From Prochlorococcus marinus XMU1404 (GTDB taxonomy: Bacteria; Cyanobacteriota; Cyanobacteriia; PCC-6307; Cyanobiaceae), in contig NZ_JAAORE010000002.1 of NCBI RefSeq assembly GCF_017696175.1, positions 310,001 through 374,000 on the forward strand: a stretch of 64,000 bases of DNA, given 5' to 3'. The notes beneath the pieces are model-generated. The model ran no database searches. It was given only the letters and a program-made list of their open reading frames with translations, and was not told where the DNA came from. Positions 1-64,000 of this stretch are shown here, in pieces; position 1 is the stretch's first letter, and each line of letters begins with the position of its first letter. The position numbers and the translations under genes are program-made.

Positions 1-749
1 TTTTAGTCTCAGGGCACATCCCTCACAGGAGAAAAGAAAATTTCCTGAAAAATATCACCCTTATAATGGGTCAAAAACAACAACTTATTTGGGATCTTCC
101 ACCAATTGAATCATTTTATTTAAATGCATCAATCTATGATTTAGATAAGTTCGAGGCAGAGAAAAGAATAAAAAAATTATCAAACATGCTTGAGATTGAT
201 GATGAGCTATTTATACCTGTTAGAAAATTATCTCTAGGTCAACGTATGAAGTCAGAATTACTAGCGGCTTTGATACATGAACCAAATATTCTATTTTTAG
301 ACGAGCCAACACTAGGTTTAGATGTTAATGCACAGAGGAATTTAAGAAACTTCCTTCAAAAATACAATAAAGAAACTAATGCAACGATATGCCTAACAAG
401 CCACTATATGAAAGATATTACATCTCTATGCGAGAGAGTAATATGTGTTCACAACGGATCAATCTCATATGATGGGAAATTAGATCAATTATTAAAAAAA
501 CTATCCCCTATTAAAGAAATAATTATAGTTTGTCGCTCAGAAGAAGATGCAATTCAATTAAGAAATTCAGGTTTTGATGTAAAGAATAGAACAAATAATG
601 AAATCACAATAAAAGTAGAAAATAAGTCTATTACACGTTCACTGAAAACCATTCTAAATAATTTTGATATTGAGGACCTTTATATAAATGAACCACCTAT
701 AGATGAAATTATTGGGGAAATATTAATTAAAAATGATTATGAAATTTAA
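1..749 (+). CDS. ABC transporter ATP-binding protein, daunorubicin-type, 5' end cut by window
   Basis: C-terminal part of an ABC ATPase. The frame is open from the window edge (codons from position 3), so the ATG at 66 is internal and the Walker A lies outside. Numbered from that ATG: signature LSLGQ about 55-59, Walker B ILFLDEP about 75-81, H-loop His about 113. The LVSGH and MGQKQQL stretches resemble the ABC-2/daunorubicin export ATPase family. It overlaps the permease gene that follows by 17 bp, so the three genes form a translationally coupled export operon. The substrate is unknown; lipid or hydrophobic compounds are usual for the family. Confidence 0.9.
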   Translation, partial: LVSGHIPHRRKENFLKNITLIMGQKQQLIWDLPPIESFYLNASIYDLDKFEAEKRIKKLSNMLEIDDELFIPVRKLSLGQRMKSELLAALIHEPNILFLDEPTLGLDVNAQRNLRNFLQKYNKETNATICLTSHYMKDITSLCERVICVHNGSISYDGKLDQLLKKLSPIKEIIIVCRSEEDAIQLRNSGFDVKNRTNNEITIKVENKSITRSLKTILNNFDIEDLYINEPPIDEIIGEILIKNDYEI

Positions 750-1533
750 CTTAGTTAACCGTAAAATTTTCACCTTGTTAAAGGTCCAATATTCAAACAT
801 GTTGGAATATAGGGTAGAGATTGCATTATGGGCAATTTCAGGGGTCATTCCATTTTTTATGTTAAACATATGGACAAACAACGGCCTTAATGAATCCATA
901 AACATTAATGATATTATGCTTTCCAGGTATTTCTTGTGTGCTTTTTTTGTAAGACAGTTTTCTGTGGTTTGGGTTGTATTTAGCTTTGAAGAAGATTCCC
1001 TTATGGGTAAAATATCACCATATCTAATACAGCCTTTAAATCCATTCTTCAGGTATTTGGCACAACATCTTGCTGAACAAATAACAAGATTCCCGTTTGC
1101 TCTAATAATAGCATTATTCTTTTTTATTTTTAATCCGGAAAGTATATGGATTCCAAATTTGGGTATTTTATTCTTATCGATAATATCAACTTTCTTGTCT
1201 TTCTTAATCCAATTTTTAATCCAGTCAATAGTCGCATGTCTATGCTTCTGGACTGAAAAAGCATCATCATTCGAAAGATTGTTATTTATCCCGACTTTAT
1301 TTCTATCAGGTCTTTTAGCTCCAGTCGTTTCTTTTCCGGAATATGTTAAATCTTGGATTTATGTGACTCCCTTTCCATATCTAATAGATTTTCCTGCAAA
1401 TTTATTATCAGGTAATCCAACAAATATTAGCGGAGGTTTTATTATGCAAATAATATGGATTTTTTTACTTTTTCCAGTATTTAGAAAAATTTGGTCTAGA
1501 GGAACAAAAAAATATACTGCTATGGGATCATGA
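733..1533 (+). CDS. ABC-2 type transporter permease (first of pair)
   Basis: 266-residue integral membrane protein with about six hydrophobic segments and no other domain. It lies directly behind the export ATPase and overlaps the next permease by 4 bp (ATGA). Length, the charged N-terminus and the pairing of two similar-sized permeases fit the DUF990/ABC-2 family found with daunorubicin-type ATPases in cyanobacteria. The start could be the Met at 733 or the one at 739; both lie inside the ATPase end. Exported substrate unknown. Confidence 0.8.
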   Translation: MIMKFNLVNRKIFTLLKVQYSNMLEYRVEIALWAISGVIPFFMLNIWTNNGLNESININDIMLSRYFLCAFFVRQFSVVWVVFSFEEDSLMGKISPYLIQPLNPFFRYLAQHLAEQITRFPFALIIALFFFIFNPESIWIPNLGILFLSIISTFLSFLIQFLIQSIVACLCFWTEKASSFERLLFIPTLFLSGLLAPVVSFPEYVKSWIYVTPFPYLIDFPANLLSGNPTNISGGFIMQIIWIFLLFPVFRKIWSRGTKKYTAMGS

Positions 1534-2324
1534 ATTTAAGAAAATATTTAAAAATCTATAGAAATTTCTTACATACTTCATTTGCTTCTGAATTGGAATA
1601 TAAAACAAATATATTAATTGATTTAATTACAGCAATTTTAAGTTTAATAGGCAGTATTTTTTTATTATCTATTTTCTTTCAAAATACTGGCAATATTGGA
1701 GGCTGGGAATTTAAACAGGCATTAATAATTCAAGGTATTTATACAATTTTGAATGGAATAACTAATACATGGTTCAATCCAAATCTTGCAGAAATAGTTA
1801 AGCACGTAAGGGAAGGAACCTTAGATTTCGTACTCTTAAAACCTATAGATAGTCAATTTTTTATCTCCTTAAAAAAAATAAACCCATCAGGCTTTTTAGA
1901 AATAATGCTTGGATTTTGCCTATTGATGTACTGCGTCAAAATCAATCAAATAAATGTAAATTTAATTTTTCTTGCTTTATGTTTGATTACGATTATCTGC
2001 TCAATTTGCATTTTATACAGTCTTTGGTTTTTTATCTCTACAACTACTATTTGGTTTGTAAAGACATGGAATGCCACAGAAGTATTGAGATCATTCCTTT
2101 ACATTGGAAGATTTCCTTTGAACTCATTTTCATTTTCAATAAGAATATTTTTTAGTGTTTTCATTCCTATTGCATTTATAACGACAATCCCTTCTGAAGT
2201 TTTCCTAGGTCTTTATCAACTATGGTCCATATTCCTTGAAATTATTATTACATTTGTGTTTCTATTTTGTTCAAGAAAGTTCTGGTTATTTGCATTAAAA
2301 TTCTATTCATCAGCATCAAGCTAA
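1530..2324 (+). CDS. ABC-2 type transporter permease (second of pair)
   Basis: 264 residues, multi-spanning, last gene of the three-gene exporter operon. Its start overlaps the stop of the preceding permease (ATGA), implying coupled translation and a heterodimeric channel. The N-terminus (LKIYRNFLHTSFASELEYK) has the same layout as its partner (KVQYSNMLEYRVE), pointing to an old duplication. It converges with the minus-strand gene just 3 bp away, and no clear terminator is visible between them. Confidence 0.8.
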   Translation: MNLRKYLKIYRNFLHTSFASELEYKTNILIDLITAILSLIGSIFLLSIFFQNTGNIGGWEFKQALIIQGIYTILNGITNTWFNPNLAEIVKHVREGTLDFVLLKPIDSQFFISLKKINPSGFLEIMLGFCLLMYCVKINQINVNLIFLALCLITIICSICILYSLWFFISTTTIWFVKTWNATEVLRSFLYIGRFPLNSFSFSIRIFFSVFIPIAFITTIPSEVFLGLYQLWSIFLEIIITFVFLFCSRKFWLFALKFYSSASS

Positions 2325-2327
2325 ATA

Positions 2328-2594
2328 TTATTTGATAACCTCCCTACAAAATTCCCAAATTCTTTGTTTACTTTTTAACTTAGAGAGCCTCGATAAATTC
2401 TTGAAATTAGAATCAGATTTTTTAAAAGCCAAAACCCTACATTTGTACTCAATTTGATAGTATCTTGAAATTATTCCTAATTTGAGTGCGACATCACAAA
2501 ATAAAATTAATAGGGCGAGTATAAAAAGAATCTTAAATATTTGAGAAAATGACCTTGAATAATTATGATTTTCAGTTTTTAATTCAAACTTCAT
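2328..2594 (-). CDS. hypothetical protein with one membrane helix
   Basis: 88 residues, not recognised. One hydrophobic segment at about residues 22-40 is followed by a basic, possibly cytoplasmic tail rich in Lys, Arg and Ser. Its ATG overlaps the stop of the upstream minus-strand gene by one base (TAATG), so the two small genes are probably translated together. Confidence 0.5.
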   Translation of the reverse strand: MKFELKTENHNYSRSFSQIFKILFILALLILFCDVALKLGIISRYYQIEYKCRVLAFKKSDSNFKNLSRLSKLKSKQRIWEFCREVIK

Positions 2595-2821
2595 TACTTA
2601 ACTATATGTTGAGGGCATTTCATTGCAGCTATCGCAACGGCTGTAACTTTAAAGTTTTCTGACTTCTCAATAACCTTTTTAACTTCTAATGGTCCAAATT
2701 TATTACTTGCATCACTATAGGAAAGAAGTAAAGATTTATAATTGTCATGACCTACATTCCTATATTCACAAAAATTATCTCCAACATAGTTCAAAAGAGT
2801 TAGTAATGTTAATTCAATCAT
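2594..2821 (-). CDS. hypothetical small protein
   Basis: 75 residues, no family recognised. It is soluble-looking and mixed alpha/beta, with two Cys (C18, C69) and a C-terminal KCPQH. It is coupled by a TAATG overlap to the following membrane protein, which is the main support for its being real. Confidence 0.45.
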   Translation of the reverse strand: MIELTLLTLLNYVGDNFCEYRNVGHDNYKSLLLSYSDASNKFGPLEVKKVIEKSENFKVTAVAIAAMKCPQHIVK

Positions 2822-3027
2822 TAAAGCTTTTAACTAACGAAGTTCTTACGAATAATACAATGTGTCAAATTTTTAACAAGTTTAATTGCAAAAAATAATT
2901 CAAATGGATTTTTATTTGTACATTATAAAAATACAAAATCATTTCAGATTTTCAAGACATAAAAAGATAAAAATTACTAAAGCACTATCGGTAGTGTTTT
3001 GGCACAATATAAACTGCGCTACAGATA

Positions 3028-3107
3028 GGGGGTTGCAATTTTTAAGAAATTGGTCTAAAAATAAGGTTCCCCATCACCCGGCCCCACAAATGTGAGGGCT
3101 TTTTTTA
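3028..3107 (+). ncRNA. candidate small regulatory RNA with Rho-independent terminator
   Basis: An RNA starting near the GGGGG run at 3028 folds with that run pairing to CCCC at 3069-3072. An inner CAATTT/AAATTG stem sits within, followed by a short linker and a GC-rich terminator (3081-3099) with seven T. A TTGGCA hexamer at 2999-3004 and TACAGAT at 3020-3026 could be -35/-10 elements, though spacing is short. GC content here is far above the surroundings. Not matched to a named RNA; about 80 nt. Confidence 0.55.
3081..3107 (+). terminator. Rho-independent terminator
   Basis: GCCC-CACA-AA-TGTG-(A)-GGGC stem with a single bulged A, followed by TTTTTTT. It ends the candidate sRNA. Confidence 0.8.
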
Positions 3108-3185
3108 TTTAATAAGGTTTCAACTTAAAAGTATTGTTTAATACATCAAGTAATTCTTTAAAACTTAAGATTATAAATAAAAAGA

Positions 3186-3266
3186 ATGGATTTATCTTTA
3201 TTAACTGTTACTGCTGCATTTGGTCTTTTTTTGACCACGACCTTATTAGTATTCACAATTAACTAA
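3186..3266 (+). CDS. 26-residue single-helix membrane protein candidate
   Basis: ATG to TAA, 26 residues (begins MDLSLLTVTAAFG), almost entirely hydrophobic: one transmembrane helix with a short polar start. Its size and style match small photosystem or cytochrome b6f subunits, but it does not match any I recognise (PetG/L/M/N, PsbI/T/X/Y, PsaM). It ends 1 bp before the stop of the convergent TauE/SafE gene. Confidence 0.4.
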   Translation: MDLSLLTVTAAFGLFLTTTLLVFTIN

Positions 3267-3267
3267 A

Positions 3268-4080
3268 TCATAAAAAACCTACTATTGATTTCATAAGTAA
3301 AGTAATGCCAACGAGAAGACAGACTAATGTAAAAGTTTTTTTGACTAATGTATTTCCTTTTAATTTTGATAAATGAGCTCCGAGATATCCTCCAGTAAAA
3401 GAACCAACTATCAAAAATATTATTAAATTTGAATTAACGGGCCCTATTTTACTCAAAAAAACTGCCCCAGTAAAATTCCAAAAAATGCCCACGGTAAAGA
3501 ATGTCAAACTTATAGCACGAAGAAAATCCATCCCATAGGTTTTTATCAAAAGTATTGTTACCAACAATCCAGTTCCTGAAGAAATAGAACCATTTAAGAT
3601 ACCTATAAGGAAAATAAAAAATAAAAATCTAATTTTATAAATTAAATTAAGTTTATTACTCCCAGAAGATAATCCTAAATCTGATCTAAAAAATGAGTAG
3701 AATGCTAAAAAAATTGATATTAGTCCTAACAATAGGTATAAATATTGTTCTGATATAAATTCAACAAAAGATGCTCCAAAAATTACTCCAGGTAATCCAA
3801 AAATTAAAACTTGCCAAGCGATAAAAATATCATTTTTTAGAGATTTGTAATTTCTTAATGAACCGCCGAGCCCTAATGCTACTGTTGCTAATTTATGACT
3901 AGCCAAAGCCTGATAATAAGGAACACCAAATAAAATCAATGCTGGTAATTGGATTAATCCTGCTCCACCTCCTGAAATTGCTGAAAAAGTGTTAGAAAAG
4001 AAGGATAGAAAAAATATATAAATACTTTTATAAAAAGAATAATCAAAACTATTTACTAATGTTGTTAACAAATGGAGCAT
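3268..4080 (-). CDS. TauE/SafE family (DUF81) sulfite/anion exporter-like membrane protein
   Basis: 270 residues with about eight hydrophobic helices. The first repeat carries the family's Gly-rich turn (SGGGAGLIQLPAL, about 36-48) and the SHKLATVALG stretch (61-70). A second half-repeat (NGSISSGTG, about 163-171) shows the internal duplication typical of the family. Members export sulfite, sulfoacetate or other organic anions; the substrate is not predictable here. Stand-alone gene. Confidence 0.85.
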   Translation of the reverse strand: MLHLLTTLVNSFDYSFYKSIYIFFLSFFSNTFSAISGGGAGLIQLPALILFGVPYYQALASHKLATVALGLGGSLRNYKSLKNDIFIAWQVLIFGLPGVIFGASFVEFISEQYLYLLLGLISIFLAFYSFFRSDLGLSSGSNKLNLIYKIRFLFFIFLIGILNGSISSGTGLLVTILLIKTYGMDFLRAISLTFFTVGIFWNFTGAVFLSKIGPVNSNLIIFLIVGSFTGGYLGAHLSKLKGNTLVKKTFTLVCLLVGITLLMKSIVGFL

Positions 4081-4217
4081 AGAATCAATATATACTTATT
4101 AATTATTGAATATTATTACTTTAAAAAGAAATATACGGCTTAACCAGTTTTATCTACTCTTTCTCAATCATAGTTATATAAAAACTGTTATTATCAAAAA
4201 AAATTATCAAGAATATT

Positions 4218-4559
4218 ATGCATAGACAAGATGCAATTTACCTTGATCAACTTTGTCCCAAGATAAGTAATAAAAGTTGGAGAGAGTCACTTCATAAAGT
4301 TACTAAATATAAATGCATTTATTGTGGTAAGCCATCAGAGTCACTAGATCACCTTCATCCAATGTCAAAAGGAGGTTCAAGCATTACAAGTAATTGTGTA
4401 CCATGTTGTTTATCGTGTAACGGTAAGAAATCAGATTCGGAAGTTCTTAGTTGGTACAGAAGACAAAACTTTTATGATCCTAGAAGGGCTATGGCTATAA
4501 GAGCATGGTTTAATAATGACTTAAGATTAGCCTCAGTTCTTTTAAACTACACAGATTAA
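4218..4559 (+). CDS. HNH endonuclease family protein
   Basis: 113 residues. A Zn knuckle C33-x2-C36 is followed by the catalytic-type DH (44-45), H47, N59 and a second Cys pair (C64-x2-C67) with N68, the full HNH/McrA-like metal-finger pattern. The C-terminus (YDPRRAMAIRAWFNNDLRLA) looks like a DNA-contact helix. There is no methylase or phage gene alongside, so it is probably a housekeeping HNH protein rather than a restriction system. Confidence 0.85.
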   Translation: MHRQDAIYLDQLCPKISNKSWRESLHKVTKYKCIYCGKPSESLDHLHPMSKGGSSITSNCVPCCLSCNGKKSDSEVLSWYRRQNFYDPRRAMAIRAWFNNDLRLASVLLNYTD

Positions 4560-4654
4560 AAAAGAAATTAAAATTGATTAAATCTTCTAAAAAATATTTT
4601 TTTTTACATTTGGCTTAAATTTATTTCCTATTTGCGTAAAATTATCTAGTTTAT

Positions 4655-4849
4655 TTAAATTATTATTTTTCTTTCGGAATTTATTTTATTGCTCTCGAAA
4701 GTAACAATATTTGAGAAATCATCTTTCCACATTATTGGAGAATCTATAACCTTTCTTTCTGGGGATTTTACTGAAAAAATCAAGCTAAATACAAAAAGAA
4801 TAGTAATCAAGATTATAGTCATTACTAATTTGTCCGAAATATTATTCAT
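4655..4849 (-). CDS. hypothetical single-helix membrane protein
   Basis: 64 residues, helix at about 8-27, charged soluble tail. It follows the secreted protein gene upstream on the same strand by 9 bp, so they probably share a transcript. The opposite-strand frame over the same bases is less protein-like. Confidence 0.45.
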   Translation of the reverse strand: MNNISDKLVMTIILITILFVFSLIFSVKSPERKVIDSPIMWKDDFSNIVTFESNKINSERKIII

Positions 4850-4858
4850 AAGATTAAT

Positions 4859-5260
4859 TTATCTAGAAAAATTCCTATCGGGAGTAGTTTTTTGATAAAT
4901 TTCTAGAAAGTATGATTTAAAATAATCAACTCCCTCCTTTCCTATTAATCCAAATGACCATCCACAATCATTTACTACCCGTAATGAAATTTGATTAGCC
5001 AAGTCATTTATCTCAATCCATTTTTTTTGCGGATTATAAGAAAAAGATATAATATTTTCTGTTTTTACTATAGCGAATTTCATTGCTTCATCTTTAGAAA
5101 AACCATTTTGTATAGCTTTACAGTATTTCCTCGAAAAATTATTAGAGATCCTATTCTGTAGCAAACTAACACTCGGGTCAGACTTATCAAAAGCTAACCC
5201 TGGAGGAGGACTTAACAAATAAACTATAAAAAATAATAAACTTAAAAAGAACTTTAACAA
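4859..5260 (-). CDS. secreted hypothetical protein, paralogous to the protein at 23984-24376
   Basis: 133 residues with an N-terminal signal peptide (hydrophobic to about residue 23, cleavage near LAF-DK). The mature part has a helix with one Cys (RKYCKAIQNGFSKDEAMKFA) and a second conserved segment NDCGW. The same order (FCDAKREGFDSDFASEYA, then DNCGEF) occurs in the secreted protein at 23984-24376, so they form a small lineage-specific family. The two Cys could make a disulfide in the periplasm. Function unknown. Confidence 0.65.
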   Translation of the reverse strand: MLKFFLSLLFFIVYLLSPPPGLAFDKSDPSVSLLQNRISNNFSRKYCKAIQNGFSKDEAMKFAIVKTENIISFSYNPQKKWIEINDLANQISLRVVNDCGWSFGLIGKEGVDYFKSYFLEIYQKTTPDRNFSR

Positions 5261-5424
5261 TAGCTAAAAATCAATACTCTCATAGAGATTTTAGTTTTTT
5301 TTAAATCTCTTTTCAATTTAATCTCATAATTCTTAAAATCATGATTAAATTTCAATTTATTAAAAACTAATAGAATTACGATAAGTTCAGTAATAATATT
5401 CAAGTGCTTAATTGAACTACTTAT

Positions 5425-5646
5425 ATGTACGAAACTTTGATGACATTGCTATTTTTTCCTGACTGGACAAACGGATTGCCGTCTGACTTTTTAATCCTCC
5501 ATTTCTTTGTGGGAGCTGTAATTTTTCCATTCAACATGATCCATGCCAAGGCTCGAAAAATTGACGCTCAGAACGCTCAGGAAGCTGCAAATGGATACAA
5601 GAATTCAGACAATACTACTTTCTTTGGATACGAAGAAATCAATTAG
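5425..5646 (+). CDS. hypothetical small membrane protein
   Basis: 73 residues. The hydrophobic first half contains aromatic and Pro residues (FFPDWTNGLPSDF), one membrane helix at about 22-42, then a polar Ala/Asn-rich tail ending in FFGYEEIN. Family not recognised. It probably shares a transcript with the next gene 33 bp downstream. Confidence 0.55.
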   Translation: MYETLMTLLFFPDWTNGLPSDFLILHFFVGAVIFPFNMIHAKARKIDAQNAQEAANGYKNSDNTTFFGYEEIN

Positions 5647-5679
5647 ATTTCAATAAAAGCCTTTAAAGGAATAACTTTA

Positions 5680-5907
5680 TTGATGATAATTGCTCTAAAA
5701 TCAACACTAGACCTCAAAGTTTTTAGTCCTAGTGAACCTGTAGGAATAATAATCCTTTTTTTAGGATTAGTATTTACTGGCATGATTTTTTATATTATTT
5801 ATGCTGTTAGCACCAATAAAGAATCATTAGAAGATAGAAAAATAAGAACGAAAAAGGAGTCTTTACAGCAAGAGAAAATTGGGAAATTATTTCCTAAGAA
5901 AAAATAA
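5680..5907 (+). CDS. hypothetical single-helix membrane protein with basic tail
   Basis: 75 residues: one helix at about 21-45 (VGIIILFLGLVFTGM), then a strongly charged Lys/Glu-rich cytoplasmic-type tail. Starts are ATGATG. Not recognised; supported by frame and membrane topology only. Confidence 0.55.
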   Translation: MMIIALKSTLDLKVFSPSEPVGIIILFLGLVFTGMIFYIIYAVSTNKESLEDRKIRTKKESLQQEKIGKLFPKKK

Positions 5908-6132
5908 ATTTTATTGTTTTATTATTTATAAGGATTTTATTTATTTTGTTGATTATCAAATCTGTAGGATCAAAAAACATTAAACGAAGTTCCTTTAAGT
6001 CAAACATTTATATTTAAACTTTCATTTTAGCAAGTAACTTTTTCCCTTGGGCTTCATATCGATATTTTCACAACAATAAAGTATTTTCACAATTAACATT
6101 TAATGTTAAAAATGAATAGATGATTTGAAATT

Positions 6133-6636
6133 TTGAAGGATTCACCTAAATATCTATTTCTTGCAAGTGGAGTAAAGAACGGTGAAGGTTTTTGGATTGT
6201 GGGAGTCAAAAATTGTAATGAAAATATTCTTGAGGATAAAAAACTTTTAGATTGCCATAGAAAAGAATTAATAGGAAATGAATCAGCTAAAGAAATCCTA
6301 CTCGCTATTAATTTAAACATAAATAATTTATTCAATGAAATAAGAAATAAAAACCATCAAATTGAAAGGCCTTCTATTGGAATTTCTTTTGATATCCCAC
6401 TTGATCTACTGGAAAATATTTTTGATTTTTGGTTAGAGGTATACAAAAATAAAGAAGCCTGGGAAACTTGTTTTGGTCTTCTTAAAGTTAGACAAAGAAT
6501 TTCCCTAACGAACCTAATTAAAAGCGAGAGCTTAAAAGGCAACTCAAGAAAATGGGCTATAAAAGTAGAAAATCTACATACATATGAACCAAATTTATTC
6601 AACTTTGAAAAGCCAAATAAACCAATGTGGAAATAA
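6133..6636 (+). CDS. hypothetical protein
   Basis: 167-residue soluble protein read from TTG; the only in-frame stop upstream is at 6121 and no ATG precedes the conserved-looking start (KDSPKYLFLASGVKNGEGF). There is no signal peptide, helix or recognisable catalytic motif. Trp and Glu content and regular secondary-structure spacing support a real globular protein. Confidence 0.6.
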   Translation: MKDSPKYLFLASGVKNGEGFWIVGVKNCNENILEDKKLLDCHRKELIGNESAKEILLAINLNINNLFNEIRNKNHQIERPSIGISFDIPLDLLENIFDFWLEVYKNKEAWETCFGLLKVRQRISLTNLIKSESLKGNSRKWAIKVENLHTYEPNLFNFEKPNKPMWK

Positions 6637-6719
6637 CTATATGTTTAATTATTCAATATTTCAAAATATTTACTTCGAAGGATATTTAAGTAAAAATAAA
6701 AATTATTTATGAATTTAAA

Positions 6720-6905
6720 ATGAATAAGCCATATTCTTTTAATAACGATCAAATGAATGGGATTGTGGAGGATACTTATGCCAACATAATAAGAGAATGT
6801 GAAATTTTAAAGAAAAATACTAATTGCCCTAATGAGCAGGTAGTAGCACTTTTAAGTGTAATCGCCTCAAATTACGCAACTAAAGCTGATAAAAGCAATA
6901 ATTAA
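6720..6905 (+). CDS. hypothetical small soluble protein
   Basis: 61 residues, predicted helical, with two Cys (C27, C37). The stop is followed after 1 bp by the ATG of the phosphoribosyltransferase-like gene, so it is likely the first gene of that three-gene unit. Family not recognised. Confidence 0.5.
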   Translation: MNKPYSFNNDQMNGIVEDTYANIIRECEILKKNTNCPNEQVVALLSVIASNYATKADKSNN

Positions 6906-6906
6906 G

Positions 6907-7302
6907 ATGATAAGTTATTTTACATGGAGCGATTTTGACGAGAGCGTGGAACACATAGCAAATAAATGCAAATTATTAGAGTTTTCTGGCATCTATGGAG
7001 TTCCTCGTGGTGGTTTATGCCTTGCTGTTGCATTAAGCCACAAATTAAAAATAAATTTGATTTCAGAACCAATAAAGAATTCACTAATAGTAGATGATAT
7101 CTACGAAACTGGTATCACATTAAACACCTTGAAAGATATTGAAGGAGCTACGTTTTTTGTATTGTTTAGTAAAGTTCAACCTAAATGGTGGAATACTGTA
7201 CATATATCAGAAAAAAAAGAATGGATAGTTTTTCCATGGGAAAACATTTTAAATATAAAAAATGACCGCAATGATTACACTAAAAAAAGAGGTTTGATTT
7301 GA
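6907..7302 (+). CDS. phosphoribosyltransferase-like protein
   Basis: 131 residues. The hallmark PRPP-binding loop is present as LIVDDIYETGIT (about 60-71: two acidic residues then T-G-x-T), and the early GVPRGG (31-36) matches the pyrophosphate loop of purine-type enzymes. It is shorter than xanthine/hypoxanthine enzymes (about 150), and the base-specificity hood is minimal. Its stop overlaps the start of the deoxyribosyltransferase gene, so both proteins should act in nucleobase/nucleoside salvage. Confidence 0.75.
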   Translation: MISYFTWSDFDESVEHIANKCKLLEFSGIYGVPRGGLCLAVALSHKLKINLISEPIKNSLIVDDIYETGITLNTLKDIEGATFFVLFSKVQPKWWNTVHISEKKEWIVFPWENILNIKNDRNDYTKKRGLI

Positions 7303-7763
7303 AAAAGAAATTATATTTTGCAAATCCATATGGGTTTTCAAAACAAACCAAAAAACTTTTATATGAATTTATTAATATTTTTAATAAATTAAATATAGAA
7401 GTTTATGAACCTTTTGAGAGAACGAAAAACATAATAAAAAAAGAAAATGAATGGGCGTATGACCTAGCAAGAAGTAATTTCCATGACTTAAAAGAATGTG
7501 ATGGCATTTTTGCAATTGTTAATGGGACTCCTCCAGATGAAGGTGTAATGATTGAATTAGGCATTGCGATTGCTCTAAAAAAGGAAATCTTTTTATTCAG
7601 GGATGATTTTAGAAATTGTTCTGATAACAATCAATACCCATTAAATCTAATGTTATTTATAGGGCTTCCTAGGGATAACTGGGAAAAATATTTTTTTGAA
7701 TCTTTAGAAGAGATAAAAAGTAATAAAAAAGGATTTGTTGAATGGGCAAAAAAACCAAATTAA
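7299..7763 (+). CDS. nucleoside 2-deoxyribosyltransferase family protein
   Basis: 154 residues from a TTG start overlapping the preceding stop by 4 bp. The active-site block PPDEGVMIELGIAIAL (about 78-93) carries the Asp and the likely nucleophilic Glu86; the N-terminal strand KLYFANPYGFS is also typical. The family swaps bases between 2'-deoxyribonucleosides or hydrolyses them. Coupled to a phosphoribosyltransferase-like gene, it could recover bases from DNA-derived deoxynucleosides. The exact substrate is not predictable. Confidence 0.8.
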   Translation: MKKKLYFANPYGFSKQTKKLLYEFINIFNKLNIEVYEPFERTKNIIKKENEWAYDLARSNFHDLKECDGIFAIVNGTPPDEGVMIELGIAIALKKEIFLFRDDFRNCSDNNQYPLNLMLFIGLPRDNWEKYFFESLEEIKSNKKGFVEWAKKPN

Positions 7764-7838
7764 CCAAAACCTTTAAGTTGAAGTTTTTAATTTAAAATAC
7801 TCTAATAAGATGTTAGAATGAATTTTATTTAAAAAATT

Positions 7839-8015
7839 TTGACACAAGTTACAGTTGGAGAAAATGAGGGTATTGAATCCGCCCTTAGAAGATTTAAAAG
7901 ACAGGTATCTAAATCTGGAATATTTGCAGATTTAAAAAGACTTAGGCATCACGAAACACCTGTTGAAAAATATAAAAGAAAACTGCAACAAAGAAGAAAA
8001 GCAAGAAGAAGATAG
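7839..8015 (+). CDS. rpsU: 30S ribosomal protein S21
   Basis: 58 residues reading [20 protein letters not shown] then an Arg/Lys-rich tail ending KARRR, the standard bacterial S21. The start must be TTG at 7839, since there is no in-frame ATG or GTG before the conserved TQV. S21 sits at the 30S platform and helps initiation by base-pairing of 16S rRNA with mRNA. Monocistronic. Confidence 0.95.
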
Positions 8016-8085
8016 TTCTAACTATATTTATAAAGAAATAACGACTTTTAATTATTCATAATATATTTAAAAAATAAAACTTAGA

Positions 8086-8406
8086 TTATTTAAGTTTTTT
8101 TAGCTTTTTAACAAGATTTATTCCTACTCCTGTAACAGCAAGAAGGTCTTTTTCATCTGCAGCTATAACTGCTTTAGTTGTTTTAAATCCAGCTTCATAC
8201 AAAGCTTTAGCACTTTTTTCACCAACGCCAGGAAGTTTAGTTAAAGTTTCAATATTTTTTTTTGAATTAACTTTTTTTGCTTTAGTTTTTGTTTTTGAAG
8301 CTTTTGAAGACTTAGTTGTTTTTTTCTCGCTCTTTAAAGGAGTTTCAGAAGATACTGAACTTTTAAATAGAATCGATTTTAGTTTACTTAAAAATTTAGA
8401 AATCAT
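8086..8406 (-). CDS. helix-hairpin-helix protein with Lys-rich N-terminus
   Basis: 106 residues. The N-terminal half is low-complexity Ser/Lys/Thr, basic and probably disordered. The C-terminal half has two HhH motifs (LPGVGEKSAKAL about 58-69 and VTGVGINLVKKL about 90-101). This combination suggests a small non-specific DNA-binding, nucleoid-type protein. No enzyme domain is attached. Confidence 0.75.
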   Translation of the reverse strand: MISKFLSKLKSILFKSSVSSETPLKSEKKTTKSSKASKTKTKAKKVNSKKNIETLTKLPGVGEKSAKALYEAGFKTTKAVIAADEKDLLAVTGVGINLVKKLKKLK

Positions 8407-8546
8407 TGCAAAATATATGAGTAATAAAATTAGATCTTCAATTTACATATATTATTAAGTTCCTAGGGAAATCAATAACAGAACTATAGATAAATTGAAT
8501 GAAATTAATTTATTTACATTTATATAAAGACACATATTTAATATTT

Positions 8547-8645
8547 ATGCAAGCTTATAAGCCATTGCAAGGTTTTTTACGTTCCTCTAAAAATTTTAAG
8601 AAAATAAAAATAAATTTACTTTCCAAGATTCCAAGAAATTACTAA
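8547..8645 (+). CDS. possible 32-residue basic peptide
   Basis: Short frame starting MQAYKPLQGFLRSSKNF, rich in Lys, with a plausible ATG but no visible ribosome-binding site. It lies in the 279-bp gap before the uridine-kinase-like gene, which otherwise holds nothing I can name. Weak call. Confidence 0.15.
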   Translation: MQAYKPLQGFLRSSKNFKKIKINLLSKIPRNY

Positions 8646-8685
8646 AAGTAAACTTAGAATATTAATAGAGCGCGTAACACAGAAA

Positions 8686-9282
8686 ATGAAGCTCATATTT
8701 ATAAGTGGTCCTTCAGGTAGCGGTAAAACAACCTTATCAAAAGAAATACAAGTAAAAATTAAAAATGGTCTTGTTTTAAGTACAGACAACTACTATAAAA
8801 CAGGCCTAATAAGTAAATTATTCTCGAAATTAATAAAAGGTTATTTTGATAGAAGTATTAGTTTTGATTACGAACTATTTAAAAAAGATTTTAATTACAT
8901 TATTGAGAATGGAAATTCATTAAATGAGCGTTCTTATAATTTTCAGAAAAAAACAATAAGTAATTCCTTAAAAGAAACAAATAATATTAATTTCTTAATT
9001 ATTGAAGGTATTTTTGCTAGAGAATTCTCAAGCACATTAAGTAATCAAAATTATATTTTTTTAGAATTAAATATCAATAAAAATGAGTGTATGAAAAGAG
9101 TTAGCCAAAGGGATTTTGAAGAAAGGGGAAAGGCCAAGAATCAAGCTAAAAATGATTTCCTAAAATCATGGGATATTTATTACAAGAAATTCAAAAATAA
9201 AAGTATGAAAAAAAATATAAAAAAATTCATTATTACAAAAAACACTGATTTTGATAACATACTAAAAAAAATATTTAGTTAA
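8686..9282 (+). CDS. uridine kinase / P-loop nucleoside kinase-like protein
   Basis: 198 residues with Walker A GPSGSGKT (8-15), a strand ending in TDNYY (about 33-37) that matches the uridine kinase substrate Asp region, and a Lid-like KRVSQRDFEERG segment (about 138-149). It resembles the uridine/phosphoribulokinase family and probably phosphorylates a nucleoside or small sugar. It overlaps the convergent oxidoreductase stop by 4 bp. Confidence 0.75.
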   Translation: MKLIFISGPSGSGKTTLSKEIQVKIKNGLVLSTDNYYKTGLISKLFSKLIKGYFDRSISFDYELFKKDFNYIIENGNSLNERSYNFQKKTISNSLKETNNINFLIIEGIFAREFSSTLSNQNYIFLELNINKNECMKRVSQRDFEERGKAKNQAKNDFLKSWDIYYKKFKNKSMKKNIKKFIITKNTDFDNILKKIFS

Positions 9283-10436
9283 GTCTTAAGTTTTTCAACT
9301 AATAATAAAGCACTTAAAATTGAGCCTTCAATCCTACCAAATCCTTCGCCTTCAAACCAATCTCCACAAAATCCAATTCTATGTTTTCTACTAAATTGGA
9401 AAGATAATGGTACAGCACGTCCAGAAGGTTGTGATGCTCTCCATTTCATAATTGAGATTTTTTCATTGCAAGTTAATTGATTTATAGAAGAATTACCCTC
9501 GAATAATTTATTGAAATTTGCAAATATTTTTTGTTTAAATAAATCCTCATCTTTTTCATTTATATAAGAATTAATAAAATCTATATTTTTTGAATGTACT
9601 ACAATACCCAATTTCTTGTTATCTTGAAGCTGAAAAATAACTCTTTCAAATTTATATTTTTTTTCAAGATTTTTTTTTAAATAAAAATACCTATTTTTTT
9701 TAGAATAAAAATCTTTATAGCTATAGTTTTCATCTGTATAAATTAAAAAAGTCAACCTAGGGATAAATGATTGTTTATCTAAAAAACTTAAAAGTGAATC
9801 AATTTTTTTATCTTTTTTTATAGGAATAGCAGTTCTTAATGGAATTTGATTTATGCCTAATATTTTCAATGACCTTTTATGTGATAATAAATTAGTTGAA
9901 CAAATAAGATATTTAGATTTAAATTTATCTCCATTTTTAGATATTAATATCCATTCATTATTATTAAAACTCAAATCAACTATTAAAGTTTTAAAATAGA
10001 AATCAATTTTCTCCTTTAAATCATAAAAATCTATTATCTTTTTTGATAATTTTCTCATAGAAAATAAAGAAATATAATTAATACCGCAAGTAAATTTAGA
10101 ATTTTTATTGGCTTCTGAATTAGAAGCCTTACCAAGAGCAACCAACTCTGAGTCATCTACTTTAATAAATTTATTTTCTAATAATTGATCAATATAATTT
10201 TTTAGTAAAATATTATTTTTATTATTTAATATATTTAAATTTGGAGCTCCATGGTTTAGTTCCCATTCTTTAAATCTTTTACTTATTCTTGTACTCGCCC
10301 TCCCTCCTAGTCCACGACCAACCTCAATTAATGCAATTTTTTTTGTATCGTTACTTTTAAGATACTTTGATGCGAAAACACAGGCAGATATTCCTCCACC
10401 TATTATTAATAAGTCGTAGGTAAAGTTATTTTTCAT
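9279..10436 (-). CDS. FAD-dependent oxidoreductase, renalase-like
   Basis: 385 residues. The N-terminal Rossmann fold has GGGISA (13-18), the ribose-binding Glu (about 38) and the GRGLGGRAST signature (40-49) of the renalase/amine-oxidase group. The C-terminal FAD-contact segment reads GFCGDWFEGEGFGRIEGSI. It is probably a flavin oxidoreductase acting on a reduced nicotinamide or pigment-like substrate. It follows the barrel-like protein gene by 27 bp on the same strand, so they are likely co-transcribed. Confidence 0.8.
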   Translation of the reverse strand: MKNNFTYDLLIIGGGISACVFASKYLKSNDTKKIALIEVGRGLGGRASTRISKRFKEWELNHGAPNLNILNNKNNILLKNYIDQLLENKFIKVDDSELVALGKASNSEANKNSKFTCGINYISLFSMRKLSKKIIDFYDLKEKIDFYFKTLIVDLSFNNNEWILISKNGDKFKSKYLICSTNLLSHKRSLKILGINQIPLRTAIPIKKDKKIDSLLSFLDKQSFIPRLTFLIYTDENYSYKDFYSKKNRYFYLKKNLEKKYKFERVIFQLQDNKKLGIVVHSKNIDFINSYINEKDEDLFKQKIFANFNKLFEGNSSINQLTCNEKISIMKWRASQPSGRAVPLSFQFSRKHRIGFCGDWFEGEGFGRIEGSILSALLLVEKLKT

Positions 10437-10463
10437 AAATTTTAAATTGATAGTAATTATTTT

Positions 10464-11273
10464 TCATTTTCCAAAGAAACTATAGACAGAATCAAGTTTT
10501 TCTGTAGATGTAAAATCAGTTTCAATAACAGGAGTGATGTTATTATTTTTATAAAAACGAACTAAATCTCTTGTAAATTCATAAAAATCATCTAAAGAAT
10601 ATAAGAATTTTTCAGAAATATGAACCCCTTTCCAAGGACGGAATTTAAACCTTCCTATAAACTGTTTTGAGGGAATTAATAAACTTCCAAATAGATTTAA
10701 TTTTTCAATTTTTACAGCTTTCTTAAGATATGAAACTTCATTTTGGAGTACTTTAATATCTGTCCCATATTGAAACCAAATTGAATTTATTAATTCCGAA
10801 GAAATTTTCTTATCGAAACTTTCTCTTTCTGAATTCACACAATAGTATTTCTTCAAGTATGGATTATAAGCAATACCTAATTTAATTTTAAAATTTTTTT
10901 CTTTTTTTAAATTACTTAAAACATTTATTACATCAAAGTTTTTTTTCTTAATTGAACCTGATACAAGAAGAATTTCATAATTTCTATTTGAATCAGACTT
11001 TTTTAAAAAATTTAAAAAATCTTGATATGATTTTTCCTGATTTTTAGAGTATTGGTGAAAAAGACTATAATGATAAGTTACATTAAATTCTTGGTAATTT
11101 GTGGATATATATTTAATAGTTGAATTAAATAATTCCTTCTTAATTGACCCCTTGCAAGGAATATTGATATCTTTTATTTTATGCAACTTACAGAAATTAA
11201 GTTTATTTTCTAATTGAGAAATATTTTTAAATGATAATTCAAACCTTAAATTATTAATCATCAATAAATGCAC
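10464..11273 (-). CDS. possible methylenetetrahydrofolate-reductase-like TIM-barrel protein
   Basis: 269 residues, no certain family. Alternating strands and helices and several segments recall MTHFR: an early H-Y-S strand end, LLVSGSIKKK, KLGIAYNPY, a SIWFQYGTD strand and LNLFGSLLIPSK. These match the order LxGD, VAxNPE, ITQxFFD, vPGIxPI only loosely, and the canonical catalytic residues are not clear. The linked renalase-like flavoprotein makes a folate or flavin role plausible but unproven. Confidence 0.4.
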   Translation of the reverse strand: MHLLMINNLRFELSFKNISQLENKLNFCKLHKIKDINIPCKGSIKKELFNSTIKYISTNYQEFNVTYHYSLFHQYSKNQEKSYQDFLNFLKKSDSNRNYEILLVSGSIKKKNFDVINVLSNLKKEKNFKIKLGIAYNPYLKKYYCVNSERESFDKKISSELINSIWFQYGTDIKVLQNEVSYLKKAVKIEKLNLFGSLLIPSKQFIGRFKFRPWKGVHISEKFLYSLDDFYEFTRDLVRFYKNNNITPVIETDFTSTEKLDSVYSFFGK

Positions 11274-11293
11274 ATAAGTTATTTAAAAATATC

Positions 11294-11527
11294 TTAACGA
11301 AAACATGCATCTGCTACGATTCTTATTTTTGAGAACCTATTTTTTTTCTTACTCTTAATTAAATAACTTGGTGAAATCTCTAATATTGCTTTTATAGAAA
11401 TCTTATCCTCTGCAGATTTTACAATAACATCATTGAAACATTTCCAGTTCTTAGGAATTACTATCCCAGGCCAGGAGAAATAAAAACCTGCAAAAATCCC
11501 TGAAAATAAAAGCAAAAAAGATCTCAT
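11294..11527 (-). CDS. secreted hypothetical protein
   Basis: 77 residues when started at the Met that opens a clean signal peptide (MRSFLLLFSGIFAGFYFS). A longer frame reaches 11575, but its first 16 residues look untranslated. The mature part has two Cys (in WKCF and DACF) that could form a disulfide. Possibly transcribed with the barrel-like gene downstream. Confidence 0.55.
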   Translation of the reverse strand: MRSFLLLFSGIFAGFYFSWPGIVIPKNWKCFNDVIVKSAEDKISIKAILEISPSYLIKSKKKNRFSKIRIVADACFR

Positions 11528-11689
11528 ATTTAAAATACTTGGTATGTTTAAATAATAGAAATTCACAAAATACACACAAGTTTATTATGAGATAGATTCT
11601 TAATTTTTTATTATTTAGGCAAATCATTAAACCACAAAAGATTTTGATGAACTCTAGAGGTTAGAATATCAAAAAGTAATTTTTTTAAT

Positions 11690-12094
11690 ATGGCAAGCCA
11701 AGATTATTTAATTGCAGTAGCATTAATAGAGCAAAACCTTGTTAGAGCAATGCCTCTTGGAGGAAAAGAAATCAAAGATAATTTAGAAGAACCAGAAAAT
11801 TTTAAAAAACTTGGAGAAGAGGTTATTTTAAATCTTCTACTAAGAGTTTTTCAAAGGAGTGATGAAGGTGCATTGAAAAGAGCCTCTGAAGATAAAGGAT
11901 TACTTTTGGTACATATGCATCCAAAAAGGATGCAAAAAGAGCTTCCATTTATCAAATCTGAATGGATAAGAGATGGAGATACACAACAATTCTTGAAATA
12001 CCTTGGCAATCTTTCCAAAGAAGTATGGACTGCATCATTTGTAAAGTACAAAGGAATTGAATTTACTTCTATCTCAAAGAATGAAGAAATCTAA
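11690..12094 (+). CDS. hypothetical soluble protein
   Basis: 134 residues, helix-rich, no signal peptide. Features include LIEQNLVRAMPLGGKE, a VHMHPKRMQKELPF turn and a WIRDGD motif. The clear compositional signature of a globular protein supports a real gene. Family not recognised. Confidence 0.65.
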   Translation: MASQDYLIAVALIEQNLVRAMPLGGKEIKDNLEEPENFKKLGEEVILNLLLRVFQRSDEGALKRASEDKGLLLVHMHPKRMQKELPFIKSEWIRDGDTQQFLKYLGNLSKEVWTASFVKYKGIEFTSISKNEEI

Positions 12095-12114
12095 AATTTA
12101 TGTATAAATATTTT

Positions 12115-12795
12115 TTAAAGGATTTGTTTCTTTAATTTATTATTTTCTTTAAATACTTTAAAACATTTTTTACCATTACCAAAATCTATTGAGGAATATT
12201 CAATATCATTTTTGATGTGCAAAGCACAATTACCTTCAATACAAATACAAGATTTTATGATTTCTCTGTTAATAACATCATTAACATAAGGTTCTCTCTC
12301 TTTTTCCTCATCGAAATGCGGACAAGCAATGCCATCAACTATTCCCAGACAATCCATAATAGTCAATTCTTTAGCAAAAGAATCAGTAATTCCCTTACTA
12401 AACCAACAAATAGCTCCAGCACTTACACCACTCATTACAATGCCCTTTTCGTAAGCATTTTGCAAGATTTTATGTAAATTCCATTCTTTCCAAACCGCTA
12501 ACATACTTTTTGTATTTCCTCCTCCTACATAAATTATGTCCTGTGTTAAAACTTTATCTTCTAAGTTTTCTGTTCTAGAGAAAAAATCAATATGACTTGT
12601 TATGCAATCTAGTTTTGAAAAAGCTCTATAAAAATTTAGTTTATACGAACTACTGTCACCAGATGCAGTGGGGATAAAACAAATTTTTGGTCTTTTTTTA
12701 CTAATTAAAGAAATTATAAATTTTTCTATTTCAAGAGAGCCTAAAGAGCGTCCAAACCCTCCTCCCCCAATTGCGACTATATTTTTACTATGCAT
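12115..12795 (-). CDS. peptidase E family (S51) serine peptidase
   Basis: 226 residues. The nucleophile elbow GVSAGAICW places Ser at about 125, preceded by YVGGGNT (90-95), both hallmark blocks of PepE/cyanophycinase-type S51 enzymes. The N-terminal AIGGGGFGR is typical too. The family cleaves after N-terminal Asp; cyanophycinase is the related alternative, but the length (226) favours the PepE-like group. Divergent from the GNAT gene with a 20-bp gap. Confidence 0.85.
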   Translation of the reverse strand: MHSKNIVAIGGGGFGRSLGSLEIEKFIISLISKKRPKICFIPTASGDSSSYKLNFYRAFSKLDCITSHIDFFSRTENLEDKVLTQDIIYVGGGNTKSMLAVWKEWNLHKILQNAYEKGIVMSGVSAGAICWFSKGITDSFAKELTIMDCLGIVDGIACPHFDEEKEREPYVNDVINREIIKSCICIEGNCALHIKNDIEYSSIDFGNGKKCFKVFKENNKLKKQIL

Positions 12796-12815
12796 TTTAA
12801 ATAAATTATTTATTA

Positions 12816-13289
12816 ATGAATTTAAGACAAATTACCATTGAAGATCAACTTGAATTAAAGAAGGTTTATTTTGACTCAATACAGTCATTAGATGAAACTA
12901 TATATACTCAAGAACAAAAAAGGGCTTGGTCAAGCCAAGCTTGGAATAATCTAAATTTTGATAAGTCAATAAATCAAGGAAAAGGATGGCTATTTAGTAA
13001 GGAAGGCGAAATTATCGCTTTTGCAATAAGGTACCCCATTAATAGAATTTCTTTATTTTACTGTAAAGGTAAATTTCAGAGAAAAGGCTACGGTTCTCAG
13101 TTACTTCAGAAAATAGAAGATGAAGCTAAGAAAGAAGGTTTGGATTATCTTTCAACGGAAGCAAGCATGATAAGTTATCAATTATTTCTTAAGAATGAAT
13201 GGGAAATTATTCGTAAAGAAAAAATAATTATAAATAACATTTTTTTTGAAAGATATAAAATGATTAAGATTATAAGATTGGATTATTAA
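12816..13289 (+). CDS. GNAT family N-acetyltransferase
   Basis: 157 residues. The acetyl-CoA loop is visible as FQRKGYGSQLL (about 87-97, the Q/R-x-x-G-x-G/A motif), followed by helix IEDEAKKEG and the SYQLFLKNEWEII segment at the usual place. The acceptor is unknown. Its stop abuts the ATG of the following membrane protein gene, indicating one transcript. Confidence 0.85.
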   Translation: MNLRQITIEDQLELKKVYFDSIQSLDETIYTQEQKRAWSSQAWNNLNFDKSINQGKGWLFSKEGEIIAFAIRYPINRISLFYCKGKFQRKGYGSQLLQKIEDEAKKEGLDYLSTEASMISYQLFLKNEWEIIRKEKIIINNIFFERYKMIKIIRLDY

Positions 13290-13613
13290 ATGTCTAAAAA
13301 AAGCAAGGGGATAATACTAATTCAAAGAATATTAGTTTGGACTTTATATTTTTTTGCCGGGTTTATCCTTTATTCAAAAGAAGGTTCTCTATATCCTTTT
13401 TTAATTACTTTTTCGAGAATTATTTATCCATTATCTATTTTCTGGCTACAAATAAGAATAAAGAAAAGAACAAATTTCTTACCTATTGATTCAACAATGA
13501 CAACTTCACATTTGTGGTTTAATTTATTACCCGTTATTGCATCTTTAATTACAGTAATTTTATCCCTAACAAATATTTTCTTATATATCTTAGGAAAATT
13601 ATTTAACTTTTAA
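13290..13613 (+). CDS. hypothetical membrane protein, three helices
   Basis: 107 residues, basic N-terminus then about three transmembrane helices (approximately 9-26, 34-53, 79-104). It starts on the base after the GNAT stop. No family assigned. Confidence 0.6.
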   Translation: MSKKSKGIILIQRILVWTLYFFAGFILYSKEGSLYPFLITFSRIIYPLSIFWLQIRIKKRTNFLPIDSTMTTSHLWFNLLPVIASLITVILSLTNIFLYILGKLFNF

Positions 13614-13722
13614 ATAGATTATTCTCTGATTGTTTTGAAAATTTTTTTTATAAAAACATAATGTAAAGAAATTTGCCTTTTAATCAAATTTGTATAAATT
13701 TTAATTAGTGATATTTAAAATC

Positions 13723-13875
13723 ATGAAAAATATTTTACTAAAGGGAAATATTAATTTTGATAATGAAGAAAAAGAAATAAACGATTATGAATCATTCTCT
13801 TTGAAAATCACTGATAGTTTATATAAAAAAGATATTGGTAAATTTCTAGAGACTATTTCTTCTCACTTTATTTAG
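13723..13875 (+). CDS. hypothetical 50-residue acidic protein
   Basis: Reads MKNILLKGNINFDNEEKE and continues through an acidic, soluble, Ile/Phe-containing sequence to TAG. The intergenic spacing (13614-13970) leaves room for a gene, and codon usage matches neighbours. Function unknown. Confidence 0.4.
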   Translation: MKNILLKGNINFDNEEKEINDYESFSLKITDSLYKKDIGKFLETISSHFI

Positions 13876-13970
13876 GTAAAGATATTACTTTTCTAATCTT
13901 CAAATTCAGACAGTCTGATAAATAAATAAGTTTTTGAAGGATAATAGGAAATAATATTTTAAATTATCCA

Positions 13971-14288
13971 ATGCAACTATTTCTTGCTGACTGCCAATTC
14001 CCAGATATTGAGAATCAAGTTAAGGCCTATCAATTATTTGTTGAAACATGGGAAAATGGAGAAATGGCAAAATCAGATAAAACAGACAAATTTGAGATGT
14101 TATTTAGAGTTCATGCGCCAGGAGAGGGGAGGGTAGTTTGCTTATGTAAGGCATATAGTGATAAAGAAATATTTGAGCATTTTGCCCCATGGAGAGCGAA
14201 ATTCGGCATTCATATGGAATTTACGCCCGTAATAAGTTGTCAAAATGTTGTTGATTACCATAAAGATTTGTTCAAAACTTTAGGGTAA
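13971..14288 (+). CDS. DUF3303 family protein
   Basis: 105 residues. The order of a ferredoxin-like beta-alpha-beta fold is visible: a first strand, an RVVCLCKAYSDKEIFEHF segment, then WRAKFGIHMEFTPVISCQ. The W-x(4-6)-F-x-P-V ending matches DUF3303 from memory. These small dimeric alpha-beta proteins have no established activity. Two adjacent Cys (CLC) are notable. Confidence 0.6.
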   Translation: MQLFLADCQFPDIENQVKAYQLFVETWENGEMAKSDKTDKFEMLFRVHAPGEGRVVCLCKAYSDKEIFEHFAPWRAKFGIHMEFTPVISCQNVVDYHKDLFKTLG

Positions 14289-14311
14289 TAAGCTTAAATC
14301 TAAACTTCATC

Positions 14312-14491
14312 GTGATTAAACCTTTTCCCAATCTTCTTCTTAAAAGAAAAGAAAAAAATTCAACTTCCTCAAAAAGTACGCCTAAGAAAGAAGAAAACGT
14401 TAAATCCAAGCCATTAATAATTTTTGGTTTTATCATCTCTTTAACATCTATCTTTTTACTCTTATTAACCATTAACAATAAATTTGGATGA
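14312..14491 (+). CDS. small membrane protein from a GTG start
   Basis: 59 residues starting with GTG. A basic, Ser/Lys-rich N-terminal half (KRKEKNSTSSKS) is followed by one C-terminal helix (about 35-53). This plus-strand reading is more protein-like than the 68-codon minus-strand frame over the same bases. Function unknown. Confidence 0.5.
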   Translation: MIKPFPNLLLKRKEKNSTSSKSTPKKEENVKSKPLIIFGFIISLTSIFLLLLTINNKFG

Positions 14492-14560
14492 TTATTAAGT
14501 AATTTGAACCATTACTTGGTAACAAATATGTTCTATTATTAATTTAAAATAACTTTCTAT

Positions 14561-14677
14561 ATGGCATTTAACGAAGGAGGAATGGCATCAGGACTTCTAA
14601 TTATTGCAGTATCAATAGTTTTTGCTGCAGGTTTTGGTTTTTTAATATTGCACTTTGTTCCTGGGACCCCATTTTAA
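14561..14677 (+). CDS. 38-residue single-helix membrane protein
   Basis: Starts MAFNEGGMASGLLI, followed by one long hydrophobic helix and a short tail ending in FVPGTPF. Size and topology resemble small thylakoid subunits, but I cannot match it to a named one. Isolated between small genes. Confidence 0.5.
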   Translation: MAFNEGGMASGLLIIAVSIVFAAGFGFLILHFVPGTPF

Positions 14678-14710
14678 GTAATCCAATTAGATTAAATTCA
14701 CTAAAATAAT

Positions 14711-14980
14711 CTAAACATTTATAGTTTCTAAATCCTGCATTTGATTATCACCATTATTAAATTTCTTCTTTGTTCTAAAAGCATAAAATAAAGATCCTAA
14801 AGCGATAGAACTAGAGGCTAACATTCCTGCTATAAGTATCAAAGCAAAAAGTCCTCCTATTAGACCACCTTTCAATCTAAGCAAGTTTGATTTTATTAGA
14901 AGAATTGATAGAAAAATAATAGTAGCTTTAAGAGAAGAAATTTTCAAAAAAGTGAGTGGATAAAAAGGATTTAACAACAT
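14711..14980 (-). CDS. hypothetical membrane protein, two helices
   Basis: 89 residues: hydrophobic segments at about 18-30 and 37-68 with a Gly-rich turn (LKGGLIGGLFAL), then a polar tail (RTKKKFNNGDNQ). It may belong to a cyanobacterial DUF family, but I cannot name it. Confidence 0.5.
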   Translation of the reverse strand: MLLNPFYPLTFLKISSLKATIIFLSILLIKSNLLRLKGGLIGGLFALILIAGMLASSSIALGSLFYAFRTKKKFNNGDNQMQDLETINV

Positions 14981-15036
14981 TTCTTTATCAGAATATAATT
15001 ATGATCTATTCTAAAAATAAATTATTAAAATCGCAT

Positions 15037-15062
15037 AAAAAAAGACTCTAATGAGTCTTTTT
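15037..15062 (-). terminator. Rho-independent terminator
   Basis: AAAGACTC-TAAT-GAGTCTTT stem with seven T on the minus strand, 24 bp after the stop of the 45-residue protein gene. Confidence 0.75.
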
Positions 15063-15085
15063 AAATCTAAATTTAATTTGATGAT

Positions 15086-15223
15086 TTATGCATCAGGATC
15101 AAAATTCTTAAGATTTGGTCCTGCGACAAGACCAACAAGGCCAAATAGGACTAAAGAACCAATCCCGAAGCCTGCTGCCCAAGGATTGAAACCACCTAAA
15201 GCAAAAGAAGCTAATAAATGCAT
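15086..15223 (-). CDS. 45-residue single-helix membrane protein
   Basis: Reads MHLLASFALGGFNPWAAGFG, continues as a hydrophobic helix with Gly spacing, and ends with a PNLKNFDPDA tail. A terminator lies just downstream on the same strand, so it is a complete small monocistronic gene. The plus-strand frame over it (15051-15239) is its shadow. Thylakoid location is plausible but inferred. Confidence 0.6.
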   Translation of the reverse strand: MHLLASFALGGFNPWAAGFGIGSLVLFGLVGLVAGPNLKNFDPDA

Positions 15224-15429
15224 GATTTTAAAAACATAATATCTCCGAGTAAGCATACAGATTTTTGTGAAAAATATACCTATATTGAGACATTTCTTTG
15301 TAATTATGAATATCTTCTTGGTAAATCCCTTTAGTAAGCATCCACAAAATATTTATTGTTTATTTTATTATCTAAGGATAACTACCATTTTGCTGGTGTA
15401 CTTTAAGACAATTAACACTGTTTTTCCCA

Positions 15430-15810
15430 ATGACTGCAAACTATACCTTTATTTATGATGGAGAATGTCCCTTTTGCAATCATTTTGCAGAGCTCCTAGA
15501 AATTAAAAGCAAAATAACTAATATTAAAATTCTTGATGGTCGTAAAAATATACCACTAATTAACTCCCTAATAGATAAAGGTTATGACTTGGATAAAGGT
15601 GCTATTCTCCTTAAAAATAATGAGATCTTTCATGGGGCAGAAGCAATAAATACAATCTGTAAACAGATAAATAATCCTTCAAGTAGTTTACTTTTATTGC
15701 TTTCTAAAGTATTTAAATCAACCAAACGAACAAAGGTATTATTTCCGTTACTTGTTAGAGCAAGAAGATTTGCATTAATATCAAAAGGTGTGCCAACATC
15801 TCTAGTTTGA
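15430..15810 (+). CDS. thiol-disulfide oxidoreductase-like DCC family protein (DUF393)
   Basis: 126 residues opening with YTFIYDGECPFCN: the DCC family signature Y-D-G-x-C-x-x-C at about 9-16, a thioredoxin-like redox pair. A helix and the later RARRFALISKG segment fit the family. It is a probable thiol redox protein of unknown partner. An overlapping upstream frame (15267-15458) is not credible as a gene. Confidence 0.85.
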   Translation: MTANYTFIYDGECPFCNHFAELLEIKSKITNIKILDGRKNIPLINSLIDKGYDLDKGAILLKNNEIFHGAEAINTICKQINNPSSSLLLLLSKVFKSTKRTKVLFPLLVRARRFALISKGVPTSLV

Positions 15811-15918
15811 AAAATAAATAATTTCTTAAAAATTAATAACATATTTATAAGCTTCTGTATAAATAAATGATAATTTATTATTTATTAGCTAAAACTATAA
15901 AATAACAAGGAATAATTA

Positions 15919-16104
15919 ATGATAGAAAACTTCAACCCCTTTATTTCATTAGGCGGAAATAACCAGAAAGTTAATCATATGGCTGAGGCTGCACTTGAAA
16001 TGAATTTAACATGCAATGATTTAAAGAAAGATTTAAATTTAACGGATGGAGATGTAGTTGATATGTTGCAACTTGTTATGGATAGGTTTAAAAATAGTAA
16101 TTAA
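15919..16104 (+). CDS. hypothetical small soluble protein
   Basis: 61 residues with an N-terminal polar segment and a helix-turn-helix-like pattern (CNDLKKDLNLTDGDVVDMLQ). It has an AAGGA-type ribosome-binding site upstream (ACAAGGAATAATTAATG). Function unknown; a small DNA- or protein-binding factor is possible. Confidence 0.5.
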   Translation: MIENFNPFISLGGNNQKVNHMAEAALEMNLTCNDLKKDLNLTDGDVVDMLQLVMDRFKNSN

Positions 16105-16146
16105 GTTAAATCGTTATAAATAAATCATTATATTTCTAAATTTTTA

Positions 16147-16449
16147 ATGAAAACAATACAAATTGAGTTTTCAAAATATGAATCAGTTAATTTTTTATGG
16201 TCTGAATTAATAGAGGATTACGGATTCGATAAGGCTAAAAAAATAGTTTCTCAAGCTATAGACTTGCAAAAAATGAATGGCAAGAAAAATAACACCATGC
16301 CTATCATATTTTCTGGAACAGGAGGATTAGCTCTTATACCCATACAAATGCTAGAAAAAGAGGATCTTAAAATTAGTTGTAAAGAAAATCAAGTTTTAAT
16401 ATTTAATCTAAAAAGAAAGTCATTTCAAATATTAAATGAAGCAAACTAA
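16147..16449 (+). CDS. hypothetical protein
   Basis: 100 residues, mixed alpha/beta, no signal peptide. It contains IIFSGTGGLALIPIQMLEKED. Family not recognised. Confidence 0.5.
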   Translation: MKTIQIEFSKYESVNFLWSELIEDYGFDKAKKIVSQAIDLQKMNGKKNNTMPIIFSGTGGLALIPIQMLEKEDLKISCKENQVLIFNLKRKSFQILNEAN

Positions 16450-16514
16450 TCGATCTTAGCAACTTCTCGATAAAGCTAAAATTACTCTATAGTTTGATAA
16501 ATAATCTTGTCATA

Positions 16515-17231
16515 ATGACTTTTGAAGCGACCTACCTCGGATCAAATGGTTGGTTTATTAAATTCAAGCGAAACAATGTAATAATTGATCCATGGCTTAT
16601 GGGAGATTTAATATTTCCCCCAGGAGAATGGTTTTTCAAAGGATCATTAGAAAAAGAAATTTCAATAGATAAAGACATAGATATCATTTTGTTAACCCAA
16701 GGCTTACCTGACCACTGTCATATTCCTACATTAGAAATGTTTAGAAAGGACATTCCCATAATCTGCCCAAGAAGTGCTAATGAAATATTAGAAAAAATTG
16801 GTTTTAGTTCAATTAAAATTCTAAAGCCAACTGAAAAAACTCATCAATTTACTTTAAGTTTTGAAGCCACTGCTGGGGCTCCAGTACCACAGATAGAAAA
16901 CGGATATATTGTTAGAGACGATGAAGATAACAGTTTTTATATAGAACCTCATGGTTATCTTGATGAAAATTTAGACAAACAAAATCTTGATGCAGTTATT
17001 ACTCCCACAAAAAATTTAGAATTACCCATAGTAGGTTCTTTTGTAAAAGGTGCAGATGTAATACCTAAATTGATAAACAAATTTAATCCGAAATATATAC
17101 TTTCAAGTACAGTTGGTGGAGATGCAAAGTATTCAGGTTTTTTAAATAAATTTATTTCAGTAAAGGAATATAAAGAAAAATTAAATTGTAATCTTATAGA
17201 TTTAGAGAGTATGCAATCTATTATGATTTAA
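16515..17231 (+). CDS. MBL-fold metallo-hydrolase-like protein with degenerate metal site
   Basis: 238 residues from the ATG at 16515; a TTG at 16494 would add seven residues. The fold is recognisable: YLGSNGWFIKF, NVIIDPWL, then LLTQGLPDHCH (about 60-69), which stands where HxHxDH is expected. The first two His are Gln and Leu, while Asp-His are kept. The VDLDAVITPT-like and ILSSTVGGDAKYSG blocks follow. The family may have lost or altered its metal chemistry; substrate unknown. Confidence 0.75.
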   Translation: MTFEATYLGSNGWFIKFKRNNVIIDPWLMGDLIFPPGEWFFKGSLEKEISIDKDIDIILLTQGLPDHCHIPTLEMFRKDIPIICPRSANEILEKIGFSSIKILKPTEKTHQFTLSFEATAGAPVPQIENGYIVRDDEDNSFYIEPHGYLDENLDKQNLDAVITPTKNLELPIVGSFVKGADVIPKLINKFNPKYILSSTVGGDAKYSGFLNKFISVKEYKEKLNCNLIDLESMQSIMI

Positions 17232-17303
17232 ATTGATCCAAAGAAATTATCAATTTTCTAAATTGGAATCAATGTAATTTAAATTTAAAAAGGAGTCTAT
17301 AAA

Positions 17304-17660
17304 ATTCATTCAATTTTTTTTACATCAATAATTTTATTAGTTTTAAATACTAATTATTTATGTGATAATTCAAATCTTGATCTTGTTATTAGAAATAATA
17401 TGAATGGTGAATTTACAATAATTAATAAGATATCTGAAATAAAACCAGGAGCATTTATAAATATTAATTGGAATAAAAAAAAGCTTATGCTCCCATACTC
17501 TCTAAGGAAAGATTACATTTCATTTACAGATAAAAAATGGGACTGGAGGTACCAATTTAATAAGGACGGATCGCCAAATATTAATAATCCTTCTTTATAC
17601 GAACTACTTCCTTCTGGGGAAATTAAAACACATTTTTGTGAGTCAGAAGATATTAAGTAA
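17304..17660 (+). CDS. secreted hypothetical protein, apparently initiated at ATT
   Basis: 118 residues if translation begins at ATT (17304), 8 bp after a good AGGAG at 17291-17295. This gives a typical signal peptide (about 17 hydrophobic residues, then LCDNSN). No ATG, GTG or TTG occurs between the upstream in-frame stop (17286) and ATG 17400. Starting at 17400 would remove the signal peptide and ignore the ribosome-binding site. The mature part is rich in Asn, Lys and aromatics (KWDWRYQF). Function unknown. Confidence 0.55.
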   Translation: MHSIFFTSIILLVLNTNYLCDNSNLDLVIRNNMNGEFTIINKISEIKPGAFININWNKKKLMLPYSLRKDYISFTDKKWDWRYQFNKDGSPNINNPSLYELLPSGEIKTHFCESEDIK

Positions 17661-17716
17661 ACTTATATTCAAGCAAGTTATCTTAATTTTTTCAATATCT
17701 AAAAGCTGTATTAAAG

Positions 17717-20323
17717 ATGAACAACCTAAAAAAACAAAAGGAAATATCAAGATATGTAAAAATTGAAGACTATAAAGTATTTGATTATGAAATACCTGAA
17801 GTTTTTCTGGATTTCGTAATTGAGAAAAATGCAGTTAATGTTACGACAGAACTTAAATTAGTAAAAAGAAACAAAAATACCAAAAACCTTATTCTTAATG
17901 GTACTGATATATTAATTAAAAAAATATATATAGATGACTCTCTTTTAGAAGAGAAATACTATACACAGGAAAAAAATGAGTTAAAAATTAAACATATAGA
18001 TAAAAATAATGTTTCATTAAAAATTGAAGGAATAATTAAACCAAAGGAAAATTCATCTCTTTTAGGAATGTATGAGAGCAATGGAATTATAACTACACAA
18101 TGCGAGGCAGAAGGATTTAGAAGGATAAGTTACCACTCTGATAGGCCTGATATTCTAAGCAAATACACTGTAAGGATTGAGGCAGACAAGAATGATTATC
18201 CTGTCATTCTTTCAAATGGGAACGTAGTAAAAAAAAATAATCTTACAGATAATCGACATGAAATAATTTGGGAAGACCCATATCCGAAACCATCCTATCT
18301 ATTCGCTTTGGTGGCAGGGAAACTTAATTGTGTAAAAGACTATTTCATAACGAAATCGAATAAAAAAGTGACAATAAATATATATGTTGAGGATGGCGAT
18401 GAAAAATATGTTCAACATGCAATAAGTTCTTTAAAGAAAGCGATGAGATGGGACGAGGATAAATATAACCTTGAATACGATTTATCATTATTCAATATTG
18501 TTGCGGTAAGGCACTTTAATATGGGAGCCATGGAAAATAAAAGTCTCAATATTTTTAATTCAAAACTTATACTCGCTGATTCTGAGACTACAACTGATGA
18601 AGAATTAGAAAGGATAGAGGGAGTGATCGCTCATGAATACTTCCATAACTGGACGGGGAATAGAGTGACATGTAGGGATTGGTTTCAATTATCTCTAAAA
18701 GAGGGTTTAACAGTATTCAGAGATCAACAATTTACTGCTGACCTTCATAATCATGAAATAAAGAGACTTGAGGATGCAGAATTTCTTAGAAGAAATCAAT
18801 TTAGGGAGGATTCCGGCCCAACATCACACCCTGTAATGCCAGAAAAATATCAAGAAATAGACAATTTCTATACGACCACAATATATGAAAAAGGTTCTGA
18901 AATAATTCGAATGCTTAGCAATCTTTCAAAAGGCAAAACTTTTTATAAAGGATTTAGTAATTACATATCAACTTATGATGGCAAGGCAGCAACAATAGAC
19001 CAATTTGTCGACAAGATATTAGGAAATAATAATGAAATCAATTCTAAACAATTTAAAGTTTGGTACAAGCAAAATGGAACGCCAAAAGTTAAATTAAAAA
19101 GAATCTGGGATCAAATAAACAAAAAACTTACAATTCAAGCAACTCAAAGTAATTCCAAAAAAAAGAACCCGTACAATAATTTACCTCTAATAATTCCTAT
19201 AAATTTAGCTATATTTTGCGGAGAAAATAAAACAATAAAAAAAACATTCGTTCTAAAATCAAAAAAACAGGAATTTATCATTAATAATGTTAGATCTCAT
19301 TTACAAATACCTTTAGTTACTTATTTCCGAGAATTTTCATCTCCAGTTGAGTGGGAATCAGATACAACTTTGGATGAAAAATTTCTAATTCTAAAATTTG
19401 AAACAGATTACTTTACTATATCTAATACTGTAAAAGAATTTTATAAAAATATAATTTTATGCAGATTAAAAGAAAAACCAGATTATAAATTTGAAAGCAA
19501 ATTAATAAACACATTAATATCATTTATTAAAAATAAAGATATTAATTTATCACTTTTATCAGAATTACTAAGTATTCCGAATTTCGCTGAAATTGAATCA
19601 GAAACAGAAAAAATAGACCCTTTAAAAATATATAAAACTATTGACGAATTAAATTATTTATTCGGTACCAAATTAAAAAAAGAATTATATTTTAAACTAC
19701 AAGAAATAGAGAAAAATCTGTATAAAATGTGGCCAGAAGGAAAACATGAAAGAAAGTTAATAGAAACTATTTGGAAACTACTCTTACACAGTAACGATGA
19801 GGACATTAAAAGTAAAATAGTTAATTACATCGATAGTAATTCAATGACACTAGCAAAAGCTGCATTGAATTCATTTAGTAGGATTAATTGCCCAGAGAGA
19901 GAAATTATATCTAATATATTCTTTAATAAATGGAGAGATAATGGCGTTGTATTGGATAGTTGGTTCTCATTCAATGCATCTTTAGAAACTGATGAAAAAA
20001 CAAAAAATATAGAAAAATTATTTGAAAATAAGTTTTTTGATTCAAAATCACCAAATACATTAAGAGCGATATTAAACACTTTCGTAACTAGAAATAGTAT
20101 TTTTCACGCAATGGATGGGTCTGGTTATAGATATATTGCAAAAAAGATAATTGACTTCGATAAATTAAATCCAATCGTAATTTCCCGTTTTGTGAAAGTA
20201 TTTAGCCGTTACAATTATTATTCAGAACCTTACAAAAGTAATATGATAGAAACCATTAAGCATATTAAGAAAAATAAACTATCAGCAAATACTAAAGAAG
20301 TATTAGATGCAATAATGAAGTGA
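17717..20323 (+). CDS. pepN: aminopeptidase N
   Basis: 868 residues, M1 family metallopeptidase of the gammaproteobacterial/cyanobacterial PepN type. The exopeptidase motif GAMEN lies at about 270-274. The zinc site HEYFHNWTGNR starts near 306, with the third ligand in KEGLTVFRDQ. The C-terminal domain of about 300 residues with many helices matches the PepN ARM-like tail. It removes N-terminal residues from peptides in the cytoplasm. Confidence 0.95.
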   Translation: MNNLKKQKEISRYVKIEDYKVFDYEIPEVFLDFVIEKNAVNVTTELKLVKRNKNTKNLILNGTDILIKKIYIDDSLLEEKYYTQEKNELKIKHIDKNNVSLKIEGIIKPKENSSLLGMYESNGIITTQCEAEGFRRISYHSDRPDILSKYTVRIEADKNDYPVILSNGNVVKKNNLTDNRHEIIWEDPYPKPSYLFALVAGKLNCVKDYFITKSNKKVTINIYVEDGDEKYVQHAISSLKKAMRWDEDKYNLEYDLSLFNIVAVRHFNMGAMENKSLNIFNSKLILADSETTTDEELERIEGVIAHEYFHNWTGNRVTCRDWFQLSLKEGLTVFRDQQFTADLHNHEIKRLEDAEFLRRNQFREDSGPTSHPVMPEKYQEIDNFYTTTIYEKGSEIIRMLSNLSKGKTFYKGFSNYISTYDGKAATIDQFVDKILGNNNEINSKQFKVWYKQNGTPKVKLKRIWDQINKKLTIQATQSNSKKKNPYNNLPLIIPINLAIFCGENKTIKKTFVLKSKKQEFIINNVRSHLQIPLVTYFREFSSPVEWESDTTLDEKFLILKFETDYFTISNTVKEFYKNIILCRLKEKPDYKFESKLINTLISFIKNKDINLSLLSELLSIPNFAEIESETEKIDPLKIYKTIDELNYLFGTKLKKELYFKLQEIEKNLYKMWPEGKHERKLIETIWKLLLHSNDEDIKSKIVNYIDSNSMTLAKAALNSFSRINCPEREIISNIFFNKWRDNGVVLDSWFSFNASLETDEKTKNIEKLFENKFFDSKSPNTLRAILNTFVTRNSIFHAMDGSGYRYIAKKIIDFDKLNPIVISRFVKVFSRYNYYSEPYKSNMIETIKHIKKNKLSANTKEVLDAIMK

Positions 20324-20337
20324 TTTCTTGATGATAT

Positions 20338-20559
20338 TTAAGTAAATAAAATAATAAAAATTGTAATTATAAGTAATAAAATAAATCCAAGATGTTTATT
20401 AATAAAAATATAATCAAATACATTTTTATTATTATCTTTATTCCACTTTTTATTGACATATTCATTAGTTATAAATTTATTAGGTCTGCCACAATATAAA
20501 CATGTTGGGGAAGTTATTAAAATTAAATTTTTACATTGGGGGCACTTTTTTTTTTCCAT
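20338..20559 (-). CDS. zinc-ribbon membrane protein
   Basis: 73 residues. An N-terminal four-Cys ribbon (CPQC about 6-9 and CLYCG about 20-24) is followed by a polar linker and one C-terminal helix. The same arrangement, ribbon first then helix, recurs in the unrelated-looking protein at 44863-45135. The ribbon would lie in the cytoplasm. Confidence 0.65.
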   Translation of the reverse strand: MEKKKCPQCKNLILITSPTCLYCGRPNKFITNEYVNKKWNKDNNKNVFDYIFINKHLGFILLLIITIFIILFT

Positions 20560-20610
20560 AATTTTATCTTACTGAATAAAATTGAAACCAGAATCAAAAA
20601 ATAAAATAAG

Positions 20611-20640
20611 TAATTTAATTTAATTTAATTTAATTTAATT
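20611..20640. repeat. six tandem TAATT units
   Basis: TAATT repeated six times without error (30 bp) in the gap before the next small gene. Probably replication slippage in AT-rich DNA. Confidence 0.9.
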
Positions 20641-20744
20641 TATATTTATTAAATTTTGAATAATTAAATATCATTGCAAAAACAAATTTGATAAAAACTA
20701 TTTAAAAAAATTCAATATAATAAAAAATTAGTATTTGGTCTGAA

Positions 20745-20906
20745 ATGTTTGCTATTGCCCTTGGAATGTCCCCTATCGAAAAAATAACTGTTGCAATATC
20801 TGCTTCGATTTTTATAGTCGCCTTTACATGGGTCTCAATTAAGGGGGATTTAAGAAAACTGGCTAATGAACTAATTGAAGATAATGAAAATAACCAGGAT
20901 AATTAA
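20745..20906 (+). CDS. 53-residue single-helix membrane protein
   Basis: Starts MFAIALGMSPIEKIT, one helix at about 13-30, then an acidic soluble tail (ELIEDNENN). Function unknown. Confidence 0.5.
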   Translation: MFAIALGMSPIEKITVAISASIFIVAFTWVSIKGDLRKLANELIEDNENNQDN

Positions 20907-20921
20907 AAAAAATTTTTTAAC

Positions 20922-21122
20922 CTAGTTTGCATGCAAACTAGGATAATCGATAATATGCCTAATTTCTCTAAGAGAAGAACCATAGATTTTTTCACCATTA
21001 AAGTGAACACCAATCCATTTTTCCTTTTGATTTAAAAAATTACTTTTACTAGTATCCCCCTGGAGATAATCTTTATTATCCCAATTTAAAGCTATATCCC
21101 AACCTTTATAATTTTCTATCAT
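20922..21122 (-). CDS. hypothetical soluble protein
   Basis: 66 residues, beta-rich with several Trp (KGWDIALNWDNKD, KEKWIGVHFNG). The sequence is protein-like, but I cannot assign a family. Convergent with the 53-residue protein gene upstream. Confidence 0.5.
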   Translation of the reverse strand: MIENYKGWDIALNWDNKDYLQGDTSKSNFLNQKEKWIGVHFNGEKIYGSSLREIRHIIDYPSLHAN

Positions 21123-21219
21123 TTAGAAAGAGAGAACATACTCAAATAATACTCAGAGAAACAGAGAACAAAAACAAAGGAAATAAGTATTTTTTTCGTT
21201 ATTTTTATTTAATATTTAT

Positions 21220-22401
21220 TTATTTGGAGCTGACTTTTATTCTAAGAGCAGCTTCATCAGCATTTTGTCTTGCTAAATTAATATCTTTATTTGTTGCGAG
21301 AACAACTCCCATTCTTCTGCCTTTTCTAGAAACTTGCTTCCCAAATATAAGTACTTTAGTGTTTTCGAACTCTAGTGCTTCATTAAGACCTTTATAAATA
21401 GGATTAAGATACTCTTGATCTGAAAGTATAACTCTTGTTGCTGAAGGTTCTATTAGATTTATATGTGGAATTGGTAAATTTAAAAATGCCCTTAAGTGTA
21501 ATTCAAATTCATTAATGTTTTGACTAACTAATGTGACCATACCAGTATCATGAGGTCTTGGAGATAATTCTGAAAATATAACCTCATTTCCTTTAACAAA
21601 AAACTCTACTCCGTATAATCCTGACCCATTTAAGTTATTCAATATTGTGGTCGTCATTTTTTTGGCTTCAGTTATTAAAGACTCATTGATCTCTATAGGC
21701 TGCCAACTGCATTGATAGTCTCCATTAGATTGAACATGTCCAATTGGTAAACAAAAAATATTTTCACCACTTTCCTTTCTTACAGTTAAAAGAGTAAACT
21801 CAAAATCAAAATTAATAAATTCTTCAATAATTACACCTTTAACCTTGCCCCTGGAATTTGCTTGTGCCTGTTCCCAAGCAATTTGTAAATCATTTTTTGT
21901 TTCTACCAAGCTTTGTCCCTTACCAGATGAGCTCATTAAAGGCTTAAGTAAAAGTGGGAATCCAATTTTATCTGCTTTTCTCTCAAGATCATCAAATTCA
22001 AAAATATAATCAAAGTTTGCAGTTTTTATTTTTAAATCTTTAGAAGCTAAGTCTCTAATTTTGTCTCTATTCATTGTTATTTCTACAGTTCTGGCGTTTG
22101 GGACAATATTGAATCCTTCATCCTCTAGTTCTTTTAAGGCTTCAATTGAAAGTGCCTCAATTTCTGGGACAATATAGTCAGGCATAAATTCTTTTATAAC
22201 ATTTTTTAATATATTTTTATCTCCCATATCAATTACTCTTGAATAATCAGCGACTTGCATTGCGGGTGCTTCTTCATATCGATCAATTGCAACAACTTCT
22301 AACCCTAATCTTTTGGATTCTATTACTAATTCTTTCCCAAGCTCGCCACTTCCAAGTAATAAAATTCTTTTTTTAGAAAAAAATGGATCTTTCATATTCA
22401 T
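21220..22401 (-). CDS. purT: formate-dependent phosphoribosylglycinamide formyltransferase (GAR transformylase 2)
   Basis: 393 residues, the usual PurT length. The N-terminal nucleotide fold ILLLGSGELGKE is followed by ATP-grasp elements (LKPLMSSSGKGQSLV about 152-166; EFFVKGNEVIFSELSPRPHDTGMVT near 268-292). It uses ATP and formate to make formyl-GAR in purine synthesis without a folate cofactor. It follows a small gene by 5 bp on the same strand. Confidence 0.95.
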   Translation of the reverse strand: MNMKDPFFSKKRILLLGSGELGKELVIESKRLGLEVVAIDRYEEAPAMQVADYSRVIDMGDKNILKNVIKEFMPDYIVPEIEALSIEALKELEDEGFNIVPNARTVEITMNRDKIRDLASKDLKIKTANFDYIFEFDDLERKADKIGFPLLLKPLMSSSGKGQSLVETKNDLQIAWEQAQANSRGKVKGVIIEEFINFDFEFTLLTVRKESGENIFCLPIGHVQSNGDYQCSWQPIEINESLITEAKKMTTTILNNLNGSGLYGVEFFVKGNEVIFSELSPRPHDTGMVTLVSQNINEFELHLRAFLNLPIPHINLIEPSATRVILSDQEYLNPIYKGLNEALEFENTKVLIFGKQVSRKGRRMGVVLATNKDINLARQNADEAALRIKVSSK

Positions 22402-22406
22402 AAAAT

Positions 22407-22649
22407 TTATTCATCATTACCAGAAGGTTGTGAAGATGAATCATCTGAATTTTTTTTATCTTTAGAAAAACTAAATAAAAATTTTCTAGTAAACCAATTT
22501 TGACTTCGCATACTTTTAGTAATTGACGTTGAAATTGATACTAAAAAAAAGGCTCCAATAATTGCCCAAATAATTCTTTCTAAAGCAATTGCAGGCGAGA
22601 AACCTTGACCGGAATTAATAATTTCAGTAAGTGGATCTAAAGGGTCCAA
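22407..22649 (-). CDS. hypothetical membrane protein upstream of purT
   Basis: 80 residues: a polar N-terminus, one helix (about 23-41), then a basic/Ser-rich tail ending in acidic SGNDE. It sits 5 bp before purT on the same strand, so it shares the transcript. Function unknown. Confidence 0.55.
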   Translation of the reverse strand: MDPLDPLTEIINSGQGFSPAIALERIIWAIIGAFFLVSISTSITKSMRSQNWFTRKFLFSFSKDKKNSDDSSSQPSGNDE

Positions 22650-22795
22650 ATTTAAACTAATTATTATTATTAATTATAAAGGGTTAAAGAAGTGAAAAAT
22701 TAAAACTTACAAAAGAAATATCCTAAATCCATTGAACAATTTAAACACAAAAAACGTTTTACAATGTTATCTTCAAGATGTAATTTTTCTAAGAC

Positions 22796-23275
22796 ATGCA
22801 AGTTGACGTACAAAATACTACTGTTCTATCAGCAGATGGATCATCTATAAAACTTGGTGAATACTCTGGGGAAGTGATTTTAGTGGTTAACGTTGCTAGT
22901 TATTGCGGAAATACTGCACAGTATGAGGATCTTCAAAAGCTTTATGATTTATATTCAAGCAAAGGGCTAAGAATACTTGCATTTCCCTGCAATGATTTTG
23001 GAAAACAAGAACCAGATTCTATACCAGTAATAAAAGATTTTTGCACCACAAAATATGGCGTTAAATTTGAAATCTATGAAAAAGTTCATGCTAAAGGCAA
23101 TACTACGGAACCATACACAACCCTTAACAAAGTTGAACCTGCGGGGGACGTTGAATGGAATTTCGAGAAGTTTCTAATAGGGAAAGATAGTAAAGTAATT
23201 GCAAGATTCAAACCAGGCGTTAAACCGTTTGACGAAAACTTAATAGCAGCTATTGAAGTAGCGTTAGATTCATAA
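22796..23275 (+). CDS. glutathione peroxidase family protein
   Basis: 159 residues with the Gpx blocks VNVASYCGNTAQY (peroxidatic Cys about 37), LAFPCNDFGKQEP (61-73) and WNFEKFLI. It has Cys rather than selenocysteine, as expected in bacteria; such enzymes usually use thioredoxin to reduce hydroperoxides. The SYCGNT variant of the usual SKCG(F/Y)T is mildly unusual. No signal peptide, so cytoplasmic. Confidence 0.9.
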   Translation: MQVDVQNTTVLSADGSSIKLGEYSGEVILVVNVASYCGNTAQYEDLQKLYDLYSSKGLRILAFPCNDFGKQEPDSIPVIKDFCTTKYGVKFEIYEKVHAKGNTTEPYTTLNKVEPAGDVEWNFEKFLIGKDSKVIARFKPGVKPFDENLIAAIEVALDS

Positions 23276-23411
23276 AATCTTCTTATAATTCAAACTAAAA
23301 TACTAAAAATTAAGAACCTTTATATTGAATTTAAAAAATAAAAATCTTTTCCCAAAATGCATAATTTTGTGATTTAACTTTGCCTAATATTCTTCAATTT
23401 AATTTAAATTC

Positions 23412-23936
23412 TTATTTATTATCAGAATTAACTTCTACGTCTATTATTTCATCTTTAACTGCTCTTTTTTTTGGTTTATCTGACTTTACTTCTACGTCTA
23501 TTATTTCATCTTTAACTGCTCTTTTTTTTGGTTTATCTGACTTTATTTCTGCCTCTATTGTTTCTTCCTTAACTTCACTTTCTTCTGCTTCCTCTGACTT
23601 TATTTCTGCCTCTATTGTTTCTTCCTTAACTTCACTTTCTTCTGCTTCCTCTGACTTTATTTCTGGCTCTATTGTTTCTTCCTTAACTTCGCTTTCTTCT
23701 GCTTCCTCTGACTTTATTTCTACCTTTATTGTTTCTTCCTTAACTTCACTTTCTTCTGCTTCCTCTGATTTTACTTTTGAAATTTCTAAAGTTTGATTTT
23801 CTTCTTTAGTTAAAAGGAATTTTAAAAATTTTTTAAATAATAATATACCTTTTTCAATTCTTTTTGTACCTAAAATTGAGAGCAAAACGACTAAAATTAT
23901 GAATATTGCAGGAGAATTCAAACCTAATAGTTTCAT
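23412..23936 (-). CDS. TatA-like anchored protein with six 19-residue charged repeats
   Basis: 174 residues. The N-terminus has a short helix then a basic amphipathic segment (LGTKRIEKGILLFKKFLKFLL), recalling TatA/MttA but lacking its FG motif. The rest is a tandem array of 19-residue units (57 bp each). Four acidic units (KSEEAEESEVKEETI and variants) are followed by two basic units (KSDKPKKRAVKDEII) with the same frame and Val/Lys/Ile positions. Likely a disordered or coiled charged tail on a membrane anchor. Confidence 0.7.
   Translation of the reverse strand: MKLLGLNSPAIFIILVVLLSILGTKRIEKGILLFKKFLKFLLTKEENQTLEISKVKSEEAEESEVKEETIKVEIKSEEAEESEVKEETIEPEIKSEEAEESEVKEETIEAEIKSEEAEESEVKEETIEAEIKSDKPKKRAVKDEIIDVEVKSDKPKKRAVKDEIIDVEVNSDNK
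23430..23770. repeat. 57-bp direct repeats inside a coding region
   Basis: Six in-frame copies of a 57-bp unit with near-identical DNA within each subtype, which shows recent expansion. Copy number is likely to vary between strains. Confidence 0.85.
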
Positions 23937-23983
23937 AAAATTTCATATTCTATTTATATTTTAGTACATACCAAAAATTTAAC

Positions 23984-24376
23984 CTAATTATTCTCAAAAG
24001 TTGGTAGATAGAGTTCCCTATTTGATGCAATTAAACCCTCTTCTTTAAAAAAAATCTCTAAGTCTTTTAAATCATTTATATCTACAAATTCACCGCAATT
24101 ATCTAATATATTTTTATTAGTAAAATTCCATAAATCCTCCAAATATTCGTCATCATCTGGAAATGCTACGAATTTTAAATATGTATTATTCAAAGCATAT
24201 TCACTGGCAAAATCAGAATCAAATCCTTCCCTCTTAGCATCACAAAAAACTTTAGCAAATCTTTTACCTACAGAAGTTTGAGCACTCGACAAATCTAAAT
24301 TACCTTGGATAGCTTTTACATTTATTGGTGCAATAAAAATAATTATTGGAAGAATAATAGATAATAATATAAACAA
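23984..24376 (-). CDS. secreted hypothetical protein, paralogous to the protein at 4859-5260
   Basis: 130 residues from TTG, preceded by AAAGGAG at good spacing. A signal peptide of about 22 residues (cleavage near VKA-IQ) is followed by the family segments VFCDAKREGFDSDFA and DNCGEF. The pair of conserved Cys and helix match the protein at 4859-5260. A periplasmic lineage-specific protein; function unknown. Confidence 0.65.
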   Translation of the reverse strand: MFILLSIILPIIIFIAPINVKAIQGNLDLSSAQTSVGKRFAKVFCDAKREGFDSDFASEYALNNTYLKFVAFPDDDEYLEDLWNFTNKNILDNCGEFVDINDLKDLEIFFKEEGLIASNRELYLPTFENN

Positions 24377-24531
24377 GAAACTCCTTTTTCAATTTCAGTT
24401 CAATATAAACTAGCAAAAAAAGTAATCAATTAGGCCTATTTAACTAAAAGCACTTATTATAAAATCAAACAATAAAATCTACTTAATATCGGAATTTATA
24501 ATAAAAAAAGATAAAATAAATTTAAAATTAT

Positions 24532-25539
24532 ATGTCTTCAAATATAAAGCTAAAAGGAAGGGGCGTTAACAGGATAATTAAGAGTAAGGTTATGCTATCC
24601 CCATTAGCAGGTGTTACAGATAACATTTTTAGACGACTTGTACGTAAATGGGCTCCAAACTCTTTACTTTTTACAGAAATGATAAATGCCACAAGTCTTA
24701 AAAAAGGATTTGGAACACAAAAAATCAATCAAATAGATTTAGAAGAAGGTCCTATTGGAGTACAAATATTTGATAATAGGCCATATGCTGTTTCTGAAGC
24801 CGCTAAAAAAGCAGAGGACTCTGGAGCTTTCTTAATTGATATAAATATGGGATGTCCAGTAAAAAAAATCGCAAAGAAAGGTGGAGGCAGTGCCTTAATT
24901 AAAGACCGAAAACTTGCTATAGAATTAGTCAAAAATGCTGTAAAAGCTGTTAGTGTTCCAGTAACAGTAAAAACACGACTCGGATGGGATAATAAAGAAG
25001 AAAATATAGACGATTTCTTATTTAAGCTTCAAGATGCGGGAGCAACGATGATCACACTACATGGAAGAACTAGAAAACAGGGTTTTTCAGGCAGGTCAGA
25101 TTGGGAAATGATCGGGAGACTTAAAAAGTTGTTAGAAATTCCAGTAATTGCTAATGGAGATATCAAAAATCCAGATGACGCTCTTAATTGTTTAAAAAAA
25201 ACAAATGCTGATGGTGTAATGATTGGGAGAGGAATTTTAGGATCCCCATGGAAAATAGGAGAAATAGATTATGCAATTAGAGAAAATAAAAATTTTCAAG
25301 AGCCAAACGCAGAAGAAAAACTATATTTAATTATTGAGCATCTTGATGAATTAATAAAAGAAAAAGGAGATCACGGCTTGCTTATTGCTAGGAAACATAT
25401 CTCATGGACATGCAAAGACTTTAAAGGAGCATCAAATTTGAGAAATAACTTGGTTAGAGCTGTTGATAAAAATGAAGTTAAAAATTTAATAAATAAAATG
25501 ATTAAAACTTTGAATAATGAAAAAAATACATTAGCTTAA
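24532..25539 (+). CDS. dusB: tRNA-dihydrouridine synthase, DusB-type
   Basis: 335 residues, FMN-dependent TIM barrel: LSPLAGVTDNIFR (22-34), INMGCPVKK (catalytic-type Cys about 108), LHGRTRKQGFSG, VIANGDIKNPDDA and MIGRGILGSPW all in the expected order. It reduces specific uridines of tRNA to dihydrouridine with NADPH. The DUF2470 gene follows on the same strand. Confidence 0.95.
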   Translation: MSSNIKLKGRGVNRIIKSKVMLSPLAGVTDNIFRRLVRKWAPNSLLFTEMINATSLKKGFGTQKINQIDLEEGPIGVQIFDNRPYAVSEAAKKAEDSGAFLIDINMGCPVKKIAKKGGGSALIKDRKLAIELVKNAVKAVSVPVTVKTRLGWDNKEENIDDFLFKLQDAGATMITLHGRTRKQGFSGRSDWEMIGRLKKLLEIPVIANGDIKNPDDALNCLKKTNADGVMIGRGILGSPWKIGEIDYAIRENKNFQEPNAEEKLYLIIEHLDELIKEKGDHGLLIARKHISWTCKDFKGASNLRNNLVRAVDKNEVKNLINKMIKTLNNEKNTLA

Positions 25540-25557
25540 AGCAAATTTATTCTTTAA

Positions 25558-25812
25558 ATGAAAATTATTAGTAAAGAAACAAGTAAAAGAGTTTGTAGTC
25601 ACATGAATAATGATCACATTGATTCGGTTCACAAATATCTTATTCATTATGGGAAGATATCAAGATTTGAGAATGCTTATATGGAAGAAATTAATAACCG
25701 TTATATAAAAATCAATTACGATGGACATTCTGCAATTATCAATTTTAAAAATGAAATATCTGAAGAAGAAATTCATTCAACTTTAGTATCTATGATTAAA
25801 GAGATTAAATAA
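25558..25812 (+). CDS. DUF2470 domain protein
   Basis: 84 residues matching the HugZ/DUF2470-type small domain: CSHMNNDHIDSVHKYLIHYG near the N-terminus, then beta strands and a helix (SEEEIHSTLVSMIKEI). The domain occurs at the end of heme-utilisation and pyridoxamine-oxidase-like proteins; alone it probably binds a tetrapyrrole or acts as a small partner. 18 bp after dusB. Confidence 0.75.
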   Translation: MKIISKETSKRVCSHMNNDHIDSVHKYLIHYGKISRFENAYMEEINNRYIKINYDGHSAIINFKNEISEEEIHSTLVSMIKEIK

Positions 25813-25834
25813 TAAAATATTTATAGAAAAAAAT

Positions 25835-25999
25835 CTAATTTTTATTTTCATAGTAATCAGTTATGTTTTTACATTCTTCAAATGAAAGCATGCTTAATCT
25901 AGATGTGGCTTTTATTTTTAGAATTGCACAAACAGCTAATATATCGTTGCTATCAACATTAAGTGCTTCAGAAAGCTCTAGAACCCTAAGACCTTTCAT
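25835..25999 (-). CDS. small protein resembling the IF2 N-terminal domain
   Basis: 54 residues: MKGLRVLELSEALNV then a helix pair, SRLSMLSFEEC. The pattern R-V-x-E-L-(A/S)-x-x-L-N-V-(x)n-L-x-x-L-S-x-E-E is that of the IF2_N repeat that begins translation initiation factor 2. As a free peptide its role is unknown; it could compete for an RNA or ribosome site. Confidence 0.55.
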   Translation of the reverse strand: MKGLRVLELSEALNVDSNDILAVCAILKIKATSRLSMLSFEECKNITDYYENKN

Positions 26000-26043
26000 T
26001 AGTATTAAAAAAATCTTTTTCTAAATTATCAATAACCTTGAAA

Positions 26044-26280
26044 TCAATGGGCTGCATTTTTCCCTAAACCTGCAACGAATGGAAAAGTTTGTTCATCACC
26101 AAAAATATCTTCTGCTGAAGAATTAGAAATATTAGTTTTTTTATTATCAGGCTTAATTTCTTCAATTTCATTAGAAATAGTCTCTTTAATGTTATTTTCA
26201 ATTTCTTTTGCTAATAAATTATTCGTATTAGAAAATATTGAAAAAACTAGTACACATAAAAACAAAATAATTCTTTTCAT
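26044..26280 (-). CDS. secreted acidic hypothetical protein
   Basis: 78 residues: signal peptide of about 24 residues ending LLA-KE, then an acidic/Asn-rich mature part with an FPFVAGLGKNAAH tail. Likely periplasmic or surface; function unknown. Confidence 0.55.
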   Translation of the reverse strand: MKRIILFLCVLVFSIFSNTNNLLAKEIENNIKETISNEIEEIKPDNKKTNISNSSAEDIFGDEQTFPFVAGLGKNAAH

Positions 26281-26380
26281 AAAAAAAATTTATCTAATAC
26301 TATTGTCATATGCCAATAATGTTATTTAGAAAAACTAGATGATTTTAAAACAAATCTAAATAAATCAAAATAAAAAATAT

Positions 26381-26617
26381 TTATCTTCCCAACTTATTTC
26401 TATTTTTAAATCTAATTAAAAAATAAAGACCTAATAACAAAAGAATTGCCAAGGAGTACTGATTAAGAAAAACATAAACTACATAGACAAGAAATGGGAA
26501 TAAGCACGCCCTCTTGAAATTTAATTTCTGTTCCTTTGACATATTTTTCCAATTTAAATATTCTTCCCATTGAAAAATCTTCTTCATTTTTCTACTTCTA
26601 TTATTACGATTAAACAT
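26381..26617 (-). CDS. hypothetical membrane protein
   Basis: 78 residues, or 68 from the internal Met of MKKIFQWEEYL, which has the more natural start. A basic amphipathic N-terminus precedes one or two helices (LVYVVYVFLNQYSLAILLLL) and a basic end. Not recognised. Confidence 0.5.
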   Translation of the reverse strand: MFNRNNRSRKMKKIFQWEEYLNWKNMSKEQKLNFKRACLFPFLVYVVYVFLNQYSLAILLLLGLYFLIRFKNRNKLGR

Positions 26618-26722
26618 AACTTTATAAATATAGTTTTGATGATTCTTATGTTAATAAACAAAATTAATCTACAATAACAAAATAAGTTTTTTCATTGAAT
26701 AAAAATATTTTTTAAATAAAAG

Positions 26723-27142
26723 ATGCACTCAAAACCAGTTTGGAAAATAGAAAAAATTGTTTTACCTCAACATGCAGATCATGCAGGCGTAATGTGGCAC
26801 GGTAAATATTTTAATTGGCTTGAAGAAAGCAGAATAAATGCACTTTCAGAAGTAGGTATAAGTTATTTCGAACTAACTAAAAATGGCTTAGATTTACCTT
26901 TAATCAATACTTCAATAAAATATAAATCTCCATTAATTCTTGGTGAAAAAATAACAATCGAGAGCGAATTCAATATTGATAAAAGTCCTAGGATTAATGT
27001 AATTTCAAAATTTCTTAACAAGAAAAATGAAATCTTAACGATTGCTGAAGTCAATTTAGTCTTAATAAATAAACTGAATTTTTCTATAATAAGAAAAAGG
27101 CCAGATTTCCTATCGGAAGCCTTTATTAAATTGAACGGTTGA
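26723..27142 (+). CDS. 4-hydroxybenzoyl-CoA thioesterase family (hot-dog) acyl-CoA thioesterase
   Basis: 139 residues. The 4HBT signature is visible in QHADHAGVMWHGKYFNWLEE (about 15-34, with the Asp and the His-Tyr of the YbgC/DHNA-CoA thioesterase group). The dimeric hot-dog strands follow. In cyanobacteria such a protein hydrolyses 1,4-dihydroxy-2-naphthoyl-CoA in phylloquinone synthesis; that identity is possible here but not proven. Confidence 0.75.
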   Translation: MHSKPVWKIEKIVLPQHADHAGVMWHGKYFNWLEESRINALSEVGISYFELTKNGLDLPLINTSIKYKSPLILGEKITIESEFNIDKSPRINVISKFLNKKNEILTIAEVNLVLINKLNFSIIRKRPDFLSEAFIKLNG

Positions 27143-27184
27143 AATTATTATCCGCCAATTGAACGATTTATTAAATTAATAATT

Positions 27185-27382
27185 ATGAACATATTTCAAG
27201 TAATCGATTCTTATCAATATGAAATGGAATCAAGATATCAAGAAAAATCAATGCTTACAAATCTTTTTACAGATCACAAATTCATAGGTTGGTTAGGATT
27301 GTTTATAGTATTTTTCTCTATCTTTGCAATTTTTGTTTTTCAATTTCTTGAGTGGGAAAGTAATGACAATAATAAAAGTTAG
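27185..27382 (+). CDS. hypothetical single-helix membrane protein
   Basis: 65 residues: a soluble Glu/Gln/Tyr-rich N-terminus, one helix (about 36-53), polar end. Function unknown. Confidence 0.45.
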   Translation: MNIFQVIDSYQYEMESRYQEKSMLTNLFTDHKFIGWLGLFIVFFSIFAIFVFQFLEWESNDNNKS

Positions 27383-27422
27383 GAAGATTTAATGCTTATA
27401 ATTCAACTGAATGATTTAAAAA

Positions 27423-27674
27423 ATGGCTATCTACTTAAAAATAACTAACCCTACAGAGGTTGTAAAAAAAAAGACTTCAAAATGGCTTACAGATATTACT
27501 CCTGAAAGAATTGATAGAAAATTGGTCGAGGATGAAGTAATAAAAGGCATTATCGAGCAATTAACATTAGAAGGTATAAAAGGAGAAATATCAGCAATTA
27601 ATGGGTTTGAAGTAAATGAATCTTCAGTAATAACAAAAAATAATTTTGTTATTAGAAAAACAAAAACTTTTTAG
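27423..27674 (+). CDS. hypothetical soluble protein
   Basis: 83 residues, charged, mixed alpha/beta, no Cys. It contains KWLTDITPERIDRKLVEDEV. Family not recognised. It is 20 bp before the Mrr-type gene and may be in its transcript. Confidence 0.5.
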   Translation: MAIYLKITNPTEVVKKKTSKWLTDITPERIDRKLVEDEVIKGIIEQLTLEGIKGEISAINGFEVNESSVITKNNFVIRKTKTF

Positions 27675-27694
27675 ATCGAAAATAAAAAATCTTA

Positions 27695-28564
27695 ATGAAA
27701 AATTTTTTAATTTTTATTATTTTTATCATTTTTTCAATTTTTATAATTGTAAGAGATTATCAAATTAAAAAGAAAAAGTTTAAATTAAATAATGCCTTAA
27801 ATTCCAATTTCTTTATTCAAACAATTAATAATTTAATAGAAGAAAACAAATACAATTTGTTAGAGGAGAGGATCAGATTAAGGGAAATAGATGCTTACGG
27901 TAACGAGGATTATAAAAAATGGATTGGCAATCCACCTCTTGATGAAAAATCCATTGAGAAAAATATATTTAATGGATCCAAACGATTTAAAGAGGGCATA
28001 CCATACTTCTGGGAAAAAGTAATTTTAAAAAAATTTGGAAGTATGGAATTATTTTTCGAAAAGTGGAGATCGTATTGTAAAGAAAATCCTACTATTGATG
28101 ATGAGATAATTGGATCTATTAGAAAGCTCGAGACTGAAGATTGGTTTGTATTCATAGCAAGTCAAATAGAGAAATCATGCTTAAACCTAATAGAAAAAAA
28201 CTACTCAAGTAAAAACAAGGAAAACTACAAAAAAGGTATTAGATTTGAAAATCATTGTATGGAAATTCTCAAACAAAATGGCTGGGAAGTAAAAGAAACC
28301 CCTAATACAGGAGATCAAGGGGTTGACTTAATTGCTTCAATAAATGATTTGAGAATATGTATTCAATGCAAAGATCATGAAAAAGCTATTGGAAATAAGG
28401 CAGTTCAAGAAATTTCAGCTGGTAAATTATTTTGGAAAGGTACACATGCAATAATAGTTTCAAAATCTGGCTTTACAAAGTCTGCTTATCAACTAGCAAA
28501 ATCAAATAAAGTGGAACTAATCAATGAATATCAATTAAAAGATTTAGAAAAGTTTATTGTTTAA
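27695..28564 (+). CDS. membrane-anchored Mrr-type restriction endonuclease-like protein
   Basis: 289 residues. One N-terminal helix (about 4-20) is followed by a soluble middle domain. The C-terminal Mrr catalytic domain (about 182-289) has the sequence GWEVKETPNTGDQGVDLIAS (Asp of the PD-(D/E)xK site) and CIQCKDH (Q-x-K). Mrr enzymes cleave modified DNA; no methyltransferase is nearby. The membrane anchor could place the nuclease at the envelope, where it would meet incoming DNA. Confidence 0.8.
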   Translation: MKNFLIFIIFIIFSIFIIVRDYQIKKKKFKLNNALNSNFFIQTINNLIEENKYNLLEERIRLREIDAYGNEDYKKWIGNPPLDEKSIEKNIFNGSKRFKEGIPYFWEKVILKKFGSMELFFEKWRSYCKENPTIDDEIIGSIRKLETEDWFVFIASQIEKSCLNLIEKNYSSKNKENYKKGIRFENHCMEILKQNGWEVKETPNTGDQGVDLIASINDLRICIQCKDHEKAIGNKAVQEISAGKLFWKGTHAIIVSKSGFTKSAYQLAKSNKVELINEYQLKDLEKFIV

Positions 28565-28569
28565 ATAGT

Positions 28570-28974
28570 TTATATCAATTGTGTTAAGCCCTCTTTGTAA
28601 AGCAAAAGTGTTGTAAAAATTCCTGAGGCCCACATTAAACCTCTAGCTGTTGGGATATTAAATACATATGCACCAATATATAAAAAACGAAAAATGGGAT
28701 GAATAAATGCTGCAATTATTGCAATATTAGAGTCAGTTAAAGTAATCAAACATAGAAGACATGCGGGTGCATGTAGGGAAATACTTTCCCAACAATTTTG
28801 ATGACACCAAACTGCTCTTTTTCCAAAAGAAGGTAATTCATCGAATAAAGCCCTTGGAGCAGTCATATTTTCAACAGAATATCCCGCTTTAACTCTCCCT
28901 ATAGTTAATGGAATAATTGATAATAAAACAACACCAACTGATAGACAAAGACTCCAGGCAAAAGCTACTTGCAT
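28570..28974 (-). CDS. MAPEG family membrane protein
   Basis: 134 residues, about four helices, with the conserved RAxxxxxE-type loop replaced by RAVWCHQNCWESISLHAP. The HP-x-FR-x-LY block (IHPIFRFLYIGAYV) and the length are typical of the MAPEG/glutathione-dependent membrane proteins. Substrate unknown; the extra Cys pair (CHQNC) is notable. Confidence 0.75.
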   Translation of the reverse strand: MQVAFAWSLCLSVGVVLLSIIPLTIGRVKAGYSVENMTAPRALFDELPSFGKRAVWCHQNCWESISLHAPACLLCLITLTDSNIAIIAAFIHPIFRFLYIGAYVFNIPTARGLMWASGIFTTLLLYKEGLTQLI

Positions 28975-29093
28975 ATGATTTAAATAATATTATTAGCTTA
29001 ATAATTGAAGCTCGTTATCGTGATAAATGAAAAATCATTACCATAGATAAAACTTTGCAAAAAATGCTGTAATTTATATAAATAAAATCATTT

Positions 29094-29219
29094 ATGGATA
29101 TTTCAAAGATAGTTTTAATTTTTGGCATAAGTTTACTAATATATTTTGCTTTTCTATTTTTAGGATTTTTTCTTAAGAATAAAAATCTAAAGGCCCAGAA
29201 TCTAAAAAAAGAAGAATAG
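29094..29219 (+). CDS. 41-residue single-helix membrane protein
   Basis: Starts MDISKIVLIFGISLL, one helix, Lys/Glu/Asn tail. Not recognised. Confidence 0.45.
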   Translation: MDISKIVLIFGISLLIYFAFLFLGFFLKNKNLKAQNLKKEE

Positions 29220-29350
29220 ATTAATAATGCCCCCCAAATTTACTATCTTCTGAATATTTTTATATCTTTTTGGATATATTTCATGGAAATAAAATTTGAT
29301 CCAAATAATAATAAGGGATATTTGAAATTAAATAAGACCGTTGCTGGTAT

Positions 29351-29644
29351 ATGAAAAAATTTTATAAATTTCTTAAAAGTTTTCTATTCATATCACTTTG
29401 GCTTATTTTAACCTCATTTTTAACCCAATATTGGAATACCTTTCATTGGGAATATATTTACTTAAACTTCAGAATTATATTTGATAAAGAATTTTGGTTT
29501 GTTTTAGAAAAAATTCTTTTAGGATTTGATATTGGTTACTGGTTAGAAGAAGCATTAAAATTCTTAAGTTATGAAATACCTAAAGAATCTTTTAAATATT
29601 TTCCAATTTATTTCGTATTAAAGTCTATTTGGATAAAGAATTAA
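29351..29644 (+). CDS. hypothetical membrane-associated protein
   Basis: 97 residues, rich in Phe, Trp and Tyr, with one clear N-terminal helix and further aromatic amphipathic segments (WNTFHWEYIYLNF). Function unknown. Confidence 0.45.
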   Translation: MKKFYKFLKSFLFISLWLILTSFLTQYWNTFHWEYIYLNFRIIFDKEFWFVLEKILLGFDIGYWLEEALKFLSYEIPKESFKYFPIYFVLKSIWIKN

Positions 29645-29645
29645 T

Positions 29646-29843
29646 TTATATTTTTAAAGGAGAATATTTTAAAAAAGGACTATTAGAACTACTCCACCTA
29701 AGCACCCAAACACCCTGTAAATCATTTCTATCTTTGCTAAAGGAAAAATTATGATCAATTTCAAGTTTTTCGGCAATTGTCTGTATACTCTCTGAATTTG
29801 GAGATTTAAGAAGTAAATTTAATAAATCATCTTCGGATTCCAT
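29646..29843 (-). pseudogene. truncated PAP/fibrillin-type protein
   Basis: 65 residues. It begins as a PAP/fibrillin domain: NLLLKSPNSESIQTIAEKLE, then the LQGVWVLRWSSSNSPFLKYSP strand block. It then stops where family members continue for over 100 residues. No downstream continuation is readable in any minus frame. Either a shortened functional peptide or a decayed paralogue of the full-length gene at 32280-33050. Confidence 0.5.
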
Positions 29844-29918
29844 TTAATAATCGCTGAGCAAATAGATAAGGATAAATACTTACCTCCATGTGCTATATTC
29901 TACCCAGAATATGTTGAT

Positions 29919-30206
29919 TTGATGACAAAGAGTTATTGGCTAAAGAAAATTTCAATTCCAAATGCTGATTTATTTCTGGAATATATAAGGACAGTATTGC
30001 CTTGGATTAAATCTGTGGGAGGAGTAATAGTAAAAAGAGATTTGATACAAGAATCAACTTCAAATGAATGGGATGGAGGGCAGCTTGGACTAGTAATAGA
30101 ATTCGAATCAAAATTTGCCGCAAAAAAAGCATTTTATTCTGAAGTATTTCAAAAATATCTGCAGTCCAGAAATTTAATGGAACTAGTTACTATAAGTACT
30201 CTTTAA
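29919..30206 (+). CDS. DUF1330 family protein
   Basis: 95 residues, ferredoxin-like fold: YWLKKISIPNADLFLEYIRT, IKSVGGVIVKRD, LVIEFESKFAAKKAFYSEVFQKYLQSR match the order of DUF1330 (dimeric alpha-beta barrel). The biochemical role of the family is unsettled. Starts ATGATG. Confidence 0.75.
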   Translation: MMTKSYWLKKISIPNADLFLEYIRTVLPWIKSVGGVIVKRDLIQESTSNEWDGGQLGLVIEFESKFAAKKAFYSEVFQKYLQSRNLMELVTISTL

Positions 30207-30348
30207 ACAATCAATAGCGATCTCACACAAACAACTTATAAATACTTATAAGTATTTATTACTATTAAATTATTTATGTAATATTTATAACTTCACTAGC
30301 AATAATATATTTTGCAAAATTTAAGTGTAAAAGTAATTCGTTAATCAA

Positions 30349-30528
30349 ATGAACTATTCAACAGAAAAAGATGATTATTTGATGACAACTCCATATACAA
30401 AAAAAATTCAGCAAAAATTTGAAAAGGTTAAATCTTTTTTAGAGCAAAACGGATTTAATCCTTCATCAGAGAGCTTAATGCAAGATATAGTTAGTTCAGA
30501 AGAATATATTGCTAAAAATGGCTTATAA
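30349..30528 (+). CDS. hypothetical small soluble protein
   Basis: 59 residues, helical and charged (QQKFEKVKSFLEQNGF; then SLMQDIVSSEEYIAKNGL). Not recognised. It converges with the Psb34-like gene 4 bp away. Confidence 0.45.
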   Translation: MNYSTEKDDYLMTTPYTKKIQQKFEKVKSFLEQNGFNPSSESLMQDIVSSEEYIAKNGL

Positions 30529-30532
30529 AATA

Positions 30533-30712
30533 TCAGAATATATTTAGAGTCCTTAAATAATAAAAACCGCCTATTAGAAAAGGTAATAATATTCCAATAA
30601 ATAAATATATGGATTTTTTTGATTCGCCTTCTGATATGGGGTTAATTTCCGGTTCAATTGCGAAACCATTCTGTCTACCACCGCTTTCGGTTGTATAACC
30701 TTTTTTATTCAT
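30533..30712 (-). CDS. Psb34/Ssl1498-like light-harvesting-like protein
   Basis: 59 residues. The N-terminal YTTESGGRQNGFAIEPE is the signature of the Ssl1498/Psb34 family, followed by one C-terminal thylakoid helix (about 35-51). Psb34 binds CP47-containing photosystem II assembly intermediates and competes with high-light-inducible proteins. Assignment is from the N-terminal motif and topology. Confidence 0.7.
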   Translation of the reverse strand: MNKKGYTTESGGRQNGFAIEPEINPISEGESKKSIYLFIGILLPFLIGGFYYLRTLNIF

Positions 30713-30797
30713 AAGAAAAATAATCTATGCAGATTATCTCATGTAAAAACTTATTTAAAAAGATTTTTTACATTTAGAATTAAACTAATTTTTAGAT

Positions 30798-30932
30798 CTA
30801 ATAATTGATTTCAATCTGAGATTTCAATTTGGCAGCTTTTTTTAAAAGGCCTACAACTTCCTTACGGCCAGTTGCAAACTCGGCCTTGTTGAGTAAGTCA
30901 CTATATTTTTTTGTGATTTCTCTATGATTCAT
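30798..30932 (-). CDS. hypothetical 44-residue basic protein
   Basis: Begins MNHREITKKYSDLLNKAEFA, helical and Lys-rich throughout. Codon use and a clean start support a gene; function unknown. Confidence 0.45.
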   Translation of the reverse strand: MNHREITKKYSDLLNKAEFATGRKEVVGLLKKAAKLKSQIEINY

Positions 30933-31018
30933 TTTTAATATTATCCTATGTAAATTATAAAGTTACTAAAAAAAATTTTTGTATAAAGGATATCAAAATA
31001 GAGTCTAAGTACCTTTAC

Positions 31019-31321
31019 CTATTTAAACCAACCTTTTTTCTTTGGCTTAATCTCTTCTTTAACAACTTCTTTTTTTCTCCCAAATAATCCCTTTTTTTGG
31101 ACTGGTAAATTCTCTTCAACAGGTTTAGATTTTCTGTTGAATAATCCTTTTTTAGGCTCTTTTTTTATTGATTCTTTTGTTTCTGAAATCTTTGTTTTTT
31201 TAGGATTTAATTTTGAATTTTTAGGTTTATTATCTGCAAATAATGTTTGATATACAAAAAAACCAAAAACAGCAAAGAAGCCTAATGCCTGTACTAAAGC
31301 AGTTCCAAGATTATCAAACAT
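31019..31321 (-). CDS. membrane-anchored Lys-rich protein with short repeats
   Basis: 100 residues. An N-terminal helix (about 8-28) is followed by a basic tail in which KKGLFNRK, KKGLFGRK and KKKGWFK form a short repeat. The tail is probably disordered and could bind nucleic acid, lipid or an acidic protein. Its ATG abuts the stop of the upstream Cys-rich secreted protein gene. Confidence 0.6.
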   Translation of the reverse strand: MFDNLGTALVQALGFFAVFGFFVYQTLFADNKPKNSKLNPKKTKISETKESIKKEPKKGLFNRKSKPVEENLPVQKKGLFGRKKEVVKEEIKPKKKGWFK

Positions 31322-31507
31322 TTAGGCCTCAACTTTGTATAGTGATTCATTTTCTTTCGTATCTATACATTTTTTATCATCAGACAAGCATTCCATTTCT
31401 GCCTTCTTCTCAGTATGAGAACTGCAGCCACCTGCATTCGCATTAGATATTGAAAACAAAGTTAGTACCCCTAAAATTAAGGCACATGAGGTGTTAATAA
31501 GTTTCAT
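31322..31507 (-). CDS. secreted Cys-rich hypothetical protein
   Basis: 61 residues from the Met before a good signal peptide (LINTSCALILGVLTLFS, cleavage near ANA-GG). The frame extends to 31543, but the extra residues spoil the signal. The mature peptide has three Cys (GGCSSH, MECLSDDKKC). It resembles in style the secreted protein at 45162-45395 (NGGCKEH, NSCLNKSLC). It directly precedes the Lys-rich membrane protein. Confidence 0.55.
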   Translation of the reverse strand: MKLINTSCALILGVLTLFSISNANAGGCSSHTEKKAEMECLSDDKKCIDTKENESLYKVEA

Positions 31508-31592
31508 TAGTTTTATTTTTATTATGGAAAAATAATTTCGCAATTGCGAAGATAATCTTCTTTTCTGCTAAAAGTATCTCCTTTTTATATAT

Positions 31593-31772
31593 CTATTTGT
31601 AGTAATTAACTAAATCGATAATTAATATTGCTAGTAATGAAAAACCTAAAATGAAAGGTAAATAAGGATATTTATTTAAAATTTTATATAGTTGATTTTT
31701 CGATATTTGTTTTTCCTTTTTCTTTTCTCTAGGTGGTAAGCCTAACTCTTCCCTTCTCTTAGCTTCTCCCAT
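31593..31772 (-). CDS. DUF2839-like small membrane protein
   Basis: 59 residues starting MGEAKRREELGLPPREKKKE, the typical DUF2839 opening, then one C-terminal helix. The DUF is a cyanobacterial family of unknown function; the match is from memory of the N-terminal block. Confidence 0.6.
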   Translation of the reverse strand: MGEAKRREELGLPPREKKKEKQISKNQLYKILNKYPYLPFILGFSLLAILIIDLVNYYK

Positions 31773-31898
31773 AATTTTTTATACTATTTAAGACTATTTT
31801 ATATACTTAGTAGTAGTAGTGTATTGTTATAGATTTAAATTATTAACGGTTAATTTAGTTTAAATTTTAGATATATTAAAAATATATAAAAAAATTAC

Positions 31899-32006
31899 AT
31901 GATAGAAGTAGTTTGGTCAGTAAATATAATGATTGCAATTCTGATTATTGGTGTTGCCTGGGTTCTTTATTACATATTTACTTATGATCAAAAATTTACT
32001 TCCTAG
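31899..32006 (+). CDS. 35-residue single-helix membrane protein
   Basis: Starts MIEVVWSVNIMIAIL, one helix, ends TYDQKFTS. It resembles small thylakoid subunits in size but is unassigned. It precedes the Nif11-like gene by 4 bp. Confidence 0.45.
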   Translation: MIEVVWSVNIMIAILIIGVAWVLYYIFTYDQKFTS

Positions 32007-32010
32007 ATAA

Positions 32011-32193
32011 ATGTCAGATAAAGATCTAAGTAATTTTCTAAAAAAAATAGAGCAACTTAATCAAATTGCTGAGCTAATAAAAAATAATCCTAGTAAAAAG
32101 TTATCCCTTTCAAAATGCAAGAATCATGATGAAGTAATTAGATTAACCACTGAATGGGGTTTTGATATTGGTAAAAGGTGGGGAGAATATTAA
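32011..32193 (+). CDS. Nif11-like small protein
   Basis: 60 residues: MSDKDLSNFLKKIEQLNQI, then CKNHDEVIRLTTEWGFDIG. It has the Nif11 domain order (helix, linker, second helix ending in GF-x-(I/F)) but no GG cleavage site or Cys/Ser/Thr-rich core. It is probably not a lanthipeptide precursor and its role is unknown. Confidence 0.6.
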   Translation: MSDKDLSNFLKKIEQLNQIAELIKNNPSKKLSLSKCKNHDEVIRLTTEWGFDIGKRWGEY

Positions 32194-32279
32194 TTGATTT
32201 TATTACCTGCATTATTAAAATTACCATCAACTTCAAATTAAATTCCTAAGATAAATTAGTATTTCTTGTATTTGGAGTT

Positions 32280-33050
32280 ATGAAAGAAATTGGAGAGATA
32301 AAGTCAAATATATACAAAATAGCTGCTGTTACAGATAGAGGGCAAAGATTAAATAAATTAATTTCTCCTATGTATGAGGAAAAAGCTAATGAAATGGATG
32401 CATTGATTGATGCTCTTAAAGACTTTAGTTTTGAAATATCAGAAAAATTATTGTCTGGAGAGTGGGAATTGATTTTTTCTAATGTTGAATTATTTCGAAG
32501 TTCTCCTTTCTTCCTTGCTATTGAAAAGGCATTAAATGATGAATTTAAAAGTAATCTTTTTTTTAAATTACATCAATTGCAAGTAGGATCCTTTGGCATA
32601 TCAACTATTGGGAGAATTGCTCAAAAGATTGATTTTGACAAAAAAGAATTTATATCTACTTTTGACACTACAATATTTGGGCTTACAACAATTCCTATCT
32701 TAGGTTGGTTCAAACTATTGCCTACTTTTGGTGGAAGAGTAATAACCCTAGCAAGTAATTTGGTTTTAAGAAATAATTTACTTGATATGAACTTACAAAA
32801 GACAAAAGTTTCCAAAGTTGATGGACTTAATAAGATTCCATTATTTAGTGAATTACTTATGGATAGATGGTATCCAGTTAAAGAGGTATGGAATAAGTTA
32901 CCTTGGAATAAGGAGTCGCCAAATTGCCAGATTTCAATTATATATTTAGACGATGAAATGAGAATTATGCAGGATATGTATGGGTCTATTTTTATTTATA
33001 TAAGGCCTTCAATTTCCTTGTTGAATTCAAATACAATCTCTAATAATTAA
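32280..33050 (+). CDS. PAP/fibrillin family protein
   Basis: 256 residues. The lipocalin-like PAP domain opens with LLSGEWELIFSNVELFRSSPFF (about 57-78) and continues through IGRIAQKIDF and LPTFGGRV to a C-terminal YLDDEMRIMQD strand. In cyanobacteria and plastids these proteins associate with thylakoids or plastoglobules and carry lipids or quinones. This is the full-length counterpart of the truncated gene at 29646-29843. Confidence 0.8.
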   Translation: MKEIGEIKSNIYKIAAVTDRGQRLNKLISPMYEEKANEMDALIDALKDFSFEISEKLLSGEWELIFSNVELFRSSPFFLAIEKALNDEFKSNLFFKLHQLQVGSFGISTIGRIAQKIDFDKKEFISTFDTTIFGLTTIPILGWFKLLPTFGGRVITLASNLVLRNNLLDMNLQKTKVSKVDGLNKIPLFSELLMDRWYPVKEVWNKLPWNKESPNCQISIIYLDDEMRIMQDMYGSIFIYIRPSISLLNSNTISNN

Positions 33051-33181
33051 TTAAAACAATGAATAATATTTTTGTAATTTATGAATAAATCCATTAAAAA
33101 TTTATTTTAAAGATTAATTAATAAAAACATCTCACATCTTAAATAGAAATAGGTTATGTTCATAATGAACATTTTTTTATT

Positions 33182-33496
33182 ATGCTCAGAAATCAAGAAA
33201 AAAATTCAGTTGTTAGAGGAATATTCCTAATAGGAGGTTGGGGCTTAGGTCTAGACAGATTCTACGAAGGAGATAAAAAAGGTGGCTTTTTATCAATCAT
33301 TGGTTGGAGTATCACATTTTTTAGCTTTATCTTTTTTAAATGTTCAGGTTATGAATATGTTGAGGGTGTGAAAAATTATTCAGATTATTCCCCTAACCCT
33401 TTAATAGTATTACCTTTACTGGCAGGAGCATATGGTGGCTTTCTAATAATTAAGAAGGCATTTAGATTAGCAAAGCAATTTGAGAATGCTGAATAA
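33182..33496 (+). CDS. TM2-domain membrane protein
   Basis: 104 residues. The TM2 core is visible: a first helix with IGGWGLGLDRFYEGDKKGG (about 17-35, the G-x-x-(G/D)-R-F-Y-x-G motif), a second helix, and an additional C-terminal helix. Family function is unknown beyond membrane location. Confidence 0.75.
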   Translation: MLRNQEKNSVVRGIFLIGGWGLGLDRFYEGDKKGGFLSIIGWSITFFSFIFFKCSGYEYVEGVKNYSDYSPNPLIVLPLLAGAYGGFLIIKKAFRLAKQFENAE

Positions 33497-33514
33497 TAAT
33501 ACCAGCAGGCAAAA

Positions 33515-33676
33515 TCAAGATAATAATCCAGATCCTTTCAAATAAAATTTAAATAAAAGAATTATTAAAAGGTTTACTATTGCTAAGGCTACTAAACCAT
33601 TTCTGTTTTTTACATCTAATTTCTTGACTAAATTAGAAAGATAAACGACTGGATTTTCTGGCTCTTTATTATCCAA
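33515..33676 (-). CDS. 53-residue single-helix membrane protein from TTG
   Basis: Reads MDNKEPENPVVYLSNLVKKL with TTG start, helix at about 28-45. Protein-like, and it fills an otherwise empty 276-bp gap. Function unknown. Confidence 0.45.
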   Translation of the reverse strand: MDNKEPENPVVYLSNLVKKLDVKNRNGLVALAIVNLLIILLFKFYLKGSGLLS

Positions 33677-33772
33677 ATTTTATTTAAATATTAATTAGAC
33701 AAGAAAATATCACAGTTTCATTTGAAGAATCAAAATTGTAAAGATGATTATCCAAAAAGAAATAAATAATTT

Positions 33773-34147
33773 CTAATCCATAATTCCTGCATTTCTTAAA
33801 AACGCTTTACCCATATTGCCAATTACAAAAAATAGAGACAAATTAATTAAAAGGATTATTAATAATGCCAACATTTTATAGTTTGGATTAGTTGAAATGC
33901 CATCAAATCCATTATTAAGAAATCTTTTAAAAAGTGATTTGTCAATTTTAAGTTTTTGTTGCTTGGAATCAAGTTTTACTTTTTCTTCTGATAAATCTTG
34001 ATTACTTGCTTTCTCTAGAAATTCTGTAAATGCCTTAACATTATCCTCTTTTTTAGCCCCCTCATTAAGATCTTTATTCTCTTCATTCAGATTGGGAGAC
34101 GATTCGATTGAATTATTTTCCTCAGGATTAAGTTTTGAATCTTCCAA
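33773..34147 (-). CDS. hypothetical acidic protein with C-terminal membrane helix
   Basis: 124 residues: long acidic Glu/Asn/Ser-rich disordered region (1-60), basic linker, then a helix at about 93-113. A strong hairpin-plus-T run lies 35 bp upstream on the same strand (34182-34216), so this gene may have its own promoter below it or be read through an attenuator. Confidence 0.55.
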   Translation of the reverse strand: MEDSKLNPEENNSIESSPNLNEENKDLNEGAKKEDNVKAFTEFLEKASNQDLSEEKVKLDSKQQKLKIDKSLFKRFLNNGFDGISTNPNYKMLALLIILLINLSLFFVIGNMGKAFLRNAGIMD

Positions 34148-34181
34148 ATTAGTAGTAAATGCTAGGAGTATATTACACCAT

Positions 34182-34216
34182 AAAAAAAACCCACCCGATC
34201 AAATGAGGAGAGGGTT
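34182..34216 (-). terminator. Rho-independent terminator or attenuator upstream of a small gene
   Basis: Minus-strand AACCC-T-CTC / GGG-T-GGGTT stem with one mismatch, nine-base loop, then a run of eight T. It lies 35 bp before the ATG of the acidic membrane protein gene on the same strand. Confidence 0.7.
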
Positions 34217-34290
34217 AGCTAAGATTAAAGTTCCTACCTTGATAATAATTTATTTTAATTAAATTTGCGGTATTAGAATTATGGGGTTTT
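34182..34290 (-). ncRNA. candidate small RNA or 5' leader
   Basis: The minus-strand region above the terminator has no frame and contains GGTAGGAAC and CTCTCCTCA segments before a GC-rich stem. It could be a short sRNA of about 90-110 nt or a leader controlling the downstream membrane protein gene. The 5' end is not defined by sequence. Confidence 0.35.
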
Positions 34291-34324
34291 AAATTGTTTT
34301 ATAGTCAAGGTGATTTTTTCAAAT

Positions 34325-34531
34325 ATGTTAGATAAGAATACCAAAAAAGCATGTAAAGATGATCCCTCAATAAGAGAAATTAAAATTAGAAATATAGAGC
34401 ATGCTATTGAACAAGCAGAATTGATGATAAAAGAATCAAAAATGAACCAAGAAGAATTAATCTTCTTAAAAAGAAAAATATCGGACTCAAGACAGGATTT
34501 AGAGATACTTTATTTAATGAAAAATCAATGA
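34325..34531 (+). CDS. hypothetical coiled-coil protein
   Basis: 68 residues from ATG; a GTG at 34310 would add five. Highly charged with heptad-like spacing across residues 20-65 (EQAELMIKESKMNQEELIFLK). Likely a small helical protein; function unknown. Confidence 0.5.
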   Translation: MLDKNTKKACKDDPSIREIKIRNIEHAIEQAELMIKESKMNQEELIFLKRKISDSRQDLEILYLMKNQ

Positions 34532-34647
34532 ATATAATATTTATTTATCCTTAGAAATGATTTAATTTTGCTAAGAAAATTAATTTGTATATTTGAAGAC
34601 TTATAAAGTTTAAAGGGAATGTAAAAATTCTTAAAAAGGTTTCAGTT

Positions 34648-34749
34648 ATGTCTAAAAATAATCTACATATTCCTTTAAAAGTTGTTCCATACATCTTTAT
34701 TTCAATTACTGCGATAGTGATAACCGCAGTTACATACGTAATTACTTAG
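34648..34749 (+). CDS. 33-residue single-helix membrane protein
   Basis: Begins MSKNNLHIPLKVVPYIF, then one Ile/Thr/Val helix. Unassigned; an AAAGG-type site precedes it. Confidence 0.4.
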   Translation: MSKNNLHIPLKVVPYIFISITAIVITAVTYVIT

Positions 34750-34812
34750 TTCTATCTGCTATGTAAAGTTTTAGATGTTAAATAAATTAAAATATTTGTA
34801 AAAACCAATTAT

Positions 34813-35055
34813 ATGAATAAAATCAAAATAGCGATTTTCACAATATCAATAATCATATTATCTCTTATTGGAATTAAAAAATTAATTTATATAAATCAAG
34901 TTAAAGATTTAAAAAATAAAGAAGAATCAATCTTAAATGAATCTATACGTGTTTTAAATGAATGCTTCGATCTAGAAAATAAAAATAAAAGAACTCTTAA
35001 AAAATCAATTGAATTAATTGAGTATTGCTTAGAGGAATATGGATATAAAAACTGA
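34813..35055 (+). CDS. hypothetical membrane-anchored helical protein
   Basis: 80 residues: N-terminal helix (about 5-22), then a charged coiled segment with two Cys (NECFD, EYCLE). Function unknown. Confidence 0.45.
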   Translation: MNKIKIAIFTISIIILSLIGIKKLIYINQVKDLKNKEESILNESIRVLNECFDLENKNKRTLKKSIELIEYCLEEYGYKN

Positions 35056-35186
35056 TTTCAAGATTTGATGATGAATTTCCTTAATACTCCACTAATATGC
35101 AAGTAATCACTTGTTTTTGATCAATAATCTTGTTTCGTTCCATAAAATTTTTTTTTAATAATATTTTGCTAATTTAATTTTTTAAA

Positions 35187-35594
35187 ATGACTAAAGTAAA
35201 ATGTTCTTATTTAGGAAATTTAAACTGTGAGGCTATTCATCTACAATCTGGAAGTCTTATTAGAACGGATGCACCTTTAGATCACTGTGGTAAAGGTGAA
35301 AGTTTTTCCCCAACTGATTTATTAGCAACATCTTTAGGTACTTGTCTGCTAACCATTATGGCAATTAAAGCTAAATCGAAAGGATTTGATTTAAAAGGTA
35401 TATATTTAAATATTGAAAAACTAATGACACAAAATAGCGAGAGGAAAATAAAAGAACTAATAATAGATATTTACATACCAGAGCGCACTTCTATTAAAAC
35501 TATTGATTTTTTGAAAAAAGCTTCGAAAGAATGTCCAGTTACAAGAAATTTATCTCAAGAAATAGATATTAAAATTAGTTGGCATCATGATTAA
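35187..35594 (+). CDS. OsmC family peroxiredoxin-like protein
   Basis: 135 residues. Two conserved Cys (C53 in LGTCLLTIMA, C116 in KECPVTRNL) and the FSPTDLLATSLGTCL helix define OsmC/Ohr. The family reduces organic hydroperoxides with a thiol cofactor. GHVE-type Ohr motifs are not visible, so general OsmC-like. Cytoplasmic. Confidence 0.9.
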   Translation: MTKVKCSYLGNLNCEAIHLQSGSLIRTDAPLDHCGKGESFSPTDLLATSLGTCLLTIMAIKAKSKGFDLKGIYLNIEKLMTQNSERKIKELIIDIYIPERTSIKTIDFLKKASKECPVTRNLSQEIDIKISWHHD

Positions 35595-35625
35595 ATATCA
35601 AAAATAGTAATCACATAAAAAAAAA

Positions 35626-35736
35626 ATGAAATACTCTATTGGAATAATCATTCTGTTATTTGGAATATATGTAATGACAGATTTGGCATTAAAGACTAGG
35701 TATAAAAGGAAAAGACTTTCAAAAGGAAAAAAGTAA
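35626..35736 (+). CDS. 36-residue single-helix membrane protein with basic tail
   Basis: Starts MKYSIGIIILLFG, helix then KRKRLSKGKK. Unassigned. Confidence 0.4.
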   Translation: MKYSIGIIILLFGIYVMTDLALKTRYKRKRLSKGKK

Positions 35737-35811
35737 ATCTTTTAAATTTTACTATTGAAAATTCAGGAAATAGATTTATTTTTGTACTAACAATTAAGAC
35801 ACATTTTAGCT

Positions 35812-36096
35812 TTATTTTTTCACTATTTTTTGGTCAATCAAACTTAGCAAAGGGATCATGAAATTTACATTTATTCCAACAGTGCACCATGTATAAGTAA
35901 TTAGAAAAATTATTTTTATAAATAAATTAGGGGGTAAGTTGAAAAATATTTTGAAAAACCCTCCAATGAATAATACCAATATTCCAATTTGAAAAAGACC
36001 TTTGATTATCCATTTAAGTCCATTTTTTTTAATGTTTATGTAAAACCAATAAAAAACAAAAATAGATAACAAAAAATATATAAAATTTATGATCAT
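35812..36096 (-). CDS. hypothetical membrane protein, about three helices
   Basis: 94 residues, very hydrophobic with Phe/Ile-rich helices (about 2-20, 34-50, 60-88). Function unknown. Confidence 0.5.
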   Translation of the reverse strand: MIINFIYFLLSIFVFYWFYINIKKNGLKWIIKGLFQIGILVLFIGGFFKIFFNLPPNLFIKIIFLITYTWCTVGINVNFMIPLLSLIDQKIVKK

Positions 36097-36236
36097 CTTT
36101 TTAGAGAAAATCTAATAAATTTGCCATTATCAAGGCATGATTATAATTATCACTTTTTAATATGCCGATTTTTTTTAATGACAGAAAAGTTATACAAAAA
36201 ACAATAAAAATAAATTAATTTTTTGAACATTTATTC

Positions 36237-36620
36237 TTAAAACATTTTCGATTTTAATAAATCAACTCTTTTTTGATTCACTCCCAAATCACTTTCTCCA
36301 ACTCTTGATTCTGATCTTATTAATAAAATGTTTGATTCAGGTAGAAAGGATACTTCTAAGTCGTCTACATACTTCATCCATTTACTGGTTGCCTCAGCAT
36401 GGAGATAATCGCCATCAATTTCTACAATCTCAGTTCTTGGAGTGTTTTCGATAAATGTTTTTATCTCTTCAAAAGGTTTCGCAATATTGTTAACCTCCCA
36501 TTCTTCTCGAACACAATGAGCAATCTCTACACAAGGTTTTAGCTCTATATGTGAGGCAAATGATGAAGAAGGGAATAAAAAGCTTGCACAAATTAAAATT
36601 GCTAAAAAAAGTATTTTCAT
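36237..36620 (-). CDS. secreted DUF1499 protein
   Basis: 127 residues: signal peptide (about 22 residues, ending SSSFA-SH), then LKPCVEIAHCVREEWEV and the strands DYLHAEATSKWMKYVDDLEV and LLIRSESRVGESDLGVNQKRV, which follow the DUF1499 pattern. The two early Cys could form a disulfide. Periplasmic or thylakoid-lumen; function unknown. Confidence 0.75.
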   Translation of the reverse strand: MKILFLAILICASFLFPSSSFASHIELKPCVEIAHCVREEWEVNNIAKPFEEIKTFIENTPRTEIVEIDGDYLHAEATSKWMKYVDDLEVSFLPESNILLIRSESRVGESDLGVNQKRVDLLKSKMF

Positions 36621-36752
36621 AAACAGAGGAATTTAGTAGATCATAATCTAACTAATCAAGTGACTAATTTGTAATAGTGGTTCTTTTTATTTTTGGAGTA
36701 AACATACAATTATTTATATCCAATAATTAAATATATATTTCTAATAATTCAT

Positions 36753-36784
36753 AAAAAAAAGATCTCTCTGAGAGAGATCTTTTA
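36753..36784 (-). terminator. perfect Rho-independent terminator
   Basis: AAAGATCTCTCT / AGAGAGATCTTT, 12-bp perfect stem with a one-base axis, then eight T on the minus strand. It ends the Yfr2-like RNA. Confidence 0.85.
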
Positions 36785-36848
36785 AAAATTGATTTAAAAC
36801 AAGTGTTTCCTTGTTTCCACTGAATTAAATCAATTCCTCCTACACACA
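36753..36848 (-). ncRNA. Yfr2-family-like small RNA
   Basis: Minus-strand RNA of about 95 nt. It begins near GTGTGTAGGAGG. A 9-bp stem (TTGATTTAA/TTAAATCAA) with an inner AGTG/CACT carries two GGAAACA units in its apical part (GTGGAAACAAGGAAACAC), and the strong terminator closes it. Two GGAAAC units plus an anti-Yfr1-like 5' motif are what I recall of the cyanobacterial Yfr2 family. TATTAT about 7 bp upstream could be the -10 box. Confidence 0.6.
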
Positions 36849-36919
36849 TAATAAATTTTACATTAAATAAGAAAAATGTAATCCCTGCTGGACCTCTATC
36901 TTAACTGTCACATCAATAA

Positions 36920-36998
36920 AATACAAAAAGTACCCAAACATTGCTGTCGAGTACTTTTAAAGTTATCAGAAAAAAGTGTGTGAGGAGTTTCTGATATA
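36920..36998 (-). ncRNA. Yfr1-like small RNA candidate
   Basis: Minus strand contains the exact 11-mer ACTCCTCACAC, the ultraconserved element of cyanobacterial Yfr1. Here it straddles the 5' arm and loop of a 9-bp hairpin (TATCAGAAA/TTTCTGATA, 36964-36996). A second hairpin AAAAGTAC/GTACTTTT (36926-36958) followed by TTTTTG could be the terminator. Yfr1 normally lies near trxA/guaB, which are not here, and its element is unpaired, so identity is uncertain. Confidence 0.4.
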
Positions 36999-37111
36999 TT
37001 TAATCTACTCTGTGGCTAATTTAAAAGGCTACAGTATAAATTACTAATTATTTCAATTCTTCAAAAAAATTAGCTGTTGATGAAAAGAATAATCAGAAAC
37101 ATAAATAATTC

Positions 37112-37246
37112 ATGAAAAGCATTTATAAAAAAATCATTTTTATTATATTGGCATTTGCTCTTTTTTCATTAATAGTGGGTGTTGTCAAATATTCACTTAC
37201 TTATATTGAAAATAATCCTGAAAAATACTTACCTACACAAAAGTAA
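37112..37246 (+). CDS. 44-residue single-helix membrane protein
   Basis: Reads MKSIYKKIIFIILAFALFSL, one helix, tail ENNPEKYLPTQK. Unassigned. Confidence 0.5.
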   Translation: MKSIYKKIIFIILAFALFSLIVGVVKYSLTYIENNPEKYLPTQK

Positions 37247-37323
37247 GACAAAAATTAAGTATAAATTCACTTCAAAAAATCTATAAAGTGTATTAAATAT
37301 GTTCTACATACACAGCTTGTGTC

Positions 37324-37467
37324 ATGAAAATAAAAAACACTTCAGTTCTTAATCAGAATAATTTTCATATAAGTCAATTTAAAAATAAGCATAAATATCA
37401 AATACTTGAAAATTACTGGAAGAAAAGAAAGAAAGAATGTGAAAAAAATCTTTCTAAATTTTGCTAA
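37324..37467 (+). CDS. hypothetical 47-residue basic protein
   Basis: Basic and Asn/Lys-rich, with a WKKRKKECEKN segment and a final Cys. Ends 4 bp before the next gene. Weakly supported. Confidence 0.3.
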   Translation: MKIKNTSVLNQNNFHISQFKNKHKYQILENYWKKRKKECEKNLSKFC

Positions 37468-37470
37468 ACG

Positions 37471-37725
37471 ATGATTATGAATTTTATTTTTTCTTTTTTA
37501 TTAGCATCTGTTATGTGGGTACAAGTTCCACAGTGGGAAGCTGACTGGTCAAAATGTGCTGTAGATGTTCCTGATTCATCATGTCACTGGTACGTAGCTG
37601 CTCCCGATAATACGTTTGGGGAAGGATTTAATTGGGAAAACGCTCCTTGGTTTGATGCTAATGGATTACAGGATGTAGCTAAGATTGAGAAAGAATCTGT
37701 AGTAGAAAAACTTCAAAATAACTAA
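37471..37725 (+). CDS. secreted or anchored hypothetical protein
   Basis: 84 residues: short hydrophobic N-terminus (about 3-16), then a Trp- and Asp-rich region (VPQWEADWSKCAVDVPDSSC; WENAPWFDANG) with two Cys that could pair. It looks extracytoplasmic. Family not recognised. Confidence 0.6.
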   Translation: MIMNFIFSFLLASVMWVQVPQWEADWSKCAVDVPDSSCHWYVAAPDNTFGEGFNWENAPWFDANGLQDVAKIEKESVVEKLQNN

Positions 37726-37808
37726 AGTTTCTATTTCATCAATTAACTTTTAAAAGTATTTAAATCTAGTTGCTTAGTGGTTAAATTTTGATTAATTAAA
37801 AAATTTTT

Positions 37809-37955
37809 ATGCGATTCAAAGTAAGTCTCCAAAAAAATGGAAAGGAATTTGATGAAGTTGTTATAGCTAATAATAAAAAAGAGGCTATGGAAGTAGCTTT
37901 AAAAAACAATCCAGAAGCTCAAGCATTAAACTCTGATTGGACATTTAAGATTTAA
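37809..37955 (+). CDS. hypothetical 48-residue protein
   Basis: Reads MRFKVSLQKNGKEFDEVVIA then helix KKEAMEVALKNNPEA and WTFKI. The beta-alpha-beta arrangement is typical of a small folded domain. Its stop abuts the convergent znuB stop without a gap. Confidence 0.6.
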   Translation: MRFKVSLQKNGKEFDEVVIANNKKEAMEVALKNNPEAQALNSDWTFKI

Positions 37956-38741
37956 TTATTTGCGAAGTTTAGGAATCAAAAGAGATGCGACACAAATAAC
38001 ACTAATTGCAGGCCCAGGCGACAAATTAAAAACTATAGAGAGAAAAAAGCCCAGAAGTGAGATGCATAATCCAAAAAATGAAGATCTCATCATTGCAATT
38101 CTTAAACTATGAGCCTTATTTAGCCCTAACAGAGTTGGGGTAGAAAGAAGAGCAATAACAAGAATTACTCCCACTGCCGACATTGAACTAACAATTACTA
38201 ATGCAGTTGTAAAACTCAAAGCAAGATTTAATAAAGAAACGTTTATACCACTGGCGGATGCACCTTCTGGATCTAATCCCACATAAACAACCTTTTCATA
38301 TCCAAAAGTCATTAAAAGTATAAATACTAAAAAAGCAATTATTGTTCTAAGCAAATCTCCAAAATTTGCTGTCAATAAGTCGCCAAATAATACTGCTTCC
38401 AAATCAATCCTTATTCCGAGTAGAGGGATAATTAGGACTCCAAACCCAAGCATTCCAGCGAGAATAGTATTCATAACTGCTTCATAATTTTCACTTTTTC
38501 TATTAGTTAAACTTTCCGCAATTACAGAACCTAAAAGACCGCTGATAACACCACCAATTGAGGGGTGAATGCCAACCGCTAAGGCTAAAGCAAGTCCAGG
38601 CAAAACACAATGAGAGATTAAATTAACTTGTAATAATCTCTTATGAGTGATTAATACAGTTCCCATTGCTGGACATAAGATCCCTGAGAAAATAGTTATT
38701 ATTAATGGGACAAGCCACCAGTTGTTATTAATAAAAGACAT
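37956..38741 (-). CDS. znuB: zinc ABC transporter permease
   Basis: 261 residues, ABC-3 family with about eight helices. The start (WWLVPLIITIFSGILCPAMGTVLI) and the GISSHCVLPG-like NLISHCVLPGLALA segment are typical of ZnuB/MntB. Zinc rather than manganese is inferred from the zur, znuC and znuA genes around it. It diverges from zur with 17 bp between starts, so one regulatory region must serve both. Confidence 0.9.
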   Translation of the reverse strand: MSFINNNWWLVPLIITIFSGILCPAMGTVLITHKRLLQVNLISHCVLPGLALALAVGIHPSIGGVISGLLGSVIAESLTNRKSENYEAVMNTILAGMLGFGVLIIPLLGIRIDLEAVLFGDLLTANFGDLLRTIIAFLVFILLMTFGYEKVVYVGLDPEGASASGINVSLLNLALSFTTALVIVSSMSAVGVILVIALLSTPTLLGLNKAHSLRIAMMRSSFFGLCISLLGFFLSIVFNLSPGPAISVICVASLLIPKLRK

Positions 38742-38758
38742 TATTCGAATGATTCGGT

Positions 38759-39193
38759 ATGATCAAAAATACGGGACAAAAAAAGATTTCGGAAACAATG
38801 GTAACTAAGTCTGACATTACCAAAAGACAAGAACAACTTCTTGAAGAACTTAATAAATGCGAGGATGAATTGAGTGGTCAAGAGTTGCATAGACAATTGA
38901 TAGAAAGCGGAAAGGCTATGGGACTGACGACTGTTTACAGGAATCTTCAAGCTCTGATAAAGCATGGCTTAATACGTTCTAGACATCTCCCAACAGGAGA
39001 GGTTCTCTACACTCCCGTAGATAGAGATATTCATCATTTGACCTGTGTTCAATGTGGTGAGACATCAAAAATGGAAGGATGCCCGGTAAAAGATATTCAG
39101 ACACCCAAAACAAACCCAAAGCAATTCCAATTGTTGTTTCATACCCTCGAATATTTCGGGCTTTGCCAAAACTGTTATCAAGCTCAGAATTAA
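38759..39193 (+). CDS. zur: Fur-family zinc uptake regulator
   Basis: 144 residues, or 131 from ATG 38798, which leaves more room for an operator. The winged helix is LTTVYRNLQALIKHGLI (about 55-71). Metal-site residues are the HHLTCVQCG (C-x2-C) and the final GLCQNCYQ (C-x2-C) structural zinc pairs. It lies between znuC and znuB in the opposite direction, so Zur rather than Fur is the likely identity. Confidence 0.88.
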   Translation: MIKNTGQKKISETMVTKSDITKRQEQLLEELNKCEDELSGQELHRQLIESGKAMGLTTVYRNLQALIKHGLIRSRHLPTGEVLYTPVDRDIHHLTCVQCGETSKMEGCPVKDIQTPKTNPKQFQLLFHTLEYFGLCQNCYQAQN

Positions 39194-39206
39194 AAAGGAA
39201 CATTTT

Positions 39207-39977
39207 CTAATTACAGAAATTATTTTTCTTTATAGAGCTAATGTTTATTGCATCTAATTTATCTTTTATTAGATCAGGACTACCAACTGCCAAAACACTT
39301 TTATCAAGAACTATTACTTGATCATAGTTATTTAAAGACTCGCCCCAATCATGGCTACTTACAAGCAAAGAAAGTCCCGCATCCGCAAGTTGCCGAACAA
39401 TTTTCAGAAAATCCTCTTTTGCGGGGGGATCCAATGCCGCACAAGGTTCATCAAGAAGAAATATTTTTGCAGGGGACATCAGAGTTTTTGCTAATAGAGC
39501 TCTTTGTTGCTGTCCTCCTGAAAGAGAATCGAGTCTTCTATTAGCCAAATTTGCAATGCCTACTCTTTGCAATGTCGCCTCTAATTCACAACATTTATTA
39601 ATCCAAGAATTTGGATATGCCAGAAGAGTCTTAATTTGAAAGGGGTTATTACTTCTTGATTTTGAATACTTAATTTGACCAAGAGATACCAATTTTTCAA
39701 CTGTAATGGGAAACTTCCAATTCATAGAACTTCTTTGAGGCATAAGTGCCACTAAAGCTCTAGATCTATATAAATTTTCACCGTCAATTTTTATTTCGCC
39801 TTTATCTGGAGTATTTTGTCCTTGCAATATTCTCAAAAGAGTGGATTTACCAGCACCGTTTGGGCCAACTAACGCTGTTAGAGTCCCAGGTTTAATCTCA
39901 ACCGATACCTTATTTAAAACTGGCTTACTTTTTTTTGTGTATGCAAAGGTTAAATTTTCAGCGACTAAAGTAGCCAT
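39207..39977 (-). CDS. znuC: zinc ABC transporter ATP-binding protein
   Basis: 256 residues with Walker A GPNGAGKST (38-46), signature LSGGQQQRALLAK (about 153-165), Walker B IFLLDEPCAALD and H-loop SSHDW. Manganese-type relatives exist; zinc is assigned by the neighbours. It diverges from znuA with a shared 135-bp control region containing a palindromic Zur-like box. Confidence 0.92.
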   Translation of the reverse strand: MATLVAENLTFAYTKKSKPVLNKVSVEIKPGTLTALVGPNGAGKSTLLRILQGQNTPDKGEIKIDGENLYRSRALVALMPQRSSMNWKFPITVEKLVSLGQIKYSKSRSNNPFQIKTLLAYPNSWINKCCELEATLQRVGIANLANRRLDSLSGGQQQRALLAKTLMSPAKIFLLDEPCAALDPPAKEDFLKIVRQLADAGLSLLVSSHDWGESLNNYDQVIVLDKSVLAVGSPDLIKDKLDAINISSIKKNNFCN

Positions 39978-40075
39978 TAATTAATTTTTAAAAAAGTAAC
40001 TTTATAAGCTTACCAATAATACAAGTTTCATATTATTTTCATAACATTTGATACCTCTGATTGCCAGGCACAATG

Positions 40076-40092
40076 AAAATGATTATCATTTT
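40076..40092. promoter_or_regulatory. putative Zur box between znuC and znuA
   Basis: AAAATGAT-T-ATCATTTT is a perfect 17-bp palindrome with the TGAT(A/T)ATCA core of Zur/Fur boxes. It lies 21 bp before the znuA ATG and can also repress divergent znuC. Confidence 0.75.
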
Positions 40093-40112
40093 TAAGTATT
40101 TAATAATTTTTT

Positions 40113-41630
40113 ATGTCAATTTTTAAAAGACTTTTATCAAATAAAACAGGTTCAAGTAAGTCAATTATTAAAACTTCCGTAATCGCTGGAACGATTATAT
40201 TTTCTGGTTTTGGGCAGGATGTCATGGCTAAAGGGAAGTCATACGTAGCAGTAGAACCACTAGTTTGTGATTTAGTTAAATCAATTGCATTACCATCTGA
40301 CGAAGTTACATGCTTAGTAGATAGAAAACAGGATGTTCATGACTTAAAGATCAATCCAAGGCAAGCTCAATTACTAAATAGCGCAGACAAAGTATTTACT
40401 CTTGGGAAAGAAATGACTCCAAGTATGAGAAATTGGGAAAATAAAAAGGATACTGTTGTTGTAGGTGTTAGTGCAATAGACGTAGATGATCATTCTGATC
40501 ATGGCGGTCAAGATGACCACTCAGACCATGGTGGACATGACGATCATGCTGAACATTCAGCCAAGGTAGATGATCATTCTGATCATGGTGGACATGATGA
40601 TCATGCTGAGGGTGCTTTCGAATGGGCAGGTAAATTCCAACTTTCTAAGGGTTCTTACAAATGGTCATTTGAAAAAGTCGATGGCGAATATGCAGATCCT
40701 GCAATGAAGATGGTGATTCTCAAATCAAATGATATAGAAGGGTCTGAAGATTTAGCTAAAGAATTATTAGGATCTAAAGACTCAATAAGCAGAAAAAATA
40801 ATGGTACTTTGATTGCAAGTAATAAAGCTTTTGTTCTTAACTTTGATCAAAGAAAAGAAAGCACTGTTTTTAATGTGGATATCAAAGAAGATGGTGAATA
40901 TATATTTTTTACTGAACACATGCCTTTTGAGTTTGAAGCAACTCAACACTTCTTTAAAGACGTTTTAAATAGTGATGTCGAGCCAATAGCACAAGTACCA
41001 GATGAAGGAGAGGGGCATCATCACCATCATGACCATGGAGGTCTAGATCCACATGTATGGCATGATCCACATAACATCATAAAAATGGGAGATGTTATAA
41101 GCAAAAGTTTAAAGAAAGATATTTCAGTTTTTAATAGAGGGGACAGAAAATTAATTAATGAAAGATTCGAAAAAGCTGATTCAATCTTAGAAGGCTTAGA
41201 TCGTTGGATCGTCGAACAAGTAAGCTCTATTCCTGAGGAAAACAGAGTAATTGTTTCTAAACACAAAGCAATGGAATACTACGGTGATGCTTTTGGTTTT
41301 GAAACTATTAGTTTACTTGACTTTCTTGGAGACTCCTCAAGCTTAAGACCAGATAACATAAGTTCTACTTTGAAAATGTTAGATGAAGAGAAAGTTCAGG
41401 CAATATTTCCTGAACAGATTCCAGCATCTAAGTTATTAAGAAACTTAAGTAGGCAAAGTTCGGTCCCTTTAGCTTCTAATCAAATATTCGTTGATGGATT
41501 GATGATGGACGGGAATACGGTTTCAGTAGCTGTTCACAACACTTGCACAATTGTTGATTCATTAGGAGGAAGTTGTGATAAAGAATCTGGCTCCAATCTT
41601 GAGTCTGAATGGTACAAACTTTCAGATTAA
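40113..41630 (+). CDS. znuA: zinc ABC transporter substrate-binding protein with an inserted domain
   Basis: 505 residues, about 200 longer than a usual ZnuA. N-terminal signal-like helix (about 23-39), then the binding-protein fold (YVAVEPLVCDLVKSIA). A His/Asp-rich loop (about 126-167) with repeated DHSDHGGHDDH follows. A domain of about 115 residues (FEWAGKFQLSKG to FTEHMPFEFEATQHFF, 169-281) is inserted before a second HHHHHDH stretch and LDPHVWHDP. The insert matches one in the GTPase downstream. Periplasmic zinc capture. Confidence 0.9.
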   Translation: MSIFKRLLSNKTGSSKSIIKTSVIAGTIIFSGFGQDVMAKGKSYVAVEPLVCDLVKSIALPSDEVTCLVDRKQDVHDLKINPRQAQLLNSADKVFTLGKEMTPSMRNWENKKDTVVVGVSAIDVDDHSDHGGQDDHSDHGGHDDHAEHSAKVDDHSDHGGHDDHAEGAFEWAGKFQLSKGSYKWSFEKVDGEYADPAMKMVILKSNDIEGSEDLAKELLGSKDSISRKNNGTLIASNKAFVLNFDQRKESTVFNVDIKEDGEYIFFTEHMPFEFEATQHFFKDVLNSDVEPIAQVPDEGEGHHHHHDHGGLDPHVWHDPHNIIKMGDVISKSLKKDISVFNRGDRKLINERFEKADSILEGLDRWIVEQVSSIPEENRVIVSKHKAMEYYGDAFGFETISLLDFLGDSSSLRPDNISSTLKMLDEEKVQAIFPEQIPASKLLRNLSRQSSVPLASNQIFVDGLMMDGNTVSVAVHNTCTIVDSLGGSCDKESGSNLESEWYKLSD

Positions 41631-41642
41631 ATTTTTCCATTA

Positions 41643-41659
41643 AAAACGGTTATCATTGC
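41643..41659. promoter_or_regulatory. putative degenerate Zur box upstream of the COG0523 gene
   Basis: AAAACGGTTATCATTGC matches the znuA palindrome at 13 of 17 positions. It lies 49 bp before the GTPase ATG, in the 77-bp gap after znuA. Confidence 0.5.
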
Positions 41660-41707
41660 CAATTTTTACTATTATTAAACTATTATTTATTTTGTAAAAA
41701 TTAGTAA

Positions 41708-43063
41708 ATGAGCATCAAAGATAGAGTTCCCGTAACAATCCTCACTGGATTCCTTGGTTCAGGGAAAACGACTCTTCTTAATAGAATATTAAGTGAAGAG
41801 CACGGGAAAAGAATAGCCGTAATTGAGAATGAATACGGAGAAGTGGGTATAGATCAAGGGCTCGTAATTAATGCCGATGAAGAAGTATTTGAGATGTCAA
41901 ATGGGTGCATTTGTTGTACTGTTCGGGGAGATTTAATAAGAGTCCTTGGCAACCTTATGAAAAGAAGAGATAAGTTTGACTATGTTTTAGTAGAAACCAC
42001 AGGATTAGCAGATCCAGGCCCAGTTGCTCAGACTTTTTTCATGGATGAAGAAATCAGTTCCGAATTTACTCTCGATGGAATTGTGACTTTAGTTGATGCT
42101 GCACATATTGATCAGCAATTAGGAAGAAGTGATGAAAGTGCAGAACAAGTTGCGTTTGCAGATGTTCTTGTCCTAAATAAAACTGATTTAGTTTCTGATG
42201 ATGCTCTAGATACTCTTGAATCGAGATTGAGAGATATGAACCGAATGACTCGAATCATTCGAGCCGAGAATGCCCAAGTACCCATCGAAACAGTCCTAAA
42301 TCTAAGTGCATTTGATCTCGATCAAATCCTTAAACGCAGACCAACATTTCTTGAACCAGAATATCCTTTTGAATGGACAGGTGTTTACGACCTTGCTGCA
42401 GGTAAATATGAATTAATGCTAGAAGAAGGTCCCGATCCAGAAATGTCATTAGTAGCTTTCGCTAATCAAGGTGAGAGTGAAGAAGAACTTAAAGATGGTG
42501 CTGAATCCTGCGTAAGACTTTATGCAGAAAAAGCTAAAAGCTTAGAACCTGGGAATATTATTCCATTTGGAGAACATATAAACCTTAAATTGGAGGATAA
42601 AGGAAATAAATCCTTCATCCTGAACATAGAAAAGCCTACAAAAATAGGTTTGTTTACACAGCACACCGCTGAAGAATTCAATATGAAAATCATTAAAAGT
42701 GAAGACAATAATTCAAAAGAGATCCCATTTAATATTGAAAGATTCTGGCAAGCCGAGCACGAGCACGATGATGAAGTAACGTCAATTGCAATTGAACGAT
42801 TTGGAGATGTTGATCCAGAAAAACTTAATACTTGGTTGGGCAGACTTCTTTCTGAAAAAGGGGTGGATATATTTAGAACTAAAGGTTTCATTAGCTACTC
42901 AGGGAACCCACAGAGAATAGTTTTCCAAGGGGTGCATATGTTATTTACAGCACAACCTGATAAAGAATGGGGTAACGAACCCCGTAGAAACCAACTTGTT
43001 TTTATAGGTAGGAATTTGGACGAGAAAGAGATGCGAGAAGGTTTTGAAAAATGCCTGATATAG
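41708..43063 (+). CDS. COG0523 (CobW-type) GTPase with inserted domain, putative zinc metallochaperone
   Basis: 451 residues. Walker A GFLGSGKTT (14-22), the metal motif CICC (67-70), ETTGLADP (96-103), and NKTD (157-160) define a G3E/COG0523 GTPase. Between the GTPase and the CobW_C domain (about 345-451) sits a domain of about 110 residues (FEWTGVYDLAAGKYELML to GLFTQHTAEEFNM, 221-327) that aligns with the insert in ZnuA. Probable role: GTP-dependent delivery of zinc to client proteins when zinc is scarce. The stop overlaps the WD40 start. Confidence 0.88.
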   Translation: MSIKDRVPVTILTGFLGSGKTTLLNRILSEEHGKRIAVIENEYGEVGIDQGLVINADEEVFEMSNGCICCTVRGDLIRVLGNLMKRRDKFDYVLVETTGLADPGPVAQTFFMDEEISSEFTLDGIVTLVDAAHIDQQLGRSDESAEQVAFADVLVLNKTDLVSDDALDTLESRLRDMNRMTRIIRAENAQVPIETVLNLSAFDLDQILKRRPTFLEPEYPFEWTGVYDLAAGKYELMLEEGPDPEMSLVAFANQGESEEELKDGAESCVRLYAEKAKSLEPGNIIPFGEHINLKLEDKGNKSFILNIEKPTKIGLFTQHTAEEFNMKIIKSEDNNSKEIPFNIERFWQAEHEHDDEVTSIAIERFGDVDPEKLNTWLGRLLSEKGVDIFRTKGFISYSGNPQRIVFQGVHMLFTAQPDKEWGNEPRRNQLVFIGRNLDEKEMREGFEKCLI

Positions 43064-44109
43064 AATCATTTAGCCCAAGAGGTATGTTCCACGAGGGATG
43101 GACAGCTGAAGTTAATGATTATGCCATAGTTTGTGGTTGGGCTATTAAAGGAAAGTTATTCATTGTTGGGGATGTAGCAGGAGGTATTTTTGCCTTTGAA
43201 GGAGATACTGGGAAAATTATTTGGAAAAAAGAAAATACACACTCTGCTGGTCTATTAGCAATGTCCATTCATCCAGAAGGAGAGATTTTTGCAACTTCCG
43301 GTCAAGATGGAAATATTCAAATATATAATTGCCACGAAGGTAAAGTAATTAAAACTCTCGATCTTGGCAAGGCTTGGGTGGAGCATCTTAAGTGGTCAAA
43401 TGATGGCTTATTTCTTGCAGCAGCTTCTTCAAAAAAAGTATATGTTTTTAATGAAATTGGTGAAGAGAAATGGACCTCAGAAGAACATCCAAGCACAGTA
43501 AGTGCAATAAAATGGTCAAATAATAATGAGCTAGCTACAGCATGCTATGGGAGAGTGACATTCTTTGACATATTAAATAATAAAACGAATCAAAAGCTCG
43601 AGTGGCAAGGATCATTAGTCTCAATGGAATTAAGTCCTGATGGTGATATAGTCGCTTGCGGGAGTCAAGACAATTCAGTTCATTTTTGGAGAAGATCAAC
43701 AGGAATGGATGCTGAAATGACAGGATACCCAGGAAAACCTAGTCACCTTTCTTTTGATGACAGTGGAAAATTACTGGCAACTAGTGGCAGTGAAAGAATT
43801 ACAGTGTGGAGCTTTATAGGTGACGGTCCCGAGGGAACTATGCCGGGAGAGCTATGGCACCATACCGAACCTATTTCTAGCCTAGCCTTTTCAAATAAAG
43901 GCATGCTTGTAGCTTCCGGATCTAGAGATGGTTCTGTTGTCGCAAGTTTTCTAAAAAAAGACGGTAATGGAGATCCTGTTGGGGCTGCATTCGCAGGCGA
44001 TTTAGTGGGTGCACTTTCGTGGAGACCTGATGATTGTGCACTAGCTGCAGTTAACGCAAAAGGTGTGGTAAATGTTTGGAAATTTAAAGTTCGTACTAAT
44101 TCTTTTTGA
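43051..44109 (+). CDS. WD40-repeat beta-propeller protein
   Basis: 352 residues with about seven WD40-like blades, e.g. SIHPEGEIFATSGQDGNIQIYN, ELSPDGDIVACGSQDNSVHFWR and AFSNKGMLVASGSRDGSVVASF (S-x-D/G-S-V/I-x-x-W endings). Its first codons overlap the GTPase end by 13 bp, so the two are translationally coupled. It has no signal peptide, so it is a cytoplasmic scaffold probably partnering the GTPase or one of its clients. Confidence 0.85.
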   Translation: MPDIESFSPRGMFHEGWTAEVNDYAIVCGWAIKGKLFIVGDVAGGIFAFEGDTGKIIWKKENTHSAGLLAMSIHPEGEIFATSGQDGNIQIYNCHEGKVIKTLDLGKAWVEHLKWSNDGLFLAAASSKKVYVFNEIGEEKWTSEEHPSTVSAIKWSNNNELATACYGRVTFFDILNNKTNQKLEWQGSLVSMELSPDGDIVACGSQDNSVHFWRRSTGMDAEMTGYPGKPSHLSFDDSGKLLATSGSERITVWSFIGDGPEGTMPGELWHHTEPISSLAFSNKGMLVASGSRDGSVVASFLKKDGNGDPVGAAFAGDLVGALSWRPDDCALAAVNAKGVVNVWKFKVRTNSF

Positions 44110-44143
44110 AGGAATTTAAGCAGGAAAATAAAAATCATTCAAA

Positions 44144-44299
44144 CTACCAATAGTTTGCTTTTAAATGTCTTTCCATACAAATGATTTCACAGTCATTATC
44201 TATTCCTTTTGGGTGAATATCGCAATATGAAAGACATTGAAAATATTCGTCTATAGGATTAGGTTTATCATTTTTACTAACTTCTTTCGAATGATTCAT
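44144..44299 (-). CDS. Cys-rich small protein, possibly metal-binding
   Basis: 51 residues starting MNHSKEVSKND. It contains QCLSYCDIH, NDCEIICMERHLK: four Cys and two His spaced as C-x3-C-x2-H-x(8)-C-x4-C-x3-H, a possible small zinc site. It sits right after the zinc cluster, which makes a metal role tempting, but it is on the other strand. Confidence 0.5.
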   Translation of the reverse strand: MNHSKEVSKNDKPNPIDEYFQCLSYCDIHPKGIDNDCEIICMERHLKANYW

Positions 44300-44511
44300 A
44301 AAAGAGTTCCTCAATTATTTAAAATCAAGATAGTCGAATTAAATATTAAAAGAAATAAGCAAAACTTACTAAAAATATCCCAAAAAAATTAACGCAATAG
44401 ATTACTACTTTCGGACATTTTTAATAAAAAAGCAATGCGTATAAAAACGGATTGTCTTTAGAGAAATATTTTCCTAATTTTATATTGTTGAGTTCTAGGA
44501 GGTCTTTCAAA

Positions 44512-44544
44512 ATGATCGATAGCCTGCCTGAAATTTCGGAATAA
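44512..44544 (+). CDS. 10-residue leader-type peptide
   Basis: ATG to TAA reading MIDSLPEISE with an ideal AGGAGG 9 bp upstream, unusually strong for this genome. Possibly a leader peptide or translation-dependent switch for the rest of the transcript. Confidence 0.3.
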   Translation: MIDSLPEISE

Positions 44545-44585
44545 ACCGAACTAATTTAATTAACTGCTCCAATTATTTTTTATTA

Positions 44586-44675
44586 ATGTCTAAGCTTACT
44601 TCTTCTGCATCGTTTAGGTGCCCTTTAAGAAACAAGCTTAATTCTAGAGTTTTTGCCCCAGTTAAAGACAATTAG
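44586..44675 (+). CDS. possible 29-residue peptide
   Basis: Reads MSKLTSSASFRCPLRNKLNS and ends VFAPVKDN, basic with one Cys. It has no ribosome-binding site of its own, so translation could depend on the upstream micro-ORF. Weak call. Confidence 0.25.
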   Translation: MSKLTSSASFRCPLRNKLNSRVFAPVKDN

Positions 44676-44773
44676 TTGATTTTGGTGAGCATTAGCTTAA
44701 CAGAAGTTAGCAACAAGGATCCATGATTTAGGTGCGTTATTAACTTCAGTAAAAAATATAAGTAAGAGATAAA

Positions 44774-44802
44774 AGAGGGCTTAAATAAGCCCTCTTTTTT
44801 TC
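44774..44802 (+). terminator. perfect Rho-independent terminator
   Basis: AGAGGGCTTA-AA-TAAGCCCTCT, a 10-bp perfect stem with a two-base gap, then seven T. Confidence 0.85.
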
Positions 44803-44862
44803 ATAATTATGACTTTCTTCTAGTTTTATGGATAATGATGATTAAAAGAATAAAATTAAAAA

Positions 44863-45135
44863 ATGGTTCGATATTATTGCCCATATTGCAATCCTAAATA
44901 TCAATTTCAAAAACAATCCTCAAAAGGTACTTTGATTTGTGGCTTGTGCGGAGAGGATCTTGTAAAAAAACCATTTATTAGGTTGAACCAGATAATTGCT
45001 TTAGTTGCTGCATCATCATTACTTCTACCATTAATATATACTTTTATTTTTTTAATTAAAAATCAAATAAATCCTCCTAATAAAAATTACCAAGCAAATA
45101 GTACTTTTTTGATAATTATCAAAGAAACAATTTGA
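44863..45135 (+). CDS. zinc-ribbon membrane protein
   Basis: 90 residues: CPYC (about 6-9) and CGLC (26-29) form a four-Cys ribbon, then two closely spaced helices or one long helix (about 44-66) and a polar tail. It has the same plan (ribbon then helix) as 20338-20559. Function unknown. Confidence 0.65.
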   Translation: MVRYYCPYCNPKYQFQKQSSKGTLICGLCGEDLVKKPFIRLNQIIALVAASSLLLPLIYTFIFLIKNQINPPNKNYQANSTFLIIIKETI

Positions 45136-45161
45136 TAAAAAAATTTAAAAATCTCGAGAGG

Positions 45162-45395
45162 TCATCCTCTACATAGTGATTTATTTAAACAAGAATTTTT
45201 ACTTTCAATATTTATTTGATCATCAAGATTAATAAATTTGTTTTTGTTGTTAATTACTTTAACTTTTTGCCCACAATGCTCTTTGCAACCACCATTAATA
45301 GGATTATGTGCATATAAATTAGAAATATCTATTAGAAATAAAATAAAAATTATTTTATAAATTTGATAAAAATAAGACTTCACTTTTAATATCAT
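45162..45395 (-). CDS. secreted Cys-rich hypothetical protein
   Basis: 77 residues: hydrophobic signal segment (about 14-28, ending LYA-HN), then GGCKEHCGQK and a terminal CLNKSLCRG. The Cys pairs suggest one or two disulfides or a metal site. It resembles the Cys-rich secreted protein at 31322-31507. Confidence 0.55.
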   Translation of the reverse strand: MILKVKSYFYQIYKIIFILFLIDISNLYAHNPINGGCKEHCGQKVKVINNKNKFINLDDQINIESKNSCLNKSLCRG

Positions 45396-45426
45396 TTCGC
45401 CAGAATTAATAAATAAATAATATCAG

Positions 45427-45663
45427 TTAATTCCAAGGAGTGTTTATAAGTCCCCAGATATCGAAAAAGAAAAATAAAACTGCAATAACTACAAGATCCC
45501 ATGCTCTTTCCCTAAAAGCCCAAGGCGCAATAAAAACTTCCCCAAGTCCGTGAAGAGCCGCCCCTACTGGTAGATGATCAAGAACCAGCAAACTGTGAGA
45601 GAGGATAAAAAGAAAGCTTGCGAAATATCTAAAAAAAACAAATTGCCAATTACTAGAAGTCAT
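45427..45663 (-). CDS. hypothetical integral membrane protein
   Basis: 78 residues with two helices (about 8-27 and 53-72) and a Gly/Ala/Pro/His loop (LDHLPVGAALHGLGEVFIAPW). Aromatic-rich. Function unknown. Confidence 0.55.
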   Translation of the reverse strand: MTSSNWQFVFFRYFASFLFILSHSLLVLDHLPVGAALHGLGEVFIAPWAFRERAWDLVVIAVLFFFFDIWGLINTPWN

Positions 45664-45800
45664 AACTTTTAGATTTTTAAGAAATATACTTCAATGATCA
45701 AAATAATGAAATAGATCGATTCGAGAGATATTATTTTTGGTAGCCATAAATACGAATAAAGATCTGAAGCTCAAGTAAAAATTATTAAAAGAAAAAATAT

Positions 45801-47234
45801 ATGTTTTCAAGTTATCGTCCTAAAAATAGTTTTGATGAGTACTTTAAGGATAATGTGAACTCTGCTAGAGAAATATTAATTCCACTTCTTTCTTCTTTAG
45901 ACAATATGGGTCTCGAAGAATTGAATAGAAATCATTCTGCAGCAAAAAAATTATTACTAAGACATGGTGCAACTTTTAGATTAAATGATACTGGGTTAAA
46001 GGGGACTGAGAGAATACTACCTTTTGATCCGCTTCCAAGAATAATAAGTAAAGATGATTGGGAAAAATTAGAAAAAGGTTTAAAACAAAGGCTTGAGGCA
46101 ATTGATTTATTCCTAGACGATATTTATAATTCCCAAAACATAATAAATGACGGAATAATCCCTAGAGAGTTAATAGAAAGTTCAGAAGGTTGGAGACCTC
46201 AGATGATAGGTTTTAAAACCCCATTAAATAAATGGTGTCAAATTTCAGGACTAGATTTAATAAGGGACAGAGAAGGGGATTGGCATGTTTTAGAAGATAA
46301 TTTAAGGTGCCCTTCTGGGGTTGCTTATTTTTTAGAAAACAGATTAGTTATGAAAAATATTTTCCCTAATCTTTTCTCTGGAAGAATAGTAAAACCAATT
46401 GATGAATATCCATCATATCTATTAAAAACTCTTCAAGAACTTGCTGTTTGGACTGATACTCCAAAGATAGTTTTATTAACTCCTGGAATTTTTAACAGTG
46501 CGTATTTTGAACATAGTTATTTAGCTCAAGAAATGGGTATCCAACTAGTTCAGGGTCATGATTTAGTTTGTAATGATGATTATGTATATTTAAAAACCAC
46601 CTCTGGATTAAAAAGAGTAGATGTCATTTACAGGCGAATTGATGATGATTTTTTAGATCCTCTCAATTTTAGAAAAGATTCCTGCCTTGGTGTTCCAGGA
46701 TTACTCGATGTTTTCAAGGCTGGCCATGTTGCTTTAGCAAATGCACCTGGGACTGGAATAGCAGATGACAAAATGATTTATTCTTTTGTTCCAAAAATAA
46801 TTAAATATTATCTTGATGAAGAAATGATTATTAAAAATGTAGAAACATTTATTTGCCACTACCAAAAAGATCGAGAATATGTTCTAGAAAATTTATCAAA
46901 ACTTGTCGTTAAATCTGTTTCTGAAGCTGGTGGATATGGAATGTTAATTGGGCCTCACTCAACCGGAAATGAGATAGATGAATTCGCTAATAAAATTAAA
47001 CAAAATCCTAGAAATTTTATTGCTCAACCAACATTAGAATTATCCACTGTGCCATCGTTATGCGATGGAGAGCTTTATCCATGTCACGTTGATTTAAGAC
47101 CATATATATTAAGAGGAAAAGATTCATGGGTAAGCCCAGGTGGGCTAACGAGGGTAGCCTTAAAAAAAGGATCTTTAGTCGTAAACTCTTCTCAAGGTGG
47201 AGGATGCAAAGATACTTGGGTAGTAGGTAAATAA
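45801..47234 (+). CDS. circularly permuted type 2 ATP-grasp protein (DUF404/407)
   Basis: 477 residues. It carries the family blocks WHVLEDNLRCPSG, LLTPGIFNSAYFEH, DVIYRRIDDDFLDP, NAPGTGIADDK and a nucleotide-binding SVSEAGGYGMLIGPHS. It is the first gene of a conserved trio with the alpha-E and transglutaminase genes. The chemistry is presumed ATP-dependent ligation, possibly of a peptide-like product; no substrate is known to me. Confidence 0.88.
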   Translation: MFSSYRPKNSFDEYFKDNVNSAREILIPLLSSLDNMGLEELNRNHSAAKKLLLRHGATFRLNDTGLKGTERILPFDPLPRIISKDDWEKLEKGLKQRLEAIDLFLDDIYNSQNIINDGIIPRELIESSEGWRPQMIGFKTPLNKWCQISGLDLIRDREGDWHVLEDNLRCPSGVAYFLENRLVMKNIFPNLFSGRIVKPIDEYPSYLLKTLQELAVWTDTPKIVLLTPGIFNSAYFEHSYLAQEMGIQLVQGHDLVCNDDYVYLKTTSGLKRVDVIYRRIDDDFLDPLNFRKDSCLGVPGLLDVFKAGHVALANAPGTGIADDKMIYSFVPKIIKYYLDEEMIIKNVETFICHYQKDREYVLENLSKLVVKSVSEAGGYGMLIGPHSTGNEIDEFANKIKQNPRNFIAQPTLELSTVPSLCDGELYPCHVDLRPYILRGKDSWVSPGGLTRVALKKGSLVVNSSQGGGCKDTWVVGK

Positions 47235-47235
47235 T

Positions 47236-48177
47236 ATGCTTTTAAGTCGTGTAGCGGAATCTCTTTATTGGATAAATCGTTATTTAGAACGCGCAGAAAA
47301 TATATCTCGATTTGTGGAAGTAAGTGAAGCAATGTCATTAGATTGTCCACCAGGGAGTGCAGAACCATGGCTCCCTTTAATTGAAGCCTCAAGTGACAGA
47401 GAATCTTTTGATAAAAGATTCCCAGAGAAGAAACCTGATGACGTTATTAATTTTTTAATAAGAGATCGTTTGAATCCAAACAGCATAATTTCTTGCATTC
47501 AAATGGCAAGAGAAAATGCAAGACAAATCAGAGACGTCTTAACCACAGAAATGTGGGAACAAATTAATATTTTGTATTGGAATATGCAAGAAGGAGAGGC
47601 AATATGGAATAAACCAAAACAAGAACAATTAAGTGAAATAAGGAGGGAGTGCCAGCTTTTTTATGGAATTACAGATGCCACTCTCAGCAAGGACCTTGCC
47701 TGGAGATTTAGTATTCTTGGAAGATTAATTGAGAGAGCTGACAAAACATCGAGAATTCTAGATGTTAAATATTATTTACTTTTACCCAGCTTAGATGAAC
47801 TTGGAGGAGTTCTTGATGAGTTGCAATGGATTGCACTTTTACGATCAGCTGGTGCTTATCAAATGTTTAGGAAAGCAGAACAAAATTCTATAAAGCCTAA
47901 TTCAGTTGCAAGATTTCTTTTACTTGATCCAATTTTTCCAAGATCAGTAAGATACTGTCTTGATGGGATAAGCAATACTCTTAAGATGATTGATACCTCT
48001 CCACCACAAGAAAATCCTTCAGAATTAGAATGCATGAGAGGATTGCTTAAAGCAAAGTGGAGTTATATCAGAATTGAAGATATAATCAATGATGGTTTAC
48101 ATGAGGCAATCGACTCATTGCAAATTGATTTAAATAAATTAAATGATCTCATTCAAGAAAAATATTTTATTAATTAA
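47236..48177 (+). CDS. alpha-E domain protein (DUF403)
   Basis: 313 residues, helical, starting LLSRVAESLYWINRYLERAENISRF, the alpha-E signature (E-S-x-x-W-x-x-R-x-x-E-R-A-E). It begins 1 bp after the ATP-grasp stop. Presumed partner of the ATP-grasp enzyme. Confidence 0.88.
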   Translation: MLLSRVAESLYWINRYLERAENISRFVEVSEAMSLDCPPGSAEPWLPLIEASSDRESFDKRFPEKKPDDVINFLIRDRLNPNSIISCIQMARENARQIRDVLTTEMWEQINILYWNMQEGEAIWNKPKQEQLSEIRRECQLFYGITDATLSKDLAWRFSILGRLIERADKTSRILDVKYYLLLPSLDELGGVLDELQWIALLRSAGAYQMFRKAEQNSIKPNSVARFLLLDPIFPRSVRYCLDGISNTLKMIDTSPPQENPSELECMRGLLKAKWSYIRIEDIINDGLHEAIDSLQIDLNKLNDLIQEKYFIN

Positions 48178-48188
48178 GAAATTTATTA

Positions 48189-49046
48189 ATGAGAATTAAA
48201 TACATTCACAAACTTGAATATAAATATGAAGACGCTGTTCAATTAGGCGAGCATAGATTATGTATCAAACCAAGATCAAATGGATTCCAAAAATTGAAGG
48301 ATTTTGAATTAAAAATAACTCCAGAACCAGAAATTATTTATCCATTACTAGCTGCCAGTGGAGAAGAAATTAATAGAATCAGATTCAATGGATTTACAGA
48401 TAACTTAATTATTGAATCAATAAGCGAAGTTGAGACTATTAAACATCCAAACATTATCGATGGTGTTAAAAATAGAGATTTAACATTACCTTTTTGTAGA
48501 AGTATTATTAATAGAGATTTACAGGGAGCACTCGAAGGGTGGATGCCAAATGGGCAACACGACCCTTCTGCCGTTGAACTTGCTCAGGAAGCTTTGGCAG
48601 GAAGTATTAATAACGCCTTATCATTCACCTACCAACTAATAGAGATCATTCAAGATAGAGTTAAATATACTAAAAGGCACACAGGTCCTGCATGGCCAGC
48701 GAGTAGAACACTTAGAGAACGTATAGGTTCATGCAGAGATTTAGCAATGCTCATGGTTGAAGCTTGTAGGTCTATTGGTATCCCTAGTAGGTTTGTAAGT
48801 GGTTATCATTTCGAAGATCCGTTGCCTTCTGATCTGGATTTACATGCTTGGGCTGAGTTATATATTCCAGGTGCAGGTTGGAGAGGTTTTGATCCAAGCG
48901 GAAAAGGATTAATAGATGAAAGATATTTAACATTGGTATCCTCTTCCAAATCTAATTTAACTTCTGTAATTACAGGAAACTTTATAGGAAAAAATAATCT
49001 AGAAAATTCTTTATCATGGGAAATCAAACCTATTGAAATAAAATAA
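48189..49046 (+). CDS. transglutaminase-like protein
   Basis: 285 residues. The N-terminal beta domain (YIHKLEYKYEDAVQLGEHRL) precedes a transglutaminase core with SCRDLAMLMVEACRSIGIPSRFVSGYHFEDP (Cys near 183), DLHAWAELYIPGAGWRGFDPSG (His near 219, Asp in FDPS). Such papain-like enzymes cleave or cross-link peptides or amides. Last of the trio; spacing 11 bp. Confidence 0.9.
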   Translation: MRIKYIHKLEYKYEDAVQLGEHRLCIKPRSNGFQKLKDFELKITPEPEIIYPLLAASGEEINRIRFNGFTDNLIIESISEVETIKHPNIIDGVKNRDLTLPFCRSIINRDLQGALEGWMPNGQHDPSAVELAQEALAGSINNALSFTYQLIEIIQDRVKYTKRHTGPAWPASRTLRERIGSCRDLAMLMVEACRSIGIPSRFVSGYHFEDPLPSDLDLHAWAELYIPGAGWRGFDPSGKGLIDERYLTLVSSSKSNLTSVITGNFIGKNNLENSLSWEIKPIEIK

Positions 49047-49186
49047 AACTTAAAATATATATTTAATATTTAACCTCCTAAAAAACAATAAGAAAAGATA
49101 AATAAAAGTATGTTTCCTTTTTAGTGTTAATTGATACGTTCTAAGAGATATATATCTGTTTTCATTTGTTTAATCTTTAAAAAAAA

Positions 49187-49708
49187 TTGAATTCAAGTTT
49201 AGAAATTCCAGTAATCAAACCAAACAAATCAAAAATGTTTGAATTGATAAGTTATGAAAAATTTCGCGACACAAAAGATGTCAGATTTTTTGATATTAGT
49301 ATTAATGAATCAAATTATAGAGATCTAGTTATTCACAGTGGGGCTGCAGTTAGTCCGCCAAATGATGAAGATTTTGAAAATTGGCAATTTTACATTCATC
49401 ACAATCAAGAAGATAATCTATTGGCTATCTCTGGGGGTAGAACTTTTTTTCTTGTTAATTTTGGGTGGGATTATCCTTTTTATAAAGTTAGATTAGAATC
49501 TTGCGGCTACATTCTAAAAATACCTAGAGGAACTTTTCATAGATCAGTATCTGACGAAAATGGTTCCATAGTTTTAAATCAAGCCATTAGAGATAAATCC
49601 GGGACTGTAGAATCTGAATTCAAGGTTACGAATAGCAAAGATAACAAAAAACTTCTAGATTGTATAACTAATTTAGAGCCTAGATTTAAAATTTATAGTA
49701 TTAAATAA
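49187..49708 (+). CDS. cupin-like hypothetical protein
   Basis: 173 residues from a TTG start; no ATG is available before the conserved region. The central segment (NWQFYIHHNQEDNLLAISGG to LKIPRGTFHRSVSDENGS) has the strand spacing and G-x-x-H of a cupin, with HH and H as possible metal ligands. Probably an oxidoreductase- or sugar-binding-like fold. Downstream of the trio but with 140 bp between. Confidence 0.55.
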   Translation: MNSSLEIPVIKPNKSKMFELISYEKFRDTKDVRFFDISINESNYRDLVIHSGAAVSPPNDEDFENWQFYIHHNQEDNLLAISGGRTFFLVNFGWDYPFYKVRLESCGYILKIPRGTFHRSVSDENGSIVLNQAIRDKSGTVESEFKVTNSKDNKKLLDCITNLEPRFKIYSIK

Positions 49709-49790
49709 TCTTAAAAAGGAGTTCCAAATTTAGATATCAATTTTAAAATTTATCTAATTGTTATAAAATAAGATAATTCAAAGTTTTAAT

Positions 49791-50309
49791 ATGAAATTTT
49801 TTAGTTTTCTAAGATATTTTTTATGCATAATTTGTTCTTTCTTAGTTTTTTCATCTCCAGTTTTTGCTGGGGCGAATGTTGCTGTTAAGGGAGAAGGAGA
49901 TGAAGTCCCAAGTTATGTAAGATCTAATATTACAGGATTTGATTTCCATGGAGAGGATCTTCATTTGTCTTCTATAGCTGGAGCAGTTGCTAGAGACGCA
50001 GATTTTAGTGATGTTGATTTACATGGAACTACATTAACCCTATCTGATTTAAAAGGTTCTAATTTAAATGGAATCGACTTGACCGATACTCTTTCTGATA
50101 GAGTTAATTTCCAAAAAACAGATCTTAGAAATGCTGTTTTAATAAATATGATTGCATCAGGCAGCAGTTTTGCAGGTGCTCAAATAGAAGGAGCAGATTT
50201 TTCTTACGCCATACTTGACAGCGAGGATCAAAGAAATCTTTGTCAAATTGCTGATGGGATCAATCCAACAACAGGAGTTTCAACAAGAGAAAGTCTTGAA
50301 TGTAGTTAA
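49791..50309 (+). CDS. secreted pentapeptide-repeat protein
   Basis: 172 residues. Signal peptide of about 26 residues (ending VFA-GA). Repeats of the A(D/N)LXX type follow ([50 protein letters not shown]), forming a right-handed quadrilateral helix of roughly 5 coils. The C-terminal part has two Cys that could lock the end. Thylakoid lumen or periplasm; role unknown. Confidence 0.85.
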
Positions 50310-50318
50310 CGATAAATA

Positions 50319-50672
50319 TTATAAGTAAACTTTCTTACCATTATTAAATTTATAAATCCTTTGTTCATCGTCTTGAAATATCATTTCTCCATTTAATTTG
50401 GATTTTTTAAATTTTGAAAGTCTTGCTCTGTGTATATTGGATTTTCTATTTATATTTTCTTCATTATCATATGCTCCAATATAAATATTTATATTTGGAT
50501 TTGAGAAGGTTTTTTCTTCTTCCCTTAGAAAGATTCTTTCAATATTTGTTTGCGTGCTCTGCAGTTTATTTTTAAATTTGTCTAATTTTAAGTTCTTTGG
50601 TTTTTTAGATTTAACTTTTTTGTAGACTAAAAAAATAATTCCTGAAATAAGAAAAATTACAAATATATTCAT
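50319..50672 (-). CDS. hypothetical membrane-anchored basic protein
   Basis: 117 residues: N-terminal helix (about 2-17), then a Lys/Asn-rich soluble part ending in IYKFNNGKKVYL. It follows the next minus-strand gene by 3 bp. Unassigned. Confidence 0.5.
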   Translation of the reverse strand: MNIFVIFLISGIIFLVYKKVKSKKPKNLKLDKFKNKLQSTQTNIERIFLREEEKTFSNPNINIYIGAYDNEENINRKSNIHRARLSKFKKSKLNGEMIFQDDEQRIYKFNNGKKVYL

Positions 50673-50675
50673 TAC

Positions 50676-50867
50676 CTAATTAATTTTTATTTTGATATCT
50701 ACGCCTAAGTTACTTTTAGTCGTTAATATTTCTTTTTTTAAGATTCCATAAGTAAAAATTCCAGATAAAGTTTTCAAAGATTTAAAAACTAGAAAAACAG
50801 TAAATAAAAAGAAAAAAATAAGGTTTTCTACAAGAATATTTTTATTTTTATTATCTAAGTTGCTCAT
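50676..50867 (-). CDS. hypothetical single-helix membrane protein
   Basis: 63 residues, helix at about 17-40, basic tail. Upstream partner in a two-gene unit. Unassigned. Confidence 0.45.
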   Translation of the reverse strand: MSNLDNKNKNILVENLIFFFLFTVFLVFKSLKTLSGIFTYGILKKEILTTKSNLGVDIKIKIN

Positions 50868-50883
50868 GAAAGTGTTAGTTCAA

Positions 50884-51753
50884 TTATTTTTTATCATTAT
50901 TTGCATATGGGCCGAAAAATTCACTAGCATCTCTTCCCATTACTTTAGCAAGATTTAAACTTTTATCTATATCCCATTTAGATGCCATTCCATAAAGAAA
51001 ACCAGCAGCAAAAGAATCGCCACATCCATAAGAATCAACCTTTAATTTTTTATTTTTAAGAGCCTTATATCTTCCTCCCGGAAATATTAAACCTCCCTTC
51101 TCTCCCTCGGTTTTAATAGTATATTTGGGTTTTAACGATAATTCAGAAAATGAAAAATCTTCACCGGGATCAAGATTACTGCCTATTAATCCATCTAAAA
51201 GGACATTTGATTTATTAATTGTATTTAATCCTACCCTTGGTGTTGTACACAGTATTGAAGCTGATCTAGCCATTTTAAAAATCTCTGAATCAGATGCAGT
51301 AATAAAAATTCCGTCCATTTTTTTTAAAATGTCCCATTCTAACTTGTCTTTATAAGTTGGAGCTAACCTTTCTCCAATAACTGTTATTGCTCTTTCACCT
51401 TGAGAGTCAATTAAACTAAACCCTCTTCTGGTTGCTTTATCACGCCAAGCCACATGCAACTTAATTCCCATTTTTGAGAGAATCTTGAAACACTTATCTC
51501 CATAATCATCATTACCTAATGAAGTAAAAAAATGAATTTGGTTTAAAGTTAAATCAGAAAGTATTTTCGCAATAATAGAGCCCCCGCCAGCTGGATATTC
51601 AATAGACTTTGTAGAATGAGAGATGATTCCTGGCTTCGGCAATTTATCTACTCTTAAGAAATTTATCCACTCAATATGGCCAACTACAGCCAAATTTAAA
51701 TTCCCTTTTTTAAATTTATATCCTTCAAATTTATTTTTCTTTTCAACAGCCAT
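50884..51753 (-). CDS. PfkB-family carbohydrate kinase
   Basis: 289 residues. N-terminal AVVGHIEW and YPAGGGSI (G-G-x-A sugar-binding region) and the C-terminal KVDSYGCGDSFAAGFLYG (D-x-x-G-(A/C)-G-D-S/A-F) with the catalytic Asp. It phosphorylates an unknown sugar or nucleoside. The family also includes adenosine kinase and fructokinase. Confidence 0.85.
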   Translation of the reverse strand: MAVEKKNKFEGYKFKKGNLNLAVVGHIEWINFLRVDKLPKPGIISHSTKSIEYPAGGGSIIAKILSDLTLNQIHFFTSLGNDDYGDKCFKILSKMGIKLHVAWRDKATRRGFSLIDSQGERAITVIGERLAPTYKDKLEWDILKKMDGIFITASDSEIFKMARSASILCTTPRVGLNTINKSNVLLDGLIGSNLDPGEDFSFSELSLKPKYTIKTEGEKGGLIFPGGRYKALKNKKLKVDSYGCGDSFAAGFLYGMASKWDIDKSLNLAKVMGRDASEFFGPYANNDKK

Positions 51754-51794
51754 AAGCTTTTAAATACTATTATTAAAAGAAATATTTTGAAAAA

Positions 51795-52163
51795 GTGAAT
51801 TTATTAAACATTCTAAAAGATAACAAACAGATCCTATCTTATCTTTACCTTTTTCTATCTATTTTAGGAGCTATCCTTCCAATGATGTCAAATTTCGAAT
51901 TTGCCAAAGAATATGGAAATAGTTTTGATATCAATAACTTCATTTCCTTAGCTAACGCAAACCCTGCAGCTCAGTCAATTTCTAGAGACTTATTAGTGGG
52001 AGCTAGCGCTATTTTCATATGGATAGTGAACGAATCAAAAAAATTGAATATGAAGAACATGTGGGTTGTTTATATTGGAACTTTTCTTATAGCTTTTGCA
52101 TTTTCTGCACCTTTTTTCTTATTTCTAAGAGAAAGAAGAATTATTGAATTAGAAAAAAATTAA
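51795..52163 (+). CDS. DUF2834 membrane protein
   Basis: 122 residues from GTG, four helices: ILSYLYLFLSILGAILPMM, a SFDINNFISLANANPAAQS loop, DLLVGASAIFIWIVNE and a final helix. This order matches DUF2834. Function unknown. Confidence 0.7.
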   Translation: MNLLNILKDNKQILSYLYLFLSILGAILPMMSNFEFAKEYGNSFDINNFISLANANPAAQSISRDLLVGASAIFIWIVNESKKLNMKNMWVVYIGTFLIAFAFSAPFFLFLRERRIIELEKN

Positions 52164-52177
52164 CTTTTAAAGATTAA

Positions 52178-53407
52178 TTAAAATAATTTCCTAAATAAAA
52201 TTGCAAATATAATAAAGCAACAAATTGAAATGGCAAGCCAGATTATTGAAGCATAACCAAATATATCTAAAATGCGTCCCGAAATAAATGGTCCAAAAAA
52301 ATAACCCATTGCGAAACATTGTGATAATATTGCAAGCGCAAAACCTTTCTTGTTTGAAGGAGCTATTCTGAAAACAACATCTGTTGATGTTGGAAGAAAT
52401 GAAGCAGTACCTAAACTAACTAATATCAATGCCAAAGAAATAAAATAAAAAGCTAGTATATTTAAATAACTAGATATGAATAATAAAAATGAAGCAAAAG
52501 AGAAGTTTATCAAACTAAATTTCAATCCAAATAATCTTTCTTTCTTTGATATCCAAGAACCTACAGGCCATTGTAAAAACAACAATAAAATTAACTGAAT
52601 AGAAATTATAAGACTAGTAATTTCTTTACTTAATGGATTCCGATATACTCCACCTTTAACAAGATCTAAAGGCAAAGTTACTTGAATCAAAGCTAAAGAA
52701 GTGGTTATCAATAAAATAGATAAAATTATCATTGTTGAATTTTTATTCCATTTCAATTGTCCCTGATTAATTGGATCTACTATTTTTTTTTGAAATTTTT
52801 CTAAGTTTCTTTTAATAGAAGAACTATTTCTAGAAATTAAATATGTGATAACTAACATGCAAAATATATCATTAATAAAAATTGATTTGGAATACAAAAA
52901 GTTCGTCATAAAACCACCTAAGAATACCCCTAGAAATATTCCTAAAGCCTCCGAACTTCTAACAAGAGCATAAGCTTTGCGTGTATCCGTGGGATGGCAA
53001 AAATAGGGAACCCCAAACTCGGCTGCAGGCCAATATATACCTGCAGCCGCCCCAACAAATGACTGTCCAATTATGTAAAAAAAAGTATCTTTTGAAAAGA
53101 TGAGGCATAAGCTAGCAGCAATACTTAGTATTGATGAAGCTATTAATGGAAATTGTATCTCCCCTGTTTTATTTAGATAATTGCCTGTGATAAGTCTCGT
53201 TACGGTACCTATTATTGCTGAGATGGTAAACCCCAAGCCAATATCTGTTGCCGTTAATCCAATATTATTAAAAATTAGTGAAGTTAAATAAATAACACCT
53301 CCTGCACCAAATGCAGAGTAGAATCTTATTTTGGTTATTAACCTCAAATGATATGGAAATTGAATCCACCAATTTTTGCTAATTTGAAAACTATTTGGAC
53401 TGATCAC
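52178..53407 (-). CDS. MFS transporter
   Basis: 409 residues, 12 helices from GTG. A conserved loop 2-3 segment (RLITGNYLNKTGEIQFP) and the SFVGAAAGIYWPAAEFGVPYF region fit the MFS drug/metabolite-efflux group. Substrate unknown. Its start and that of the hydrolase on the other strand are only two bases apart. Confidence 0.82.
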   Translation of the reverse strand: MISPNSFQISKNWWIQFPYHLRLITKIRFYSAFGAGGVIYLTSLIFNNIGLTATDIGLGFTISAIIGTVTRLITGNYLNKTGEIQFPLIASSILSIAASLCLIFSKDTFFYIIGQSFVGAAAGIYWPAAEFGVPYFCHPTDTRKAYALVRSSEALGIFLGVFLGGFMTNFLYSKSIFINDIFCMLVITYLISRNSSSIKRNLEKFQKKIVDPINQGQLKWNKNSTMIILSILLITTSLALIQVTLPLDLVKGGVYRNPLSKEITSLIISIQLILLLFLQWPVGSWISKKERLFGLKFSLINFSFASFLLFISSYLNILAFYFISLALILVSLGTASFLPTSTDVVFRIAPSNKKGFALAILSQCFAMGYFFGPFISGRILDIFGYASIIWLAISICCFIIFAILFRKLF

Positions 53408-53409
53408 AA

Positions 53410-54957
53410 GTGAAAAACTTTTTTATAATTTTTTTAGGTTTTTGTGGTTTATTTTTTAATAATGGTTCAAAGGCTGCTGAAAAAATAAATATTAAGTTTG
53501 AAGAGATGAAAATCCCTCTTACTATAGAACAATTATCAAAATTAGAAAAATACAAAGATGATTCAACAGAATTAATAGATTGGTTAAAAAAAAATGATTT
53601 AATAAGATTTTTTGAATTTTCCAAATTTTTAAAATTTCCAGTTTTCAAGGAAGAAGGATTAAATAGAGAAGTATTAAGAAGTTGGATAGGGCGTAAAATT
53701 CTCACGGAGTTAAGCAAAACTATTACAGTTCCAAATGATAATAATGGGACAGAAATTTATAACACTATAGAAAATTTATTAGATGAAAAAAAAGAAATTT
53801 CAATTTTAGAAATCATAAAGGCATTACCTTCTGAAGATATTTCACTAGATTTTGATAATTTAATCTTAATAATTTCATCTTGGAAAAATGAATTATCAAA
53901 GCAACAAGATCTTATATCCAAATTAAATAATCTTGAAAGAACGAACAAAAATAACTTTAAAAATACTAAAGAAAAATCATTTCAAAATCTAATAAAGATT
54001 GACAAAAAAATTTATGCTCCTCATCGATCAAAACCTTTTCAAATTGAAATATGGAAAAGTAATAAAACGAATGATAAAGAACTGATAATTTTTATGCCAG
54101 GACTTGGAGGTGAAATTAATAATTTCAAATGGATAGGCAATGAATTAGCAAAAAGGGGGTGGCCAATAGCCTTCTTAGATCATAGAGGAAGTAATTTAGA
54201 ATCCTTCGTAGAAGTACTTGAAGGTAAGGAAGCAATCCCAGGAAGTGCAGACTTTTTCTTATATAGAATTAAAGATTTAGATGCTTTAATAAAAGCTCAT
54301 GAAAATGGGGAATTTGGTTTTCCTAATGATTCTTATATTTTGATGGGGCATTCACTTGGTGCTTTAATAGCACTTTTGTATGAAGGTAATAAACCGACAG
54401 ATCAACTAGAAGAAAAATGTGATTCGGCATTAAAAGACCTTGCGGTAACAAATTTATCTAAATTACTTCAATGTCAATTGAGCGAAATACCATTCCCTGA
54501 GAAAAATAATACTAATAAGGCCAGTGCGATAATAGGTTTTAATGCATTTGGCAGTCTATTATGGCCAACAGAAAAAGATTCTGGTATTAAAATACCAACT
54601 CTCCTTATAGGAGGTACATATGATCTGATTACGCCTTTAATAAATGAACAATTTGTAGTTTTTTCCGCTTTAAATAATTTATCAAATAGGTTTCTAATTA
54701 TTGAAGGCGCAAGTCATTTTTCTCCCATAAGAATTAATGATGGTTATAAAGAAAATAATGATGTCTTCAAAATAAGTGAATTTTTTATTGGTTCAGATCC
54801 AATATTAGTTCAAGATTTATCTGCAAAATTTATAGTTGAATTTTTAAAAAATATTAAGGACCAAAAGATCCCTACCGTAGTCAAAAACCAAAGAGATTTC
54901 GGACTTGATTTCCATCTTTTAGATCTTGAAACTATTAAAGAAGTTTCTAAAAATTAG
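53410..54957 (+). CDS. secreted alpha/beta hydrolase with N-terminal DUF1400-like region
   Basis: 515 residues from GTG. Signal peptide of about 22 residues (cleavage near SKA-AEK). The N-terminal 200 residues are helical. A C-terminal alpha/beta hydrolase follows, with LIIFMPGLGGEINNFKWIG (oxyanion region), GHSLGALIAL (nucleophile Ser about 315) and GGTYDLITPL (Asp), EGASHFSP (His). It probably cleaves lipid esters in the envelope. The stop overlaps the convergent permease gene. Confidence 0.8.
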   Translation: MKNFFIIFLGFCGLFFNNGSKAAEKINIKFEEMKIPLTIEQLSKLEKYKDDSTELIDWLKKNDLIRFFEFSKFLKFPVFKEEGLNREVLRSWIGRKILTELSKTITVPNDNNGTEIYNTIENLLDEKKEISILEIIKALPSEDISLDFDNLILIISSWKNELSKQQDLISKLNNLERTNKNNFKNTKEKSFQNLIKIDKKIYAPHRSKPFQIEIWKSNKTNDKELIIFMPGLGGEINNFKWIGNELAKRGWPIAFLDHRGSNLESFVEVLEGKEAIPGSADFFLYRIKDLDALIKAHENGEFGFPNDSYILMGHSLGALIALLYEGNKPTDQLEEKCDSALKDLAVTNLSKLLQCQLSEIPFPEKNNTNKASAIIGFNAFGSLLWPTEKDSGIKIPTLLIGGTYDLITPLINEQFVVFSALNNLSNRFLIIEGASHFSPIRINDGYKENNDVFKISEFFIGSDPILVQDLSAKFIVEFLKNIKDQKIPTVVKNQRDFGLDFHLLDLETIKEVSKN

Positions 54958-55979
54958 TACTCTATTCTTGGGTCTAAATAGGCAATTAAAATATCCACGA
55001 ACAGATTTAAAGAAACTATAAGCATGGAAGTAAAAATTACAATCCCTTGAACCAAAGTATAGTCTCTCTGAGAAATAGCTTCATGTAATCTTAAAGCTAT
55101 ACCTGGCCATGAAAAAGTTACTTCGAACAATAGAGCACCGCCTGCTAATGAGGCCAAAGTCAAGCCAGAAATAGTGACAATTGGCAATAGAGCATTGGGC
55201 AATGCATGGTTTAAAAAGATCTTTTTACTTGATATTCCTCTAGATTTAGCAGCATTTACGTAATCACTTTTTAATGTCTTATCCAAATTCACTCTTAATG
55301 ATCTACTGAATATACCACTTAATAAAAAGCCAAGGGTAATAGAAGGAAGTGCGAGATGATAAAGGCTATCTTTCAAAGCAATAAAATTATTTGAAAGAAT
55401 ACTATCTAAAACTAGAAAACCTGTAATTTGAGGTTGTTGCTGAAATATTGGAAATCTACCCCCAATTGGGGAAATATTAAAAAATACAGAAAATATTAAT
55501 TGCGCTAACATTGCACCCCAAAAAGGTGGGATAGCATATGTGGCAATTCCTAATATTCTCGCAATATAATCAGTCTTTTTACCTCTATTTCTCAAGCCAA
55601 TAAATCCCAATGGGAATCCTATTAATGTGGCACTTAATATTGAAAAGAATCCAAGCTCAAGACTTGCAGGCAATGACTTAAGAATAATATTAAGGACTGG
55701 CTCTTCGGTACTAAGAGATTGACCAAAATCTAAGTGCAATATATTTTTAATATATAAAAAATATTGATTTATTAAAGGTTGATTTAGCCCCAACTTATTT
55801 CTTAGAATTTCCCTTGAAACCTCATCGGCACCAGATCCAAGTATGGCATCAACAGGATCCCCTGGAGCAACTCTCAATAAAATAAAAACTAATGAAGAAA
55901 TTATCCATATCATTATTGGTATTAATGAAATTTTTAATAAGGAATAATTTAGTAGTTTATTTAAATTTCTACTCATCAA
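54954..55979 (-). CDS. peptide/nickel-type ABC transporter permease (DppB-like)
   Basis: 341 residues with about six helices. It carries the DppB/OppB start (LKISLIPIMIWIISSLVFILLR), the GLNQPLINQYFLYI loop and the GFPLGFIGLR segment. The EAA motif reads YVNAAKSRGISSKKIFLNHALPNAL. It overlaps the preceding lipoprotein gene by 11 bp. No DppC or ATPase is adjacent, so the transporter must draw those from elsewhere or be incomplete. Confidence 0.85.
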   Translation of the reverse strand: MMSRNLNKLLNYSLLKISLIPIMIWIISSLVFILLRVAPGDPVDAILGSGADEVSREILRNKLGLNQPLINQYFLYIKNILHLDFGQSLSTEEPVLNIILKSLPASLELGFFSILSATLIGFPLGFIGLRNRGKKTDYIARILGIATYAIPPFWGAMLAQLIFSVFFNISPIGGRFPIFQQQPQITGFLVLDSILSNNFIALKDSLYHLALPSITLGFLLSGIFSRSLRVNLDKTLKSDYVNAAKSRGISSKKIFLNHALPNALLPIVTISGLTLASLAGGALLFEVTFSWPGIALRLHEAISQRDYTLVQGIVIFTSMLIVSLNLFVDILIAYLDPRIEY

Positions 55980-57540
55980 TTAACCTAAGATCACTCAATG
56001 AAATTATTCCTGCGCCATTAAAAATAGGTTTTGATATTTTATTTTGAGACCATGCTTTTTGAGAGGATATCCAAATAGGAATATAAGGGATTGATTTTGC
56101 TGCTATTTTTTCAATTTCAACAAGTTTTTCTAATCTTTTAATTCCACTTATTTTTTCACTCTCAATAAATAAACTTTCCACTTTATTAGATCCCCAAAAA
56201 CTTCCGCTATAAACTGATTCTCCTTTTTTACATATTCCCTCAACTATTTTATTACAACTTAAAAGAGGTGTGAGATAGGCTTCTGGGTCTGAATAAGCAC
56301 CCGTCCAATCGAGAATAACTGCTGTATAAATTCCTAAACTTAGATTCTTATAAACTGTAGTAGATTCAACCCCATTGAGTTCAATGTAAATACAATCTTT
56401 CAAAGAATTTTTAATTTCTTCCTGCCATGTCAGGGCAATAAGCTTATCAGCTGGCACATTAGATCTATAAGTAAGAGGTATTTTCAGAATATTTCCATTA
56501 CAATAATTTTCTTTTTGCAATAACCTTCTCGCTTCTAAATAATCATATTTAGGCCACAGTTCTTGATTATCTTTTTTTAATATCGGAGGAATAATTGATC
56601 TAGATGGTTTCCTTAATCCATAACTTATTTTCTCACTAATTAATTTTCTATTAAGACTTTTTGCCAAAGCCAGTCTTAAATTAAGATTACTTAAGGGATA
56701 AGAACTAGTTTTAAGGCTTATAAAACTTAATTCAATGAAAGGGCTATTACCTTCTTTAAACTTTTTATTTTTACTTAAATTATTTAGACTTTTTCTCTGA
56801 ATATCATCAATTGAGTTTGATAAGAGCACGTCAATTTGTTTACTTTTTAAAGCCCCAAAAAGAGATGATGAATTTGAATATCCCACAAAATTAATGCCCT
56901 TATTTAAAGGTTTTTCGCCCCAATAATTCAAATGCGGATCAATTGATTGAACTTCATTAGAAAAACTGGTTAACACATACTTACCAGTCCCAACGAATTT
57001 TTCATTTAGAAACTTGTCAGAATATTCTTTGTAAAATGAGGGAGATATTGGAGTTAAATTTACTGATGTAAGTAAACCATTTAAAGAACTTGATGGTTTA
57101 TTCAAATTTATTATGACTGAATATTCACTTGGTGTTTCTATTGATTTAATCTTATTTCCTAAAATATAGTTCATCGTTCCAATTTTTTTGAATCTATCAA
57201 AAGAAAACTTTATTGCATTTGAGTTAAATGAAGTTCCATCATGAAAAAAAACATTTTTTCTTAAATTGACAATTATTTGAAGTCTATCCTTTGAAATAAT
57301 TGGCATCCCCGAGGCTAATTCAGGTATTAATTCTCCTTTAGAATTTAATTCATATAATGTGTCTCCCAGAGAACTGATTAATTGAATTGCTTTAAGAGTA
57401 TTAGCTCTAGCTGGATCTAAAGATTCAATTTTCCCAGAACTTGCTACTATGATTTTTTTTGATATTCTTTTTGAGCCACAAGAAGTCTGTAAAAAAGAAA
57501 TTAAAATAATAAACATTAATAAAACACCTTTTTTTTTCAT
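55969..57540 (-). CDS. peptide/nickel-type ABC transporter substrate-binding lipoprotein
   Basis: 523 residues, SBP family 5 (DppA/OppA). Lipoprotein signal with lipobox LQTSC (about 18-22). Family blocks: KIESLDPARANTLKAIQLIS, LRKNVFFHDGTSFNSNAIKFS, VGTGKYVLTSF and LRLALAKSLNRKLI. Anchored in the membrane, it delivers a peptide or similar solute to the DppB-like permease. First gene of the two. Confidence 0.9.
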   Translation of the reverse strand: MKKKGVLLMFIILISFLQTSCGSKRISKKIIVASSGKIESLDPARANTLKAIQLISSLGDTLYELNSKGELIPELASGMPIISKDRLQIIVNLRKNVFFHDGTSFNSNAIKFSFDRFKKIGTMNYILGNKIKSIETPSEYSVIINLNKPSSSLNGLLTSVNLTPISPSFYKEYSDKFLNEKFVGTGKYVLTSFSNEVQSIDPHLNYWGEKPLNKGINFVGYSNSSSLFGALKSKQIDVLLSNSIDDIQRKSLNNLSKNKKFKEGNSPFIELSFISLKTSSYPLSNLNLRLALAKSLNRKLISEKISYGLRKPSRSIIPPILKKDNQELWPKYDYLEARRLLQKENYCNGNILKIPLTYRSNVPADKLIALTWQEEIKNSLKDCIYIELNGVESTTVYKNLSLGIYTAVILDWTGAYSDPEAYLTPLLSCNKIVEGICKKGESVYSGSFWGSNKVESLFIESEKISGIKRLEKLVEIEKIAAKSIPYIPIWISSQKAWSQNKISKPIFNGAGIISLSDLRLIDE

Positions 57541-57557
57541 ATTTCTTAAGTACTTAA

Positions 57558-57830
57558 TTATTCTGAAGAATTATTAGAGCAGAAAATTTGTAAGGTTATT
57601 TGACTTATTTCTAAAGCAAATGTTTTATTAGAATTACAGGCAAAAGGCCACTCTCTTACCCAACAAATTTTTTTACCTATATTTATACCAATTACTTGAA
57701 AAGTCTTATTACTATTTTTAATTTTTACACAGGCACCTTTGTAAAGGTTTTCAGAGCAAATTATATTATTTTTTTCATTTTTATTGCCTAATAGTTTTGA
57801 ATTAATCATTAAGGTGCTAAAACCAAACAC
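57558..57830 (-). CDS. hypothetical protein
   Basis: 90 residues; Met 8 (57809) is an alternative start. It contains five Cys (one in NIICSE, one in GACVK, one in KKICW, one in FACNSN, one in IFCSN) and a beta-rich core with WVREWP. No family recognised. 18 bp before the lipoprotein gene. Confidence 0.5.
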   Translation of the reverse strand: MFGFSTLMINSKLLGNKNEKNNIICSENLYKGACVKIKNSNKTFQVIGINIGKKICWVREWPFACNSNKTFALEISQITLQIFCSNNSSE

Positions 57831-57879
57831 TTACTTTCTTCGGTTTAACAAGCTATAAAGAAATTTGCAAACTATTTTT

Positions 57880-59181
57880 TTAAATACAACTTAATTGACT
57901 TGCAATAATTTTTACTTCATTTAGCGAATTAATTTCATCTTTCGATTTCTCAAAATCTCCATTATGCACCTCATGAGTAATAACGACAATTTCAGCTTTG
58001 TCCACACTTGCATCTAGTTGAACAATTGATTCGATGGATACATTATTCTTTCCAAAAACATCTCCAATCTTTCCTATTACACCTGGACTATCAAGACAGA
58101 TAATTCTGAGGTAATTTTTTTTATTTATTTTTGAAGATCCTATGATATGACATTTTCTCCAGAAATCAAAAGATAATAATGGATCGATTGAATTATTATT
58201 TTTTACTGAGGTGGCATGCAGATTTAATATATCTGATACTACTGATGCCGCAGTTGGGCCACTCCCTGCACCTGGACCATAAAACATTATCTCTCCAAGA
58301 GGATCAGCCTCTATCAATAAAGCATTGTTAACTCCCTTAACTGTTGCCAATGGATGAGATTTTGGAATCAAAGAAGGTCCTACCCAAATATTTAAAGCAA
58401 GTGAATCATTACTATTAATTTGTCCCCTTTCGGAGAGCGCTAAAAGTTTTATTTCAAATCCTAATTTATTGGCATACTCGATATCCTTTAGATTAATTTT
58501 ACTAATGCCCTCAGAATTTATCTCCTCTCTTCTGATTTTCCCTCCAAATGCAAGTTCACTAAGAATTGAAATCTTATCAGCAGCATCATGGCCTTCAACA
58601 TCTGCAGTTGGATCAAATTCTGCATAACCGAGGCTTTGTGCCAATTTTAAGGTCTCCTTATAATCAGCTTTTTCATTTGTCATCTTTGAAAGAATAAAAT
58701 TTGTTGTGCCATTTATTATCCCAACCATTTTTTTTATGCTGTTACTTTTTAATGATCTTTTTAATGGTTCAATTATAGGAATCCCCCCGCAAACTGCCGC
58801 CTCTGACAGTACATAAACTCCTTCTTTAGATGCAGTTTTATATATTTCTTCTCCATATCTTGCAATGACTGCTTTATTTGCAGTAACCACAGATTTACCT
58901 GATTTTAATGATTGCAGAATAATATCTTTCGCCAAATCAACCCCTCCCATTACTTCAACAATTACATCTATGGAGGGGTCATTAATTAATTTAAATGGAT
59001 CATCAGTTAATAAATTATTATCTAGCTCAATATCCCTTTTTTTATTAAGATCTTTAACTGCTATTTTTGCAATTTCTATTTCTTTTAGAATTGGATGTGA
59101 ATCAATTTCAGAACTTAATATTTTATAAATCCCTGAACCTACAGTTCCAAAACCTACAATTCCAATTTTGCATTTTCTCAT
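57880..59181 (-). CDS. hom: homoserine dehydrogenase
   Basis: 433 residues, standard for the ACT-domain type. NAD(P) motif GFGTVGSG (10-17), VEVMGG and SAAVCGGIPII-like blocks, catalytic GIINGTTNFIL and Lys/Asp in AEFDPTADVEGHDAADK. A C-terminal ACT domain (from about 355; VIGKIGDVFGKNNVSIE) gives feedback control by Thr. It reduces aspartate semialdehyde to homoserine on the way to Thr and Met. Confidence 0.95.
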   Translation of the reverse strand: MRKCKIGIVGFGTVGSGIYKILSSEIDSHPILKEIEIAKIAVKDLNKKRDIELDNNLLTDDPFKLINDPSIDVIVEVMGGVDLAKDIILQSLKSGKSVVTANKAVIARYGEEIYKTASKEGVYVLSEAAVCGGIPIIEPLKRSLKSNSIKKMVGIINGTTNFILSKMTNEKADYKETLKLAQSLGYAEFDPTADVEGHDAADKISILSELAFGGKIRREEINSEGISKINLKDIEYANKLGFEIKLLALSERGQINSNDSLALNIWVGPSLIPKSHPLATVKGVNNALLIEADPLGEIMFYGPGAGSGPTAASVVSDILNLHATSVKNNNSIDPLLSFDFWRKCHIIGSSKINKKNYLRIICLDSPGVIGKIGDVFGKNNVSIESIVQLDASVDKAEIVVITHEVHNGDFEKSKDEINSLNEVKIIASQLSCI

Positions 59182-59225
59182 TTTTTATTTCTTTTAACTT
59201 TGAGTTTAATTTTATATTATTAGAC

Positions 59226-59645
59226 CTACAAAAATTCATTTGCTTGAGACTGCATTTTCAATAATATATTTAAAAAACCATTTGATCGTGAAGGAGTTAA
59301 GCTTGCTTTTAAACCAGTATCTTCAATAAATTTCTTATTTATTTTAACAACCTCATTTGGTGTTAATTCATTTAGGCCAGTAATTAAAAATGCTAATAAA
59401 CCCTTGGTTATTAGGGCATCAGAATATCCTTCCCAAAATAATTTACCACCTTTAATATTTGCCTTAACAAAAACTTCTGAAACGCATCCCCTAACTTTAT
59501 TTTCCTCAACAAGGATTTCACTATTTGGTTCTTTCAATTTTTTGCCTAACCACAAAATGTACTCATATTTTCTTTTCGGATCTTCTGATTTCTTCAACTT
59601 TTCTACTAATTTTGATAAATTATTGTATTTTTCCTGAATTTCCAT
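59226..59645 (-). CDS. sufE: SufE-family cysteine desulfurase activator
   Basis: 139 residues. The sulfur-accepting Cys is C54 in RGCVSEV, with LWLGKKLKEP and SRSNGFLNIL blocks as in SufE/CsdE. It accepts persulfide sulfur from SufS and passes it to the SufBC2D scaffold for Fe-S assembly. Just before hom on the same strand. Confidence 0.93.
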   Translation of the reverse strand: MEIQEKYNNLSKLVEKLKKSEDPKRKYEYILWLGKKLKEPNSEILVEENKVRGCVSEVFVKANIKGGKLFWEGYSDALITKGLLAFLITGLNELTPNEVVKINKKFIEDTGLKASLTPSRSNGFLNILLKMQSQANEFL

Positions 59646-59683
59646 TTTTAAAACTATAAATTTGTCACTTTATTAATGTTCTA

Positions 59684-60241
59684 TTATACAAATATTTCTT
59701 TTTCTGTGATGTAGCCTGATAAAGGAATATCCCACTCAGCTCTGGTTAATGGGATCTTACTTACACAATTAGAAGTTAATACTCCAATGCATGGAACATT
59801 CCTCCAATTTTTATCTCTTCTTAATTTATCAAAATAACCTCCTCCATAACCTAATCTTGTTAAATTTTTATCAACAGAAAGACATGGAACAAGTATCATG
59901 CTTATCTGAAAATGACTTAAAGGGAAAGAGTTATTTGGACTTAGTATCCCCTCAGAATCTTTGGTAAGGGGTCTTTCATCCCATCGATAAAATAACAACT
60001 CTTTTTTATCTTCACATCTAGGCAAAGCTAATGAAATTTTTTCCTTAAGACTCCTTATATCTACTTCATTTTTCAGAGGCCAATATATTGCTATATAACC
60101 AATATTTTTATATCCCTTAACAAATGAATCCACATACAACCTTACATTCTTTTCTACATTTTCTCTTTGATTAAGAGAAATCTCATCTCTTAGTTTTCTA
60201 AACTTGTCCCTCTCCAATTTCTTTTTTACAAAGATAGTCAT
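59684..60241 (-). CDS. 5-formyltetrahydrofolate cyclo-ligase
   Basis: 185 residues. ATP/folate motif RLGYGGGYFDK (about 132-142), and YWPLKNEVDIR, LPRCEDKKELLFYR blocks are typical. It converts 5-formyl-THF to 5,10-methenyl-THF with ATP. Sits 9 bp after ruvC on the same strand. Confidence 0.93.
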   Translation of the reverse strand: MTIFVKKKLERDKFRKLRDEISLNQRENVEKNVRLYVDSFVKGYKNIGYIAIYWPLKNEVDIRSLKEKISLALPRCEDKKELLFYRWDERPLTKDSEGILSPNNSFPLSHFQISMILVPCLSVDKNLTRLGYGGGYFDKLRRDKNWRNVPCIGVLTSNCVSKIPLTRAEWDIPLSGYITEKEIFV

Positions 60242-60250
60242 ATTAAATTT

Positions 60251-60724
60251 TCAGTTAAAGCCATCTTCGTTTAGTTTTGTTAGTGCTATGGCCAATGCAT
60301 CTGCGGAATCATCAGGTTTTGGAGGTTTTTTAAGTTCTAAGTTATACATAACAGCCTCAAGAATATCTTTTTTAGATGCCTTTCCAGAACCAGCAATGGT
60401 TAATTTAATCTGAGCGGGTGAATATTCACTAACATGAATTTTTTTAGAGGCCAATACCATCATAATCACGCCTCTAGCCTGCACCACACTAATGGTAGTG
60501 CTTGATCTATAAAAGAAAAATTTTTCTACCGCCGCTGCAGTTGGGTTCCAATGATTTATTAATTCATTAATATCTTGGAATATCTCATAAAGTCTATCTT
60601 CTTCTTTTTTATTTTTACATGTCTCAATAACACCGCAATCTAACAATATCTTTTTTTCATTTTCTATTTCAATAATTCCATAACCAACTCTTGCTAATCC
60701 GGGGTCAATCCCAATTATTCTCAC
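60251..60724 (-). CDS. ruvC: crossover junction endodeoxyribonuclease RuvC
   Basis: 157 residues. [13 protein letters not shown] (Asp 6 region), AAAVEKFFF (Glu) and the C-terminal [13 protein letters not shown] (Asp-x-x-Asp) give the four catalytic acids of the RNase H fold. Resolves Holliday junctions with RuvAB. Follows chlI by 5 bp. Confidence 0.96.
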
Positions 60725-60729
60725 TGTTA

Positions 60730-61818
60730 TTAAGCTTCAGCTGACAATTGAAATTTTGAAATATTTTCTTTTTCATCTAAATCGAATACTTTACAAAAAG
60801 CTTGAATGACTCTTTCACCTGAATCAACTTGTTCTAAAGGATCTTTTCTTAGTCTATGTCTTAAAGAACAAGAAATGACCCTCGCTATATCATCTTCTTG
60901 CACTTCAGTTCTGCCCTCAAAGGCTGCAATTGCCCTTGCCGATCTATTTGTGACAATATCTCCACGTAAACCATCAACATCTAGTTCTCCGCAGATTGCA
61001 GAAATATTCAATCTTAGATCATCGTCCATTTGAACAGAATTTAATATTTCTTGTGCCTTAATAACCTTTTGTTGAAGTTCATCCTGCTGTTTCTCAACAC
61101 TCAATGAAAACTCATCTGGATTATCATCAAAAGAAGTTCTTTGATCTACTACTTGAACTCTTAATTCAGCATCTCTTACTGTTTTGACTTCTACACTCAT
61201 TCCGAACCTATCCAGTAGCTGTGGTCTTAACTCACCTTCTTCTGGGTTACCTGATCCAATGAGGACAAACCTAGCAGGGTGTCGAACTGAGACTCCCTCC
61301 CTCTCAACTGTATTCCATCCTGAAGCAGCCGAATCCAAAAGTACATCAACCAAATGATCATCAAGCAAATTGACTTCATCAACATAGAGTAGACCCCTAT
61401 TCGCTTTTGCTAATAACCCTGGTTCAAATGCCTTAACACCTTCACTCAAGGCCTTCTCAATATCGATAGTTCCACAAAGCCTATCTTCAGTAGCTCCCAA
61501 AGGTAAGTCAACCATAGGGACTTGTTTTTGAATAATCTCTAGATTTTCTCCTTGGACAATTTTTTCCAAAACTTCTTTACTCTGCAAATCAGGATCAATT
61601 AGAGAACTATTATATGGATCATCTTTAACAACATCAATTGCTGGCAACAAATCAGCTAAGGCTCTGATTGTAGTAGACTTTCCCGTCCCTCTATCACCCA
61701 TTATCATCACTCCTCCAATTCTTGGATCAATAACATTTAACAATAGTGCTAATTTCATTTCTTCCTGACCAATTACAGCTGTAAAAGGAAAAACTCTTCT
61801 TTTCTTTGTTGCAGTCAC
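60730..61818 (-). CDS. chlI: magnesium chelatase subunit ChlI
   Basis: 362 residues, AAA+ type. Walker [10 protein letters not shown] (41-49), Walker [15 protein letters not shown], then sensor [19 protein letters not shown]. It drives Mg insertion into protoporphyrin IX with ChlD and ChlH for chlorophyll synthesis. GC and codon use are higher than in neighbours, as expected for a highly expressed gene. Confidence 0.97.
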
Positions 61819-61939
61819 AGTTTTTGTTTTCTTTAATATTCAAATAATCAATAGATGTTACTTCAGAAAATGTTTTTAGTAAATATCCTTATCAAATTAA
61901 AACTACAAAAAACAAAATCTAATTAAATTAATTACGTAG

Positions 61940-62683
61940 CTAATTTATTTTTGAATTGTTCAAAAACCACTTTATTTGATGAACAATTCCCCTTAATAAA
62001 TTTATTTCGTGGGTTGATGTATTTGTCCTTAAAATATAATTTTTGAATTTATCAATTTTTGCTCTAGAGGTATGTTTTAAAAGATATCCAACTTCCAGAA
62101 GCAATTCCTCTATCTCCACAAACGAATCATGAATTTGTTTTGATGATGCAAGATTAAAAACTTCTAATTCTTGATTAAAATTTCTTTTTGGAGATTTATA
62201 CAACTCATACAAAGCTATTGAAACTGCATGAGAAAGATTTAAAGAGGGATTATTCTTAGATGTAGGAATATTAAAAGTCTTATTTGCCAGAAGTAATTCA
62301 TAATTAGTCAAGCCTCTATCTTCTCTTCCAAAAACAATTGCTAAATTATTTATCTTTTCAAAAGATGAAACCCAGTTAAATATTTCTTCAGAAGATTCAA
62401 AAAATGAATCTTTACCTACATCAATCCTTCCACAAGATGCGAGAACTAAATCACAATCAGATATTGCTTTTTCAAGATTTTCAAAAATCTTACAATGATC
62501 AAGATATTTTTTACCTCTAAGAGCCATTTTTTTTGCTTCTAAAGAAAATATTTCGCATTTTGGAGAAACAATTCTTAATTCTTCAACTTCAAAGTTTGAA
62601 CATAATCTTGCAACACTCCCAACATTTAAAGGACCATGAGGTTCAACTAATATGACTTTTAAATTAGAAAAATTCTTCACCAA
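61940..62683 (-). CDS. SpoU-type RNA 2'-O-methyltransferase (TrmJ-like)
   Basis: 247 residues. SPOUT knot motifs: VEPHGPLNVGSVARLCSNF (N-terminal, Arg at the catalytic position), AIVFGREDRGLTNYEL, and NLSHAVSIALYEL. The TrmJ-like helix tail follows. It methylates ribose in tRNA or rRNA using SAM. Between chlI and the cytochrome gene. Confidence 0.9.
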   Translation of the reverse strand: MVKNFSNLKVILVEPHGPLNVGSVARLCSNFEVEELRIVSPKCEIFSLEAKKMALRGKKYLDHCKIFENLEKAISDCDLVLASCGRIDVGKDSFFESSEEIFNWVSSFEKINNLAIVFGREDRGLTNYELLLANKTFNIPTSKNNPSLNLSHAVSIALYELYKSPKRNFNQELEVFNLASSKQIHDSFVEIEELLLEVGYLLKHTSRAKIDKFKNYILRTNTSTHEINLLRGIVHQIKWFLNNSKIN

Positions 62684-62685
62684 AA

Positions 62686-63072
62686 TTATTCAAGACTATG
62701 TAGATATTTTAATAAATTAGACATATTTAAAGGATCAATTTCAAAACTTGGCATGGGAGGTGTAAGCCCGCCAGTAACTTGTTTTATTATCTCTTTGTCA
62801 TTTAAACGTTGAGTTATTGAGTGTAAATCTGGGCCCACCAATCCTCTTGCTGTAATTCCATGACAACCAACACAATTCATCTTAAAAAGAGCATCTCCTT
62901 CCTCAGTAGATCCACTAAGCTCGAGAGTTTCAAGAATATATTTATTATCTTCAGGCTGATTAATGAAAAATATTGAAAAACATACTAAGAAAACAGCTAA
63001 AACAATAAGAAACTTTTTCAAGAATTCTTTTTTAAGATCTTTTTCTGCTGCAGATGATGAAGATGTTGACAC
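62686..63072 (-). CDS. cytM: membrane-anchored c-type cytochrome, cytochrome c_M-like
   Basis: 128 residues. One N-terminal helix (about 19-37), then heme site CVGCH (67-71) and Met ligand in PPMPSF (about 107). The plan (uncleaved anchor plus single c heme) and the petG neighbour agree with cyanobacterial cytochrome c_M. Its proposed role is alternative electron donation in photosynthesis and respiration. The symbol is inferred. Confidence 0.75.
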
Positions 63073-63127
63073 AAAAAATAATCTCTATGTAACAATTGTG
63101 AATAAGAAATTCAAAAAAGGCAAAAAA

Positions 63128-63247
63128 ATGATCGAGCCTCTTCTATGTGGAATTGTTTTAGGGTTAGTTCCCATAACTCTTCTAGGATTATTCGTTAGTG
63201 CATGGAATCAATATAGAAGAGGTTCAGGAATGTTAGACATTGATTAA
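63128..63247 (+). CDS. petG: cytochrome b6f complex subunit V (PetG)
   Basis: 39 residues, [20 protein letters not shown] then a WNQYRRG tail, the standard PetG helix. The ATG at 63128 follows AAGGC/AAAAA-type sequence; a longer frame from 62963 is spurious. Small subunit needed for assembly or stability of cytochrome b6f. It ends overlapping the convergent rsmD stop. Confidence 0.96.
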
Positions 63248-63823
63248 GAATGTTAATCTAGACTGACCATAGTCCCTAACATCTATAATCTCCCATAAAG
63301 CACTTTTTTCAATATTTAGGTTTGGAGAATGTTCACAAATAACTAATGAATCCTTTTTCAAAAAATTACAGTTAAATATTTGATTTAAAACTAATTCATA
63401 GAAATCAACGTCATATGGTGGATCTAAATAAATAAAATCAAATTTTAATTTGTTCAAATCCATAATTCGAGAAGACAAGTTCCTATCGTAATTTGGTTTT
63501 GTCCAATTCAAAACGTCTTTACAAATAACATCAATATCATTTTTTCTATTATCTGCATCTTGCAAAGAAAGTAGATTTTTTAAACAAATTTTTGAGTTAT
63601 TTTTGTTTTTTTCTATTGCAATAATTTTTCTTGCTCCATGGTTATATGCTTCACAAGAAATAGCTCCTGTTCCACTAAATAAATCTAACCAATTACTATT
63701 CTCAACTCTATCATTCAAAATATTAAATATTGCCTCTCGAACCCTCAAAGTTGTTGGTCTTGTATAAATATTCTTTGGACTTTGTAGTTTTTTACCACCT
63801 ATTAATCTTAAGTTTGTCTTCAT
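63233..63823 (-). CDS. rsmD: 16S rRNA (guanine-966-N2)-methyltransferase
   Basis: 196 residues. SAM motif [16 protein letters not shown] (about 45-60), catalytic DPPYD (about 133-137) and [15 protein letters not shown] start. Methylates G966 of 16S rRNA on the 30S subunit. Next to hisH on the same strand. Confidence 0.94.
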
Positions 63824-63836
63824 CAGTAATTATCAG

Positions 63837-64000
63837 TTATTGAATATTGCTAAGCCATCTTCTCAAAAGTTTTTCTCCTGTTTTACCAGATTTTTCTGGA
63901 TGAAATTGACATGCCAATAAATTTTCATACTCAATTATCGCTGTTAATTTTTCAGGACCATAATTGACCTGTGCTGCAATAATATTGTAGTCATCTGGGA
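63837..64000 (-). CDS. hisH: imidazole glycerol phosphate synthase subunit HisH, 3' end of gene
   Basis: The last 53 codons run off the window edge. They contain AAQVNYGPEKLTAII and CQFHPEKSGKTGEKLLRRWL, where the Gln-amidotransferase His and Glu (HPE) of the catalytic triad are seen. Glutaminase subunit that feeds ammonia to HisF in histidine synthesis. Confidence 0.9.
   Translation of the reverse strand, partial: PDDYNIIAAQVNYGPEKLTAIIEYENLLACQFHPEKSGKTGEKLLRRWLSNIQ

Follow-up and report, generated by a model that had tools for sequence, protein, structure and literature searches.

A folded domain of about 130 residues is inserted in two neighbouring genes of the window (the whole stretch of 64,000 nt that was analysed), coding for the zinc-binding protein ZnuA and a COG0523 GTPase, and the two inserts are homologous. 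While both host families are known, the domain is new to the libraries searched. It appears to be a small beta-sandwich, and from the sequences we put at about even the chance that it acts as a folded module for metal capture or relay, complementing or replacing His-rich loops.

The zinc locus and the two inserts

The first host (40,113 to 41,630, forward strand, 505 amino acids) is a zinc ABC transporter substrate-binding protein (PF01297, E value 3.4e-42, 145.2 bits, cut-off 29). The second (41,708 to 43,063, forward, 451 amino acids) is a CobW-like G3E GTPase with the P-loop cobW domain PF02492 (2.4e-61, 206.9 bits) and CobW_C, PF07683 (2.5e-25, 88.6 bits). Its best PDB match is Escherichia coli YjiA (1nij), and it has the GCxCC metal-binding motif, which reads NGCICC in the translation and whose residues G66, C67, C69 and C70 are invariant among 39 sequences. 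Pfam thus confirms both hosts as the ordinary family members that an earlier note on this DNA had taken them for. The adjacency and zinc-related nature that it described also agree with the open reading frames and their context. Upstream are the permease ZnuB (37,956 to 38,741, reverse), a Fur-family regulator, probably Zur (38,759 to 39,193, forward), and the ATPase ZnuC (39,207 to 39,977, reverse), all three named by sequence and context; znuA adjoins znuC and znuB, an order kept in related loci (e.g., L210, L212, and L213). Between the divergent znuC and znuA genes lies a likely Zur box, the perfect palindrome AAAATGATTATCATTTT (40,076 to 40,092), with similar boxes in related loci. The end of the GTPase gene is overlapped by a conserved neighbour, a gene for a WD40 protein (43,051 to 44,109, forward, PF00400, 102 bits).

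In ZnuA, the domain covers residues 167 to 301 approximately (40,611 to 41,015, forward) and carries the motifs FEWAG, YADPxM, and FTEHxPxEF. The GTPase copy, at about residues 219 to 353 (42,362 to 42,766, forward), sits between the G domain and CobW_C, with the motifs PFEWTG, GPDPxM, FTQHxxEEF, and a final HEH. The earlier note had placed the segments at residues 169 to 281 and 221 to 327; these starts are roughly right, but the domain is some 20 residues longer, ending in ZnuA near residue 301, at the start of the following His run, and in the GTPase at residues 350 to 353, where HEH represents a conserved HxH. The ZnuA insert is preceded by a His/Asp-rich stretch (residues 123 to 166; 40,479 to 40,610, forward), delimited from the sequence and by alignment with a ZnuA of the same genus that has no insert, and followed by a second one, HHHHHDHGGL (41,016 to 41,045, forward), directly ahead of the DPHVWHD of the ZnuA fold.

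As the earlier note had claimed, the two segments are related. BLASTP of one insert against the other gives an E value of 1e-5 over 49 residues, and the shortness of this lone similarity would leave some room for chance or convergence between unrelated inserts. Nevertheless, a profile of 71 noncyanobacterial GTPase inserts, collected by regular expressions that missed some divergent copies, scores the ZnuA insert of the window at 60.2 bits (E value 1.2e-14 for 1e6 sequences), far above the best of 5,000 shuffled versions of that insert (12.8 bits). The profile-profile comparison and structure prediction that had been suggested as checks point the same way. Aligning ZnuA-only against GTPase-only inserts, hhalign reaches a probability of 99.4 (E value 8.7e-22, one comparison), versus at most 0.9 in 30 column-shuffled controls, and AlphaFold2 predicts an identical order of strands and helix for both inserts (ZnuA insert, pLDDT 88.5 and pTM 0.82; GTPase insert region, pLDDT 80 to 96 in blocks of ten). 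Chance similarity is ruled out by the profile and hhalign scores against shuffled controls, and the probability left to an unrelated origin is negligible. In an unrooted tree of the domain, built on short rows (136 columns kept) and with some long branches, the ZnuA type groups with inserts of haloarchaeal and verrucomicrobial ZnuA proteins and is set apart from the GTPase inserts (98/97). As the two types are separated, the copies in the window are not recent duplicates of each other, and recent copying of one insert from the neighbouring gene is not supported.

Libraries, folds and distribution

No match was found when the inserts alone were searched against Pfam, and no entry of Pfam, NCBIfam, PHROGs, or PDB convincingly matches the domain. 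Among 33 members scanned, the best E values were 0.0067 in Pfam (DUF7055), 0.005 in NCBIfam (one member), and 0.066 in PHROGs, none of them significant; the DUF7055 match was rejected, as it spans only 33 residues and scores 16.6 bits, under the cut-off of 27.6. Literature searches found no description either, in line with the earlier statement that none was known, and with no family matched in these libraries, nothing places the segments in two different known families. Foldseek against PDB and BFVD gave no match at an E value of 0.001 or better, which is no proof of a new fold. VIA-align matched diverse binding domains, among them GOLD, carbohydrate-binding, and lectin-like domains, but only weakly (best Z 4.7, with an rmsd of 3.2 over 86 residues). 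The resemblance to GOLD and carbohydrate-binding beta-sandwiches comes without a sequence match and with Z values in the range common among unrelated sandwiches. A phage or mobile element origin was rejected, as a phage collection contained no match, and two scans of viral contigs gave pattern matches only, with no relative confirmed.

The domain is not peculiar to the znuA/GTPase pair: the search for further copies located it in bacteria and archaea, in host proteins of at least five kinds. Besides COG0523 GTPases, the hosts are haloarchaeal and verrucomicrobial ZnuA proteins, a Paenibacillus cation exporter of the CDF type (Cation_efflux plus ZT_dimer), a membrane-type protein from Alicyclobacillus, and free-standing lipoprotein-like proteins, which are His-flanked, consist mostly of the domain, and in one case lie beside a urease operon. 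For the Alicyclobacillus host, no Pfam model identifies a NiCoT-type transporter, neither L068 nor P0002 matching a significant family; the motif HSILPDH fits HX4DH, which we take to be of the NiCoT type, and L068 also has a long His-rich loop. ZnuA proteins of the same genus carry no copy (a His-rich loop only), one copy, or two copies at a single site; that of G167 has no insert, and the genomes G055 and G187, which belong to the same family as the window, gave no domain match. Several of the genome samples include a centre genome picked for having the domain, and one of them yielded three positives, two of which had already been known. The contig search with query A2 confirmed 245 of 261 stretches, of which 80 were examined, the other 165 lying outside our counts. 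GTPases make up 78 of these 80 loci, a share that is biased because this narrower query favours GTPase-type copies. A WD40 gene follows the domain-carrying GTPase in 73 of the 75 loci with room to test, and a ZnuA-like frame is present in 30 of the 75. Zur-like boxes precede znuA or the GTPase gene in some cyanobacterial loci, while 11 of 25 other loci scanned had none with up to 3 mismatches to a consensus derived from the window itself; shuffled windows average 0.45 matches at 2 mismatches, the only level to which this chance figure applies.

The most conserved motif of the domain is EWxG, which is not a metal motif, and Trp, Tyr, Phe, and Gly are conserved more than classic metal ligands. 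An HxH near the domain end is found in 20/20 ZnuA, 148/152 GTPase, and 7/7 other distinct sequences, counts in which some sequences are partial frames of one gene. A His-rich stretch accompanies the domain in ZnuA and in the majority of other hosts; the GTPases are the exception. In the 40 residues preceding the domain, at least four His are found in none of the 152 (around or after its end, in 17), and most retain the HxH without a long His stretch. The HxH of these GTPases may belong to the CobW linker. Of 20 insert-less COG0523 paralogues of the same loci, 13 have an HxH in that linker (of the seven without it, one is a fragment). In the Verrucomicrobiota sample, a His-rich loop takes the place of the DPxM loop in 18 GTPase copies, all 18 lacking the xH...EF motif, which may reflect a single event. 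Loop and motif classes were assigned by regular expression, copies covering fewer than 85 profile positions being excluded. Of the five GTPases classed as DPxM without xH...EF, at least four (L248, L249, L251, and L282) read TQHxPEEF and are thus ordinary. L178, a stand-alone protein of the Bacilli sample classed as His-loop, keeps the xH motif, and its His lie in another part of the domain. No motif class fits the GTPases L245 and L253, and L133 was left off one domain list, as its start motif differs.

Possible role of the domain

The suggestion of a metal- or partner-binding module, made in the earlier note, is plausible. In the reading we prefer, a single domain has been placed repeatedly into metal-handling proteins, at positions that hold a His-rich stretch or often do so in related proteins. 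There it would capture or relay metal alongside the metal site of the host itself, zinc in the present case and perhaps nickel or other ions in other hosts. It would take over from, or supplement, a His-rich loop that is disordered; ZnuA would use it outside the membrane and the GTPase in the cytoplasm. We infer as candidate ligands the HxH at the domain end together with three conserved residues, Asp in the DPxM loop and His and Glu in FTxHxPxEF, which in ZnuA are Asp195, His269, and Glu273. The hosts are metal proteins, and the HxH, the varying copy number within a genus, the HxH of insert-less linkers, the DPxM-to-His-loop swap, the Zur-like boxes, the WD40 neighbours, and the ZnuA-like frames are all consistent with metal capture. 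Against it count the nonmetal EWxG motif, the GTPases without a long His stretch, the 7 of 20 linkers without HxH, the insert-less G167 ZnuA, the possibly single origin of the swap, and fold matches that are weak and of many kinds. A broader version is tentative and somewhat doubtful: the domain would be a general hand-over module, the folded counterpart of His loops, used by importers, exporters, metallochaperone GTPases, and free lipoproteins of bacteria and archaea, so that a single type of site would pass metal from protein to protein on either side of the membrane.

The main rival is that a conserved face of the domain docks onto a protein partner or membrane component, metal being bound only by neighbouring His or the host site. 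The predominance of aromatic residues and Gly over classic ligands, the weak matches to GOLD, carbohydrate-binding, and lectin-like domains, the tie of the GTPase to the WD40 gene, and the scarcity of long His stretches in domain-carrying GTPases would fit, but we consider docking rather unlikely: the hosts are apparently exported, cytoplasmic, and membrane proteins across archaea and bacteria, so that no single partner suits all, the features found in common are metal handling and HxH, and no WD40 gene was seen in two haloarchaeal ZnuA loci. A partner common to ZnuA and the GTPase is likewise unlikely, as the former is presumably exported and the latter presumably cytoplasmic. The domain could also be a structural spacer or stabiliser that keeps a His-rich stretch or two host domains apart, as its occurrence in linkers or variable loops, and its absence or doubling inside one genus, might suggest; this is unlikely, since specific motifs are conserved across phyla and two domains of life, beyond the needs of a spacer, and the domain forms the bulk of the stand-alone proteins. 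Very unlikely is a sensor of a small molecule or metal complex that acts as a switch for uptake or GTPase activity. Ligand binding is common among beta-sandwich folds, and the placement between the G domain and CobW_C, and in the ZnuA loop ahead of DPHVWHD, would suit such a switch, but the context points to metals only.

Relation to known zinc systems

How the His loops of ZnuA and the COG0523 chaperones work is still debated, and a domain that is common to ZnuA, COG0523, exporter, and lipoprotein-like proteins and can be expressed alone offers a direct handle on that debate, with natural strains having zero, one, or two ZnuA copies as ready-made comparisons. Its recognition would also better annotate proteins now labelled hypothetical or GTP-binding. 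The His-rich loop of ZnuA and the His stretches of COG0523 occupy the same place in the host protein as the domain (beside the ZnuA insert and in the paralogue linkers), but the domain is folded, conserved, and 130 residues long rather than low-complexity, and most GTPases carrying it keep only the HxH. ZinT, ZepA, ZrgA, and AztD are accessory zinc carriers that act outside the ABC core, a role to which that of the domain might be likened. ZrgA was rejected as a match (21.4 bits versus a cut-off of 185). ZepA is set apart by its published description, which, in the part available, reports it as absent from Archaea (PMC10957091); AztD is treated in the available part of PMC6689063.

Prokaryotic COG0523 proteins of subfamily 5 cluster with WD40 genes and znuABC, several behind predicted Zur sites, according to the available part of Haas et al. 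2009 (PMC2770081). The GTPase of the window resembles them by neighbourhood (WD40 gene, znu genes, and Zur-type site), but that part of the description mentions no folded insert. Open-ocean zinc is scarce, and the Zur regulon of Synechococcus WH8102 (synw0968 to synw0973) includes znuA and two adjoining uncharacterised genes, with a Zur box in the region that separates the divergent znuC and znuA genes, as given in the available part of PMC9337993; to that extent, the window shares with it both the znuA gene with its neighbours and the Zur-type box between the divergent genes.

The zinc locus and homology of the two inserts

In the window, whose 1.67 Mb genome looks picocyanobacterial by its content, znuA (40113-41630, + strand) ends 77 bases before the COG0523 GTPase gene (41708-43063, + strand), and a WD40 gene (43051-44109) overlaps the end of the latter. 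Upstream of znuA are znuB, a Fur-family gene and znuC (named from sequence and context). The two genes are neighbors in a zinc context, as the earlier note had it. The znuC-znuA interval contains a perfect palindrome of 17 bases (40076-40092), and a small frame of 84 aa is found near znuB (37471-37725). Pfam matches the ZnuA family in two stretches of the translated ZnuA, the best at residues 273-480, and in the GTPase the insert is flanked by cobW (8-184) and CobW_C (358-450).

The central claim of that note, that both proteins carry the same segment, was borne out. BLASTP of the inserts alone gave E 1e-5 over 49 residues. In the class, sampled by 194 genomes, 11 carried the ZnuA insert (E ~1e-59 and better) and 18 the GTPase insert; each query also gave weak hits to the other insert type in the gene where it was expected. 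The decisive evidence came from leaving one family out: a profile built from 71 non-cyanobacterial GTPase inserts, with no ZnuA inserts, scored the window ZnuA insert at 60.2 bits (E 1.2e-14 per million sequences). None of the 15 distinct ZnuA-type inserts collected fell below 58 bits, while the best of 5000 shuffles reached 12.8 bits. Profile-profile comparison agreed, with hhalign giving 99.4% (E 8.7e-22) when these 15 inserts were set against an alignment of GTPase inserts only, versus at most 0.9% for 30 column-shuffled alignments. Across 33 aligned sequences, invariant residues fall in EWxG (E, W, G), DPxM (D, P) and HxxxEF (H, E, F), together with one further L, and the terminal HxH was conserved at 90% or more.

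The predicted structures also point to a common segment. The ZnuA insert model (145 residues; pLDDT 88.5, pTM 0.82) is not fully independent, as most rows of its 42-row alignment are GTPase inserts; it has strands at 8-14, 17-24 and 34-41, a helix at 45-56, strands from 61-64 through 98-104 and a last strand at 130-132. The full-length GTPase model, from an alignment of 39 GTPases with zero ZnuA rows, has pLDDT 80-96 over the insert and strands at 223-229, 232-238 and 245-252, a helix at 258-272, and strands from 277-279 through 343-346. The models were compared by the order of their elements, which is the same in both. Foldseek searches gave no match of the domain at E 0.001; its best structure match (Z 4.7) was human supernatant protein factor, which is Sec14-like and has a GOLD domain, and other beta sandwiches were also among the matches. 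The GTPase model matched YjiA (Z 16.4, 261 aligned, rmsd 19.7). It also matched Tetrahymena Shulin (6zyx_Y residues 722-1105; Z 14.2, 285 aligned, rmsd 6.1), and in Pfam the window GTPase is hit weakly, below the cut-off, by PF25204 (DAAF9).

Distribution and gene neighborhood

The search for further copies found the domain in many phyla and in haloarchaea. On plasmids, its hosts are haloarchaeal zinc-type substrate-binding proteins, short haloarchaeal lipoprotein-like proteins, one Alicyclobacillus protein, and GTPases of Pantoea and Paraburkholderia. The genome collection, searched with a query that favors GTPase-type copies, yielded 245 confirmed stretches. The hosts of the 80 retained for examination were 78 GTPases, one membrane-type protein of Alicyclobacillus, which has a long His-rich loop, and one Paenibacillus cation-efflux protein (identity from Pfam). 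Organisms listed include Poribacteria, Acidobacteriota, Chloroflexota, Planctomycetota, Verrucomicrobiota, Actinomycetota, Pseudomonadota, Cyanobacteriota and Bacillota. With a profile of the domain (A3), it was detected in 34/121 genomes of the window's family, 3/250 of the class of a Paenibacillus genome, and 2/398, 6/199, 20/194, 12/199 and 12/201 of the phyla of Nitrosomonas, planctomycete, verrucomicrobial, acidimicrobial and Ktedonobacter genomes, respectively; the domain is therefore widespread yet sparse. All 46 distinct host frames from the last four samples (loci L247-L301) were GTPases. On one verrucomicrobial contig, GTPase, WD40, ZnuA, znuC and znuB follow one another, and GTPase and ZnuA both contain the domain, as in the window. 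The Bacilli sample held one lipoprotein-like copy that stands alone and has His at either end.

The WD40 gene directly follows the domain-containing GTPase in 73 of the 75 loci with at least 600 bases downstream (not in L080 and L133; L069, L112 and L142 lacked the room) and in 13/14 loci from other genomes (not in L220), versus 0/14 and 0/2 for insert-less COG0523 genes of the same loci. A ZnuA-like frame is nearby in 30/75 and 6/14; these counts are not independent, as some loci are near relatives or come from one genome twice and the domain-containing GTPases form one subfamily. Clustering of prokaryotic COG0523 subfamily 5 with WD40 genes and znuABC has been described (Haas et al. 2009, PMC2770081), in passages that make no mention of the domain.

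Some cyanobacterial relatives have a Zur-like palindrome, close to AAAATGATnATCATTTT, in front of znuA or the domain-containing GTPase. Similar boxes (0-3 mismatches) precede znuA at L210:3819, L212:3558 and L213:3682 and the GTPase gene at L211:4951, L217:5658, L220:6709 and L225:5268; of the 25 further loci scanned, 11 had none (up to 3 mismatches), including all seven domain-GTPase loci of other phyla. Two more perfect copies lie at L213:9097 and 9140, ~1 kb beyond the WD40 gene of the same-genus genome G078. Passages on Synechococcus WH8102 (PMC9337993) place a Zur box between znuC and znuA, where the window has its palindrome, and two uncharacterized znuA neighbors, possible counterparts of the genes here, under Zur and zinc control.

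Some copies are irregular. An 873-aa ZnuA frame (L214:4727-7345) carries the domain twice, in identical copies spaced by 969 bases, which probably reflects either an assembly error or a tandem, in-frame repeat of some of znuA. A Haloarcula halophila plasmid (L154; record ~362.3 kb) carries a second, frame-broken ZnuA copy. In L176 (contig 27 of G210), P-type-metal-ATPase-like sequence precedes a GTPase domain fragment that contains an internal stop, possibly a chimera or pseudogene.

Histidine content and putative function

At one site, three ZnuAs of the genus have a His-rich loop only (G167), one domain between His-rich stretches (window) or two domains (G078). Outside the loop, the G167 and window proteins are identical at 79/122 and 134/192 aligned positions. 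The tree of ZnuA minus the loop requires two changes, which we interpret as a single gain of the domain and a single loss, the latter in G167. In GTPases the site is between the G domain and CobW_C, a linker that has HxH in 13/20 COG0523 paralogues of these loci that lack the insert, many in long His runs, and none in 7/20. Near the domain end, HxH occurs in 20/20 ZnuA, 148/152 GTPase and 7/7 other distinct sequences. At least four His lie within 40 residues before the domain in 17/20 ZnuAs, 3/7 others and 0/152 GTPases; for the residues around or past its end the figures are 20/20, 6/7 and 17/152. By these counts, the domain sits beside a His-rich stretch in ZnuA and most other hosts and in place of one in most GTPases.

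In Verrucomicrobiota-sample GTPases, a long His-rich loop substitutes for the DPxM loop. All 18 His-loop GTPase copies lack both DPxM and xH...EF, with CGxHP at the latter position in 8/18, while both motifs are present, and the His loop absent, in 136/161 GTPase and 18/18 ZnuA copies; of the remaining 7/161, five were scored as DPxM without xH...EF (at least four read TQHxPEEF and so are ordinary) and two fell outside every class. The two loops change together, as expected if they form one metal site, but the swap may be a single event. The His-loop gain is seen in L254-L270 and L177, some with CGxHPLHI replacing FTEHxPxEF.

An unrooted domain tree splits (98/97) bacterial ZnuA-type and haloarchaeal copies from those of GTPases, the transporter and Bacilli, and by this split the window's two neighbors carry separately inherited versions, each most like copies in its own host type. 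What the hosts share is metal handling with HxH, and a His-rich stretch either where the domain is inserted or in its place. The simplest reading is that the domain is a folded metal-capture or relay site that would bind metal through putative ligands, would raise the local zinc concentration near the ZnuA cleft and near the CxCC site of the GTPase, and may transfer metal. Most domain-containing GTPases are without a long His stretch, which leaves room for the main rival, docking, in which the domain would bind a partner instead of metal, a role that we consider less likely. The inserts alone matched nothing in Pfam or NCBIfam, searches of Pfam, NCBIfam and PHROGs gave the domain no convincing match, its profile matched no PDB sequence, and no description was found in the literature searched. 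The domain family appears to be new, its function is probably of a known kind, and it is spread across several families of metal-handling proteins. A stand-alone, lipoprotein-like copy lies immediately 3' of the urease operon of the haloarchaeon Natrinema versiforme (L064:4872-5423), and nickel could be the metal of some members.
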